Shown one piece after another: positions 1 through 50,037 of a stretch of DNA of 50,037 bases (within the stretch, counting starts at the first letter, position 1; every line of letters starts with the position of its first letter). The stretch comes from an uncultured bacterium. Its GTDB lineage: Bacteria; Cyanobacteriota; Vampirovibrionia; Gastranaerophilales; Gastranaerophilaceae. The position numbers and the translations under genes were made by a program. The notes under the pieces were generated by a model. It did not search any database and was not told where the DNA came from. It saw nothing but the letters and a program-made list of their open reading frames with translations. The DNA lies in assembly GCA_902797985.1 (NCBI GenBank), contig CADBUZ010000007.1, positions 1 to 50,037 of the forward strand, given 5' to 3'.

Positions 1-2
1 TT

Positions 3-89
3 GCAGAAGCGCTTGGATTAAAGATGTCTGAGTTAACTAAGATTATTGAAGATGAGGTTGGTGAAGATTTTGTCTTAATGGATGAATAA
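3..89 (+). CDS. C-terminal end of a protein cut by the window edge, possibly a helix-turn-helix regulator
   Basis: Only the last 28 codons are visible, reading in frame to a TAA at 87-89. The remaining residues include AEALGLKMSELTKIIEDE. The pattern 'AEALGLKMSEL' resembles the last helix of XRE/Cro-type helix-turn-helix domains, which often end with 'iAeaLgvslseL'. That resemblance is weak and the function is inferred. The next gene starts 70 bp later on the same strand, so co-transcription is possible. Confidence 0.45.
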   Translation, partial: AEALGLKMSELTKIIEDEVGEDFVLMDE

Positions 90-159
90 TAGCTATTTTA
101 TAGAAATCCTCTATTTGATGTTTGTGTTACGGTTAATTATTTTGTAAAATATTTCTATT

Positions 160-1044
160 ATGAAGAATCTATTAAAAATATTTTCAGTTTTGTTAGTATC
201 AGTTTTTATTACAATGCCTTCTTATGCAATAAAGATAGGGTTATATACAAATGTTCAATCCGTTAGAGTGTCAGCATCTGATGAAGCTCAAATGATTGAC
301 GTTAAAACTAACAAACAAGTTTGTGTTATTAGAAAAATGCTTATGTATGAAGTCACTCCGGTAGGGGATGATAAAATGATTGTTCGTTCAAATTGGGGAC
401 AATGTACTATTAATACTAATAATGTTGTGCTTAAGCCTTTGGATGAAAATGCTTGCGTATTTACAAAAGATAAATGGTATCGTGGGATTTTAAGAATAGA
501 AAATAGAAATAATACACTTACTGTTATAAATGATTTGTGCCTTGAAAATTATCTTCAAGGTGTAGTAGCATCTGAAATGCCGGCAAGCTGGAATTTAGAA
601 GCTATAAAAGCTCAAACTATTGCGGCTAGGACTTACGCTGTTGCCAATATGGGTAAACATTCAAAAGAAGGTTTTGACTTAGTTGATACACAAATGGATC
701 AAGTTTACGATGGTGTTGCTGCTGAAACCGAATCTACAAATGAAGCCGTAATCGAAACACAAAGTGTCATTATGATACATAATAATAAACCTATTTCTGC
801 TATGTATTCTGCTTCTGCAGGCGGACAAACTACTTCTGCTTTAGAGTCATTTGGGAATGACATTCCTTATCTTCAAGCTGTCCCATCCTATGATGATAAT
901 GTTCCAAAGGTTGGGCATGGTGTTGGCATGACTCAGCATGGTGCTAATAATTTGGCAAAAATGGGTAATAATGCTTATCAAATTTTAACGCATTTTTACA
1001 ATAATATACAATTTGCAAGACTTAATCCTGTTTTTTATAAGTAG
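160..1044 (+). CDS. SpoIID/LytB-domain secreted protein
   Basis: A 294-residue protein with an N-terminal signal peptide (MKNLLKIFSVLLVSVFI..., about residues 1-24), so it is probably exported. From about residue 130 it carries the SpoIID/LytB signature: VVASEMPASWNLEAIKAQ, then AARTYAV, then the late motif GHGVGMTQHGA. Family members cut or remodel peptidoglycan as lytic transglycosylases, or stimulate amidases. It is short for the family: the stretch usually found between the 'PYL..V.SYDD' block and 'GHGVGMSQ' is almost absent, and only a few residues separate the two here. No good ribosome site precedes the ATG; the start was chosen because the signal peptide begins there. It is probably active in cell-wall turnover, since sporulation is not expected. 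Confidence 0.85.
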   Translation: MKNLLKIFSVLLVSVFITMPSYAIKIGLYTNVQSVRVSASDEAQMIDVKTNKQVCVIRKMLMYEVTPVGDDKMIVRSNWGQCTINTNNVVLKPLDENACVFTKDKWYRGILRIENRNNTLTVINDLCLENYLQGVVASEMPASWNLEAIKAQTIAARTYAVANMGKHSKEGFDLVDTQMDQVYDGVAAETESTNEAVIETQSVIMIHNNKPISAMYSASAGGQTTSALESFGNDIPYLQAVPSYDDNVPKVGHGVGMTQHGANNLAKMGNNAYQILTHFYNNIQFARLNPVFYK

Positions 1045-1071
1045 CAAAAAGCTTTGTATATAAGCTTTTTG
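1045..1071 (+). terminator. Hairpin terminator after the SpoIID-like gene
   Basis: A perfect 10-bp stem (CAAAAAGCTT / AAGCTTTTTG) with a 7-nt loop begins right after the stop codon. The T-run lies inside the 3' arm, so termination strength is uncertain. Confidence 0.55.
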
Positions 1072-1126
1072 TGCCTACGCGTTCTCTGTAGGTCAATTGT
1101 TATAAATATTATATCTAATTACCCCC

Positions 1127-1154
1127 TTGCAAATATAAGAATAATGTGTATAAT
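1127..1154 (+). promoter_or_regulatory. Sigma-70-type promoter for HU
   Basis: TTGCAA (1127-1132) and TATAAT (1149-1154) are separated by 16 bp, about 65 bp upstream of the HU start codon. The -10 is a perfect match and the -35 matches four of six consensus bases. Confidence 0.6.
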
Positions 1155-1220
1155 GAAAATTGTAGAGAATTTAGTGTTTATTATCAACACTACTTATTGT
1201 TAGTAGAAAAGGAGATTGTT

Positions 1221-1493
1221 ATGAACAAAGACGAATTAGTAAAAGAAATTTCTAAAAAAGCTGGCGTTTCTCAAAAAGCAGCTTCTGATATTTTATCAGC
1301 TACATTAGAGACTATTGAAAAAACTGTTTCTAAAGGTAAAAAAGTTACTTTAGTTGGTTTCGGTACTTTCGAAGCTCGCAAACGTGCTGCTAGAACTGGT
1401 AGAAACCCTCAAACAGGTGCTGTTCTTAAGATTGCTGCTAAAACAGTTCCTGCTTTCTCAGCTGGTAAAAAATTCAAAGAATTAGTTAAGTAA
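1221..1493 (+). CDS. hup: HU-family DNA-binding protein
   Basis: A 90-residue histone-like protein, the usual HU length. It begins MNKDELVKEISKKAGVSQKA, and carries GFGTFEARKRAARTGRNPQTG, the HU signature leading into the DNA-gripping beta arm, then the typical ending AFSAGKKFKELVK. HU bends and compacts DNA as a dimer. The start at 1221 is chosen over an in-frame upstream ATG at 1146 because AAAGGAG lies just before it and the family starts there. It stands alone, between its own promoter and a strong terminator. Codon use is rich in GCT/AAA/GTT, as expected for a highly expressed gene. Confidence 0.96.
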   Translation: MNKDELVKEISKKAGVSQKAASDILSATLETIEKTVSKGKKVTLVGFGTFEARKRAARTGRNPQTGAVLKIAAKTVPAFSAGKKFKELVK

Positions 1494-1512
1494 TTCTTTT
1501 AGAGTTTAGTTT

Positions 1513-1552
1513 AAAAGGCGATAAATCTGTTTCAGATTTATCGCCTTTTTTA
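1513..1552 (+). terminator. Intrinsic terminator of HU
   Basis: A stem of about 17 bp (AAAAGGCGATAAATCTG and its complement) with a TTT loop at 1530-1532, ending in a run of T. It is the clearest simple terminator in the left part of the window. Confidence 0.9.
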
Positions 1553-1629
1553 GTTTGTTATGGAATTGTATATAAATACTATTTATAATATACTTAATGT
1601 TGGTAGTAGTTATTTTGGAAGAGAAGAAT

Positions 1630-2412
1630 ATGAAAAAATTTATATCATTAGTATTGATTTTATTGATAAATTGCATGTCAGTTGTACCTGCATTGGCAGA
1701 AGGAGATGAATATTTATATCAAAATAATGTGCAAAATGCGGAACCATATACTGATCAAAATGCTGTACAAAATAATGACCAAATTAATGATCAAAATAAT
1801 GATTTAAACAACGATCAAAATTCGCCTGTTTTATCTACAGAAATTGAAGAAGAAACTATTTATTTGAGTCCAAAAAGTACGTTTGTGCTTGAATTGGAAT
1901 CTGATATGGATATAAATGAAACTAATAAAGATGACGAAATATATTTTAGCTTAGTTTCAAAAGTGTTAGCTTCAAACGGGATGCCTTTGCCTGAACATAC
2001 ACGTTTTGTTGGAAAGTTCAAAAAAATAAGTAAAAGTAAACCAATGTTCAAAAGAGCAAGAGCATATATTGTAATTGATAAAATTATTTTCCCAAATGAT
2101 AAGGTTTATACTGTAAGAATGGAACCTAAAAAAGGAAGTGATTTAAAAGCGTCTCAATTTTTAAATACAATAAGAGCAATACCTGCAGGAATAGGAATTG
2201 TTGCATTTTCTGCAATAAGTGTAGCTGTTGTTGCGATAGAATCAGTAACTGTTGTTGGCTTAGTCGTTGTTCCAAGAACTTGTAGAGGTTTCGGTCTTTT
2301 AATAAGTTCTATGGCAAAAGGGCTTAATTATAAGATGAAAGCAGGAAATCAAATTGTATTCAAATTAGATACACCTGTAAGTATTCAGTTAAGCGATGTT
2401 TTATCAAAATAG
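1630..2412 (+). CDS. Secreted protein of unknown function with Asn/Asp/Gln-rich linker and a beta-rich domain
   Basis: A 260-residue protein with a signal peptide (MKKFISLVLILLINCMSVVPALA). Next comes a low-complexity linker built from short NDQN-like repeats (about residues 30-65), then a beta-strand domain (about 75-175) and a hydrophobic glycine/alanine/valine segment (about 180-215). The start at 1630 follows a GAAGAGAAG purine run and gives a proper signal peptide; an in-frame upstream start at 1597 would bury it. The beta domain shows an alignable pattern with the C-terminal half of the SLH protein at 33661-35082 (LE...GD.F...G...P..T...G.......I.V). I do not recognise a named family and infer an envelope-associated role only. 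Confidence 0.8.
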   Translation: MKKFISLVLILLINCMSVVPALAEGDEYLYQNNVQNAEPYTDQNAVQNNDQINDQNNDLNNDQNSPVLSTEIEEETIYLSPKSTFVLELESDMDINETNKDDEIYFSLVSKVLASNGMPLPEHTRFVGKFKKISKSKPMFKRARAYIVIDKIIFPNDKVYTVRMEPKKGSDLKASQFLNTIRAIPAGIGIVAFSAISVAVVAIESVTVVGLVVVPRTCRGFGLLISSMAKGLNYKMKAGNQIVFKLDTPVSIQLSDVLSK

Positions 2413-2461
2413 AGATTTTATGAAATATAAAATATAAGAATAAAAAAAGAGAAATTAATAA

Positions 2462-3112
2462 ATGAATAATCAATTAACCTCGTATATTCATAATATTCAA
2501 ATTACAATGGATAATATTCTTGAAATTATTGATAATAAAATTAGAGAGAATGCTCCTCAAGCTGATCTATACATGTGTAGAATAATATTGTTTCAATTTT
2601 TTCAAGTAAAATATAAAAATCTTAAAAATATTGATTATGTCGGATATATACTTTATGGCAATAGAAAAGGTCAGCAAATTACTTATTCATTAGATGTTAC
2701 TGATATAGGAACATTGAATAATGCAGGTGTTTTATCTGAAGTTTTTGAAATTGAGTACAATGATGATTATTACGACTTATTAATTGATTTTTATTCAGAA
2801 CAGCAATTAAATCAAAAATTTAGGCAAATAATAGAAATAAACAATATCATTTGTTCTGATTTGAATGATAATTATGTAATGTTTAATGATATCAAAAATT
2901 ATAATTCTGATTTGTTTAGAACATATCAAAAAAAAGTTTTAAATAAAAACGGTACTATATCAAGAGCACGAAGATTCAATCAAAATGCTTATTTCCATTT
3001 TAGATTTTTTAGATTATCAGAGGAATTTGCACCATATGAAAATATTTTATGGGAAGCTTTAAAAGAACAATTTCCCCATAGACTAATGATACCACTTGTA
3101 AGAGGTAAATAA
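2462..3112 (+). CDS. Protein of unknown function paired with a SWIM-type gene
   Basis: A 216-residue protein I do not recognise. It has no signal peptide and no membrane segment; it is rich in Asn, Asp, Tyr and Ile, and its C-terminal third has a basic patch (GTISRARRFN) followed by aromatic residues (YFHFRFFRL). Its stop is one base from the start of the SWIM zinc-finger gene, so the two are almost certainly translated from one message. The ribosome site is weak (AAAGAGAAAT). Very high AT content and this pairing suggest an accessory module. A nucleic-acid-related role is only a guess from the partner. Confidence 0.7.
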   Translation: MNNQLTSYIHNIQITMDNILEIIDNKIRENAPQADLYMCRIILFQFFQVKYKNLKNIDYVGYILYGNRKGQQITYSLDVTDIGTLNNAGVLSEVFEIEYNDDYYDLLIDFYSEQQLNQKFRQIIEINNIICSDLNDNYVMFNDIKNYNSDLFRTYQKKVLNKNGTISRARRFNQNAYFHFRFFRLSEEFAPYENILWEALKEQFPHRLMIPLVRGK

Positions 3113-3113
3113 T

Positions 3114-3636
3114 ATGCAAAAAATTATACCTGGTAATATAATAGAGCAAAAAAACGTAAAAAGTTCATCTTCTGAAAATATCTATACAGTCACTTTGTAT
3201 GACAACTGTGTAAGTTGCACTTGTCCTGCAGGTGGTCGTAAAACATTCTGTAAGCACATGATGAAAATTATTCATGCCAATCTTAAACAACTAAAAACAA
3301 AAAATAAAAATTTTGCAGAAAAGATTGAAAAATTATTGTTATTGAAAAATGATAAAAATACAGAAAAAACACAGTTAAAACAGATTTATGAAGAAGTTAT
3401 ATATGTAAATAAAGCTATTGCAGAAAAAGCACACTATAACGATTATAAAACAAAAGAACATCCAGAGAGAATTGTTAAGTTCACAGCAAGAGTAACCCCT
3501 GATGAAAAAAGATTTTTTAAAAACGGCGTTAGCAAATTATAGGAAATATGGAATAAATATTGTTAATTCAGATGTTATTACAATTCGATTGGATCTTTCA
3601 ATGGGAGAAATCAATACATTGAAGAAAAAACTATAA
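3114..3636 (+). pseudogene. SWIM zinc-finger protein, frameshifted near its C-terminus
   Basis: The intact part (3114-3542, 142 residues) contains CTCPAGGRKTFCKH, a clear C-x-C-x8-C-x-H SWIM zinc-binding motif (about residues 36-49). SWIM domains bind DNA or proteins and occur in SWI2/SNF2 ATPases, transposases and restriction-like modules. The reading frame stops at 3542, but moving one base at the A-run 3519-3523 opens a good continuation to a TAA at 3634-3636. That continuation has sensible protein character (ANYRKYGINIV, ITIRLDLSMGEINTLKKK). This looks like a one-base insertion that removes about 35 residues; a sequencing error in a homopolymer is the alternative. The zinc finger itself would still be made. 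It follows the unknown gene at 2462-3112 with a 1-nt gap. Confidence 0.7.
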
Positions 3637-3673
3637 TTTATGCGAGAACATCATTTATAAAATGGACTACAAG

Positions 3674-3741
3674 GTGTAAATTTACACAAAGTAAAAATTC
3701 CCTTGAAATTGGTAAAAGCTATAAATCATAAAATTTATGAT
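3674..3741. promoter_or_regulatory. Two palindromes upstream of the small hydrophobic ORF
   Basis: GTGTAAATTTACAC (3674-3687) is a perfect 14-bp palindrome. ATCATAAA-A-TTTATGAT (3725-3741) is a perfect 8-bp inverted repeat, and its right arm abuts a -10-like TAAAAT (3741-3746). They look like regulator sites ahead of the small ORF at 3846. No -35 at proper spacing is convincing. Confidence 0.4.
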
Positions 3742-3845
3742 AAAATGAATTTGTAGGGGACTAGTGGTTTTCTCCCTGAAGCATATCCAACTGAAACAAG
3801 ATGTGCGGAACAAACTATATGTTTCGTTCAAGAAAGGAGAGAGCC

Positions 3846-3932
3846 ATGAAAAATACAAAATGGCATGAAATAATAAAGTATGCCCTACTGGTCATAGGAC
3901 ATACTTTGGTTTTTATTTCTAGTCTTTTGTAG
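3846..3932 (+). CDS. Small hydrophobic peptide, 28 residues (type I toxin-like candidate)
   Basis: An unlisted short ORF: it starts MKNTKWHEIIKYALLVIG and ends in a hydrophobic IFxSSLL-like tail before TAG, giving one predicted membrane helix after a basic start. It has one of the best ribosome sites in the window (AAAGGAGAG, 5 nt before ATG). Inside the gene, 3875-3882 (AAAGTATG) pairs with 3900-3907 (CATACTTT), and a strong nested hairpin follows the stop. A single-helix peptide in a structured, convergently stable message resembles type I toxins of the Fst/TxpA/Hok kind, but I cannot place it in a named family. It could also be a chance ORF in a repeat element. No antisense promoter was established. 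Confidence 0.5.
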   Translation: MKNTKWHEIIKYALLVIGHTLVFISSLL

Positions 3933-3971
3933 GGTCTGAAACTGGGTGTCGGGTACGACACCCAACCCTAC
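3929..3971. repeat. Nested palindrome after the small ORF
   Basis: Outer arms GTAGGGT (3929-3935) and ACCCTAC (3965-3971) enclose a perfect 8-bp stem GGGTGTCG / CGACACCC with loop GGTA (3944-3963). The stop codon of the small ORF is inside the outer arm. It could act as a terminator in either direction, although T-runs are short. Similar GTAGGGT-headed and GTTGGGT-type hairpins recur near 45557-45609, so it may belong to a dispersed family. Confidence 0.6.
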
Positions 3972-4017
3972 TTATATTATACTATATTTTGTAAACATTT
4001 CAACCCTATTATATAAT

Positions 4018-4051
4018 AATAAAACCTCAGACAGTTATAACTATCTGAGGT
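4018..4051 (-). terminator. Terminator behind the displaced tRNA-Val fragment
   Basis: Stem ACCTCAGA...TCTGAGGT (4024-4031 / 4044-4051) with inner AGTT/AACT pairing. Read on the minus strand it is followed by a T-rich run. It directly follows the 16-bp tRNA 3' fragment, as a tRNA terminator would, and may be the original terminator of the tRNA-Val gene. Confidence 0.6.
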
Positions 4052-4056
4052 CTAAT

Positions 4057-4072
4057 TGGGCGTTAGAAGACT
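4057..4072 (-). repeat. Displaced 3' fragment of tRNA-Val (possible attachment-site half)
   Basis: These 16 bp are identical to 4273-4288, the 3' end of the intact tRNA-Val gene, from the T-loop AGT to the discriminator base. After the discriminator the fragment continues ATT, whereas the intact gene continues CCA. The two copies are 216 bp apart. This is the arrangement left when an element inserts into a tRNA gene and supplies a new 3' end. Confidence 0.7.
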
Positions 4073-4191
4073 GTCTTGGATTTGCTCCACGCTCACAGAG
4101 TGTCGTTTTCGGTACTTTGTACCTATCAACTCCATCTGTTCGCTATCCGGACTAACTTCGTGTCTTCCGTCCGCAAATCCGTTCGAACTTG

Positions 4192-4208
4192 GCAAGGCTC
4201 CGCCTTGC
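4192..4208. repeat. GC-rich hairpin in the tRNA-Val flanking element
   Basis: A perfect 7-bp stem, GCAAGGC-TCC-GCCTTGC, flanked by TCGAAC (4183-4188) and TTCTCGTC (4212-4219). The same order with nearly the same spacing (TCGAAC, hairpin AACAGGC-GAA-GCCTGTT, TTCTCGTC) occurs twice beside tRNA-Gly at about 49398-49437 and 49579-49618. GC content is clearly above the local background. Confidence 0.65.
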
Positions 4209-4233
4209 TCGTTCTCGTCTACTACATTCAAAA

Positions 4234-4269
4234 TAAAAAGGACAATAACAAATGTCATTGTCCTTTTTA
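4234..4269 (-). terminator. Terminator of tRNA-Val
   Basis: A long stem (AAAAAGGACAAT.. paired with ..ATTGTCCTTTTT, one bulge) lies immediately downstream of the tRNA on the minus strand and ends in a T-run. Confidence 0.85.
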
Positions 4270-4345
4270 TGGTGGGCGTTAGAAGACTCGAACTTCTGAC
4301 CCTCTCCTTGTAAGGGAGACGCTCTACCAACTGAGCTAAACGCCC
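4270..4345 (-). tRNA. tRNA-Val(TAC)
   Basis: On the minus strand the gene folds as a full cloverleaf: acceptor GGGCGTT / AACGCCC, D-arm GCTC-AGTTGGTA-GAGC, anticodon stem TCTCC / GGAGA with loop CTTACAA (anticodon TAC, valine), and T-arm AGAAG-TTCGAGT-CTTCT. The discriminator is A and the 3' CCA is encoded (4270-4272 on the complement). The encoded CCA is notable because the displaced fragment at 4057 and the tRNA-Ser at the window end both lack it. Confidence 0.97.
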
Positions 4346-4465
4346 TTCAATTTTTATTTCGTTATCAATGCCGATTAACAGTAACTTATTGCTATTTACC
4401 CCTTCGGCAAGAACTAATATATTATAAACATTTTTGTTTGTCAATAAATATTTTTGTTTTATATT

Positions 4466-5122
4466 CTAAATTCTTAATGAATTTCTGCTAAAGTCTGCAA
4501 ATGTATGTCTTTGAGTTGATATTTGAGGTCTTTGTTGAACACTATTATTTTCTTGCATTGCTTTTGGTGCAGGAATTTCTGATGTTTGTGCCAAAGAGCG
4601 TTTATATTTGTTTTGTCTGTATGATGCGATTTCGTTTCTTACGATTGGAGTAACGATGTTGCTTGAAATTATTCCGCCTGTTATTGCCGCACTTGCTTCT
4701 GCAAAGTTCTTGAATGAATCATACGATGTTTTTATTCCTTCTTTAAATCCCGGAACTTTGGTTATATCAAAATTGAATTTTCCTCTGCAATGTGTTAAAC
4801 CTTTGTTTTCTAAGAAGTTTAAGATAGGTTTTGTTGTTAATTTGCCTGTCGATACCATTTTCCCTGAAAGCCATTTCAAAGAAGATGTTATCCCGAAGTA
4901 TAATCCAATATTTGTTATTGCATCAGCTGCTTCTTGAGAAATCATGAATTTCTTTTGTTCATGTGAGTAATTTTTGTTTAGTGCAATCCCGATGATTTGT
5001 GCTGCTGATGATGCAACCCAAGCTGCTACAGAGGTGAGTATGATTATATCACCCATGTGGTTTGTACTGGCTAATGCTAAATTACCAAGTTGTTTTTTTA
5101 TCGCAGGAGGACAGGTTAACAT
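4466..5122 (-). CDS. Membrane protein of unknown function
   Basis: 218 residues with two or three hydrophobic stretches (about residues 20-50 'IIILTSVAAWVASSAAQIIG', 68-85 and 140-160) and a hydrophilic, Gln/Asn-rich tail (about 175-218). It overlaps the upstream gene by one base in a TAATG junction, so the two are translationally coupled. I do not recognise a characterised family. In style it resembles the neighbouring 5122-5799 gene and the 537-residue protein at 11421-13034, which also mix glycine/alanine-rich membrane segments with polar tails. An envelope location is inferred. Confidence 0.75.
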   Translation of the reverse strand: MLTCPPAIKKQLGNLALASTNHMGDIIILTSVAAWVASSAAQIIGIALNKNYSHEQKKFMISQEAADAITNIGLYFGITSSLKWLSGKMVSTGKLTTKPILNFLENKGLTHCRGKFNFDITKVPGFKEGIKTSYDSFKNFAEASAAITGGIISSNIVTPIVRNEIASYRQNKYKRSLAQTSEIPAPKAMQENNSVQQRPQISTQRHTFADFSRNSLRI

Positions 5123-5799
5123 TATTTAGCCCTCCTTCCGTTTAATTCTGCCGGATGGTTTATGAAAATATCTTTGAATTTTTCAACAACGTCATACGGC
5201 TCTTGTTTTGGGGTAGTTGTATTGTTAGGTTGAATTTGTTCTGCATCGTGTTTCTTGAATTTTGCAAGCAGATGTTTTGTTATAAAGTGTGTCAATGGTA
5301 CGTCAATTACTACGTTAGTAACTAACATCGCTAATAAACCTATAACTGTGGCTAATGCACTATTGTAATTTTTAAGCCAATCAGGATATTTTTTCGTTAA
5401 ATAAGTTACTACATTTTTGTTCGGTAATAATAGTTGCTGCCATGCTTTTGCGTTTTTGCTTGTGTTAGTAAGCGCTTTCGTTCCGTAGTAACATGCTGAT
5501 CTTACAGCACAGCCCACTGCTGTGCCTGCTATAATCTTACCAATTGTTCTACAGGTAGATACTTCTGCTGTCTCTTTGTCTACTTTAGGGTTGTAATAGT
5601 CTATGAACGGCTGTGATAATATAGCCGTAGCTCCCATAATTCCTCTGTTTACGTCAGGTCTGCTTATTATTGTGCCAATTTTGTTTAGTGTGTCTGCGTT
5701 AGGTAATGTGATAGCAGGCATAAACTCAAATATCCGGCGCTTTAGATTAAGACCGGTTACTGAGTTGCTTACTAATTTTGACACACTACTAATGTTCAT
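5122..5799 (-). CDS. Membrane protein of unknown function (with a conserved-looking RTIGKIIAGTAVG block)
   Basis: 225 residues from ATG at 5799, preceded by AGGGTTAGGT. An in-frame TTG start at 5859 would add 20 residues but has no ribosome site, so ATG is preferred. Features in order: a polar N-terminus, the segment RGIMGATAILSQPFIDYYNP, the block RTIGKIIAGTAVGCAVRSAC (about 85-105), a second membrane helix near 150-180 (ATVIGLLAMLVTNVVIDVPL), and a polar tail. Its stop overlaps the start of the next gene. I know no function; lineage-specific envelope proteins of this type seem to occur in several copies in this window. Confidence 0.75.
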   Translation of the reverse strand: MNISSVSKLVSNSVTGLNLKRRIFEFMPAITLPNADTLNKIGTIISRPDVNRGIMGATAILSQPFIDYYNPKVDKETAEVSTCRTIGKIIAGTAVGCAVRSACYYGTKALTNTSKNAKAWQQLLLPNKNVVTYLTKKYPDWLKNYNSALATVIGLLAMLVTNVVIDVPLTHFITKHLLAKFKKHDAEQIQPNNTTTPKQEPYDVVEKFKDIFINHPAELNGRRAK

Positions 5800-6062
5800 A
5801 CCTAACCCTATATATTCTATTAAGTTTTTTTGTTTGAGAAATTTGCTAAATTGTAACAATTCTTTAAGAACTCTTAAACCCTTTATTTTCAGAAGTTTGA
5901 AATGTATTTTTTGTTATATTTTTTTTATTTTATTAAAGTTCTTATAGCTATAAATTTTTTTAATATTTTTTGTTTATGTAACCATACGTTACGAATAAGT
6001 GTTAAGAGCTTTTTTTTATAAGCTGTTTTTGGTATTATCTTATAGGAGAGTTAGGGAGTTTT

Positions 6063-7424
6063 ATGAAAGAAAGATTTCTTTTATTTTTTATATTAGTTGC
6101 ACTTTGGACTTTTTTGTATGTGTTTCAATATCATGTAGACACAATTCGTGGGCTTATTATTTTAATGTGTTTTATGGTTCTTTATGGTGTATATAACTCT
6201 CTTGCTATTTGGCATAATAAACGTAAGCTTAAAAAAAATCCAATAGAACCAAACTCTTCTTATCAACCATTTGTTTCTATTATGATTCCTGCTCATAATG
6301 AAGAATCTGTTATAGAATATACGGTCAATAATGTTCAAGCTCTTACTTATCCGCATTTTGAAATTATTCTTATTGATGACAGAAGTACAGACAAAACATT
6401 AGATGTTATAAAACATCTTGCTGATAAGTATGATAACGTAAAGTATTTGCATAGAGATGAAGGCGCTTTTCCCGGAAAGTCAGCAGTGCTGAACGATGCA
6501 TTTGTTTTAGCTAATGGTGATGCGATATTAGTTTTTGATGCTGATGCTACAGTTGAACCGGATTTCCTTAATAAGCTTATCGATTGTCTTGCACCTGATG
6601 ATGTCGGTGCTGTTCAAGCAAGAAAAGTTATTAGAGAACCAGATACAAACATTCTTACAAAATGTCAAAATAATGAATACACGCTTGATACGTATCTTCA
6701 AGTTGGTCGTGATGCCATTAAAGGGGCTGTTGAGCTTAGAGGAAATGGCGAACTGATTAAACGTAAAGCTTTAGAAGATATCGGCGGTTGGAATAATTAC
6801 ACGATTACTGACGACCTTGATATGTCTACAAGACTTCATATTAAAGGTTGGGATGTTAGATATTGTCTTGATGCTGTTGTTGTTGAAGAAGGCGTAAAAT
6901 ATATTGTTCCTCTTTTCAGACAGCGCAGAAGATGGCTAGAAGGGACTATTCGCAGATATCTTGAATACTTCTTTCCTGCTGTTTTTTCAAAAGAGATGTC
7001 ATTACGTGCAAAATTGGATATGGTTATTTATATTACTCAGTTCATTATGCCTTTATGGTTTTTGTTTGAGATTATTATAAGAAGTTTTAAAGTTCTTACT
7101 CATAAAGTAGGTGGTATTCAAAATGAAATTGTGTCTTCTGTTTTTATATCTTTTGCAGTAGCTTTTGGATTCTTTTATGCAATCAGATATAGCTTAAGAA
7201 GATATGGTAATATGAATTCCTGGCAGGCTATTAAACACGCAAGTTACACAGCTTGTTACATGCTTATAATTTGGTTCCCTATGGTATTGTATATATGTGC
7301 AAAAATACTTTTTAGACCAAAAGATATGAGATGGGGTAAAACTACCCACGGATTAATTATAGAAGAAGAACAAAATATGGAATTAGCGAAAGAAAAAGAT
7401 TTACACGAGGTTGAAAAATGTTAG
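6063..7424 (+). CDS. Processive family-2 glycosyltransferase, membrane-bound
   Basis: 453 residues. Two N-terminal membrane helices (about 1-50) are followed by a GT-A catalytic domain: MIPAHNEE (about 77), IDDRSTD (about 104), DAD at about 159-161 (metal and nucleotide binding), TDDLDMS with acidic base candidates (about 248), and QRRRWLEG (about 287, the QxxRW acceptor motif of processive enzymes). Three or four helices follow. This layout matches cellulose/hyaluronan/poly-GlcNAc synthase-like enzymes that polymerise and export a polysaccharide from a UDP-sugar. The polymer is unknown. It is the first gene of the 6.0-11.4 kb envelope operon and overlaps apt by 7 bp. Ribosome site TAGGGAG. 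Confidence 0.9.
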   Translation: MKERFLLFFILVALWTFLYVFQYHVDTIRGLIILMCFMVLYGVYNSLAIWHNKRKLKKNPIEPNSSYQPFVSIMIPAHNEESVIEYTVNNVQALTYPHFEIILIDDRSTDKTLDVIKHLADKYDNVKYLHRDEGAFPGKSAVLNDAFVLANGDAILVFDADATVEPDFLNKLIDCLAPDDVGAVQARKVIREPDTNILTKCQNNEYTLDTYLQVGRDAIKGAVELRGNGELIKRKALEDIGGWNNYTITDDLDMSTRLHIKGWDVRYCLDAVVVEEGVKYIVPLFRQRRRWLEGTIRRYLEYFFPAVFSKEMSLRAKLDMVIYITQFIMPLWFLFEIIIRSFKVLTHKVGGIQNEIVSSVFISFAVAFGFFYAIRYSLRRYGNMNSWQAIKHASYTACYMLIIWFPMVLYICAKILFRPKDMRWGKTTHGLIIEEEQNMELAKEKDLHEVEKC

Positions 7425-7957
7425 TTGATGAAGTTAAAGAAACAATTAGACAAGTACCGGATTTTCCTAAAAAAGGAATACAATTTTTAGATATTACCAC
7501 AGGGGTAAAAAATTATGATGCTTTTAAAGCAATGATAGATTTTCTTTATAATGAATTTAAAGATAAAAATGTAAATTATGTGGCAGGTATTGAATCAAGA
7601 GGTTTTGTGTTCGGAGCTCCGTTGGCGCTTATGCTTGGGGCAGGATTTATTATGATTAGAAAACCTCATAAGCTTCCGGCAGAAACGATTAGCGAAACTT
7701 ATGATTTAGAATACGGCTCTGATACAATCCATATGCACGCTGATGCAATAAAAGAAGGTGACAATGTTGTTGTAGTAGATGACCTTCTTGCTACAGGCGG
7801 AACAGCTACTGCTGCTTGTAAGCTTGTTCAAAAAGCAGGTGGTAACGTTGAAGCGGCGGCTTTCCCTATTGAATTAACACCGTTAAAAGGTGCGGATAAA
7901 ATTACAAAGGAAACTGGGGTTAGAGTTGTTTCAATGATGAAATATGATTTAGATTAA
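7418..7957 (+). CDS. apt: Adenine phosphoribosyltransferase
   Basis: 179 residues, typical size. It converts adenine and PRPP to AMP in purine salvage. The start IRQVPDFPKKGIQFLDIT is characteristic of the family, ESRGFVFGAPLA follows, and VVVVDDLLATGGTA (about residues 117-130) is the PRPP-binding loop. Its ATG lies within the end of the glycosyltransferase gene, so it is probably translationally coupled, an unusual partner for a salvage enzyme. A cytosolic enzyme. Confidence 0.95.
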   Translation: MLVDEVKETIRQVPDFPKKGIQFLDITTGVKNYDAFKAMIDFLYNEFKDKNVNYVAGIESRGFVFGAPLALMLGAGFIMIRKPHKLPAETISETYDLEYGSDTIHMHADAIKEGDNVVVVDDLLATGGTATAACKLVQKAGGNVEAAAFPIELTPLKGADKITKETGVRVVSMMKYDLD

Positions 7958-7982
7958 CGAACTTTCGTTAAAAGGAGTTTTG

Positions 7983-9029
7983 ATGAAAATTGATATTGAT
8001 AAGTTAACAGGATATATAAAGTCGTTATCCGCTGCTAAAATTTTAGTAGTAGGGGATTTGGCTCTTGATGAAATGGTATATGGAGATACGGAAAGAATTT
8101 CCAGAGAGGCTCCTGTTTTAATTCTTCGTCATACACATACCAATTTAATACTTGGTGCTGCATCTAATGCTGCCCATAATGCTTCAACAATTAATAATGG
8201 TAAAGTTGGGGTTATTGGAATTGTCGGAGAAGATTATCAGGCGAATGATTTAAAGGCTTGTTTTGAAAAAGCGGGTGTTGATTGTTCAAACCTTGTGACT
8301 GATAAAACAAGAAAAACTGTTACTAAGACCAGAATTTCAGGTTCTTGTTTTCAGTCTATTACTCAACAAATTGTTCGAATTGATAGACAATCTTCTGAAC
8401 CTATAACAGATGAAACAGAAGCAAAAATTCTCGAAAGACTTGAAAAAGCTATTCCTAATTACGACGCAGTGATATTGTCAGATTACCATATAGGTACATT
8501 GACTGATAAAGTTATAAAAAGTGCAATTGATTTATGCAAAAAATTAGATAAAAAGGTTATAGTAGATGCTCAAAAAAATCTTGAAAGATATTATGGTGCA
8601 ACTTCTATGACACCTAATCTGCCGGATACACAAAAACATGTTGGTTTTTATATTAAATCAAATGAGGATTTGAAAAAAGCAGGTAAAAATTTGATTTCTG
8701 ATACAGGTGCGGAGTATGTTCTTATTACATGCGGAGAAGAAGGAATGGCATTAGTTTCTTCTGACGGATGTATGAAAAGAATCCCTGTGTTTAACAAATC
8801 AAAAGTGTTTGATGTTACAGGTGCAGGTGATACTGTTACAGCATTGTATTCAATTGCGTTGGCAAGTGGGGCAGAACCTGTTTATGCTGCTATTATTGGT
8901 AATATCGCAGCCGGTATTGTAATTAAACAGTTTGGTTGTGCTACAACTACTGTTGATGAGCTTTTAGAGTTCGTCGAACAAAATAAAAAGAAATTAGAAA
9001 AGATAGAAATTGGAGATTATAATGAATAA
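7983..9029 (+). CDS. hldA: PfkB-family kinase, HldA/RfaE1-like (heptose-7-phosphate kinase)
   Basis: 348 residues from ATG at 7983, after AAAGGAG; a TTG at 7980 is too close to the ribosome site. The protein follows the N-terminal kinase domain of HldE: VVGDLALDEMVYG at the start, RISREAPV, GAASNAAHN, QQIVRIDRQ, ILSDYHIGTL, and the PfkB signature DVTGAGDT near residue 280. HldA phosphorylates D-glycero-manno-heptose-7-phosphate on the way to ADP-heptose for LPS core. Oddities: the DPKG-like block reads VDAQKN, and no cytidylyltransferase domain is fused, so a different sugar substrate is possible. The downstream DUF4330-like gene overlaps by 8 bp. Confidence 0.8.
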   Translation: MKIDIDKLTGYIKSLSAAKILVVGDLALDEMVYGDTERISREAPVLILRHTHTNLILGAASNAAHNASTINNGKVGVIGIVGEDYQANDLKACFEKAGVDCSNLVTDKTRKTVTKTRISGSCFQSITQQIVRIDRQSSEPITDETEAKILERLEKAIPNYDAVILSDYHIGTLTDKVIKSAIDLCKKLDKKVIVDAQKNLERYYGATSMTPNLPDTQKHVGFYIKSNEDLKKAGKNLISDTGAEYVLITCGEEGMALVSSDGCMKRIPVFNKSKVFDVTGAGDTVTALYSIALASGAEPVYAAIIGNIAAGIVIKQFGCATTTVDELLEFVEQNKKKLEKIEIGDYNE

Positions 9030-9510
9030 AAAATTGTTTGATATAATTATTGTTTTAGGCTTAATTCTTGTAATTGGGGTTGGTATTATTACGGCAAAGG
9101 GTATGAGGTCAACTGCATCTAAACAGATTGAATCTAAGTCTAAAATTGAATTTGAAGTGTTTTTAAGAAGTGTTACGGTATCTAATCCGGAGTGTCCTAT
9201 AAAAATAGGTGATAAAACATTTATTAGTATTAGAAATGTTCCATATAGTGATTTAGATGTTGTAGATGTGAAGTATTTACCAAAACAAACTACAGTTCCT
9301 GCGAAAAATGCTAAAGGTTATATTGCTGTGCCTGATGCAGGTTTCGTTGATACTTACGATATTGTTGTAAAGGTTAAAGATGAAGCGCTTATTACTAAAG
9401 ATGGTGCTGTAGTTGGTGGAAATAAAATAAAAATGGGGTTGCCAATTACTTTAGAGGGGAAAACTTATAAATTTACAGGTTCTGTTTCAGATTTGAAAAT
9501 TTTTGATTAA
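9022..9510 (+). CDS. DUF4330-like single-pass membrane protein
   Basis: 162 residues from ATG at 9022, six bases after GGAG; it overlaps the hldA-like stop. One N-terminal helix (about 6-28, IIIVLGLILVIGVGIITAKG) anchors a beta-rich outer domain. The layout, with a polar GDK....R block and a terminal 'YKF.G.V..L' strand, recalls the DUF4330 family known from Cyanobacteria and relatives. The assignment is by memory of the pattern and not certain. Its position between a heptose kinase and an O-antigen-ligase-like gene suggests a role in envelope polysaccharide export or assembly. Confidence 0.65.
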   Translation: MNKKLFDIIIVLGLILVIGVGIITAKGMRSTASKQIESKSKIEFEVFLRSVTVSNPECPIKIGDKTFISIRNVPYSDLDVVDVKYLPKQTTVPAKNAKGYIAVPDAGFVDTYDIVVKVKDEALITKDGAVVGGNKIKMGLPITLEGKTYKFTGSVSDLKIFD

Positions 9511-9513
9511 ACT

Positions 9514-10830
9514 ATGATAGTAAACAAAGTATTAGATTATATACATAATTATACAAAACCGTTGTATGAAAACAGCATAATTATTCAAAATATTGATAAG
9601 ATAATGTTTTGTCTAATATTGCTTACGTTTGTTGTTTCAACTGTTTCTTCCTCAGATTTGATAGGGCATTTAGCAATTGCAACTACAATTTTAACAGTTG
9701 CCAGAATATTGATTTATCCTAAAGATACTCTTAAAGTTAAACGATTTGAGTTGTTTTTGCTGGCATATTTTATGATTGTTCTTGTTAGCGTGGCTGGTTC
9801 ATCTCTTTTGTATTTAAGTATAAAAGGGTTTATGAAAACATTTATTTATTTAAGTTTTTATATTTCGGTTGTGCATCACTTGAAACATAATAGTAAAAAT
9901 ATAATTCCTATTTTGATTACAATAGCCGGTTGTGCTACATTTGAATCTTTGGTGGGGATGACTCAGAGTTTTGCTAAAGTTGACGAAATATCAGGCTGGC
10001 AAGATATGTCAAATTTAAATCCCGAAGAAGTAATTACAAGAGTTTATGGTACCCTACAACCTCTTAATCCTAATTTGTTAGGTGGATACTTAATCGTTAC
10101 CGTTCCTGCTGCATTGGGATTATGCGGATATTTCTTAAAGGAACACAGGTGGTTGTTTGCAGGTGTATTTGGATGCGCTACAGCATTAATTTGTTCTATA
10201 TTATTTATGACCGGTTGCAGGGGGTCGTATATTGCACTTTTTGGAATGGCGATTGTCGCTGTTTTGATTTCTTTAAAAGTGTCGTGGCATAAATATAAGA
10301 AATTGTATATCACGATTTCTTCCATAATAGCTTCCTTAGGGACTTTTGCGTTTGTCGCTTGTACTCCCTTGAGGGTAAGGATTTTATCTATTTTTGCAAT
10401 GAGAAATGATAGTTCAAATTCTTTCAGGTTTAATGTTTATAAATCTTCTTTTCAAATGTTTAAAGATAATTGGCTGGTCGGAATAGGTCAAGGTAACCAA
10501 AACTTTCGAGAAGTTTATGGTTTATATATGAAAACAGGGTTTGATGCGTTGAGCGCGTATAATATATATTTAGAAACAGCAGTGGAAAGTGGTATATTTG
10601 CTTTGATTGCTTTCCTTGGGTTTTTATTTTCGCTATTATATGATGCGATTAAGTACATTAAAAAGTCGGATAATATTAAAAATATTTTGATAGTTTCTAT
10701 TCCGTTGTTGACAATTATTGGAACAATGTGTCATGGAATGGTGGATACAGTGTTTTTTAGACCACAAATACAGATTGTATTTTGGACTATGTGCGCTATT
10801 TTGTCTAATAGGTTGTATGAAGAATGCTAA
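9514..10830 (+). CDS. O-antigen ligase / Wzy-type polysaccharide protein
   Basis: 438 residues with about ten to twelve membrane helices. The region around residues 225-260 (LFMTGCRGSYIALFGMAI) matches the conserved WzyC/O-antigen-ligase core with its essential Arg, and GIGQGNQNFRE (about 325) followed by a large periplasmic stretch with AYNIYLETAVESG is the second family hallmark. These proteins join undecaprenyl-linked glycans to lipid A core, or polymerise O units, on the periplasmic side. It overlaps the SGNH hydrolase gene by 7 bp. Whether it is a ligase or a polymerase cannot be told from sequence alone. Confidence 0.85.
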   Translation: MIVNKVLDYIHNYTKPLYENSIIIQNIDKIMFCLILLTFVVSTVSSSDLIGHLAIATTILTVARILIYPKDTLKVKRFELFLLAYFMIVLVSVAGSSLLYLSIKGFMKTFIYLSFYISVVHHLKHNSKNIIPILITIAGCATFESLVGMTQSFAKVDEISGWQDMSNLNPEEVITRVYGTLQPLNPNLLGGYLIVTVPAALGLCGYFLKEHRWLFAGVFGCATALICSILFMTGCRGSYIALFGMAIVAVLISLKVSWHKYKKLYITISSIIASLGTFAFVACTPLRVRILSIFAMRNDSSNSFRFNVYKSSFQMFKDNWLVGIGQGNQNFREVYGLYMKTGFDALSAYNIYLETAVESGIFALIAFLGFLFSLLYDAIKYIKKSDNIKNILIVSIPLLTIIGTMCHGMVDTVFFRPQIQIVFWTMCAILSNRLYEEC

Positions 10831-11435
10831 ATATATTATGTTTCGGAGATAGTAATACTTTCGGATATGTGCCAAAAACAGGTGAAAGGTATGATGCAAA
10901 TACTCGTTGGACATCCGTTCTTCAACGTGTTTTAGGTGAAAATTATAATATTATTGAGGCGGGCTGTAATAATAGAACAGGCTTTGTTGATAGTATTGAC
11001 GGAAAAGCCTTAACAGGGTATAAATTGTTGCCTGAGATTTTAGAGAAAAATCTTGATATTGTTATTATTGCATTGGGGACAAATGACATACAAAAGTTTT
11101 ATTACCCATCAATCGATATGATTGAAAAAGGTTTGTATTCAATGATTAAATATGTAAAATCTGTAGGGGCAAGAGTTATTTTGATTTCACCGCCTATTTT
11201 AAATGAAGATGTCCTGAAAGGGAATTTTGCATTTCAATTTGATGAAAAATCTATAGAGCAATCAAAAATTTTGCCTGATTTGTATCAAATGATTGCTAAT
11301 AAAACAGGTTGTGGGTTCGTTAATTTAAATAAGCATGTGTCAGTATCTTCTCAAGATGGTTTGCATTATTCTCCTGAAAGTCATAGCGTTATAGCAAAGG
11401 TGTTAGCAGATTATATTAAACTAAACTTTGCTTGA
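10824..11435 (+). CDS. SGNH/GDSL-family hydrolase
   Basis: 203 residues. Block I is CFGDSNTFGY (Ser nucleophile at about residue 9), the block II Gly/Asn is near GCNNRTG, block III is LGTNDIQ, and block V is DGLHYS (Asp and His of the catalytic pair). SGNH enzymes remove acetyl or other acyl groups from sugars and lipids. No signal peptide, so it is probably cytosolic. Last gene of the envelope operon: acyl trimming of the polysaccharide or its precursors is the natural inference. Its 3' end overlaps the convergent 537-residue gene by 15 bp. Confidence 0.88.
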   Translation: MLNILCFGDSNTFGYVPKTGERYDANTRWTSVLQRVLGENYNIIEAGCNNRTGFVDSIDGKALTGYKLLPEILEKNLDIVIIALGTNDIQKFYYPSIDMIEKGLYSMIKYVKSVGARVILISPPILNEDVLKGNFAFQFDEKSIEQSKILPDLYQMIANKTGCGFVNLNKHVSVSSQDGLHYSPESHSVIAKVLADYIKLNFA

Positions 11436-13034
11436 TAGTGATTTAAATTGGTTAAGGTTATAAAATTTATCTCCTGTAAAATTTGTTGAGGATTTAATAT
11501 TGTTTTCTGTTTTCGTAGTATTGCTTTTAGCTTGTTTTTTCCCTGTAATAAAAATATTGAGTTTAGGGAGTAAATATCCAAGAGCAATCGTTGAATATGC
11601 AAGTCCGGAAGCTTGCGCAAGGTTTAATTTCCACATATTCTTTTGTGCAAATTTAGTTCCTTTTGATGCTATTTCATTATGACTTTTTAGAGTTAAATCA
11701 TTAAGCCAATGTTTAATTCCTTTTCCGGATTTTGATTCGTTGAACAAGATTTTATGTTTCGGATCAAGAATATTTGCTACACCTTTTGCTGCAAACCCAC
11801 CCAGAACAAGCCAGTTTAAAAATCCTAAGTAATCTCTTGTCGCAGTTTCTCTTAGCTCGTCTTTGTTGTCTGATGCCATAAATCTTCCAACCAAAGTTGC
11901 TCCATAAACTGTTTTTATTGCGTTTCCGCTTGTGACAGGACCTGTGAATTCAAGTTTTTTTACAAAATCTTTTGCAGATTTTACTCGCATAACTCCTAAT
12001 GCCATTGCAACCATTCCGGCGCTCGCTAAGAGTTTTTCTCCAATAAATTTTTTGCTGGTATCTTTTGTAGATGTTTTTTGTTTTATGTTGTTTTTATAGT
12101 CTTTATCTCCTACAAAACCTTTTGTTCCTGTACGTTTTTCTGTTATTTTTCTATTAATATACTGATTTGTCAGCCCTAATGTCGAAGCAATTGATAATGC
12201 TCCAAGTGCTTTTATTTTGTTTATTTTAACCAGTTTATCAATGGCTTTTTGTTGGTTTATTTTTGTGTTCGTAAAAATATCTTTTCCTATATCAACTGTA
12301 TCCCTGAGTAAATTTGGGATACTTGTTGAATGTGTGTTGTTTCCGTTTCTTACAGTTATGCTATTTGCTCCTAGTGCATTTGTAACTCTTGTACTTAGAA
12401 TATTTAATAAATTTTTTCTATCGTTTTTTGTAATGTTTTTGTTTTCGATAAGTTCTGTTATTGTTTCAGATATTGCTTCTTTAGTTTTTAATCTTTCATG
12501 TATATAATTATATTTTTTATTTTCCCAGTTAATTTTATTCCAGCGTTTTTCATCTATCCATTGTATGTTTTGCCAATCGATGTTTTTATATTGTTTAGTA
12601 GTCCCTCCGTCAAGACCGGCTGTGTTATCAAGTATATTTTCTACAAATTGAGATGTTTTATTATGTGAACTATCCCATGCTGATTTCATTGTAGTGATAC
12701 TATCTTTTGAAAACCAGCTATTTGGATTTATTGGTGTCGACGGATCTATTATTTTATTCGCAATTTTAGCAATGCCTTTTGCTAAGTAGCTTGCAGATAA
12801 GCAAACTATTATTGTGCCTGTAAATTCTCTGAAGAAGGTTTCTGCTCCTGCATATTTATTTCTTTCTTTTGTATCGACGTATGTTCTTGGTGCAACCATT
12901 GAGAATAGGTCTATACCAACAGCATTTGCCATAGGATTAGTGTCTAATGTCCTTAGTGTTGTTGTTATTGCACCATCTAATACTCCTTTGTGTGAAGGTG
13001 ATGTGTTATTTGAGTTTAGTTGTTGTATTTTCAT
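11421..13034 (-). CDS. Large membrane protein of unknown function, behind an apparent attenuator
   Basis: 537 residues; the polar start MKIQQLNSNNTSPSHKGVLD is followed by several hydrophobic segments (about 80-105 'IIVCLSASYLAKGIAKIAN', 285-300, 345-360, 400-425, 480-500) separated by polar stretches, with an aromatic Trp-rich patch about 155-175 (NIDWQNIQWIDEKRWNKINW). It is a relative in style of the proteins at 4466-5799. No known domain recognised. The gene begins with GGAG about 10 nt before ATG. A transcription attenuator candidate lies directly upstream, so expression may respond to cysteine or Cys-tRNA supply, although the protein itself contains hardly any cysteine. The 3' end overlaps the convergent SGNH gene. 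Confidence 0.8.
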   Translation of the reverse strand: MKIQQLNSNNTSPSHKGVLDGAITTTLRTLDTNPMANAVGIDLFSMVAPRTYVDTKERNKYAGAETFFREFTGTIIVCLSASYLAKGIAKIANKIIDPSTPINPNSWFSKDSITTMKSAWDSSHNKTSQFVENILDNTAGLDGGTTKQYKNIDWQNIQWIDEKRWNKINWENKKYNYIHERLKTKEAISETITELIENKNITKNDRKNLLNILSTRVTNALGANSITVRNGNNTHSTSIPNLLRDTVDIGKDIFTNTKINQQKAIDKLVKINKIKALGALSIASTLGLTNQYINRKITEKRTGTKGFVGDKDYKNNIKQKTSTKDTSKKFIGEKLLASAGMVAMALGVMRVKSAKDFVKKLEFTGPVTSGNAIKTVYGATLVGRFMASDNKDELRETATRDYLGFLNWLVLGGFAAKGVANILDPKHKILFNESKSGKGIKHWLNDLTLKSHNEIASKGTKFAQKNMWKLNLAQASGLAYSTIALGYLLPKLNIFITGKKQAKSNTTKTENNIKSSTNFTGDKFYNLNQFKSLSSKV

Positions 13035-13051
13035 TCTTAAAAATCTCCATT

Positions 13052-13083
13052 AAAAAAGTTCCTCATCAAATGACAAGGAACTT
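13052..13083 (-). terminator. Attenuator terminator just upstream of the 537-residue gene
   Basis: On the minus strand the arms AAGTTCCTTGTC (13083-13072) and GATGAGGAACTT (13067-13056) form a 12-bp stem (two G-U pairs) with loop ATTT, followed by six T's. It ends only about 18 nt before the start codon at 13034, where an unconditional terminator would make no sense. An alternative pairing of the same left arm with 13131-13123 exists (see the leader feature). Confidence 0.75.
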
Positions 13084-13129
13084 AAACTTTTATTCTACTA
13101 ATTTGCACGTTAAAATATCTGTAAGTCCC

Positions 13130-13189
13130 TTATTGGTTCTTACAGCAACAACAAAATGCGTTATTAGTATTTAGATAATTTAGTGTCAT
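13130..13189 (-). CDS. Leader peptide with four consecutive cysteine codons
   Basis: A 19-codon ORF, MTLNYLNTNNAFCCCCKNQ, with codons TGT TGT TGC TGT at 13153-13142. It starts about 15 nt after the predicted transcription start and has only a weak AAAGAAC ribosome site. Three overlapping pairings follow: CTGTAAG (13145-13139) with CTTACAG (13125-13119); AAGGGACTT (13131-13123) with AAGTTCCTT (13083-13075), nine pairs including one G-U; and the terminator. The first excludes the second, and the second excludes the terminator. This is the trp/his-type attenuator design, where a ribosome stalled at Cys codons would favour the antiterminator. Function is inferred from architecture only. Confidence 0.65.
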   Translation of the reverse strand: MTLNYLNTNNAFCCCCKNQ

Positions 13190-13210
13190 ATTTTTGTTCT
13201 TTTTTTTTTA

Positions 13211-13239
13211 TTTAAAACAGAAAATAAAAATTTTGTCAA
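13211..13239 (-). promoter_or_regulatory. Promoter for the attenuator leader
   Basis: On the minus strand TTGACA (13239-13234) is a perfect -35; after a 17-bp spacer comes TTTAAA (13216-13211) as the -10. Transcription would begin near 13204 and run through the leader peptide into the 537-residue gene. Confidence 0.65.
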
Positions 13240-13266
13240 TAGCTATGTGTATATATGTGAAATGTT

Positions 13267-13896
13267 TTATATTATCTTTTGACAATAATCAGAAATTGGG
13301 CAGTTTTCACATTTTGGTTTTATCGGTTTGCAGATATTTTGCCCATGTGTCACAAGTAAAGTGTTTATATCAAGCCAATATTTTTTAGGGAGTTTTTCTC
13401 TTAGTGCAAATTCCGTTTCTTCCGGATTTTTTGTTTTTATTAAACCTAATCTGTTGAAAATTCTGTGGACATGTACATCAACACAAATTGCGGGAATGTT
13501 AAACCCTTTTGCTAATACAAGATTTGCTGTTTTTCTTCCGACTCCATTAAATTTGCATAAATCTTCTATCGTATTTGGGACTTGCCCATTCATATCTTTT
13601 GATATTGTTTTAGATAGTTCGATAATTTGTTTAGCTTTGTTTGAATAAAACCCAACAGGATAGATAGCTTTTGCAAGAGTTCCTTCATCAACTTTAGCCA
13701 TTTCTTGAGGAGTTTTTGCAAGCTTAAGCATTCTTAATGTTGCAGGGTAGGTTGTTCTATCGTTGGTTCGTAGGCTTAGTATACATCCGATAAGCACCAA
13801 ATATGGATTATGAAAATCTTCCATCAGCTGGACAAATTCACTTCGTGGTTGGTTTGCATTATTTAAGTTGGATATTATTTTGTCTATATTCTTCAT
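13267..13896 (-). CDS. nth: Endonuclease III (DNA glycosylase/AP lyase)
   Basis: 209 residues, standard length. The helix-hairpin-helix LCKFNGVGRKTANLVLAKG carries the catalytic Lys, and ICVDVHVHRIFNRLGL carries the catalytic Asp. The C-terminus has the [4Fe-4S] motif C-x6-C-x2-C-x5-C (CKPIKPKCENCPISDYC). It removes oxidised pyrimidines and cuts abasic sites. It lies 3 bp downstream of lpxK on the minus strand, so the two are co-transcribed although their roles are unrelated. Confidence 0.97.
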   Translation of the reverse strand: MKNIDKIISNLNNANQPRSEFVQLMEDFHNPYLVLIGCILSLRTNDRTTYPATLRMLKLAKTPQEMAKVDEGTLAKAIYPVGFYSNKAKQIIELSKTISKDMNGQVPNTIEDLCKFNGVGRKTANLVLAKGFNIPAICVDVHVHRIFNRLGLIKTKNPEETEFALREKLPKKYWLDINTLLVTHGQNICKPIKPKCENCPISDYCQKII

Positions 13897-13899
13897 TAT

Positions 13900-14931
13900 T
13901 TAGTCAGTTGTGTTTTCGATTAGTTCTTCGACATCTAAATCTATTTTTAGCTTCATTGCATATATATCTTTTCTGTTAAAGGATGATAGTTTAACGGCAT
14001 CTTTTTCCGTTGTTACTATGGTTCCTTTTATGGTATCTATTTCGTCCTTTTTGTATATATGATGATCGTCGTATGTTATTTTTTTTATGATTTCAAATTT
14101 TGGTTCAAGAAATTTAAAGAATTGTTCAGGTTGTCCAATAGCACATAGAGCGGTAATAGCCTCTCCTGATGCGAGTCTTTCTCCTGAGAGTGTATTGTAT
14201 ATGTAGTCCGGAGCAGAATTGCAAACACTTGCAGGACAGTTGAGTTTTTTGCTTAAGATTTTTGCATATTTTTCAGCACGTTTAGAGTCTCCTCCTTTGT
14301 TGACAATTACAAGTTTATCCACTCTGTTAAAAGCTTCTTTACCCTCTCTTAAAGGTCCTGCAGGAAGTAGTTTTTCATTTCCAAAACCAAGTTCAGAATC
14401 GATTAATAAAATATTTAGATCTCGATGTATTTTTCTGTGTTGAAATCCGTCATCTAGTATAATGATTTCGCATCCAAGATTTTTAACTGCATATTTAGCA
14501 GCTTTTACTCTATCTTTGCAAGTCAAAACACAGCACATCGGATTGTTTACTGCATGCCAATATGCTTCATCTCCTGCGTCTTGAGCGTTATAATAAATAT
14601 TAACTCCATCAGAGATAAGGTTAACTTTTTTATTGGAAAGCTTTCCGCCGTAGCCTCTTGTTATTACGGCAACTTTTTTATCTTTGTTTATGTAGTGTTG
14701 GGTAATTTTTGCTACCACAGGAGTTTTTCCTACCCCTCCTGTTGTAATATTGCCGACTGAAATTACTTTAGCACCTATTTTTACAGGTTTTATAATGTTT
14801 TTATCATAAAGACTGTTTCTTATTTTTGTCGCAACCCCATAGAATATTGATAAAAATTCTAGTAAGTCGACAAATAGTCCTTTTGCATTTTTATCATAAT
14901 GCAGTTTTGTGATTTTTGTTTTAAAATTCAT
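13900..14931 (-). CDS. lpxK: Tetraacyldisaccharide 4'-kinase
   Basis: 343 residues. LpxK phosphorylates the lipid A disaccharide precursor at the inner face of the inner membrane. It shows the family's Walker A-like stretch VGNITTGGVGKTPVVAKI (about residues 56-73), VITRGYGG, the catalytic DDGFQHRKIHRD block (about 157-168), and NEKLLPAGPLREG. Its presence means that the organism makes lipid A, that is, has an LPS outer membrane. It heads a short minus-strand operon with nth and is divergent from the small gene at 15043; the spacer holds a perfect inverted repeat. Confidence 0.96.
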   Translation of the reverse strand: MNFKTKITKLHYDKNAKGLFVDLLEFLSIFYGVATKIRNSLYDKNIIKPVKIGAKVISVGNITTGGVGKTPVVAKITQHYINKDKKVAVITRGYGGKLSNKKVNLISDGVNIYYNAQDAGDEAYWHAVNNPMCCVLTCKDRVKAAKYAVKNLGCEIIILDDGFQHRKIHRDLNILLIDSELGFGNEKLLPAGPLREGKEAFNRVDKLVIVNKGGDSKRAEKYAKILSKKLNCPASVCNSAPDYIYNTLSGERLASGEAITALCAIGQPEQFFKFLEPKFEIIKKITYDDHHIYKKDEIDTIKGTIVTTEKDAVKLSSFNRKDIYAMKLKIDLDVEELIENTTD

Positions 14932-14990
14932 AGCCCAACAAATCCTTATTTATATACATGATACAATAAATTTCTTAAAATGTCTTAACT

Positions 14991-15021
14991 TATATACAAA
15001 ATATGAAATTTTGTATATAAT
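14991..15021 (+). promoter_or_regulatory. Inverted-repeat operator overlapping a promoter, lpxK/small-gene spacer
   Basis: TATATACAAAAT (14991-15002) and ATTTTGTATATA (15008-15019) form a perfect 12-bp inverted repeat with a 5-nt spacer. A -10, TATAAT (15016-15021), overlaps the right arm, and a weak -35 (TATACA, 14993-14998) lies 17 bp upstream. A dimeric regulator bound here would cover the promoter of the gene at 15043. It could also be only an AT-rich hairpin. Confidence 0.5.
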
Positions 15022-15042
15022 GTTTGATATAGGAGAGTATAT

Positions 15043-15291
15043 ATGTTGCCATTAATAACCGAAGAACAATCGTCATTAGTTTTTGCAGAAGTGTTTCAAG
15101 ATGTGAGGATGTGGAGAAAAAGCATGATTCACTATATGAAGGAAGAAAATCCCGAAGTGAATACTTCTATTTTAGAGGCTGCAAAAAATACTGAATTAGA
15201 TCCAAAAGCGGTTGCGTTGGGCGCTTATATGGTTTATAGAATGCTTGAACTTGCCAGTGAAGAAGGCGAAATGGCTGAAGCAGAAGAATAA
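15043..15291 (+). CDS. Small conserved-looking acidic protein, function unknown
   Basis: 82 residues, acidic and mostly helical, starting MLPLITEEQSSLVFAEVFQD and ending with the run EEGEMAEAEE. It has no signal peptide, membrane segment or Cys. GGAGAG precedes the ATG by 6 nt and its own promoter/operator candidate lies upstream, so it is very likely real. The central KAVALGAYMVYRMLELA looks like an amphipathic helix that could mediate dimerisation. I do not recognise the family. Confidence 0.75.
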   Translation: MLPLITEEQSSLVFAEVFQDVRMWRKSMIHYMKEENPEVNTSILEAAKNTELDPKAVALGAYMVYRMLELASEEGEMAEAEE

Positions 15292-15428
15292 ATTTTTATT
15301 GTTCAAATTTCTATTATTTTTATAAAATAAACTATTTGTATGATTTTAATATCAACTTGTTAAAGTTAAACATTTTTTGTTCGTAGGTCTATATATAGTT
15401 ATTACATTTATTCCGTTGGAGCTTAATA

Positions 15429-17078
15429 ATGTCGGAACAAGCAATGTTACCCCAAGTAGAACAGTCTGATGTCCAAATGAGTGCTTTGGATTTGGCACGT
15501 TTAGCTCATCAAAAATATATAGTAAAGCAGCAAGCTGATGATTTAGAAAGAGCTATTGGTTATTATATTGAGGCTATTAGAAATGATTCAGCAAAGGCAG
15601 AGCCATATTACAGATTAGCCAGTCTTATGTACGAAAAGGGTCAAATCTCATTGGATGGAGCTATTGAACAATGTAGAACGGCTGTTACTTTAGAACCGGA
15701 TAATATAAATGCTCATATTTATGCAGGTTATTTCCTTTCTATGTCAGAGGATTATAAATCTGCTCAAAAAGAATTTAATATTGCAATAAAAACAGGAAAG
15801 TTTAATACTGCACGACCAAGATTGTTTTTGTCAAAATTGATAAAAAGAGAAATTTGGTTAGAAGGTCTTACATTAGGACGATTGGCAAAATATTTTTATT
15901 ATCTTCTTTCGGGAAGCGCACTTTTAATGTGTGATATTGGAGCAATCAGATTAGCGTTAGAAACTATATCAGATAATGTTTCTGTTTTTTCTTATAAAAC
16001 ATTAGGTGAAACATTCGAAAAAGCAAAAATGTTTTCAACTGCTCAAAAAGCGTATACTATGGGTGTGGCTCAAACTGAGCACGGAGATGTTTTCTATAAA
16101 AAACTGGGTGACTTGTCTATGTCAAGACAGGATCTTTTGTCAGGGTTGGAATGTTATAAAAAAGTTTTAAGAGTGACTCCTGATAATAGGGAAGTCTTGA
16201 TTAAATTGGCAACTCTTATTCAAACATCTTTCCCTGATAGAATTGATGAAGCTATCGATTATTATAATCGTTTATTAGAGTTTAATATTGATAATGATAA
16301 AATATATTATGAATTAGGTCATTTATATTTAAGAAAAGACGATAAACTAAATGCAGTTTCTGCTTTTAAGCTAGCTTTGAATTACAACGATAAGAATCCA
16401 TATTACAATAATTCCTTGGCATATGCTTACGTAAGAGCAGAATTATATGATGATGCAATTGAATATTATCAAAGAGCAATAAAATTGAATCCTGATGCAA
16501 AGTGGACTTCTATAGTATGTCATGCACTTGGTGCTGTGTATGGTGAAGTAAAAGGGAATTTTGAAGCCGCAGAAGCTACATATCAAGCAGGATTAGTTTT
16601 AGATTCAACAAATTATGAGTTGCTTATGTCATTAGGTGATTTGTTGATGGTGAAAGGTGATATAGATAGAGCTATAAGAACATATTGTGATGGTATTACC
16701 TTAGATCCTGAGAACTTTATGGCATATGCAAAAGCAGGCTTAGCTTTATGGGAAAAGGATTACGTTGAAGAAGCCATTATCTCTTTCCATAAATCAATAA
16801 ATTTGAACCCTAATTTCGAAATATCACAAAACAATTTAGGAGTTGTCTATCTTGATGGTATGGGAACTCCAAAAGAAGCTGTAGAGTATTTTGTTAATGC
16901 AATTAAGCTAAACCCTAATTATACTCTCGCTTATTTTAATGCCGGACGAGCGTATCAGGCACTTGGTGAAAATACCAAAGCTGCTGAGTATTATCAGATG
17001 GCGATGGATTTGAACAAAATCACGAATGAACTTTCTGAAGAAGATATCAAATCCAGACTGTACGACTTATTTAATTAA
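15429..17078 (+). CDS. TPR-repeat protein
   Basis: 549 residues made almost entirely of tetratricopeptide repeats. Several 34-residue units are obvious from the pattern 'W..LG..Y......A...Y..A..L.P': EAIDYYNRLLEFNID, NAVSAFKLALNYNDKNPYYN, DAIEYYQRAIKLNPDAK, EAIISFHKSINLNPNFE, AVEYFVNAIKLNPNYT. A stretch at about 150-185 is more hydrophobic (KYFYYLLSGSALLMCDIGAI) and could touch a membrane. TPR proteins are scaffolds for protein complexes; the partner is unknown. It ends at a strong terminator and stands alone. Confidence 0.9.
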   Translation: MSEQAMLPQVEQSDVQMSALDLARLAHQKYIVKQQADDLERAIGYYIEAIRNDSAKAEPYYRLASLMYEKGQISLDGAIEQCRTAVTLEPDNINAHIYAGYFLSMSEDYKSAQKEFNIAIKTGKFNTARPRLFLSKLIKREIWLEGLTLGRLAKYFYYLLSGSALLMCDIGAIRLALETISDNVSVFSYKTLGETFEKAKMFSTAQKAYTMGVAQTEHGDVFYKKLGDLSMSRQDLLSGLECYKKVLRVTPDNREVLIKLATLIQTSFPDRIDEAIDYYNRLLEFNIDNDKIYYELGHLYLRKDDKLNAVSAFKLALNYNDKNPYYNNSLAYAYVRAELYDDAIEYYQRAIKLNPDAKWTSIVCHALGAVYGEVKGNFEAAEATYQAGLVLDSTNYELLMSLGDLLMVKGDIDRAIRTYCDGITLDPENFMAYAKAGLALWEKDYVEEAIISFHKSINLNPNFEISQNNLGVVYLDGMGTPKEAVEYFVNAIKLNPNYTLAYFNAGRAYQALGENTKAAEYYQMAMDLNKITNELSEEDIKSRLYDLFN

Positions 17079-17094
17079 CAATGAAAAATCACGG

Positions 17095-17120
17095 AGCTGA
17101 CGGATGTCAGCTTTTTTTTT
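17095..17120 (+). terminator. Terminator of the TPR gene
   Basis: Stem AGCTGAC / GTCAGCT (17095-17101 / 17106-17112) with loop GGAT, followed by a run of nine T's. Confidence 0.9.
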
Positions 17121-17143
17121 ATGTTTTAGATATCTTAATATAT

Positions 17144-17172
17144 TTGACCTGTCAAGTATTGTTGGGTATCCT
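17144..17172 (+). promoter_or_regulatory. Promoter for aroQ and the export cluster
   Basis: TTGACC (17144-17149), a 17-bp spacer, and TATCCT (17167-17172). The ribosome site AAGGGAG follows closely, so the leader would be very short. Confidence 0.5.
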
Positions 17173-17189
17173 ATTGTAAGGGAGAAAAT

Positions 17190-17630
17190 ATGAAAATACT
17201 ACTTTTGAACGGACCAAATCTTAATATGCTGGGCATAAGAGAACCGGAAAAATATGGTTCTGTTTCTCTTAAAGATATTGAGTCAGAGTTATATGAACAG
17301 GCAAAATCTTTAAATGTCGAAATAGAGGCATATCAGTCGAACCATGAAGGCGAGTTGATAGATAAAGTTCAATCTTCTATGGGAAAGGTGGATGGGATAA
17401 TTATAAATGCAGGGGGGTTAACTCATACGAGTGTATCTCTCAGAGATGCAATTTCATCTGTTGCAATTCCTACTGTTGAAGTTCATATGACTAATATTCA
17501 TGCAAGAGAAGAATTTCGACATACTTCTCTTATATCGGGTGTGTCGGTAGGTCAGGTAGTAGGTTTTGGAAAAAACTCATATAAATATGCATTAGAAGGG
17601 ATTGTGTCGTGGCTCAACTCAAATAAATAA
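17190..17630 (+). CDS. aroQ: Type II 3-dehydroquinate dehydratase
   Basis: 146 residues, typical of the dodecameric type II enzyme. It converts 3-dehydroquinate to 3-dehydroshikimate in aromatic amino acid synthesis. Motifs: LLNGPNLNMLGIREPEKYG at the N-terminus (Asn/Arg/Tyr of the active site lid), YQSNHEGELID, INAGGLTHTSVSLRDA, and VEVHMTNIHAREEFRH with the catalytic His. AAGGGAG precedes the ATG. The TolC gene starts 24 bp later, so they may share a message although their functions are unrelated. Confidence 0.97.
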   Translation: MKILLLNGPNLNMLGIREPEKYGSVSLKDIESELYEQAKSLNVEIEAYQSNHEGELIDKVQSSMGKVDGIIINAGGLTHTSVSLRDAISSVAIPTVEVHMTNIHAREEFRHTSLISGVSVGQVVGFGKNSYKYALEGIVSWLNSNK

Positions 17631-17653
17631 GTGGTTGGTTCACAGTTTATAAA

Positions 17654-19159
17654 ATGAAAAAGATTTATGCACTATTATTAATATTTTTTATGATGTTGAC
17701 TTTATCAACATGTGTATATGCTGTTGAAGAAGTTTCACTTGTTAATGATGGATTACCTATATCAGAAGGTGCATCGTTGACACTTGAGGATTGTATAAAT
17801 ATTGCATTAAAACGCAGTCCTATTTTAAAAAATATGAGAAACAATTGGGAGATGGCAAAGCATAACATTAGTATAGCAAAGGCTGAATATTTCCCTACTT
17901 TATCTGCAGGTGCCGGATACAATCAGGATTGGTCGAGAACTCGTGGAACTACAATTAATTCAAGAACCCTTCCAAGTGTTGATGTAAGGTTGAAAGAACG
18001 CATTTGGAATTTTGGGAAAACAAATGCTTCTATCCGTATGGAAAAGTTTTATAAAATAGCTGCAGAGCATGATTTTAATCAAGAAGTTATTAATACAATT
18101 TATAATGTAAAGGTAAAGTATTACGCTGTTCTTGCCGCAGAAGCTGCTGTAGAAATAGAAGAAGCTAATGTTAAAATAAATGAAAGAAATTATCAAAGAA
18201 CAAAAGCTTATTTCGAAGAAGGTATTCGTTCCAAGATTGATCTGGTAAATGCTGAAGTTTATCTTAGCGATTCAAAAATATCTTCTATTAAAGCTAAGAA
18301 TGATTATAAAAATTCTATGTTAGCATTAGGGAATGCGATGTTTATTGCTAATGCCCCTAATTTTTCTATTAAAAGAACAGATACGTTTAATTTTGAGCAT
18401 AATTATTTGCCTGTAAGCTTGATAAAAATTGCTAATTATCAAGATGTTAGTAAACTGCCTCCGGATGTTTTTAATGCCACTCTTACAAAAGAGGAAAAAA
18501 AAGTGGAAATGTTGAAAGATTATGTGTTTAAAAACAGATTCCCGTTAAGTTTAGAAGATTCTATCAAGTGTGCATACGAGAACAGATATGATTTAAAATC
18601 ACTGGAAGCGACTAAAGAAGCTATGAAACAAGCGTTATTATATACTAAACGCGAATATTATCCTGAGATAACAGGTTCTGTCGGATATGGATATATGAAC
18701 AATCGTTATCTTAATAATAATTCTTTCGATATTGCTGTTGATATATCATCGTCGCTTAATCCTATTCAGACAAAACACAAAATTGACAATGCAAAACTTC
18801 AAGTTAATATGGTTCAAAATGATATTGAGGAGTTAAAACAAAATATGTATTTTGACATACAAAAGACATATGTTGATATGATATCATTAGAAGAACAAAT
18901 CCCTCTGAATGCGATAAAGGTAAGGCAAACTTTAGAAAATTTAGAGCTTGCAGATGGCAGATATGAAGTAGGTCTTGGAGATTTTATTGAAGTACAGGAT
19001 GCAAAAGTTAATTATAATAATGCTCAACGAACATATGTAAAAAATATTTTTCAGTATAATGTTTCAAGAGCAACAATGGAAAAAGAAATTGCATCTGAAG
19101 AAATTAAGTTGAAATTAGAAGAAGATAAAAAAGACAGAAAAAATAAAAAAGGTAGATAA
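17654..19159 (+). CDS. TolC-family outer-membrane efflux protein
   Basis: 501 residues. Signal peptide (about 1-23), then two related halves, each opening with a 'LtLedci..AlknsP' motif (LTLEDCINIALKRSP, about 42; FPLSLEDSIKCAYENRYDL, about 295), the internal repeat typical of TolC trimers that form an outer-membrane tunnel. The C-terminal tail is very basic and charged (EDKKDRKNKKGR). Its stop codon is directly followed by the ATG of the MacA-like adaptor, so tunnel, adaptor and MacB-type transporter come from one unit. It is a clear paralogue of the TolC at 35993-37558 (shared NFG/DFG and KMEKFYxI blocks). Confidence 0.92.
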   Translation: MKKIYALLLIFFMMLTLSTCVYAVEEVSLVNDGLPISEGASLTLEDCINIALKRSPILKNMRNNWEMAKHNISIAKAEYFPTLSAGAGYNQDWSRTRGTTINSRTLPSVDVRLKERIWNFGKTNASIRMEKFYKIAAEHDFNQEVINTIYNVKVKYYAVLAAEAAVEIEEANVKINERNYQRTKAYFEEGIRSKIDLVNAEVYLSDSKISSIKAKNDYKNSMLALGNAMFIANAPNFSIKRTDTFNFEHNYLPVSLIKIANYQDVSKLPPDVFNATLTKEEKKVEMLKDYVFKNRFPLSLEDSIKCAYENRYDLKSLEATKEAMKQALLYTKREYYPEITGSVGYGYMNNRYLNNNSFDIAVDISSSLNPIQTKHKIDNAKLQVNMVQNDIEELKQNMYFDIQKTYVDMISLEEQIPLNAIKVRQTLENLELADGRYEVGLGDFIEVQDAKVNYNNAQRTYVKNIFQYNVSRATMEKEIASEEIKLKLEEDKKDRKNKKGR

Positions 19160-20353
19160 ATGGTGGATATTCAATATTTAAAAGAAAAATTAAAAGATAA
19201 AAAAGTCATAGGCATAATAGTTTTATGTATATTGTTGGTTATATTTTTATGTCCAAAAATGTTTAAGTCCGGAAAGAAATATGAAGTTCAAAAGGTTGAA
19301 CGAAGGACAATAACACAAGTTGTTGAAGCATCCGGTACAATAAACCCTGTTAACACATATAGTGTTGGTGCAACTGTGTCCGGTCTTGTGACAGCAGTTT
19401 ATGCCGATTATAATTCTCCTGTAAAAAAAGGTCAGCTTTTAGCAGTTATTGACCCCAGAACTTTCCAAGAAACTGTTAATCAAACATCAGCTCAAGTTGA
19501 TGCTGCCAGAGCAAACCTTAGAGATATGCAGTCTAAGTTGGATATGAGTGAAAAAACTTTAAATAGATATAGAAATTTATATAAAAGGAATTTTGTTCCA
19601 AAGAGTGAGTTAGATCAGGCTGAAACTGATTATCGTTCTTGTTTGGCAAAAGTGCGGTCTGCAAGAGATGAAATATCAAGAACACAATCTCAATATAAAA
19701 ATGCAAAAATTAATTTAAGCTTTACTCAAATAATATCACCTGTAGATGGTGTTGTAATATCAAAAAAGATTGAAGAAGGACAGCCTGTTGCGGCAAGCTT
19801 TCAAGCTCCGGAACATTTTGTAATTGCTCAAGATTTGAAGAAAATGCAAATAGAAGTTAATGTATCAGAAGCAGATATTGCATCCGTACAAGAAGGACAA
19901 GAAGCAGAATTTACGCTGGATGGTTATCCTGATACTACTTTTAAAGGTTATGTAAGACAAGTCAGATTATCTCCTACAACTGTGTCAAATGTAGTTACTT
20001 ATACAGTTGTTGTTGCTGTTGATAATGATGATTTAAAGCTTAAACCCGGTATGACCGCAAATGTTTCTATTATTACCGCAAAACATAGAAATGTATTATG
20101 TGTCCCAAATTTCGCTTTAAAGTTTACTCCGCTTACTAATGGACAAAAGTTTAAAGAACAAGGACTTTGGTTAATGGTTAGAAATAAGCTTAAACGTGTT
20201 GCTGTAAAAACCGGTCTAAGTGATGATTCTTATACAGAAATAATTTCTAATAGTATAAAAGAAGGTGATTCTGTTGCTGTTGGTATAAAAGGTGATAAAA
20301 AGAATAAAACAAGAGCAACTTCCGGCGGCGGAATGAGAAGACCACCTTTTTAA
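19160..20353 (+). CDS. Membrane-fusion (HlyD/MacA-like) adaptor
   Basis: 397 residues: one N-terminal anchor helix (about 15-33), a beta-barrel/lipoyl segment beginning about 47 (VVEASGTINPVNTYSVGATVSG, then KKGQLLAVIDPRTF), a coiled-coil hairpin (about 105-180), the second lipoyl half (VVISKKIEEGQPVAASFQAP, a MacA-like stretch), and beta-barrel and C-terminal domains. The tail is basic and Gly/Arg-rich. It bridges MacB-type permeases and TolC. It starts right after the TolC stop. A zinc-protease-like gene separates it from the ABC genes. Substrate unknown: macrolide-type drugs or peptides are usual for the family. Confidence 0.92.
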   Translation: MVDIQYLKEKLKDKKVIGIIVLCILLVIFLCPKMFKSGKKYEVQKVERRTITQVVEASGTINPVNTYSVGATVSGLVTAVYADYNSPVKKGQLLAVIDPRTFQETVNQTSAQVDAARANLRDMQSKLDMSEKTLNRYRNLYKRNFVPKSELDQAETDYRSCLAKVRSARDEISRTQSQYKNAKINLSFTQIISPVDGVVISKKIEEGQPVAASFQAPEHFVIAQDLKKMQIEVNVSEADIASVQEGQEAEFTLDGYPDTTFKGYVRQVRLSPTTVSNVVTYTVVVAVDNDDLKLKPGMTANVSIITAKHRNVLCVPNFALKFTPLTNGQKFKEQGLWLMVRNKLKRVAVKTGLSDDSYTEIISNSIKEGDSVAVGIKGDKKNKTRATSGGGMRRPPF

Positions 20354-20393
20354 TTATTAGCAATTTCTCCTAAAAGAAATACTTTATATCTAT

Positions 20394-21329
20394 ATGGGAA
20401 TTAGTACGTACAATTATCCGCAGCAAAGTACAAATATCAAAAAGTTCTCATATTTAGATGGTATTCGTAATAATGTGAGAAAAAATCATTGTGCTGTTGG
20501 CGGACTTCAACAAGATACATTTGTAAGGTCAGGCGAAAATGTTTGTCCTGAAACTTTTGAATTAGAAAAACTTTTCCCAAATGGAGAGATTTATAATATT
20601 TGTGAAGACATAATTAGAAATTATGGGCTTGAAACCCCGCCGGAGATTAGATTCGTAAGTGAAAAAGACAATAATGATTATGCATCTGCGAAGTATATAA
20701 CTAATAAGGTAGATATAAATTTGAATAAGTTGTTATCTCCTAATATGTATAAGTTTAAAATAAAAAAAGGTGAAAAAGAGTCGTATTTATTTGATGATGA
20801 TACAAAAAGAATTAGTATTATCGATACTACTGACAAAGATTTGTTAAATGAAGTGATAAGTTATAACAAGAATAAAAATAATGCGGATAGTTGTACTGTT
20901 GAGCCGCTTTCAGATAATGATAAAAGAAAACTTGTGATTCAGACAATAGCTCACGAGTTAAGGCATTGTTATCAACGGCAAATAATAAGACATACAGAAG
21001 GTTTGGATGAGTTCAAAATGATTGAAGAACAGTTAAGAAAAAATCCAAACAAACCAAAAATGAATTTGATAGAGGAAAAATTAGCTTATATCAATTTAAA
21101 AAATGAATATATGAAGCATTATAAAGAAAAAGATTTTGAAAAAATATATACACAGTCTTCTTTAGAAGGGACAAAGGCTTGTGAGTGGTATGATGCAATA
21201 GTCAACTATGTGAATTATGAATCTGATTATGAAGGTTATAAAAAGAATGCGATAGAACTCGATGCTAATAATATAGGAAATCAATATTTAATCAATAATT
21301 ATGGAAATTTTGAAGGGATAGATAAATAA
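20394..21329 (+). CDS. HExxH metallopeptidase-like protein inserted in the MacAB cluster
   Basis: 311 residues of no family I can name. Residues 187-191 are HELRH, in IQTIAHELRHCYQRQ, a zincin-type zinc-binding motif on a helix. A later EL-D-A (NAIELDANNIGNQYL, about 285) could supply the third ligand, as in gluzincins. No signal peptide or membrane segment. The start ATG (20394) has a poor ribosome site. It lies between the adaptor and the ATPase of an export pump, in the same direction, so it may process the exported substrate or act as an unrelated passenger. Its very polar, AT-rich coding style differs from the pump genes. Confidence 0.7.
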   Translation: MGISTYNYPQQSTNIKKFSYLDGIRNNVRKNHCAVGGLQQDTFVRSGENVCPETFELEKLFPNGEIYNICEDIIRNYGLETPPEIRFVSEKDNNDYASAKYITNKVDINLNKLLSPNMYKFKIKKGEKESYLFDDDTKRISIIDTTDKDLLNEVISYNKNKNNADSCTVEPLSDNDKRKLVIQTIAHELRHCYQRQIIRHTEGLDEFKMIEEQLRKNPNKPKMNLIEEKLAYINLKNEYMKHYKEKDFEKIYTQSSLEGTKACEWYDAIVNYVNYESDYEGYKKNAIELDANNIGNQYLINNYGNFEGIDK

Positions 21330-21391
21330 TTGCCCCATGTGTTGATTTCTGTTAAAATCTAAAGTAGAAGTGTATTTTAGATTTATTAATT

Positions 21392-22108
21392 ATGGCATTA
21401 ATTGAAGTTAAAAATTTAATAAAGACTTATCAGACAGGTGAAGAAAGTTTTAATGCATTAGATGATGTATCTTTTTCTATAGAAGAAGGAGAGTTTGTAT
21501 CTATTATGGGTACCTCCGGCTCGGGGAAATCTACTTGTATGAATACTTTAGGAACGCTTGATATTCCTACATCAGGTTCGTATTTTTTAGATGGAGTGGA
21601 TGTTTTGTCATTATCTACAGATGAACTTTCTGAAATTAGAAATTCCAAAATAGGTTTTGTTTTTCAAGGTTTTAATTTAATCCCAAGAACATCAGCTTTG
21701 GATAATGTAGAATTACCGATGATATATAAAGGGATACCGGAGGAAGAACGTCATAGAAGAGCCAGATATGCATTGAAAATAGTTGGATTAGAAAATAGAG
21801 AAGATCATCTTCCAAACCAAATGTCAGGTGGACAACAGCAACGTGTCGCGATTGCAAGAGCCATCGTTAACGATGCCCCGCTTATTCTTGCTGATGAACC
21901 TACGGGGAACCTTGATACAAAAACAAGTATTGATGTTATGAATTTTTTTGTGGAACTCAATGAAAAATACAAAAAAACAATTGTATTAGTTACTCATGAA
22001 CCTGATATTGCTGAGTATACAAAACGTGTAATCAGGTTTAAAGACGGGCATATTGTCTCAGATTTGCCTAAAGATGAATGGCAAAAACAAAGGAGCAGAG
22101 AAACTTGA
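21392..22108 (+). CDS. MacB-type ABC transporter ATPase
   Basis: 238 residues. Walker [11 protein letters not shown] (about 39-48), Q-loop [12 protein letters not shown] signature [14 protein letters not shown] (about 143), Walker [13 protein letters not shown] and the H-loop VTHE. The block [12 protein letters not shown] is typical of the MacB/LolD/FtsE subgroup. It powers the permease encoded next, and probably works with the upstream adaptor and TolC to move substrates from the periplasm across the outer membrane. The permease starts inside its last codons. Confidence 0.97.
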
Positions 22109-23334
22109 TTGATTTTAAATCGACTCTAAAGATAGCGATAAATTCTTTAAAAGTTAATAATATGAGAAGTATGCTCACAAGTCTTGGTATAATAATCGGG
22201 GTTAGTGCGGTTATTATAATGCTGGCAATAGGGACAGGCGCTCAAGAAAAAGTACAAGCTAACATGGAATCTATGGGAACGAACATTTTAACTCTGCGTG
22301 GGGCTTCTGCAACATCTGGAGGTGTTCGTATGGGGATGGGTTCGACTCCGACTTTGACAACAAAAGATGCTCACGCAATCAGGCAACACGCAAGAGGGAT
22401 TGATGCGCTTTCTCCGTGTTCATCACAATCGAAACAAGTCACTTATGGAAATCAAAATTGGTCAACTTCTATTTATGGAATAATGCCTGATTATTTTTAT
22501 GTTAAAAACTTTGAGATTGACGCAGGTAGAAAATTCTCAATGGAAGATATTAGAAATGCTGCAAATATTGCAGTTATTGGAAAAACAATTGAGTCAGAAT
22601 TGTTTGGGGATGTTGATCCGATTGGAAAAACTATAAGAATTGGCGGTGTTCCGTTTAAAATAATTGGAACATTAACCCCAAAAGGGCAAACTGGACCTTT
22701 TGATCAAGATGATTTAATATTTATTCCATTAACAACCGGTCAAAGAAAAATTTTCGGAACGGAATTCCCAAATACAGTAGATCAAATAGTTGTAAAATGT
22801 TACGATGATGAATCTATTGATACTGCGATTGAAGATATAAATGAAATTCTTATGAAACGTCATAATATTAGTCAAAATCAAACAAAAGATTTTGAGATAA
22901 GAAATTCTGCTGAATTTCAAGAAAAAATGAAATCTACCGTAAATACATTTGCAATTCTTTTAGCATCTATCGCTTCTGTTTCTTTGTTAGTTGGCGGTAT
23001 AGGGATTATGAATATTATGCTTGTATCTGTCACAGAAAGAACAAAAGAGATAGGTATCAGGATGGCAATTGGTGCAAGAGCATGGGATATTAGATGGCAA
23101 TTTTTAATTGAATCATTTTTGTTATCAATCATAGGTGGATTGATAGGTGTTTTTGTTGGTATAACCGGCTCACTTTTGGTAGGATTTTTTGCTGCAGAAA
23201 TGTCTGTTAAAATATCTTTATTTTCTGTATTTTTGTCATTAGGTTTTTCCGGTCTTGTAGGGATTGGCTTTGGTTATTATCCTGCACATAAGGCATCTTT
23301 ACTAAAACCTATAGATGCTTTGCGATACGAATAG
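22105..23334 (+). CDS. MacB-type ABC transporter permease
   Basis: 409 residues if it starts at the TTG at 22105, which overlaps the ATPase stop (TTGA) and follows AAAGGAG at a 10-nt distance; an upstream ATG at 22078 has no ribosome site. Structure: a first helix after NNMRSMLTSLGIIIGVSAVI, a large periplasmic MacB-PCD domain (about 45-260), then three helices at the C-terminus, including IGIMNIMLVSVTERTKEIGIRMAIGA, the FtsX signature. It is a mechanotransmission permease that drives TolC-linked export and does not itself carry substrate through the membrane. Confidence 0.93.
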   Translation: MIDFKSTLKIAINSLKVNNMRSMLTSLGIIIGVSAVIIMLAIGTGAQEKVQANMESMGTNILTLRGASATSGGVRMGMGSTPTLTTKDAHAIRQHARGIDALSPCSSQSKQVTYGNQNWSTSIYGIMPDYFYVKNFEIDAGRKFSMEDIRNAANIAVIGKTIESELFGDVDPIGKTIRIGGVPFKIIGTLTPKGQTGPFDQDDLIFIPLTTGQRKIFGTEFPNTVDQIVVKCYDDESIDTAIEDINEILMKRHNISQNQTKDFEIRNSAEFQEKMKSTVNTFAILLASIASVSLLVGGIGIMNIMLVSVTERTKEIGIRMAIGARAWDIRWQFLIESFLLSIIGGLIGVFVGITGSLLVGFFAAEMSVKISLFSVFLSLGFSGLVGIGFGYYPAHKASLLKPIDALRYE

Positions 23335-25410
<2,076 letters not shown>

Positions 25411-25443
25411 GGGTAAATGGGTAAAGGTGTAAAGGGGTAAATG
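25411..25443 (+). repeat. GGGTAAA repeats after dnaK
   Basis: Four imperfect copies of G(G)GTAAA(T/G) follow the stop codon directly (GGGTAAAT, GGGTAAAG, GTGTAAAG, GGGGTAAAT). The same motif recurs upstream of the MATE gene at 45676-45786. Confidence 0.6.
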
Positions 25444-25482
25444 TATTAAGTACCCCGCCGAAAACCCGATCAAGTGCATATT

Positions 25483-25519
25483 AAAAAGCTAAGAGTTTAA
25501 TGTTCGCTCTTAGCTTTTT
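25483..25519 (+). terminator. Terminator of dnaK
   Basis: A 13-bp perfect stem AAAAAGCTAAGAG / CTCTTAGCTTTTT with an 11-nt loop; the T-run is part of the right arm. Confidence 0.9.
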
Positions 25520-25546
25520 CGTATTATAATATAAGTGGAGAGAAAT

Positions 25547-26221
25547 ATGGTGAAATCGTTATTTATTACAGCTACAGGCACAGATATAGGTAAAACATAC
25601 ATATCAGGCTTAATTGTTAAAAAAATGAGAGAATCAGGGTTTGATTGCGGATATTATAAACCCGTACTCAGCGGTGCTAATGTTCAAAACGGAATTATTG
25701 TTCCTGGGGATTGTAAACATGTTGTGGACATTTCAGGTCTTGAAATTGAACCGGTAAAATGTCTTTCCTATTGTTTTGAAGAAGCAGTTTCTCCTCACCT
25801 TGCTTCAAAAAGGGCTGGGGTAAATATTGATATTGATAAAATAAAATCAGATTATACTAATTTATCAAAAGAGTATGAATATATGTTAATCGAAGGTGCG
25901 GGAGGAATAACCTGTCCGATAATTGATGACAAATATCTTATGTGGAACTTAATAAAAGATTTGGGTACAAGTGTTCTTGTCGTTGCAGACGGCGGGCTTG
26001 GAACTATAAATTCTGTTCTTACAACGGTGGAATATATAGAAAAACGTGATATAAAAATTCAGGGACTTGTTCTCAATAACTATGATGAATCAAGCTTTAT
26101 GCACAGAGATAACCTTGAAATGGTTGAAAAAATGACAGGTTTAAAAGTTGTTGCAACAGTTAAGAAAGATGAAAAAGATATAAATGTAAATAAAAATGTA
26201 TTGGAAGGATTGTTTGAATAA
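25547..26221 (+). CDS. bioD: Dethiobiotin synthetase
   Basis: 224 residues from ATG at 25547, preceded by GGAGAG; an earlier in-frame GTG would add four residues. BioD closes the ureido ring of dethiobiotin from DAPA, CO2 and ATP. Motifs: ITATGTDIGKTYIS (P-loop, about 6-19), YYKPVLSG, ISPHLAS-like VSPHLASKRAGV, and LIEGAGGITCPI (about 115), where Glu and Gly contact the substrate. It overlaps bioA by one base (TAATG), a translationally coupled two-gene biotin operon. Confidence 0.96.
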   Translation: MVKSLFITATGTDIGKTYISGLIVKKMRESGFDCGYYKPVLSGANVQNGIIVPGDCKHVVDISGLEIEPVKCLSYCFEEAVSPHLASKRAGVNIDIDKIKSDYTNLSKEYEYMLIEGAGGITCPIIDDKYLMWNLIKDLGTSVLVVADGGLGTINSVLTTVEYIEKRDIKIQGLVLNNYDESSFMHRDNLEMVEKMTGLKVVATVKKDEKDINVNKNVLEGLFE

Positions 26222-27570
26222 TGATTGATTGGGCAAAAGAAGATTTGAAATATATATGGCATCCTTGTTCTCAAATGAAGGACTATGAGGAATTACCGCC
26301 GATTGTAATAGATTCCGCAAAAGGGATAAACTTATATGACATTGACGGCAACTGTTATAAAGATGTTGTAAGTTCGTGGTGGTGTAACCTTTTAGGGCAC
26401 TGTAATCCGAGAATAAATCATGCAATTAAATCACAGCTTGATAGATTAGAACACGTCATTTTTGCAAACTTTACCCACAAAACAGCTATTACATTATGTC
26501 AAAAATTGATGGAAGTTGTGCCAAAAGGTTTGTGCAAATTTAATTTTGCAGATAACGGTTCTGCCTCTATTGAGATGGCAATGAAAATGAGCTTTCAGTA
26601 CCATCAACAGACTGGGAATACTCAAAAGAAACGATTTATGGCATTAACTGATGCGTATCACGGGGAAACAATCGGTGCGTTATCCGTGGGTGCGTGTGAT
26701 TTGTATTCTTCAATCTATAAACCGATATTGATGGATATAGTCAGAGTAAATGGTCCTGATTGTTTTAGATGCCCTTATGGTAAGGACAGAGATAACTGCC
26801 AATGTGAATGTTTTGAAAATGCCGAAAAAACTTTTGAACAATATGGTGATGAAACATGTGCAATTTTAGTTGAACCTTTATTACAGGGATCTGCCGGAAT
26901 GAAAATTTACCCGCCATTATATTTAAAAAAACTTAGAGAACTTTGTGATAAATATAATGTTCATCTGATAGCAGATGAAATAGCAACAGGATATGGCAGA
27001 ACGGGTAAAATGTTTGCCTTTGACCACGCAGGGGTTTCACCTGATATAATGTGTTTATCTAAAGGGCTTACTGGCGGATATATGCCAATGTCATTGTGTG
27101 TTACTACTCAGGAAATATATGACGCATTTTATGCAGACTATTCAACAGGTAAAGCCTTTATGCACTCACATACCTATGCAGGTAACCCGCTAGGCTGTTC
27201 GGCAGGAATTGAGGTTTTAAATATCCTAAAAGATGAAAATATTATCGAAAATGCTCAAAAAAATGCGATTTATTTTAATAACATTATTAATGAGAAATTC
27301 TTAAGTATTAAAAATGTTGGAGAAGTCCGTCATATAGGATTAATTAATGCAATAGAGCTTGTAAAGGATAAAAACTCAAAAGAACCTTTTGACAGCAAGT
27401 TAAGATTAGGATATCAAATATATAAAAAAGCACTAAAAAAAGGTGTATTGCTAAGACCGTTGGGTGATGTAATATACTTTAATCCACCATTGATTATTGA
27501 AAAAGAAGATATGGATTTTGCTACTGATGTCGCAAGAGAATGTGTGTTAGATGTTCTAAAAGATTATTAG
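26221..27570 (+). CDS. bioA: Adenosylmethionine-8-amino-7-oxononanoate aminotransferase
   Basis: 449 residues. PLP enzyme that transfers an amino group from SAM to 7-keto-8-aminopelargonate to make DAPA, the substrate of BioD. Seen: WHPCSQMKDYE near the start, the DNGSASIEMAMKM block, HGETIGALSVGACDLY, LIADEIATGYGRTG (PLP-binding Asp), and SKGLTGGYMPMS with the Schiff-base Lys. A Cys-rich stretch around residue 180 (CFRCPYGKDRDNCQCEC) is typical of a BioA subgroup. No bioB, bioF or bioC is in the window, so the full pathway is not shown here. Confidence 0.96.
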   Translation: MIDWAKEDLKYIWHPCSQMKDYEELPPIVIDSAKGINLYDIDGNCYKDVVSSWWCNLLGHCNPRINHAIKSQLDRLEHVIFANFTHKTAITLCQKLMEVVPKGLCKFNFADNGSASIEMAMKMSFQYHQQTGNTQKKRFMALTDAYHGETIGALSVGACDLYSSIYKPILMDIVRVNGPDCFRCPYGKDRDNCQCECFENAEKTFEQYGDETCAILVEPLLQGSAGMKIYPPLYLKKLRELCDKYNVHLIADEIATGYGRTGKMFAFDHAGVSPDIMCLSKGLTGGYMPMSLCVTTQEIYDAFYADYSTGKAFMHSHTYAGNPLGCSAGIEVLNILKDENIIENAQKNAIYFNNIINEKFLSIKNVGEVRHIGLINAIELVKDKNSKEPFDSKLRLGYQIYKKALKKGVLLRPLGDVIYFNPPLIIEKEDMDFATDVARECVLDVLKDY

Positions 27571-27690
27571 TATAAATCTATAATGATAATACTTTCTCTT
27601 TCAGAAAAACATGTATAATTGATTGTTATATTTTGTTAATAAGAGGATAAAAATATAATTATATGATATTTTATAATGAGGGGGAAGTGT

Positions 27691-28095
27691 ATGAAAGCTG
27701 TAGAGTATTTTTTAAGTGGAAATTCGTGTTCTGAAAGTATAGTGTTAGCTTCTATCGAAGAAGGTCTTTGTGACAACTCTTTATTATCTGTAGCAAGTCC
27801 GTTTTCAGGCGGTATTGGTTCAGGATGTTTATGTGGAGCAGTGTCAGGTTCGTTAATTGTAATAGGACATTTGTATGGAAAAAATAATACTTATGGTAAT
27901 CCTCCAATTGCAAGAGAACTGGCAAAATCGTTTGTGGACAATTTTAAAAAACAGTTTCCTGCTACTTGTTGCAGGGTTTTATCTCGTGGTTTTGATTTTG
28001 GTTCAAAAGAGAGAAAATTACATTGCTCAAATATGGTAGAATTTTGTTTTAATAACTTGCAAGAATTGATTAAGGACGTTGTAAAAAATGGATAA
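27691..28095 (+). CDS. C_GCAxxG_C_C-family redox-like protein
   Basis: 134 residues from ATG at 27691, after AGGGGGAAG. It carries five or more conserved cysteines: SGNSCSESIVLA, then GIGSGCLCGAVSGSLIVIG, whose GxGC.CGA..G pattern matches the C_GCAxxG_C_C family, and the later FPATCCRVLSRGF and LHCSNMVEFCF. Such proteins are thought to bind metal or redox cofactors and can sit near iron-sulfur and molybdenum enzymes, but the function is unknown. It overlaps the formyltransferase gene by 8 bp, which in turn overlaps the TIM-barrel gene, so three proteins are made from one message. Confidence 0.85.
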   Translation: MKAVEYFLSGNSCSESIVLASIEEGLCDNSLLSVASPFSGGIGSGCLCGAVSGSLIVIGHLYGKNNTYGNPPIARELAKSFVDNFKKQFPATCCRVLSRGFDFGSKERKLHCSNMVEFCFNNLQELIKDVVKNG

Positions 28096-29035
28096 ATATC
28101 AATTTACAAAAAGAGTGTTATTTATCGGTGTCCCTGATATGGCATATATGGGTTTGGATATGTTGTTGTATTCGGGTGTAAATATAGTCGGTGTCGTTGG
28201 CCCTGTAAAAACGCATAATACTTATGTTCAATTCAGAAATTATGTAAAATATAAAAAATTGAATTTTATAGAATATGAAACACTATCATCTCCTGAATTT
28301 ATTGAAACAATTAATGCTTTAAAACCTGATATAGCAGTTGTATGTTCTTTTAATCAAAAATTTCCAAAAGAATTGATAGATGCTGTTCCTGATGGGATTA
28401 TAAATATACATCCATCATTGTTGCCTAAATATAGAGGAGGGAATCCGTATTCATGGGTTATTATAAATGGAGAAAAACAAACAGGCGTTACATTACATTT
28501 TATATCAGAAAATTTTGATGAAGGAGATATTATCGCTCAGGAAATATACGAAATTGCCCCAAATGAGACAATGGGAACAATATTTAATAGAACTAATATG
28601 ATTGGTTGCAGAATGTTATTAAAGGCGTTATTAGAGTATGATAAAACAGGGTTATTACCAAGAAAACAACAACCTGCAGGTGAATTTATAAAAGCTCCAA
28701 ACATTAAAGATAATGAAATGTTTTTGAATTATAATAAACCCGCAGAAGAATTAGTCAGATTAGTACGTGGATTAAATCCTTATTTCTCTGCGATGACAAT
28801 ATACAAAGGACAAATAATGAAAATTCATAAAGCGTCAGCGTGTGAATTACAGGATGCAAACAGTTTCGCCAATGGAGAAGTGTGTAAGGTGGAAAATGAT
28901 AAGTTTTATATAAAAACTGAAAGAGGATGTTTATGTCCTGAAGTTGTTCAGTATTCAGGATATTTTATAGGGGATGCAAGTGATTTTGTTAATGTTGCTA
29001 ACCCGCAATTAGGAGATAAATTTACATATGGATAA
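28088..29035 (+). CDS. Formyltransferase-fold enzyme (Fmt/ArnA-like)
   Basis: 315 residues with a 10-formyl-THF transferase fold. Seen: a Rossmann-like start (RVLFIGVPDMAYMGLDMLL), VVCSFNQKFPKELID with the catalytic Asn, INIHPSLLPKYRGGNP (catalytic His in 'HPSLLP.YRG'), and FDEGDIIAQE with the Asp. The C-terminal half resembles the Fmt C-terminal domain (PAEELVRLVRGLNPYF...A...). It could formylate a sugar amine or amino-acid group, and a true methionyl-tRNA formyltransferase is also possible, but the neighbours (Cys-rich protein and TIM barrel) argue for a pathway-specific enzyme. Overlaps its neighbours on both sides. Confidence 0.8.
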   Translation: MDKYQFTKRVLFIGVPDMAYMGLDMLLYSGVNIVGVVGPVKTHNTYVQFRNYVKYKKLNFIEYETLSSPEFIETINALKPDIAVVCSFNQKFPKELIDAVPDGIINIHPSLLPKYRGGNPYSWVIINGEKQTGVTLHFISENFDEGDIIAQEIYEIAPNETMGTIFNRTNMIGCRMLLKALLEYDKTGLLPRKQQPAGEFIKAPNIKDNEMFLNYNKPAEELVRLVRGLNPYFSAMTIYKGQIMKIHKASACELQDANSFANGEVCKVENDKFYIKTERGCLCPEVVQYSGYFIGDASDFVNVANPQLGDKFTYG

Positions 29036-29849
29036 ACTTAATTTTTTGACAGCAGGGATGCCTTTAGCGACCGGAAATAAAGGATATAAAAAAGCACTTG
29101 AAATATTGAACGATATTAATTTAGATGGGTTAGAACTTGAATTTGTTCATGGGGTTAGAATAAATGATGTAAATAAACAATTGGTTTCTAACTCTAATTT
29201 GACAAAAACAATTCATGCCCCTTTTTATATAAATCTAAATTCTAAAGAAGAAGAAAAGGTTGAAGCAAGTGTCCAAAGAATTATAGAAACAGCCAGAGTT
29301 GCTCATGAAATAGGAGCTTTTAGTATCACATATCATGCTGCTTTTTATTTGGGTATGGATAAGGATGTTGTTTTTAATCAAGTTAAAAAACAAACAAAAA
29401 TAATTTCGGATACATTATCTAATGAAGGTATAAAGATTTGGTTCAGGCCTGAAACAACAGGTAAAGCTACACAATGGGGTGATTTAGAAGAGATTATAAA
29501 TCTATCAAAAGAATTTGAATATGTTCTTCCATGTGTAGATTTTTCTCATTTACATGCAAGATATAATGGTATTTTAAACACATATGACGAATTCGCAAAA
29601 ATATTTGAAAAAATTGGAACAGAGTTGGAAGAAAAAAATCCATTAGAAAATTTTCATGCACATATTGCAGGAATTGCTTACGGTGAAAAAGGTGAAAAAC
29701 ATCATCTTAATTTAGAGGAGTCAGATTTCAATTATAAAGATTTGCTGAAAGCGTTTAAAGACTTTAATGTAAAAGGTGCTATAGTTTGTGAAAGTCCTAA
29801 TATTGAAACTGATTGTGGAATATTAAAAGAGTATTACTTGTCTTTATAG
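29028..29849 (+). CDS. Endonuclease IV / xylose-isomerase-like TIM barrel protein
   Basis: 273 residues. Metal-binding candidates appear in the order expected for endonuclease IV: HAPFYIN (about 66), YHAAFY (about 105), RPETTGK (about 142), DFSHLHAR (about 177), FHAHIAG (about 214) and CESPNIE (about 262). Endonuclease IV cuts DNA at abasic sites with three Zn ions. Here it is the third gene of an overlapping trio with a Cys-rich protein and a formyltransferase, so a sugar- or cofactor-related isomerase or epimerase is equally plausible. The ribosome site is inside the previous gene. Confidence 0.75.
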   Translation: MDKLNFLTAGMPLATGNKGYKKALEILNDINLDGLELEFVHGVRINDVNKQLVSNSNLTKTIHAPFYINLNSKEEEKVEASVQRIIETARVAHEIGAFSITYHAAFYLGMDKDVVFNQVKKQTKIISDTLSNEGIKIWFRPETTGKATQWGDLEEIINLSKEFEYVLPCVDFSHLHARYNGILNTYDEFAKIFEKIGTELEEKNPLENFHAHIAGIAYGEKGEKHHLNLEESDFNYKDLLKAFKDFNVKGAIVCESPNIETDCGILKEYYLSL

Positions 29850-29921
29850 TTTATTTTGCTTTACAACAGTAGGTTTTTGGGTTAAAATAAAAGAGTTATT
29901 TAGTGTATAAAAGGGAGAGCA

Positions 29922-30644
29922 ATGAGCAGTCCAAAATATAAAAGAATCCTCTTGAAGATTAGCGGGGAAGCTTTGCTTGGTGAACAGGATTTTGGTATCG
30001 ATTACAAACCTGTAGAAATGATTTCAAACGAAATAAAAACAATCTTAGATGAAGGTGTTCAAGTTGCAGTTGTTGTAGGCGGCGGGAATATTTTCAGAGG
30101 GATGAAAAATAGTGCAAGATTAGGTATGGACAGAGCTTCCGGCGATTATGTAGGTATGCTTGCTACTGTTATGAATGCAATAGCCTTACAAAGTGCGTTG
30201 AAAAAAGCTAATGTTGATTGCAGAGTGCAAACAGCAATAGCAATGAATCAAATAGCAGAACCATACATTCGTCATAGAGCAATTAGACACTTAGAAAAAG
30301 GTAGAGTTGTTATTTTTGCAGCAGGAACGGGAAATCCATTCTTTACAACTGATACAGCAGCAGCCCTAAGAGCTTCTGAAATTGATGCAGAGGCTATGTT
30401 AATGGCTAAAAATGGTGTCGATGGTGTGTATAATGATGATCCGAGAGTTAATCCTAAAGCTAAGAAACTGGATAATATTAAATATTCCGATATTATTGTC
30501 AATGGATTAAAAGTGATGGATACTTCAGCTTGTACATTATGTGAACAAAATAATATTCCAATTGTTGTTTTCGATTTTAAAGCTAAAGGCAGTTTAAAGA
30601 GAATTATGGATGGAGATGACGTTGGAACATATGTAGGGAACTAG
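29922..30644 (+). CDS. pyrH: UMP kinase
   Basis: 240 residues, standard length. KRILLKISGEALLG at the start, VVVGGGNIFRG (phosphate binding), MLATVMNAIALQSAL, and FFTTDTAAALRASEIDAEAML. It phosphorylates UMP to UDP with GTP regulation and differs in fold from eukaryotic enzymes. It is the first of the widely conserved run pyrH-frr-cdsA, here followed by rnc and rpe. AAGGGAGAG precedes the ATG. Confidence 0.98.
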   Translation: MSSPKYKRILLKISGEALLGEQDFGIDYKPVEMISNEIKTILDEGVQVAVVVGGGNIFRGMKNSARLGMDRASGDYVGMLATVMNAIALQSALKKANVDCRVQTAIAMNQIAEPYIRHRAIRHLEKGRVVIFAAGTGNPFFTTDTAAALRASEIDAEAMLMAKNGVDGVYNDDPRVNPKAKKLDNIKYSDIIVNGLKVMDTSACTLCEQNNIPIVVFDFKAKGSLKRIMDGDDVGTYVGN

Positions 30645-30699
30645 GTAAGTGTGTCCCTAAAATAGTTGTTTATTATAGATAAAAAAGAAAGAGGTAAAT

Positions 30700-31266
30700 A
30701 TGTCAGAAGCAGTAGATTTATTATTTGCATCAGGTGAAGAAAAAATGGAAAAAGCAATTGCTCAATTAAAAAGAGAATTTGCTACAGTCAGAACAGGTAG
30801 AGCTAATCCCGGAATTTTAGATAAAGTACAAGTTGATTATTATGGTACGCCTACTCCTCTTAGACAAATGTCTCAAGTAACTGTTCAAGACGGTACTACT
30901 CTTGTGATTACACCATATGATAAAACTATTCTTAAAGATATAGAAAAAGCTATTATTAAAGCTGAAATTGGAATTACTCCTAATAGTGATGGGATTTGTA
31001 TTAGACTTCAGTTCCCACCTTTGACCGAAGACAGAAGAAAAGAAATTGCAAAAGATGTTAAAAAGATGGGTGAAGATGCAAAGGTTGCTGTAAGAAATGT
31101 AAGAAGAGATATGGCCGATGCTCTAAAAAAAGCTGAAAAAGCTGATAATCTCCCTGAAGATGTTGTAAAAGATAATCAGGATAAAATACAAAAAGTAACA
31201 GATAAGTATACTAAGCTTATTGATACAAGTGTTTCAGAAAAAGAAAAAGAAGTAATGACTGTATAG
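30700..31266 (+). CDS. frr: Ribosome recycling factor
   Basis: 188 residues, typical. It splits post-termination ribosomes with EF-G. Seen: MEKAIAQLKREFATVRTGRA (helix 1, RTGRA motif), VDYYGTPTPLRQM, the LVITPYDKTILKDIEKAI block, and RIQ-like RLQFPPLTEDRRKEIAK. Conserved neighbour of pyrH in bacteria, and essential. Confidence 0.98.
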   Translation: MSEAVDLLFASGEEKMEKAIAQLKREFATVRTGRANPGILDKVQVDYYGTPTPLRQMSQVTVQDGTTLVITPYDKTILKDIEKAIIKAEIGITPNSDGICIRLQFPPLTEDRRKEIAKDVKKMGEDAKVAVRNVRRDMADALKKAEKADNLPEDVVKDNQDKIQKVTDKYTKLIDTSVSEKEKEVMTV

Positions 31267-31276
31267 AGGTTTAAAA

Positions 31277-32164
31277 ATGGATAAGAAAAATATAACAAGG
31301 TTAATAACAGGATGTGTAATTGGTTTTACGACTTTATTTGCACTTATGGCGGGTGGCTTACCACTATTTTTGTTAACCTTGTTAATTGTTATCCTTGCTA
31401 CAAAAGAATATGTATGTATTCTAAAACATAAGGGTTTTTATCCAAGTATAAAAGTTATTTTATTTGCTGATGCATTCCTTGCTGTATTGGCATATTTTAA
31501 CAGGTTTAATTTTATCTCGTTCGCCTTAACTGTTTGTTCAATAACCGCATTTATGTGGGTACTTTTTAAAGGCAGACAACCTTACATTGCAAATGTTGCG
31601 ACTACAATTTTAGGTTTCGTTTATGGTGGATTATTCCCTCTTTATTTTATATTTTTAAGGGATATTGGTTCTCAGCCATTGTATCCTTATTTGTTCAAAA
31701 TAACAGGAGAATGCCCCGGTAAAGGATTTGCAATTTTAGTTTTCTTTGCCGTTCTAATTACTGATACAGGTTGTTACTATTTTGGCAGCAAGTTTGGAAA
31801 ACATAAATTGGCACCGATTATAAGTCCTAATAAAACTATTGAAGGTTGTGTTGGCGGAACGTTATGTTCTTTAGCAGTATCATTGTTTATTGCTCATATA
31901 ATCAATTTACAATGGTATCACGCAATTATAGTGGGTTTATTAGTTGCGTTATTTGCTCAAATTGGTGATTTGTGTGAATCTCTAATAAAGAGAGATGCAG
32001 GGGTTAAAGATTCAGGTAATACCCTTCCTGGTCATGGCGGATTCTTGGATAGAACGGACAGTTATGTATTCACTCTGCCTGTATTGTATTATTATTTCCA
32101 ATATGTTGTATATGATACAAACATGTTAAATAATCTGCAATTATTTATTAAAGGATTATTATAA
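31277..32164 (+). CDS. cdsA: Phosphatidate cytidylyltransferase
   Basis: 295 residues, about eight membrane helices. It makes CDP-diacylglycerol, the branch point of phospholipid synthesis. The C-terminal signature SLIKRDAGVKDSGNTLPGHG followed by GFLDRTDSYV (about 233-265) is unmistakable. The stop overlaps the rnc start (TAATG), so coupling is expected. Confidence 0.97.
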   Translation: MDKKNITRLITGCVIGFTTLFALMAGGLPLFLLTLLIVILATKEYVCILKHKGFYPSIKVILFADAFLAVLAYFNRFNFISFALTVCSITAFMWVLFKGRQPYIANVATTILGFVYGGLFPLYFIFLRDIGSQPLYPYLFKITGECPGKGFAILVFFAVLITDTGCYYFGSKFGKHKLAPIISPNKTIEGCVGGTLCSLAVSLFIAHIINLQWYHAIIVGLLVALFAQIGDLCESLIKRDAGVKDSGNTLPGHGGFLDRTDSYVFTLPVLYYYFQYVVYDTNMLNNLQLFIKGLL

Positions 32165-32847
32165 TGGTTTTTAATCTTTTAGATATAAAATGCAGCGAGG
32201 AACATTTGTTAAAGCTCGCGTTTACGCATCCTTCCTATACAAAAGAACAAGATTTATCTTCTCTGGAAAATTATGAAAGACTTGAGTTTTTAGGAGATGC
32301 TGTTTTAAAATTGGTATCTTCAAAGTTGCTCTATAAAAAATATGCGGATTTTGATGAAGGAGAATTGTCTAAAATTCGTTCAATTTTAGTGTCTGATGCT
32401 ATTTTGGCAGATTTAGCAAGAAAAATAGGATTAGATAAGAAAATGATTTTAGGTGAAGGGGAAGAACATACCGGAGGTAGAGAGAGAGAGTCTAATATTG
32501 CTTGTACTATGGAAGCTGTTTTCGGGGCATATTTTTTAGACGGGAAAATTGAGTATGTTGAAAAGTTTTTAGATGAAAATTTAATTCCGTTATCTGATGA
32601 AATTGAGGAACATTTTGCAAAATATAATGCAAAAGCTGTTTTGCAAGAATATACTCAACAAGAAACAAAAGAACTTCCGATATATAATACAATTGATGTT
32701 TCAGGTCCAAACCATAAGCCTGTTTTTAAAATTGAGGTTATATATCGAGGAAAAACACTCGCTATTGGTGAAGGTCATTCAAAAAAAGAGGCTCAGCAAG
32801 ATGCAGCGTATAAAGCTTGTGTAAAATTGGGTATTATTGAACAGTAA
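32164..32847 (+). CDS. rnc: Ribonuclease III
   Basis: 227 residues. RNase III domain with the signature ERLEFLGDAVLKL (catalytic Asp/Glu, about 36-48), then a second acidic patch MEAVFGAYFLDG, followed by a double-stranded-RNA-binding domain (about 155-225, ending KKEAQQDAAYKACVKLG). It cuts double-stranded RNA in rRNA maturation, and would act on any antisense or hairpin RNAs in this genome. It follows cdsA with a one-base overlap. Confidence 0.98.
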   Translation: MVFNLLDIKCSEEHLLKLAFTHPSYTKEQDLSSLENYERLEFLGDAVLKLVSSKLLYKKYADFDEGELSKIRSILVSDAILADLARKIGLDKKMILGEGEEHTGGRERESNIACTMEAVFGAYFLDGKIEYVEKFLDENLIPLSDEIEEHFAKYNAKAVLQEYTQQETKELPIYNTIDVSGPNHKPVFKIEVIYRGKTLAIGEGHSKKEAQQDAAYKACVKLGIIEQ

Positions 32848-32858
32848 GGAATATTTGT

Positions 32859-33530
32859 ATGAAAGAAAACAATATGAATTCAAAAATCATAATATCTCCA
32901 TCTATATTATCGGCTGATTTTTGTAATTTAGAGAAAGATATTTTGAAGGTAAAAAAAGCTGGTGCTCAGTGGTTACACATAGATGTTATGGATGGTCATT
33001 TTGTCCCAAATATTACTATCGGAGTTCCTGTTGTTAAGTCAATCAGATCCGTTACTGATCTGGTGTTGGATGTTCATTTAATGATAGAAAACCCTGAAAA
33101 GTATATTGAACCTTTTGTAAATGCAGGTGCGGATGTTTTAACTGTTCATTACGAGGCAACTAAGAATAAAACATTAGAAGTTATTCAAAAAATAAAATCT
33201 TGTGGTGTTATGGCAGGTTTATCAATAAAGCCTAATACAAGTCCTGTTGAAATAGAAAAATATATAAAATTTGCTGATTTAATACTTGTTATGACTGTAG
33301 AGCCAGGTTTTGGAGGGCAAAAATTTATAAAAGAGTGTGCTGACAAGCTAGAGTTTATAAAATCTAAACAAACCCCTGAGCAGTATCTTCAAGTTGATGG
33401 TGGTATAAATTCAGAAACTTCTCATTATTGCATAGATAAAGGTGCAAATAATTTAGTTGCGGGGAGTTTTATTTTTAATAATAATGATGTTGATAAAGCA
33501 ATTAAATCTCTTTTGAATAAACATACATAA
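32859..33530 (+). CDS. rpe: Ribulose-phosphate 3-epimerase
   Basis: 223 residues, TIM barrel. Interconverts ribulose-5-P and xylulose-5-P in the pentose phosphate pathway. Seen: ISPSILSADFCNL near the start, WLHIDVMDGHFVPNITIG (metal-binding His/Asp), DVHLMIENPEKY, VMTVEPGFGGQKFI (phosphate-binding) and QVDGGINSE. The ATG at 32859 is preferred because AAGGA stands 8 nt upstream; a second in-frame ATG at 32874 lacks one. Last gene of the pyrH run. Confidence 0.97.
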   Translation: MKENNMNSKIIISPSILSADFCNLEKDILKVKKAGAQWLHIDVMDGHFVPNITIGVPVVKSIRSVTDLVLDVHLMIENPEKYIEPFVNAGADVLTVHYEATKNKTLEVIQKIKSCGVMAGLSIKPNTSPVEIEKYIKFADLILVMTVEPGFGGQKFIKECADKLEFIKSKQTPEQYLQVDGGINSETSHYCIDKGANNLVAGSFIFNNNDVDKAIKSLLNKHT

Positions 33531-33615
33531 ACAAAACAGTTAACTTTTATGGCAACTTAAAAAAATAATATTGTTGAGATATCTTCATAATATTTATTAT
33601 CTTTTTTAGAATAAA

Positions 33616-33645
33616 AAAAGAGCCAGTCTTATGACTGACTCTTTT
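33616..33645 (-). terminator. Convergent terminator between rpe and the SLH gene
   Basis: Stem AAAAGAG-C-CAGTC / GACTG-A-CTCTTTT with loop TTAT. On the minus strand it ends in a long T-run, so it mainly serves the SLH gene; it can also stop rpe on the plus strand. Confidence 0.85.
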
Positions 33646-33660
33646 CTATATAATCAAAGG

Positions 33661-35082
33661 TTATGATTCTTGGAAAGTAACCTTTAATTCTTCTTTTGGA
33701 TTCAAGCTAGAATTGTTTGAATAGCCAGGAGCGAATAAGTATCTAACTTCGTCAACGATTTCGTATCCAACGCCAAATACACCGCCTGTAGCATTTTCAA
33801 CTGTATTCCAGATTAACTTGCCAGCTGTTACGAAAGAACCACCAAAGTTCTTAACACCAGCAACCGGTTGTAAGCAGAATGTATCAACTAAAGTGTTTGA
33901 TAATCTGTCGCCGTATTCTTCAACAGCATTTGCACCTAAGTTGCATTCTTGACCGATAGTTCTTCCGGCTACACCTAAGATTCTACCTGCGCAAGTAAGA
34001 GGAGCACCTAATACTCTGGCAACGAAGTTAGGATCTTTTGTTGTTGTAGCGCTAGCTTCTAAAACTACGTTTGGTAATTCACAAACAGTGTCACCGTTAA
34101 CAACTTCTTTGAATTGAACTTTGATGAAACCAGGATTACCAACACCAGGTCTAACAACTTCAGAAACGATACCTCTAACTTTAGAACCAGCTGGGTAAGT
34201 AACACCCTTGATTGTAGCAGGTTGAGTTAATTTTGCAGTGAATTTGTCACCTGCATTAGAAACTCTAGCGCTTAATCTGTCTTCTAATTTGATGAACATT
34301 TCAGAAGTTGCAAAGTTTTCAGCCGCTCTAACTGCTGAAGTTGCAGCTGAAGGATTTTTCTTTAAGTATTCAGCTAAAGCACCTACTAAGTAAGTAACTT
34401 GTTCTTTTGACAAGTATTGATTGTTGATAAGAGCTGCTTCATCAGGAACAGCATCAAGAATACCTGTAGCTAATACTTCATTTGTAGCACCATATGCCCA
34501 AGTAGGGATGTGGTTAATAGTTTTTCCGTTGTATGTAGGAACAGCAGTTGCACTGTGGTCTACATCAAAGATTTTAGCTAAAGTACAGAAAACTTCTGCT
34601 TTAGTAACTCTTTGTTCAGGTTTGAATGATTGATCAGGATAACCAATCATAATGTCTGCTGCTAAAGCTTGATCGATAGCTTCTTTAGCCCAGTATGAAG
34701 CAGCAACGTCTGTGTATTTGTCAGCTGGTTTAACTGTTGCTAATTCTAAGCCGTCTGCTAATGTTTGAGCTAATTCACTTCTTAATACAGGTGATCTGTG
34801 GCTCCATTTGCTTCCATCAGCAGCAGAAGCAGCTAATTTATCCAATTCTTTCTTTGCGAATGTTTGGATAACTACGTTGTCTTTACCTGTAACAGTTTTA
34901 GCGTCAGCGCATTTTGTAATTTTACCACCAACGATGTCGCTGGTTTTTGCACCAACTTGAATTTGAGCTTCTGAACCGAACAATGTTGGGTGAGCATATG
35001 ATTGTATTTGTGGACAATCAGCAGCCATCGCTGCAGCACCAAATGCCGCTACAGAAACTAATGTTAATAATGTCTTTCTCAT
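33661..35082 (-). CDS. SLH-domain envelope protein, probably abundant
   Basis: 473 residues from ATG at 35082, after AAAGGAG; the signal peptide MRKTLLTLVSVAAFGAAAMA fits this start, while an in-frame upstream start at 35133 would hide it. An SLH-type region lies at about 105-190 (DKYTDVAASYWAKEAIDQAL, IMIGYPDQSFKPEQRVTKAE), which anchors proteins to cell wall polymers or, in Cyanobacteria, outer-membrane proteins to peptidoglycan. The C-terminal half has a beta domain (about 275-365) alignable with the protein at 1630-2412, then a Gly-rich, partly hydrophobic stretch. Very uniform, optimised codon use, a near-consensus promoter and a strong terminator suggest high expression. Unlike cyanobacterial SLH porins, no OprB domain is evident. 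Confidence 0.88.
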   Translation of the reverse strand: MRKTLLTLVSVAAFGAAAMAADCPQIQSYAHPTLFGSEAQIQVGAKTSDIVGGKITKCADAKTVTGKDNVVIQTFAKKELDKLAASAADGSKWSHRSPVLRSELAQTLADGLELATVKPADKYTDVAASYWAKEAIDQALAADIMIGYPDQSFKPEQRVTKAEVFCTLAKIFDVDHSATAVPTYNGKTINHIPTWAYGATNEVLATGILDAVPDEAALINNQYLSKEQVTYLVGALAEYLKKNPSAATSAVRAAENFATSEMFIKLEDRLSARVSNAGDKFTAKLTQPATIKGVTYPAGSKVRGIVSEVVRPGVGNPGFIKVQFKEVVNGDTVCELPNVVLEASATTTKDPNFVARVLGAPLTCAGRILGVAGRTIGQECNLGANAVEEYGDRLSNTLVDTFCLQPVAGVKNFGGSFVTAGKLIWNTVENATGGVFGVGYEIVDEVRYLFAPGYSNNSSLNPKEELKVTFQES

Positions 35083-35132
35083 ACTTTTCTCCTTTAAGAA
35101 ATAACAAAACTTTTTTAATCTCTCTGTACTCA

Positions 35133-35161
35133 ATTATCGGAAAAATAGTAGGAATTGTCAA
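35133..35161 (-). promoter_or_regulatory. Near-consensus promoter of the SLH gene
   Basis: On the minus strand TTGACA (35161-35156), a 17-bp spacer and GATAAT (35138-35133), about 50 bp before the ATG. It is the best promoter match that I found in the window. Confidence 0.85.
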
Positions 35162-35190
35162 GATTTTTATTAAGAAAATATTAATGTATT

Positions 35191-35553
35191 TTATATTAAT
35201 TTTGCTAAGTAAAATCCACAAGCTACTGCAATAAATGCAAATATGCAGCTAAACGTAGAATATTTCAAAAATTCTAAATATTTTTCGTGCGCTATTAAAT
35301 CAATATTTTCATATTCAAATGCTGAAAAAGTTGTGTAGCTGCCTATAATACCAATTACAATAAATGCGTGCACTAAATATCCTGCGGCTAATGTTTTTTC
35401 AAATAGTAGCCCTAAAGTTAAGCATCCGGTTATGTTTACCCAAAAGGTTGCCCAATGCTGAAGGTTTAGTTTTTGTTGTAAAACATTACAGATAAAATAT
35501 CTTAATACAGCTCCTATTCCTCCGCCGATTAATACTCCAATACATTCTTTCAT
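35191..35553 (-). CDS. crcB: Fluoride channel subunit CrcB (second copy)
   Basis: 120 residues, four membrane helices. Fluc/CrcB proteins export F- as dual-topology dimers. Seen: GGGIGAVLRYFICNVL, the Asn of TFWVNITGCLTLG (pore), and GIIGSYTTFSAFEYEN with the conserved Phe pair and Ser/Thr. It overlaps the upstream crcB by one base. Two adjacent copies usually encode a fixed-orientation heterodimer. Confidence 0.93.
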   Translation of the reverse strand: MKECIGVLIGGGIGAVLRYFICNVLQQKLNLQHWATFWVNITGCLTLGLLFEKTLAAGYLVHAFIVIGIIGSYTTFSAFEYENIDLIAHEKYLEFLKYSTFSCIFAFIAVACGFYLAKLI

Positions 35554-35972
35554 TAGTCAGCCTCCCTATTAAAGGAAATTCTTTTTGTTTTGATAAGATA
35601 ATGCATAAAATAGTATCCGCAATTCATCCCCCAAGATACAAATATTAAGCCGATTATAACACTTAAAAACATGTTGAAGAACACATATACATAATGATGG
35701 TGGAAAAACATTTCTATAACAGGATGAGAGAATGCTGAAAAAGTGGTAAAACCTCCTGCAAACCCAACTATTAGTAGCTTTTTAATATATTCGTTTATGA
35801 GATGATGCTTTTTTATAGCTATATATGTAACAAATCCAATAATGAAACATCCTGTCATATTTACTAAAAATACTCCGATAACATTTATCGGATAATATTT
35901 GAACATTGATAATATTATGTATCTGAGAAATGCTCCAATTGCACCTCCCATAAAGATAGCTACTATTTCCAT
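35553..35972 (-). CDS. crcB: Fluoride channel subunit CrcB (first copy)
   Basis: 139 residues, four membrane helices: MGGAIGAFLRYIILS, FLVNMTGCFIIGF (pore Asn), GFAGGFTTFSAFSHP. Partner of the downstream crcB. It starts 20 bp after the His-rich TolC gene, so it is likely to be read from the same message. I found no fluoride-riboswitch-like leader in front of this operon. The tail ends RISFNREAD, positively charged on the cytosolic side. Confidence 0.93.
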   Translation of the reverse strand: MEIVAIFMGGAIGAFLRYIILSMFKYYPINVIGVFLVNMTGCFIIGFVTYIAIKKHHLINEYIKKLLIVGFAGGFTTFSAFSHPVIEMFFHHHYVYVFFNMFLSVIIGLIFVSWGMNCGYYFMHYLIKTKRISFNREAD

Positions 35973-35992
35973 ATGATAATTATATCACACAA

Positions 35993-37558
35993 TTATAAAT
36001 TATCGTGTTTGTGTAATTCTTCGTGATGGTCGTGTTTGTCGCAATCCATTATGTTGTTAAAGTTATCTATAATATCTTCATCGTGATATTTCAATGCGTG
36101 TTGTGTTCTATCGTGTAAATCTATCAAATGATAGTGCATTGCTATTTCTAATTTTATTAGTGCAATATTATAATCATAAATTGAGTTTATATAGTCTTCC
36201 ATTGCTTTATTATAGGCATTTCTTGCATATAATAATTCAAGTTGATCCATTTTGTTTTCTTTATATCGAGTATATGTGATATCTAAGTTTTCCGATGCAG
36301 TTGAGAGTTGTTTTTTTGAAACAGGTATTTTTTCTGTTGCTTTGTTTACTGTATTGACAGCTTTTCTAACCGTAAAATACAAATCTTCTTTATATTTATC
36401 TATTTCTGTCTGAGCTAATTCTATTTGAGCTTTAGCTCCTCTTATATTGTATTTTTGTTCCATCCCATTTATAGAAGATGTTAAGCTTACCCCTATTGTC
36501 ATATCATTGTTAGAAAATTTGTTTGTGTTTACAAAATTGTATCCTATGTTTCCGCTTAGTTCTGGGTAATAAGAACGTTTTATTGCAATTAGGGATTGTT
36601 CCATAGCTTTTTTTGTTGATTCAAGCACTTTTAAATCGGGACTGTTTTTATATGCTAAGTCAACTGCTTCCTTATAAGAAAAATTAGGGCGAATTATTTC
36701 TTTTTTTTCTGCTTGTAGTTTAAGTTTTTGACTTTTTGTGTAGGATACTAATTTAAACGGACTGCATTTTTGTCTATATCCGTCATCATATGATTGTGTT
36801 TCTTTTATTGTATATAATGGAGCATCTAGAAAATACATTGAATTATTTAGATTTTCTTTTGCATTTTTTAAAACATCTTCTGCCTCAATTATTTCATTTT
36901 TGATTTCTAATTGTTGAGTTTCTGCGTTTAATAAATCAGCTCTGTCAGCTTTCCCTTCGGATATCATTTGTTTGATATCTTTTATAATTTTATTATTTAT
37001 TTCATAGTTCACTTTTTTAGATTCAACTATAGAGTGCGCTCTTAATACGTCATAATATCTTGTTTTAATATCAAAAACAGTTGTGCATACACTATCCATA
37101 AATTCATATTCAGCCCCAATTTGATAGAATTTTTCCATTTTTATTCTGGCGCTGGTTCTTCCGAAATCCCAAATCATTTTACTTAAAGAGACTCCTACGT
37201 TAGGAAGTTCTCTGTATAGCGATTCAAGGTGTTTATTGTTAGAATTGTTTATTTGCCCATAGCCTACGCCTGCGCTAATCGTAGGAAAGTATACAGATTT
37301 CGCTAATCCTACATTGCTTTTTGCAATGTCTAATTCGTATTTGTGTTTTTTTATGACAGGACTGTTTTTTAATCCTATTGATATGCAGTCTTGAATAGTT
37401 AATACAGTTCCATCTTTTATGTTCTCAGGGAGAGTAGAACCTTCGTGACAGTGGCAGCAATCACAGTGAGGATGTTCTTCTGCGAAGGTGATTGAACCGT
37501 TTATCGATATTATAGTTATTATAAGAAATATTGCTAGTTTACGTAAAAATGTGTTCAT
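35993..37558 (-). CDS. TolC-family outer-membrane protein with His/Cys-rich ends
   Basis: 521 residues. Signal peptide (about 1-26), then a striking metal-ligand stretch EEHPHCDCCHCHEG right at the mature N-terminus, then the TolC repeat with LTIQDCISIGLKNSP (about 54) and a second 'FSYKEAVDLAYKNSPDL' half. The C-terminus is again His/Asp-rich (CDKHDHHEELHKHDNL). The ligands at both ends suggest a metal-efflux role like CusC/CzcC, but no CusA/CusB-type genes are adjacent. It is a paralogue of the TolC at 17654. Downstream are two crcB genes, so the operon may be for ion detoxification. Confidence 0.85.
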   Translation of the reverse strand: MNTFLRKLAIFLIITIISINGSITFAEEHPHCDCCHCHEGSTLPENIKDGTVLTIQDCISIGLKNSPVIKKHKYELDIAKSNVGLAKSVYFPTISAGVGYGQINNSNNKHLESLYRELPNVGVSLSKMIWDFGRTSARIKMEKFYQIGAEYEFMDSVCTTVFDIKTRYYDVLRAHSIVESKKVNYEINNKIIKDIKQMISEGKADRADLLNAETQQLEIKNEIIEAEDVLKNAKENLNNSMYFLDAPLYTIKETQSYDDGYRQKCSPFKLVSYTKSQKLKLQAEKKEIIRPNFSYKEAVDLAYKNSPDLKVLESTKKAMEQSLIAIKRSYYPELSGNIGYNFVNTNKFSNNDMTIGVSLTSSINGMEQKYNIRGAKAQIELAQTEIDKYKEDLYFTVRKAVNTVNKATEKIPVSKKQLSTASENLDITYTRYKENKMDQLELLYARNAYNKAMEDYINSIYDYNIALIKLEIAMHYHLIDLHDRTQHALKYHDEDIIDNFNNIMDCDKHDHHEELHKHDNL

Positions 37559-37563
37559 GAGAT

Positions 37564-37648
37564 ATTCCCAAAATCACTGACATATATATTTATATATTAT
37601 CTTTAACAAATTGCAAATGCAAGTCGTTTGCAAATTAAAATTGGGAAT
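37564..37648. promoter_or_regulatory. Inverted repeats between the response regulator and the TolC gene
   Basis: ATTCCCAA (37564-37571) pairs with TTGGGAAT (37641-37648), and inside lie TTGCAAA (37611-37617) and TTTGCAA (37627-37633). The region precedes the His-rich TolC start and follows the response regulator stop. It could be a regulator site or a weak terminator. Confidence 0.35.
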
Positions 37649-37661
37649 AATAGAAACTTTT

Positions 37662-38336
37662 TTAAACGAGCCCTTCCTTTACGGCTTTAACGGCAGCTTG
37701 TACTCTATCATTAACACACATTTTTTGAAGGATAGAGCATACGTGAGCTTTTGCTGTGTGTACACTTACAATTAGTTCCTTTGCGATTTCTGTATTGCTT
37801 TTTCCTGCAACTAAATGTTTTAAAACTTCTCGTTCTCTTTCTGTTAATGGAATTTGATTTTCTGTATGGTTTCCGTCGCTTATTAATTTAAAATTTTCTT
37901 GTTTAGGGAAAGCTTTAAAAACTCTTTTCCCAATTTCTGCATCAAGCCAGCAAACACCGTGATAAACGTCCCTTATTACATCTGCTAGTTTTGTTGGATC
38001 TATATCTTTAAGACAGTAGCCTGTTGCACCTGAGTTTAGTGTTGCAATTACTTCTTCTTCTCTGTCGTGAGATGTAAGTGCAATTATTTTGATGTCTTTA
38101 TGCATTTCTTCTATTTTGAGCATTGCTTCTATCCCATTCATCCCAGGTAATCCTAAATCCATTAAAACAACATCAGGAGTATACTTTTCAATAAGACGTA
38201 ATCCATCTGTGGCATTGTCACTTTCCGCAACAACATTTATATCTTCGTTTTCGTTTAGGGCGCACCTTAGTCCTACTCTTGTTAATTTAAAGTCCTCAAC
38301 TATTACAACTGAAATTTCTTTTTCTTTAACTGTCAT
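37662..38336 (-). CDS. NarL/FixJ-family response regulator
   Basis: 224 residues from ATG at 38336 (AAGGAG seven nt upstream; a longer in-frame start has no such site). Receiver domain: VVIVEDFKLTRVG, phospho-acceptor Asp in VLMDLGLPGMNG (about residue 58), ALTSHDREEE and CLKDI. Output domain: LTEREREVLKHLVAGKSNTEIAKELIVSV, a LuxR-type helix-turn-helix. It binds DNA when phosphorylated. No histidine kinase gene adjoins it, so it is an orphan here. The His-rich TolC/crcB operon begins right downstream and is a candidate target. Confidence 0.94.
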   Translation of the reverse strand: MTVKEKEISVVIVEDFKLTRVGLRCALNENEDINVVAESDNATDGLRLIEKYTPDVVLMDLGLPGMNGIEAMLKIEEMHKDIKIIALTSHDREEEVIATLNSGATGYCLKDIDPTKLADVIRDVYHGVCWLDAEIGKRVFKAFPKQENFKLISDGNHTENQIPLTEREREVLKHLVAGKSNTEIAKELIVSVHTAKAHVCSILQKMCVNDRVQAAVKAVKEGLV

Positions 38337-38458
38337 TTTTTTCTCCTTTTTATAATCTTTAAATTTATTATAAAAACGTGAATTTTCTTGGTATATTAGC
38401 CAGTTGGGGAATATCACAGAATATTTTCTACAAGAATTTTTTATATTATAATTTATGT

Positions 38459-39655
38459 ATGACTATGAAAGGTGCATATACTTGTATATTTGGTGGCGGT
38501 GCTGTTAGAGGAATAGCTTATGTTGGTGCCATTAAGGCATTAAAACAACTTAATTTTAATGTTAAAACACTTGTAGGTTCTTCTGTTGGTTCTATTATTG
38601 CATCTTTATTAGCAGTTGGTTATTCTGAAGATGAAATTAACGATATTTTGATGGATGTTAATTTTGAATTGTTTAGAGATATTCATTTCGGTCTTAATAA
38701 AGATTTTGCACTCAGTAAAGGTAATGTTTTTACTGAATGGATAAGGGATGCAATTGAGAAGAAAGTTTATGGACTTGATTATAAAAAAGGGTGTAATAAA
38801 CCTGTTACATTTGCTGATATTAAAAGAAATTTAATTATTCTTACAACAGATTTAAATAATTTTAAATCAGAGGAGTTTTCCACATTTGAAACCCCTGATT
38901 TTGAGATAGCTACGGCAGTTAGAATTTCATGCAGTATGCCTGGGTTAATGACTCCCGTTGAGATTGACGGAAAGAGATTAGTTGACGGAGATGTGTTAAA
39001 GGGTATTCCTCTTTGGAAATTGTCAAAAAATATTGATGTCCCTGATAACAGAGTGCTTGAGTTTAGGCTTGAAGGAGATACTGTTCAGAAAACGGGGAAT
39101 ACTTTTGAGTTTTTAAATTCTATATATAGCTGTATGACTTCTGCATCGACTGATTTTATAATGGACGTTTTTGGTGAAAACGATAAATACGATTATGTGA
39201 AAATAACTACAGGTAATATTATTGTAATTGATTTTAATATGTCCAAAGAAACAAGGGAAAGTATTGTTAATATGGGATATAATGATTCAATTAAATATCT
39301 TACAGAAGACTGTGTTTCTAAAAAAATGCAGATTGCAAACATTTATTTGAAAATGATAGACTATATTGAAGATATTATAAAAGCCTTGAAATATGCGTCA
39401 GTAAAAGATACGCTTGAAGTGTTAAAGGAATTGTTTATGTATATGTCAGATTATTATAAATATATAGATGCAAATATTTTTGAATGTTTGTGGACTTTGA
39501 AAAATGATATATTAACATCTCCAAAAAGAAGATTTTTATTTGGTTCAGAAAAATTTAAAAATAAAGAGTCTTTAATTGATAGATCAGATATAATCAATAA
39601 AGTAATAAAAGAAAAGCATGATGAGTTAATTGATTATATCGAAAATGTCGGATAA
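38459..39655 (+). CDS. Patatin-like phospholipase
   Basis: 398 residues from the ATG at 38459, or 396 from 38465; neither has a clear ribosome site. Oxyanion-hole motif FGGGAVRGIAYVG (about 9-21), nucleophile motif VGSSVGSI (GxSxG, about 38-44) and DGDVLKG (catalytic Asp, about 178). These Ser/Asp hydrolases free fatty acids from phospholipids. A long helical C-terminal region (about 240-398) is of unknown role. It is divergent from the response regulator, sharing about 120 bp of promoter space, and its 3' end is 6 bp from the convergent dnaE stop. Confidence 0.92.
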   Translation: MTMKGAYTCIFGGGAVRGIAYVGAIKALKQLNFNVKTLVGSSVGSIIASLLAVGYSEDEINDILMDVNFELFRDIHFGLNKDFALSKGNVFTEWIRDAIEKKVYGLDYKKGCNKPVTFADIKRNLIILTTDLNNFKSEEFSTFETPDFEIATAVRISCSMPGLMTPVEIDGKRLVDGDVLKGIPLWKLSKNIDVPDNRVLEFRLEGDTVQKTGNTFEFLNSIYSCMTSASTDFIMDVFGENDKYDYVKITTGNIIVIDFNMSKETRESIVNMGYNDSIKYLTEDCVSKKMQIANIYLKMIDYIEDIIKALKYASVKDTLEVLKELFMYMSDYYKYIDANIFECLWTLKNDILTSPKRRFLFGSEKFKNKESLIDRSDIINKVIKEKHDELIDYIENVG

Positions 39656-39661
39656 AAAGTT

Positions 39662-42600
39662 TTAATCCATAGATTTTATAGAAACGGCAACTTTGCCGTT
39701 AAAGTGTTTGTCAATTGAGTTTTTCAGGTCGTTTGTTGCACTTACCCAGAAGGTAGAGCTTGTTAAAATTTTATCGTTTGTTTCAGGAATTTTGAATAAT
39801 ACAGGGTCTGAACCGTGGTACTGTGCTAAGATGTCTTTTACTCCGCAGAGTTCTTCGTATTTTAATTCGGTATTTAATGTTATTGTTACCAAATTAGAAT
39901 TTTCAACAGGTTTTATTGTGTCTATTAATAAACTTGTAGAGCCTTCTTCTCTGTGTTGAACTTTCCCTGATATTATAACTTTGTTTTCTTGAACAAGAAA
40001 ATCTCCATATTCCATAACAACTTTGTTAAATGCAACAACTTCAACTTTTTCCGATAAATCTTCTATTGTTGCAATCATAACAAATTTTGTAGGATCTTTT
40101 TTTGTAGGGATTTTTCTTACTGCTGTTACTAATCCGCAAATTGTAGCCATTGATTTTTCAGGCATGTTTGCTAATTCGGAAATATTATGAGTCCTCAAGA
40201 ACGGCAGATTTTTTCTAATTGAAAAAAGCGGGTGTGATGTGACGTAAAATCCTAAAAATTCTTTTTCAAATTGTTGAATTATTTTGTCGGGATATTCTTC
40301 TCCTGTTCCTGATAATTGGAATTGAACAGAGGCGAATTCATCGTTATCCGGCAACGTTGAGAATAAACTTACTTGCCCCATTGCTTTTTCTTTAGCCTGT
40401 CTTGCTGCGGAAGAAAGAATATATTCAAGATTGTCCATAAGCTGTTTTCTGCTTTTTTCAATATTAGAAAAAGCACCTGATTTTATTAGTCCTTCTAATG
40501 TTTTTTTGTTTACGCATTTTGCGTCTAGTCGACTGCAGTAATCATATATATTTTTGTAGTCGCCATTTTTTTCACGTTCTTCGATAATAGCATTTACAAC
40601 ATTCACTCCTACTCCTTTGATAGCGGCAAGTCCAAATCTAATATCGTTTCCGTCAGGAGTATATTCAAGGAATGACTTATTTATATCAGGAGGAAGGATT
40701 TTTATTCCGTATTTTTGAGCTTCTTCTATATATAATTGGGTTTGATCTTGTCTGTCAGCTACGCTTGATAATAGAGCAGATAGGTATTCAACAGGGTAAT
40801 GACATTTTAAGTAAGCTGTTTGATAAGCAACAAATGCGTATGCTGCAGAGTGTGCACGGTTAAAACAGTATGATGCGAAAGCAAGAATTTGGTTGAATAA
40901 TTTTTCAGCTCCTTCTTTGCTCATGCCGTGTTTTGCAGAAGCATTGATAAATTTGCCACGTTGTTCTTCCATCGCTTTTTGGTCTTTTTTACCCATCATA
41001 CGGCGGACTTGGTCAGCTTGACCGAGTGAGTAATCCGCAAGGATTTGGAACACTTGCATAATCTGTTCCTGATAAACAATTGTTCCGTACGTATCTTTTA
41101 ATACAGGTTCAAGATCAGGATGAGCATAGGTTACTTCTTGTTCCCCATGTTTACGGGCAACAAAGTCATCAACCATGCCTGATCCCAATGGCCCCGGACG
41201 AAAAAGAGCAACAAGTGCACCTAAATCTTCAAATACGTCAGGTTTTAATCTTTTTACAAGGTTAATCATACCTTGAGATTCAAGCTGGAACACCCCAACT
41301 GTTTCACCTTTTGATAACATTTCGTATGTCGGTTTGTCGTCAAGAGGAATATGGTTTATGTCCAACTTTACATCTCTATATTTTTCAACCATTTTAACAG
41401 TTTTTGTAATCATCGTAAGGTTACGCAAACCGAGAAAGTCCATTTTTAACAAATCGAGAACTTCAGTTGCTTCGTGTTTAGGATAACCTGTTTGAACAAT
41501 CCCTTCTTTTGATGGTTGAACAGGAAGGATTGTATCCAGTGGCGCGTGAGAAATTATAACCCCCGCTGCGTGAGTACCTGTTCCACATTTTAATCCTTCT
41601 ATGGCAATTGCCATATCAACCCATCTTTTAAAACTTATTTCCTTTTGTGTTTCAGGGTTGATTATTTTATAATCTTCGTCATATAACTGTCTTAGCTCGG
41701 AGCCTTCTGCTTTAATAGCATCTTTTAACCATTCTGCTTTTGGGTTGTCATTTTTAGCAAGTTCCAATGCAGGCTCTATTAGTCCTGTTAATCTGTTACT
41801 TTCTCCGAATGGTACTTGAAGTACACGCCCAACACCTTTGAAAGCAGCTTTAGGTGCGTATGTTGAAAAAGTAATTATCTGACAGACTTTGTCTTCTCCA
41901 TACTTGTTAACAACATAATCAATTACCTCACCTCGTCGTTCAATACAGAAGTCGATATCGATATCGGGCATTGTAAAACGTTCAGGATTTAAGAATCTTT
42001 CAAACAACAGTTTGTGAAAAATAGGGTCTATGTCAGTAATTTCAAGTGCATATGCAACGATTGAACCGGCAGCTGAACCACGGCCGGGACCTACAGGAAT
42101 GTCGTGGGTTTTTGCGTAGTGTATAAAGTCCCACGTAATCAAGAAGTATGCGGGGAATCCCATTTGCTCTATTACACCCAGTTCATACTTCGCTCTTTCG
42201 TATATCTTATCTGGAACGGGTTCTCCGTATCGTTTTTTGAGCCCCTCCATTACAAGATAATTTAGGTATGTTTCTGTTGTGTATCCATGAGGTACTTCGT
42301 AATGTGGAAGTGGTGCATCGTGCAATTTGATTTTTAAATCACATTTGTTTGCGATATCTTCTGTGTTTTTTACACATTCTTCAAAAAGTTCTGCATCCAT
42401 CCATCTGAAAGCATCTCGCATTTCTTCTTTTGTTTTTACATAAAATTCATTATTTGAAAAACTAAATCGGTTTGGATCATCTTTGTTTGAATTTGTTTGA
42501 AGGCATAACAAAGTGTCATGCATATCAGCATCAGATTTTTTTAGATAGTGTGAGTCGTTTGTAATGACCATTTTAATATCAAGTTCTTTTGCGATATTTA

Positions 42601-43165
42601 TCAAATCAGGGTTTGTTCTTTTTTGTTCTTCAAGCCCGTGGTCTTGAAGTTCGATGTAGTAATCTTCTCCAAACAAATCTTTATATTTTTGTGCTACAGC
42701 GGTTGCTTGTTCTTTATCGCCCTTTAATAATTCTTGTAGAACTTCCCCTGCTAGGCATGCTGAACAACAGACTAAACCTTCGTGATGATCTTTTAACAAT
42801 TCCCAATTGATACGAGGTTTGTAATAAAATCCTTCACACCACGCAGTAGACACCAGTTTTATTAGGTTAAAATACCCTGTAGTATTTTTAGCAATCAGAA
42901 TAAGGTGATAAAGAGGGTTGTGTGCGGAGTTCTTATCGTGAATATCTCCGTCGTGCACGTAAAATTCGCATCCAACTAACGGTTTTACCCCTTGTTTTAG
43001 AGCGTATTCATAAAATTCAATAGCAGAATACATAACACCGTGGTCAGTTATCGCAATAGCAGGCATGTCATTTTCTTTAGCAAAATCAACTAAATCATTT
43101 ACCCTAATCGCCCCATCCAGTAGTGAATATTCTGTGTGAATGTGTAGTGGAACAAATTTTGACAT
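39662..43165 (-). CDS. dnaE: DNA polymerase III alpha subunit
   Basis: 1167 residues, typical DnaE1 size. N-terminal PHP domain (HIHTEYSLLDGAI), the polymerase core with PDIDIDF (catalytic Asp pair, about 400), GPGRGSAAGSIVAY, and YQEQIMQ; then the helix-hairpin-helix region (FGLAAIKGVGVNVVNAI) and an OB-fold near the C-terminus (TICGLVTAVRKIPTKK). It is the replicative polymerase. Single gene on the minus strand between the patatin and yidC genes. Confidence 0.98.
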   Translation of the reverse strand: MSKFVPLHIHTEYSLLDGAIRVNDLVDFAKENDMPAIAITDHGVMYSAIEFYEYALKQGVKPLVGCEFYVHDGDIHDKNSAHNPLYHLILIAKNTTGYFNLIKLVSTAWCEGFYYKPRINWELLKDHHEGLVCCSACLAGEVLQELLKGDKEQATAVAQKYKDLFGEDYYIELQDHGLEEQKRTNPDLINIAKELDIKMVITNDSHYLKKSDADMHDTLLCLQTNSNKDDPNRFSFSNNEFYVKTKEEMRDAFRWMDAELFEECVKNTEDIANKCDLKIKLHDAPLPHYEVPHGYTTETYLNYLVMEGLKKRYGEPVPDKIYERAKYELGVIEQMGFPAYFLITWDFIHYAKTHDIPVGPGRGSAAGSIVAYALEITDIDPIFHKLLFERFLNPERFTMPDIDIDFCIERRGEVIDYVVNKYGEDKVCQIITFSTYAPKAAFKGVGRVLQVPFGESNRLTGLIEPALELAKNDNPKAEWLKDAIKAEGSELRQLYDEDYKIINPETQKEISFKRWVDMAIAIEGLKCGTGTHAAGVIISHAPLDTILPVQPSKEGIVQTGYPKHEATEVLDLLKMDFLGLRNLTMITKTVKMVEKYRDVKLDINHIPLDDKPTYEMLSKGETVGVFQLESQGMINLVKRLKPDVFEDLGALVALFRPGPLGSGMVDDFVARKHGEQEVTYAHPDLEPVLKDTYGTIVYQEQIMQVFQILADYSLGQADQVRRMMGKKDQKAMEEQRGKFINASAKHGMSKEGAEKLFNQILAFASYCFNRAHSAAYAFVAYQTAYLKCHYPVEYLSALLSSVADRQDQTQLYIEEAQKYGIKILPPDINKSFLEYTPDGNDIRFGLAAIKGVGVNVVNAIIEEREKNGDYKNIYDYCSRLDAKCVNKKTLEGLIKSGAFSNIEKSRKQLMDNLEYILSSAARQAKEKAMGQVSLFSTLPDNDEFASVQFQLSGTGEEYPDKIIQQFEKEFLGFYVTSHPLFSIRKNLPFLRTHNISELANMPEKSMATICGLVTAVRKIPTKKDPTKFVMIATIEDLSEKVEVVAFNKVVMEYGDFLVQENKVIISGKVQHREEGSTSLLIDTIKPVENSNLVTITLNTELKYEELCGVKDILAQYHGSDPVLFKIPETNDKILTSSTFWVSATNDLKNSIDKHFNGKVAVSIKSMD

Positions 43166-43326
43166 AACTATAACTTATCACAAGATAATATGTATTTTTG
43201 TAAAATTTATATGTTTAATTTATATCATTGAACAATTTGACTTAGTTCTTCTTTTATAATATCGTCTTACTTGTATAGCTTGTACTTTTGTCAGGCATGT
43301 TTAAATAATGAAGATTGGGGATAAAT

Positions 43327-44415
43327 ATGGATTTTGTAACTTTAACTATAAAAATACTTAAAATATTATCAGATATTGCAGGTAGCTATGGCTTAGGCAT
43401 TATTTTATTGACAGTAATTGTAAGAATGGCAATGTGGCCATTAAGTGTTTCTCAACAACGTTCTATGAAACAAATGCAAGCCCTCCAGCCAAGAATGAAA
43501 GCTATTCAGGAACGTTATAAAAACGATCCTCAAACAATGCAAAGAAAAATGATGGAGTTCTATAAAGAACACAACTTTAATCCTATGTCAGGATGTTTTC
43601 CTTTGTTGATACAAATGCCGATATTTATCTTATTGTACTCATCTTTAATGAGTCCGCAATTTATACAAATGGCTGGTAATGCTCCATTTTTGTTCGTCAA
43701 CAGTTTGGATGAAACACTAAGAACAAATGCAGGTGTTTCAAAAGATGGTGTTATGGGCGTTTCTAATACGGCTAAATTCATGACAGGAAAAACAGCAACA
43801 GTTTATCTGAAAGATGAAACCTTGACCGTTAAAATAGATAAACCTAATGATGCTGTTGGGGTTCAAGGTAAATTAACCCCCGGTGAACCTGTTGAGTTAA
43901 AAGTTAATATAGATAATTTAAAAGATTTAAAATTTAGCCAATTTGACCAAATAAAAAAAGCTGATATAGAAGTAACTAACACTATGACAAAAGAATCAGA
44001 GCTTATTACATTCGAAAGAAAAGGTTATTTGTTAGTTGCAACTTATCCGACTATTCCTGTTCAGTCAAAATTCCATTTTGATGTTTTGATTTTGATTGCG
44101 TTATTTGGTTTGACAATGGTATTTACGCAAAAAGCTATGATGGCTATGAACAAAGGACAAGAAATTGATCCTAGCCAGAAAGCGGTGCAAAAATCAATGA
44201 ACTTATTCATGCCGATAATGTTGTGTGGTACGTTTGTTCTCATTCCTATCCCTGCAGGGGTATTGTTGTACTTGATTTCAAGTAATATCGTTCAAATATG
44301 TCAAACAATATTGATTAACAAAAAACTTGATATAGAGTTTGCTCATGAAAAAGAAAAAGTGACTGACGAAGAAGTTGAAAACGCTAAAAAAGTTGAAGAT
44401 AAGAATAAAAACTAA
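43327..44415 (+). CDS. yidC: YidC/Oxa1-family membrane insertase with a large periplasmic insert
   Basis: 362 residues from ATG at 43327, after GGGGATA; an in-frame TTG at 43315 is less likely. First helix block SYGLGIILLTVIVRMAMWPL, cytosolic coiled hairpin (MKQMQALQPRMKAIQERYKN), second helix block GCFPLLIQMPIFILLYSSL. A beta-rich insert of about 120 residues (about 125-245, with TATVYLKDETLTVKIDKP) follows before the last helices (FDVLILIALFGLTMVFT..., AGVLLYLISSNIVQI). In E. coli YidC the big periplasmic domain is between the first two helices; here the extra domain sits in the later periplasmic loop. It ends in a Lys-rich tail, probably ribosome-binding. Confidence 0.93.
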   Translation: MDFVTLTIKILKILSDIAGSYGLGIILLTVIVRMAMWPLSVSQQRSMKQMQALQPRMKAIQERYKNDPQTMQRKMMEFYKEHNFNPMSGCFPLLIQMPIFILLYSSLMSPQFIQMAGNAPFLFVNSLDETLRTNAGVSKDGVMGVSNTAKFMTGKTATVYLKDETLTVKIDKPNDAVGVQGKLTPGEPVELKVNIDNLKDLKFSQFDQIKKADIEVTNTMTKESELITFERKGYLLVATYPTIPVQSKFHFDVLILIALFGLTMVFTQKAMMAMNKGQEIDPSQKAVQKSMNLFMPIMLCGTFVLIPIPAGVLLYLISSNIVQICQTILINKKLDIEFAHEKEKVTDEEVENAKKVEDKNKN

Positions 44416-44448
44416 TGGTGGGGCTAAAATATAAAACCTCACCTCTAA

Positions 44449-44475
44449 CCCCTCTCCTATTGTTTAGGAGAGGGG
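44449..44475. repeat. Perfect palindrome CCCCTCTCCT / AGGAGAGGGG
   Basis: A 10-bp perfect stem (44449-44458 / 44466-44475) with a 7-nt loop, preceded by ACCTCACCTCTAA. The string CCTCACC..TAACCCCTCTCCT is a well-known kind of dispersed intergenic palindrome seen in many bacteria. It lies between yidC and queA, with queA's AAAGGA ribosome site about 10 bp beyond it. Confidence 0.7.
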
Positions 44476-44496
44476 AATAACTTGAAAGGAATATAA

Positions 44497-45540
44497 ATGC
44501 TTGTTTCAGAATTTGATTATGAATTACCGGAAGAATTAATAGCGCAGACACCCGCTCAAAAACGAGAGATGTCAAAGATGCTTGTCTTAGGAAAAAACGG
44601 TAATATTGAACACAAACATTTTTTTGATATTGTTGATTACCTCGGGGATAACGACGTACTTATTCTGAATAATACAAAGGTTATCCCTGCAAGACTTTAT
44701 GGTCACAAAGAAGAAACAGGTGCAAAAATTGAGATATTTTTACTAAAACAAAAAGAAAACAAACAGTGGGAAGTTCTTATCAAACCGTCAAAAAGAGTTA
44801 AAGAGGGGACCGCGGTAAATGTATCAGATGAATTATCCGCTACTGTTCTTAAACCCCTTGAAGATGATGGGAAATGGCTGGTTCAGCTTCATTATGAAGG
44901 TGATATTTATGGAGTTCTTTCTCAAGTAGGAAATGTCCCGCTTCCACCATATATTGAACGTAAAATGACATCAGAAGAACTCAAAAAACTTGACTATGAC
45001 AGATATCAGACAGTTTATGCAAAACACGAAGGCTCTGTTGCAGCGCCGACTGCAGGACTTCATTTTACAACAGAGATTATGAATAAATTAAAAGCAAAAG
45101 GTGTTCAGATTGGATTTGTTAATCTTACAGTTGGTTTAGGTACGTTCAGACCTGTAAAATGTGAAAACGTGCTTGATCACAAGATGGATTCAGAAGAATA
45201 CCATATTCCAAAAGAAACAGCAGAGTTAATAAATAATGCCAAAGCACAGGGTAAAAAAATTGTTGCAGTCGGTACAACTACCGTAAGAACTTTAGAAAGT
45301 GCATGGAAAGAGTTTGGAGAAATTAAAGAGTGTACTTCAAGCTCAACTTTATTTATTTACCCTCCTTATAAGTTTGGAGTAATTGATAAACTTATAACAA
45401 ACTTTCACCTGCCAAAATCAACATTGTTGATGCTTGTATCTGCCCTTGCAGGAAAAGAAAATATAATGAATGCCTATAAAGAGGCTATAGCCAACAGATA
45501 CCGTTTCTACAGTTATGGCGACTGTATGTTTATTTCGTAA
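44497..45540 (+). CDS. queA: S-adenosylmethionine:tRNA ribosyltransferase-isomerase
   Basis: 347 residues. QueA moves the ribosyl part of SAM to preQ1-tRNA, making epoxyqueuosine in queuosine synthesis. Seen: FDYELPEELIAQTPAQKRE at the start, VLILNNTKVIPARL, GSVAAPTAGLHFT, FVNLTVGLGTFRPV and NFHLPKSTLLMLVSA. AAAGGA precedes the ATG. Other queuosine genes are not in the window. Confidence 0.98.
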   Translation: MLVSEFDYELPEELIAQTPAQKREMSKMLVLGKNGNIEHKHFFDIVDYLGDNDVLILNNTKVIPARLYGHKEETGAKIEIFLLKQKENKQWEVLIKPSKRVKEGTAVNVSDELSATVLKPLEDDGKWLVQLHYEGDIYGVLSQVGNVPLPPYIERKMTSEELKKLDYDRYQTVYAKHEGSVAAPTAGLHFTTEIMNKLKAKGVQIGFVNLTVGLGTFRPVKCENVLDHKMDSEEYHIPKETAELINNAKAQGKKIVAVGTTTVRTLESAWKEFGEIKECTSSSTLFIYPPYKFGVIDKLITNFHLPKSTLLMLVSALAGKENIMNAYKEAIANRYRFYSYGDCMFIS

Positions 45541-45556
45541 ATGGGAAATTGAAATT

Positions 45557-45609
45557 GTTGGGTTTCACCCAACTTAATAAAATGGTAGGGTGCTGTCTTT
45601 AGACGCACC
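45557..45609. repeat. Two short palindromes after queA
   Basis: GTTGGGT-TTC-ACCCAAC (45557-45573) is a perfect 7-bp hairpin. Next, GGTGC-T-GTC-TTTA-GAC-GCACC (45589-45609) is an eight-pair stem with one bulge. They resemble the GTAGGGT/GGGTGTCG hairpin at 3929-3971 and look like members of a dispersed short-palindrome family. Confidence 0.6.
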
Positions 45610-45675
45610 ATACAACTACAAGCTTATCATTTATTTTGTCAGGCAGTGCCAGACATTCTATCATCTTTTGTTCTA

Positions 45676-45786
45676 TTTACCCCTGTGTTAAAATAGAGGT
45701 AAAGGGGTAAAGGGCTAAATAGTAAGAGTAAAATAAGAGGGGTAAATACAAGGGGTAAATACAAGGGGGGTAAATACAAGAGGTAA
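45676..45786 (+). repeat. TTTACCCC / GGGGTAAA repeat array in front of the MATE gene
   Basis: TTTACCCCT (45676-45684) can pair with AGGGGTAAA (45703-45711). Then come three tandem GGGGTAAATACAA-type units (about 45738-45781), and the last one, degenerated to AGAGGTAAATG, includes the ribosome site and start codon of the MATE gene. So the ribosome site belongs to the repeat family. Confidence 0.7.
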
Positions 45787-47112
45787 ATGTTAAAAATATT
45801 TGAATACAAATACATAAAAGAATTATTTACACTGGCAATTCCTATCATTATGGGTAATTTAGGACATATTATGCTTGGTGCTGTTGATTGTTTTGTCGCA
45901 GGCAGATATTCAACAGATGCTATTGCTGCCATTAGTATCGCAACTTCCATTCATGCTACTCTTTTGATGTTTGGGATTGGCTTGACTGTCAGTATATCTC
46001 CTTTACTATCAAACAAAAGAGGAGCGAAAGAGTGTACTAAAAAATATTTTTTCCCAAGCTTGAAATTTGCGCTTCTTATGGGAATTGGATTAATGTTTAT
46101 AACTCTTGCTTATATTCCTGCTCTTAAATATTTGGGTTATGAACAAAAGTTATTGCATGATGTAGAGTTATTTACTTTTATATTGGCTTTTTCAACAATT
46201 GGCGCTGAAATAAATGTTGCTATAAAAGAGTTTTTACAGTCGTATGAAATAGTCTTTTTGCCGAATTTTTTACTTATTTTATCTGTGTTTTTAGATTTGG
46301 TTCTTAACTATATATTTGTATATGGGTTATTTGGATTCCCTGCAATGGGTGTTGCAGGTATTGCAATATCTACGACTTTAATCAGAACAGTTATTGCTGT
46401 CGTATTATTGAGTTATTGTTTTATTAAATTCCATTTCAAAAAATTCAAAGACCACAATTATTATAAACAAATATTTAAAATGGGACTTCCAATATCAGCC
46501 GCAATAATTATTGAGTTTACAGCTTTTAATTATATTGCGATTATGTTAGGGAAGGTTTCAGGGTTGTATGCAGCGGCTCATAATATTATTCTTGTAATTA
46601 GCAGTACTTCTTTTATGATTCCAATGGGAATTTCAAATGCGCTTGCTGTAAAAGTCGGATATTCTAATGGAGCTAAAAACTATAGTGAAATGATTCAATA
46701 TATAAAAAATGGGATTGGGATTTCTATTTTGTTCATGTCATTAGCTGCTATTGTATTTGTATTAGCTCCGGAGTTTTTAATAAAATTGTTCACGTCTGAT
46801 GCTAAACTTGTAGCTATTACTGTTCCTGTAATGTATATAGTTGCTGCGTTTCAAATTACGGACGGTATGCAAACTTCGTTGAGTGGGATATTTAAAGGGT
46901 TAAAACAAACGAAATTTGTTATGATTTCAAACTTTATTTCATATTTAATTATTGGGATATCGTTGGGGACATATCTTGGAATAATTAGAAAAATGTATCT
47001 GGCAGGATGTTGGGTTGCTATAGGAATTTCGTCCGTAATTTTAACATTAATTTTGTTAATTGGTTTGATATTAAGATTGAAACATTTGAAACGAGAGTAT
47101 TGTGCTTCTTAA
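45787..47112 (+). CDS. MATE-family multidrug/Na+ efflux protein
   Basis: 441 residues, twelve predicted helices in two similar halves, the usual MATE length. N-terminal IKELFTLAIPIIMGNLGHIMLGAVDCFVAGRYS is typical (position of the conserved Asp), and the second half carries the related QIFKMGLPISAAIIIEF. MATE pumps use Na+ or H+ to remove cationic drugs or metabolites. The ribosome site is formed by a repeat unit (AGAGGTAA). It ends 5 bp before the convergent ruvC stop. Confidence 0.93.
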   Translation: MLKIFEYKYIKELFTLAIPIIMGNLGHIMLGAVDCFVAGRYSTDAIAAISIATSIHATLLMFGIGLTVSISPLLSNKRGAKECTKKYFFPSLKFALLMGIGLMFITLAYIPALKYLGYEQKLLHDVELFTFILAFSTIGAEINVAIKEFLQSYEIVFLPNFLLILSVFLDLVLNYIFVYGLFGFPAMGVAGIAISTTLIRTVIAVVLLSYCFIKFHFKKFKDHNYYKQIFKMGLPISAAIIIEFTAFNYIAIMLGKVSGLYAAAHNIILVISSTSFMIPMGISNALAVKVGYSNGAKNYSEMIQYIKNGIGISILFMSLAAIVFVLAPEFLIKLFTSDAKLVAITVPVMYIVAAFQITDGMQTSLSGIFKGLKQTKFVMISNFISYLIIGISLGTYLGIIRKMYLAGCWVAIGISSVILTLILLIGLILRLKHLKREYCAS

Positions 47113-47117
47113 AGGTT

Positions 47118-47588
47118 TTATATCAAATTCCTGCAATGACAAATAGCAATTGCTATGGCATCAACTGTGTCATCTAATTTTGGAAGATTTTCTGTGTTTA
47201 GATTTAATCTAACCATTTGTTCAACTTCTTTTTTATCTGCTCTGCCATAGCCCGTTAATACTTGTTTTACTTCGATAGGGGTGTATTCATAACTTTTTAT
47301 CTTGTATTTTTCTAAAACTGTTAATATAACCCCTCTTGCTTCTGCTACAGGGATTATGGTTTTTTGATTTTTGAAGAAATATAATTTTTCAATAGCAGCA
47401 CAATCAGGTTTATATTTATCAACAATCGTAGACAAATCTTCGTAGATATCCAGTAATCTTTTTGAAGTTAAGTCATTTTTGTCAGTTTGAATAGAACCTG
47501 ACGCTTCTAAAATATATTCGTCATTTGTATAATTTACCAAGGCATAGCCAACAATTGCCATCCCTGGATCAATTCCGAGTATTCTCAT
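47118..47588 (-). CDS. ruvC: Holliday junction resolvase
   Basis: 156 residues, RNase H-like fold. The three acidic residues are visible: ILGIDPG (Asp7), AAIEKLYF (Glu), and LDDTVDAIAIAICH (Asp pair near the C-terminus). RuvC cuts the branched DNA made during recombination, working with RuvAB. It is four bases downstream of the M49-like gene on the same strand; no ruvAB is nearby. Confidence 0.96.
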   Translation of the reverse strand: MRILGIDPGMAIVGYALVNYTNDEYILEASGSIQTDKNDLTSKRLLDIYEDLSTIVDKYKPDCAAIEKLYFFKNQKTIIPVAEARGVILTVLEKYKIKSYEYTPIEVKQVLTGYGRADKKEVEQMVRLNLNTENLPKLDDTVDAIAIAICHCRNLI

Positions 47589-47592
47589 TTTT

Positions 47593-49329
47593 CTAACTGT
47601 TTAATAATTTTTGTGCTAGAGGTTCTTCTACTTTCCCATTTAAGGATTTTGATACTTTCTTTATCTTTTCTGCCATAACTTCCATTTCTTTTGTCCATTG
47701 GAAATTGTTCAGAACATATCTCTCACCTTTTTCAAAGTCACCATCTATTTGTATTCTGATTATCTCTTTAAGCATTTTTTGTGCGGTAGGAACCATTTTT
47801 TCAATATGTACTGTTAACATACCTTCTTCACTAATTTCAATAGCACCTTCTTTTAAGAAATAATAGTTTTGCATAACAGAACGAACTCTATGTGCTTGAC
47901 TCAATGTCGGTTTTGACTTAAGCATATTGTCTGCTGCATAGGTTACAATAATTTGTTCTTTTTCTTCTTTTGTATACATTCCATTTTGTTCTAATATATC
48001 AAGCATAGCCAAAGAGGTTATATCAGCTTTATTTTCTTCTATAATAGATTTGTATTTACCTAATGCTTCTGTGCCTGAATTTGGTCCAAGTGAGTGTGCA
48101 TTTTCGTGTCCTATCGTAAACCAGTGGTCTGCCTCATCATTGTAGTATTTATGCTGATCGTGGTTTAAGATAGCATCTAATCTTTCTTGAAGTTTTTTTC
48201 TTGAATCTTCACTTGTGATTAAACGTATTTGTCTGTGGTAAACGTTTCTGCGTCCGCCACCGATGGTTAATGAAAGTTTGTCGTCATTAGGCAAGTTTTC
48301 TGCTAACGTTATACCTGCACGAAATTCTCCAACATCACCTGATACTGTTACTAAATCAACATCAACCATTGTTTGTTTAGATTCTTTGTCCGGTGAAATG
48401 TTTTGAATATATTCGTCCTTGAATGGCATGTTTTCTGCCATTAGTGGAAGGTATGTTTTTACTTTTAATAAGGCTTCTGTGCCTTTTTTGTTGATTATGC
48501 CTACTCGCCCGCCAAGAAAATCTTTCCCTATTGGAGAGATATTATTTTTTTCCAGTAAAGCTTTTAATTCTTCATTTTCAATTGCACTTTCAGTAAGCTC
48601 ATCAGAATAATTCTCTCTTGTAATTGTAAATTCTAATGGCGTGTCTTGTAATTCTGCCCATTTTTTATCTGCATATGCATCGAGCATTGGATCTGCTTTT
48701 CTCAATGCTTTTGCTTGTAATTCTAAGTATTCGTTAAAATCTTTATTTGTTGAAACTTTTGAGGCTTTTTCAATTTCATCAGCCATTTTGCTAAAGTCTT
48801 CTTTAAATTTGTCGATGTAGTCCGTACCGATAAGTTCGTCACCGTTTCTATCGACAACAGAACGTTGGTTTAGTATTGTTTTAACTTCTTCCGTTTTCCC
48901 TCTTTTTAGCATAAGGAGAACTCTTTGTTGAAATTCTGCTTTGCCTAAATCTTCCGGATAACATCCTTTTCCGAGTGTTGCGTGAACATCTTTTGCAAGT
49001 TCAATTATGTTAGATTCTCTATCAAGAGCGCAAACCCCTTTTTGTGCGTCATAAAGAATTTTTGTTAGTTCAGCTTGTTTGTTACCCTTTTCTATTTCTT
49101 TGTTTAAAAATTCTTCAAAAGGAAGGTTATGACAGTTGTCTAATTGTTTATTTATTTTTTCAAGAATATGTGCTGCTTTAACAAGGTGCTTGAGAGCATC
49201 TTTGTCACCTTGTGCGAGTGATTGATACTCGGGAGCATCTTCTGCTAACATTTTTTTTGTCACTAAATAGTCTTTATGTGTTCTTTTTTCTAATTCTTCT
49301 AAACTTAGGTTTAGTTCGTAATCTCTCAT
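47593..49329 (-). CDS. M49-like zinc metallohydrolase, function unknown
   Basis: 578 residues from ATG at 49329 (AAAGGAAG upstream); an in-frame ATG at 49347 gives six extra residues without a ribosome site. Residues 408-412 are HENAH, followed about 19 residues later by EENKAD (431-436). This HExxH-then-EExxAD layout resembles the zinc site of dipeptidyl peptidase III-type (M49) proteins, where EEC-R-AE follows HELLGH. The N-terminal 300 residues are helical and acidic; no signal peptide or membrane segment, so it is a cytosolic enzyme. I believe it belongs near the M49-like Zn hydrolases, but the assignment is by motif only. It precedes ruvC. Confidence 0.75.
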   Translation of the reverse strand: MRDYELNLSLEELEKRTHKDYLVTKKMLAEDAPEYQSLAQGDKDALKHLVKAAHILEKINKQLDNCHNLPFEEFLNKEIEKGNKQAELTKILYDAQKGVCALDRESNIIELAKDVHATLGKGCYPEDLGKAEFQQRVLLMLKRGKTEEVKTILNQRSVVDRNGDELIGTDYIDKFKEDFSKMADEIEKASKVSTNKDFNEYLELQAKALRKADPMLDAYADKKWAELQDTPLEFTITRENYSDELTESAIENEELKALLEKNNISPIGKDFLGGRVGIINKKGTEALLKVKTYLPLMAENMPFKDEYIQNISPDKESKQTMVDVDLVTVSGDVGEFRAGITLAENLPNDDKLSLTIGGGRRNVYHRQIRLITSEDSRKKLQERLDAILNHDQHKYYNDEADHWFTIGHENAHSLGPNSGTEALGKYKSIIEENKADITSLAMLDILEQNGMYTKEEKEQIIVTYAADNMLKSKPTLSQAHRVRSVMQNYYFLKEGAIEISEEGMLTVHIEKMVPTAQKMLKEIIRIQIDGDFEKGERYVLNNFQWTKEMEVMAEKIKKVSKSLNGKVEEPLAQKLLNS

Positions 49330-49372
49330 ATATCTTCCTTTCAACATAACAAAAATATTTAAAATTTGTAAA

Positions 49373-49483
49373 TCTTCGCCCTCTGCTCAGTCGTCTCTCG
49401 AACCGAAAACAGGCGAAGCCTGTTGCCGATTCTCGTCCTCAATTTGCATTGTTTAATGTACAAATGGAGCGGACGACCGGACT
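49373..49483 (-). repeat. Long direct repeat, copy with displaced tRNA-Gly 3' fragment
   Basis: 111 bp nearly identical (one mismatch seen) to 49554-49664, offset 181 bp. It carries the AACAGGC-GAA-GCCTGTT hairpin, the box TTCTCGTC and, at its right end, the tRNA-Gly 3' fragment from CCA to the T-loop AGT. The sequence beyond the AGT (49484 onward) diverges from the tRNA. Confidence 0.8.
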
Positions 49484-49553
49484 GTATCGACTCCTTCGCG
49501 TTAAACGGGTCTGCGAGTTTTGACATCAAGAATTTTATTCTTTCGTCAAAAGC

Positions 49554-49664
49554 TCTTCGCCCTCTGCTCAGTCGTCTCTCGAACCGAGAACAGGCGAAGC
49601 CTGTTGCCGATTCTCGTCCTCAATTTGCATTGTTTAATGTACAAATGGAGCGGACGACCGGACT
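49554..49664 (-). repeat. Long direct repeat, copy joined to the intact tRNA-Gly
   Basis: The second copy of the 111-bp repeat. Its right end is the real 3' end of tRNA-Gly (49646-49664). On the minus strand this is the downstream flank of the tRNA. Confidence 0.8.
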
Positions 49665-49720
49665 CGAACCGGCGACGTCAACCTTGGGAAGGTTGCATTC
49701 TACCACTGAATTACGTCCGC
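49646..49720 (-). tRNA. tRNA-Gly(CCC)
   Basis: Minus strand: acceptor GCGGACG / CGTCCGC, D-arm ATTC-AGTGGTA-GAAT, anticodon stem CAACC / GGTTG with loop TTCCCAA (anticodon CCC), T-arm GCCGG-TTCGAGT-CCGGT, discriminator T, and an encoded CCA. Confidence 0.96.
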
Positions 49721-49945
49721 TTATAGGTTTATTGTACCATAAATTTTATAAGAGTAAAAGTATGTTGGTTGGATATACTTGCCCAACAGTAACAAAACGG
49801 GGCTTTCTGATATTTATACTCATACTGTTTCTTTTTAATTGGTAAAAACAGGATTACTTCTGGTTTTTGCCCTCGCAATCATATGAAAAACTTCCGATAA
49901 AATGTCCTGTTAAAAGGTACATCCAATTCACTATTTTTATAATAC

Positions 49946-49970
49946 AAAAACAGGGATAACCCCTGTTTTT
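49946..49970. terminator. Terminator of tRNA-Ser region
   Basis: Stem AAAAACAGGG / CCCTGTTTTT with loop ATAAC. It lies just downstream of tRNA-Ser on the minus strand and is nearly symmetrical, so it can work in both directions. Confidence 0.8.
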
Positions 49971-49982
49971 ATTTTATAAATT

Positions 49983-50037
49983 CGGAGAAGAAGGGATTCG
50001 AACCCTTGGTGGAGTCTCCCCCACAACGACTTTCGAG
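49983..50037 (-). tRNA. tRNA-Ser(CGA), 5' part beyond the window
   Basis: Minus strand: the visible part begins in the anticodon loop (CTCGAAA, anticodon CGA), then stem GTCGT, a long variable arm (GTGGGGGAGACTCCAC, the serine hallmark), T-arm AAGGG-TTCGAAT-CCCTT, acceptor CTTCTCC and discriminator G. CCA is not encoded. Confidence 0.9.

Follow-up and report, generated by a model that had tools for sequence, protein, structure and literature searches.

A putative transcription attenuator with four cysteine codons, and its serine-codon variant, before an unknown predicted membrane protein of Gastranaerophilales

Why should the gene for an unknown protein, predicted to lie in the membrane, stand behind what appears to be a complete attenuator of the trp/his type, with four tandem cysteine codons in its leader? 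The question is raised by a locus in the window, which is the whole stretch of DNA analyzed here (50,037 nucleotides from an uncultured bacterium of the Gastranaerophilales). A sequence-only reading of this DNA had proposed a promoter, a 19-codon leader with the run Cys-Cys-Cys-Cys, and three sets of pairing arms, 1:2, 2:3, and 3:4. All of these are found at the places claimed for them, as read from the sequence (Table 1).

Architecture of the leader in the window

Table 1. Features of the putative attenuator and the gene behind it
Feature	Positions	Strand	Remarks
-35 box TTGACA	13234..13239	minus	from the sequence
-10 box TTTAAA	13211..13216	minus	17-nt spacer from the -35 box
Leader ORF MTLNYLNTNNAFCCCCKNQ*	13130..13189	minus	19 codons, end CCCCKNQ
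Four tandem Cys control codons, TGT TGT TGC TGT	13142..13153	minus	
Arm 1, CTGTAAG	13139..13145	minus	overlaps the last Cys codon
Partner of arm 1, CTTACAG	13119..13125	minus	forms the 1:2 hairpin
Arm 2, AAGGGACTTACAG	13119..13131	minus	partner is arm 1 or arm 3
Segment of arm 2 pairing with arm 3, AAGGGACTT	13123..13131	minus	
Arm 3, AAGTTCCTT	13075..13083	minus	antiterminator with arm 2, otherwise 5′ arm of the terminator
Terminator hairpin 3:4	13056..13083	minus	12 bp, 4-nt loop, -14.1 kcal/mol
Terminator T run, predicted RNA 3′ end	13052..13057	minus	
P0001, controlled gene	11421..13034	minus	537-aa predicted membrane protein

The stop codon of the leader lies at the 5′ edge of arm 2, the 2:3 helix comprises nine pairs, one of them G-U, and 17 nt separate the end of the T run at 13052 from the ATG at 13034. 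The 156-nt leader folds at -37.4 kcal/mol, compared with -20.9 +/- 3.2 kcal/mol for shuffled sequences (z-score -5.1; 0 of 200 shuffles fold as well), and the minimum-energy fold of the whole leader combines the 1:2 and 3:4 hairpins. Strings of four TGY codons occur 28 times in the organism's own genome. That of the window is the only one for which a start codon opens a short ORF between genes and a terminator and a gene come next, a comparison that relies in part on a scan of about 45% of the genome. With respect to a T-box or riboswitch, no Rfam match was obtained in the window, where two tRNAs alone reach the gathering score.

Such an arrangement would work as follows. A ribosome slowed on the four Cys codons would cover arm 1 and leave arm 2 free to pair with the emerging arm 3, and RNA polymerase would read into the membrane-protein gene. 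With Cys-tRNA plentiful, the ribosome would get to the stop codon and cover arm 2, in which case arm 3 would pair with arm 4 and transcription would end near 13052, the net outcome being a protein made mainly in cysteine shortage. At equilibrium the terminator wins over the 2:3 helix (-17.2 versus -13.6 kcal/mol at locus L001), and readthrough thus hinges on the order of co-transcriptional folding, as in trp. We regard it as very likely that the leader is a ribosome-mediated transcription attenuator that senses the supply of cysteinyl-tRNA by stalling on Cys codons. This judgment rests on sequence, with no expression data behind it; translation of the leader, termination and readthrough in vivo, and a rise in readthrough when charged tRNA falls are all inferred.

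Conservation and alternative pairing in related genomes

Close relatives of P0001 occur across the whole family and in some of the order's other families. When 244 genomes of the phylum were searched with a profile, no match outside the order was among those listed. The named relatives come from rumen and gut and are assigned to Candidatus Gastranaerophilales / Melainabacteria. Upstream DNA was examined for 132 members of the leader-bearing group and for 21 more distant paralogues, a leader being defined as a short ORF with at least three Cys or Ser codons in a run, or with CCAC or CCSC. A run leader was observed at 127 of the 132 loci (a Cys run at 61, a Ser run at 66) and at none of the 21 paralogues. 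Thus, the expectation of the sequence-only reading that orthologues would conserve the Cys codons holds as far as the run is concerned but fails for one clade, which has a Ser run instead. An intrinsic terminator lies between run and gene at 123 of these 127 loci, the remaining four having none by the scan used, and a sigma-70-type promoter (TTGACN plus a -10 box matching at least 4 of 6 positions) precedes 112 of the 127 leaders, compared with 8 in shuffled controls. The residues of the leader peptide outside the run vary freely. Within it, control codons differ synonymously among loci (TGT/TGC and TCC/TCA), with frame and residue preserved. At one locus (L004, on contig C79 of G003), the CCCC leader and the 1:2 pairing are kept and a clear 3:4 terminator is absent.

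The same reading had left open that the leader was captured from elsewhere. This is not supported, because leader and gene have been inherited together over the order while the neighboring genes change. A distant relative in another family (L020/L229, on contig C129 of G041) also has a leader, MLSFTSKLNAQQQQQQAATAQKAAQFCCLRFCNKFK, with a promoter and a terminator; this leader of L020, QQQQQQ...CCLRFC, carries a Gln run followed by Cys codons. Given this locus, a Cys-type leader could predate the leader-bearing group, to judge from sequence alone.

The pairings themselves were compared across the aligned leaders. Among 38 Cys leaders, 92% of cells are paired for 1:2, 97% for 2:3, and 96% for 3:4, and among 42 Ser leaders the values are 81%, 96%, and 99%; slid registers pair in 17-66% overall, and in 23-66% for 2:3 and 3:4. 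For 2:3 and 3:4 in either group, and for 1:2 among the Cys leaders, covariation scores are higher than in any of 500 shuffles and also higher than in the slid registers. The compensatory changes in the arms that had been looked for are thus present in 2:3 and 3:4 of both groups; in the 42 Ser leaders, covariation of 1:2 does not rise above shuffles. The sequences are kin, which inflates covariation counts, and the changes are not independent events. Owing to this kinship, we lean less on the counts than on the joint pattern, in which arm 2 fits both arms 1 and 3, and arm 3 both arms 2 and 4, despite changing letters. Complementarity between arms 2 and 3 reaches p<=0.05 in 113 of 123 leaders.

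The geometry with respect to the ribosome is consistent among loci as well. Folding was simulated with the RNA present before arm 4 is made, the ribosome being assumed to cover 12 nt past the A site. With the ribosome stalled on the control codons, arm 3 was bound to upstream sequence in 54-55 of 58 Cys leaders and 59-63 of 65 Ser leaders (91-97% of loci). With the ribosome at the stop codon, this was the case in only 13 of 57 and 16 of 65, respectively, or about one-quarter. The modeled ribosome masks arm 2 when at the stop codon and arm 1 only when at the control codons. In 73 of 124 leaders, the stretch separating arms 2 and 3 holds a pause-like sequence, TTT..YGYG, compared with 8 in shuffles. 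Conservation, covariation, geometry, and codon choice all support the attenuator reading. In the A2/A3 alignments, TTTTG[AT]TGTG is conserved about 10-15 nt past the 1:2 hairpin and resembles a polymerase pause site.

Serine and histidine leaders and the proteins behind them

In a maximum-likelihood tree of 72 proteins, all leader-bearing genes form one clade (100/99), and the Ser-leader genes form a single clade nested within it (100/97). The branches around the Ser clade have the Cys state, so that one Cys-to-Ser change suffices. In this sister clade the control codons have, from their sequences, turned to serine TCN with the architecture retained. Mixed runs (CCSC, SSSSC, and SCSSSS) occur, and seven genomes (G134, G179, G208, G232, G285, G335, and G367) each carry two copies, one behind a Cys leader and the other behind a Ser leader. 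Serine codons of the leaders are almost exclusively TCN (TCN:AGY 310:4, versus 300:192 in the downstream genes; p 3e-43), with TCC making up 60% of Ser codons in leaders and 3.5% in genes. In Bacillus subtilis, serine starvation makes ribosomes stall at UCN codons and at those for Cys, but AGY codons have no such effect (PMC3862929). By analogy, such co-stalling would fit both the codon choice of the leaders and an easy change from Cys to Ser.

The Ser-leader covariance model also matched a different gene, in G081, where the leader MILRTAQLHHHQHHSFLKGL and a terminator precede a gene for a 428-aa unknown protein. Of 286 genomes of the order, 256 have a member of this protein's family, and a His-rich leader was seen at 29 of the 30 loci examined. 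The organism's own genome has one on the minus strand at L352 (contig C26:1-20000), where the poly-His leader MKIFYLTTEHHHSHSNPKGLWILM with a terminator precedes the gene for a 455-aa unknown protein that contains one His. In the 831 kb of this genome that were scanned for run-type leaders with the full architecture (about 45% of it), only the Cys and His kinds were found. Homology between the Cys/Ser and His families was not demonstrated (hhalign probability 14%), and a fold search with the His-leader protein gave no PDB match at E<=0.001. Many His loci (L235-L241, L250, and L260) have features of their own: the region upstream of the gene contains CAATTCTTTT, which could form a helix with AAAAGAATTGGAG and so hide the Shine-Dalgarno site where AAAAGAATTGGAG lies, and GAATTGATG, located past the leader stop, might act as a competitor, making translational control next to, or in place of, termination possible there. 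At four other loci (L244, L245, L251, and L257), near-identical leaders, MFTPSVKRHHH[NS]HHHCH, with at least six His, are followed by an arrangement unlike that of other His leaders.

The AlphaFold model of P0001 is confident and all-helical (pLDDT 85, pTM 0.81), and the protein has five moderately or weakly hydrophobic segments; its membrane location is a prediction. No match was found in NCBIfam, PHROGs, or PADLOC, no usable one among PDB sequences, and no Pfam family over its cut-off (DUF2982 is sub-threshold, at 14.7 bits versus 25). Transporter families gave no sequence match, and the fold search with the Cys-leader protein gave none at E<=0.001 in the PDB or BFVD. Among transporter folds, the best was Na+-PPase (Z 5.7), with GltPh weak; both are within noise, and no inference is drawn from them. 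The next gene downstream in the window is convergent, and the P0001 gene is therefore probably transcribed alone, as far as gene order can tell. The sequence-only reading had placed relatives of the protein at 4466-5799; no similarity in sequence links the ORFs at 4466-5859 to it, and the protein's true paralogues lie on another contig, C22. On the minus strand, 4466-5859 holds two adjoining ORFs for unknown proteins of 245 and 218 aa, both predicted to lie in the membrane, for which there was no family match and no run leader upstream.

No neighbor of the leader-bearing gene is conserved at more than 11 of 80 loci, and mnmA, which beside the leader would have pointed to sulfur, was set aside: it stands there in some genomes of the same genus, an association that breaks down elsewhere. 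Nearly every genome tested has both cysE and cysK, and hence their presence is uninformative as a predictor of leader type. No such leader lies upstream of cysK-cysE in the own genome, and thus the attenuator is not the cell's general Cys regulator; the cells are probably able to make cysteine by a pathway that such a leader does not govern.

The products were observed to be poor in the residue that their leaders encode. Cys-leader proteins contain 0-2 Cys each (0.14%); the frequency is 0.56% in the Ser-leader members of the family, 0.67% in paralogues lacking a leader, and 1.23% among the genome's long ORFs. P0001 itself has one Cys in 537 residues. Ser-leader proteins contain 4.3% Ser versus 7.1% in both comparison groups, and proteins of the His-leader family contain 0.01% His versus 1.55% in the genome (none at all in 14 of 15). 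Within the seven two-copy genomes, Ser is lower in the Ser-leader copy in all seven, and Cys is lower in the Cys-leader copy in six, with one tie. The p values of 2e-5 to 1e-16 overstate independence, the clades being few. This depletion is evidence independent of that from the RNA, and it suggests that each protein would be made when the amino acid of its leader is scarce. A link of the protein to Cys-tRNA status, which the sequence-only reading had offered, is thus supported by the Cys depletion of the downstream proteins, and the Ser and His leaders widen it. Cognate bias of this kind is already known for amino-acid biosynthetic enzymes (PMC4209129). The depletion fits a role of the product during shortage of the residue concerned. 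What that role is can only be inferred; acquisition of the scarce amino acid, by uptake or scavenging, is a guess that we hold weakly.

Alternative explanations and relation to known attenuators

Two alternatives would remove amino-acid supply from the picture. The nascent poly-Cys peptide might sense metal, oxidant, or sulfide through its thiols, an idea to which the leaders lend some color in that CCCC and HHHH, both present in them, are classic metal ligands. A large clade, however, has the same architecture with runs of Ser, a poor metal binder; the confinement of leader Ser codons to TCN matters to tRNA and not to peptide chemistry; the peptide outside the run is not conserved; and every product is poor in whichever residue its own leader encodes. 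We consider thiol or metal sensing highly improbable. Still less can be said for a constitutive intrinsic terminator behind a chance Cys-rich ORF, without regulation of any kind. Expression data are lacking for any of these uncultured genomes, which leaves room for this view, but it is contradicted by conservation at 127 loci, the covariation of alternative pairings, the geometry at the stop codon, and the codon bias, and we give it next to no credence.

A more serious alternative keeps the attenuator and differs on its purpose only: the tRNAs for Cys, Ser, and His may be the first to lose their charge, so that the leaders would sense starvation or slow translation in general and the product would belong to a general starvation or stationary-phase response. 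Serine is among the earliest amino acids to be exhausted, and in B. subtilis Ser and Cys codons stall together on its loss (PMC3862929); serine is also the precursor of cysteine, with cysE and cysK present; and the proteins, with five weakly hydrophobic segments and no fold match, are unlike textbook transporters. Against this, seven genomes maintain separate Cys and Ser copies and most genomes also retain the His-leader family, both of which suggest amino-acid-specific roles. We judge a general response unlikely, without dismissing it. The best reading of the sequences remains that attenuation would serve to make these proteins during Cys, Ser, or His shortage.

The mechanism is classical. 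Like the trp and his attenuators of Proteobacteria, the leaders described here combine tandem control codons, 1:2, 2:3, and 3:4 helices, an intrinsic terminator, and a pause-like site after 1:2; those attenuators control biosynthetic operons, whereas here Cys or Ser codons precede an unknown predicted membrane protein, in a lineage of non-photosynthetic relatives of the Cyanobacteria. Descriptions of Cys attenuators that include an intrinsic terminator are rare. The uORFC-8-2 motif of the Rhodobacterales cysS leader (PMC8632094) shares ribosome-mediated attenuation, tandem Cys codons, and an intrinsic terminator, but it has two Cys codons rather than three or four, controls cysteinyl-tRNA synthetase, belongs to alphaproteobacteria, and was proposed from comparative sequence analysis. 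The Cys-responsive polycysteine leaders of mycobacterial cys operons likewise are short ORFs in which consecutive Cys codons stand close to the stop. In contrast to the present leaders, they lack a conserved terminator hairpin (PMC1262725), control Cys biosynthesis, and are described as translation attenuation in PMC13236596 (citing Canestrari 2020). In B. subtilis sinR (PMC3862929), TCN codons sense serine starvation, AGC and AGT do not, and Cys codons slow too; the sensor codons lie inside the regulated gene, however, and there is no leader peptide or attenuator. As in the cognate bias of biosynthetic enzymes (PMC4209129), proteins made in shortage would hold little of the scarce amino acid; here the bias appears in unknown membrane proteins and is used as a clue to the signal of the leader. 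In the open literature, on which any priority is provisional, we found no description of a comparable Ser attenuator, neither a Cys nor a Ser attenuator before an unknown membrane protein, and no paper on leader peptides in the Gastranaerophilales lineage. The target, the Ser variant, the Cys/Ser switch, and the parallel His family thus look new, provisionally.

Taken as a whole, and with somewhat less than even confidence, we tentatively propose that the Gastranaerophilales possess lineage-specific membrane proteins, each with an attenuator of its own that induces it when one amino acid (Cys, Ser, or His) runs short, that the Cys and Ser members are paralogues whose sensor switched once from one residue to the other, and that these proteins have shed the sensed residue and may obtain it in a new way, their substrate specificity having changed together with the leader. 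With both Cys and Ser leaders in one gene family and a single traceable switch between them, the way in which an amino-acid sensor evolves becomes open to direct test. The type of leader predicts when each unknown protein would be made and which amino acid to try, and so provides a handle on unknown protein families present almost throughout an uncultured order of the gut and rumen. Furthermore, depletion of a residue in the product is a purely genomic sign of the signal to which a leader may respond, and could be used elsewhere.
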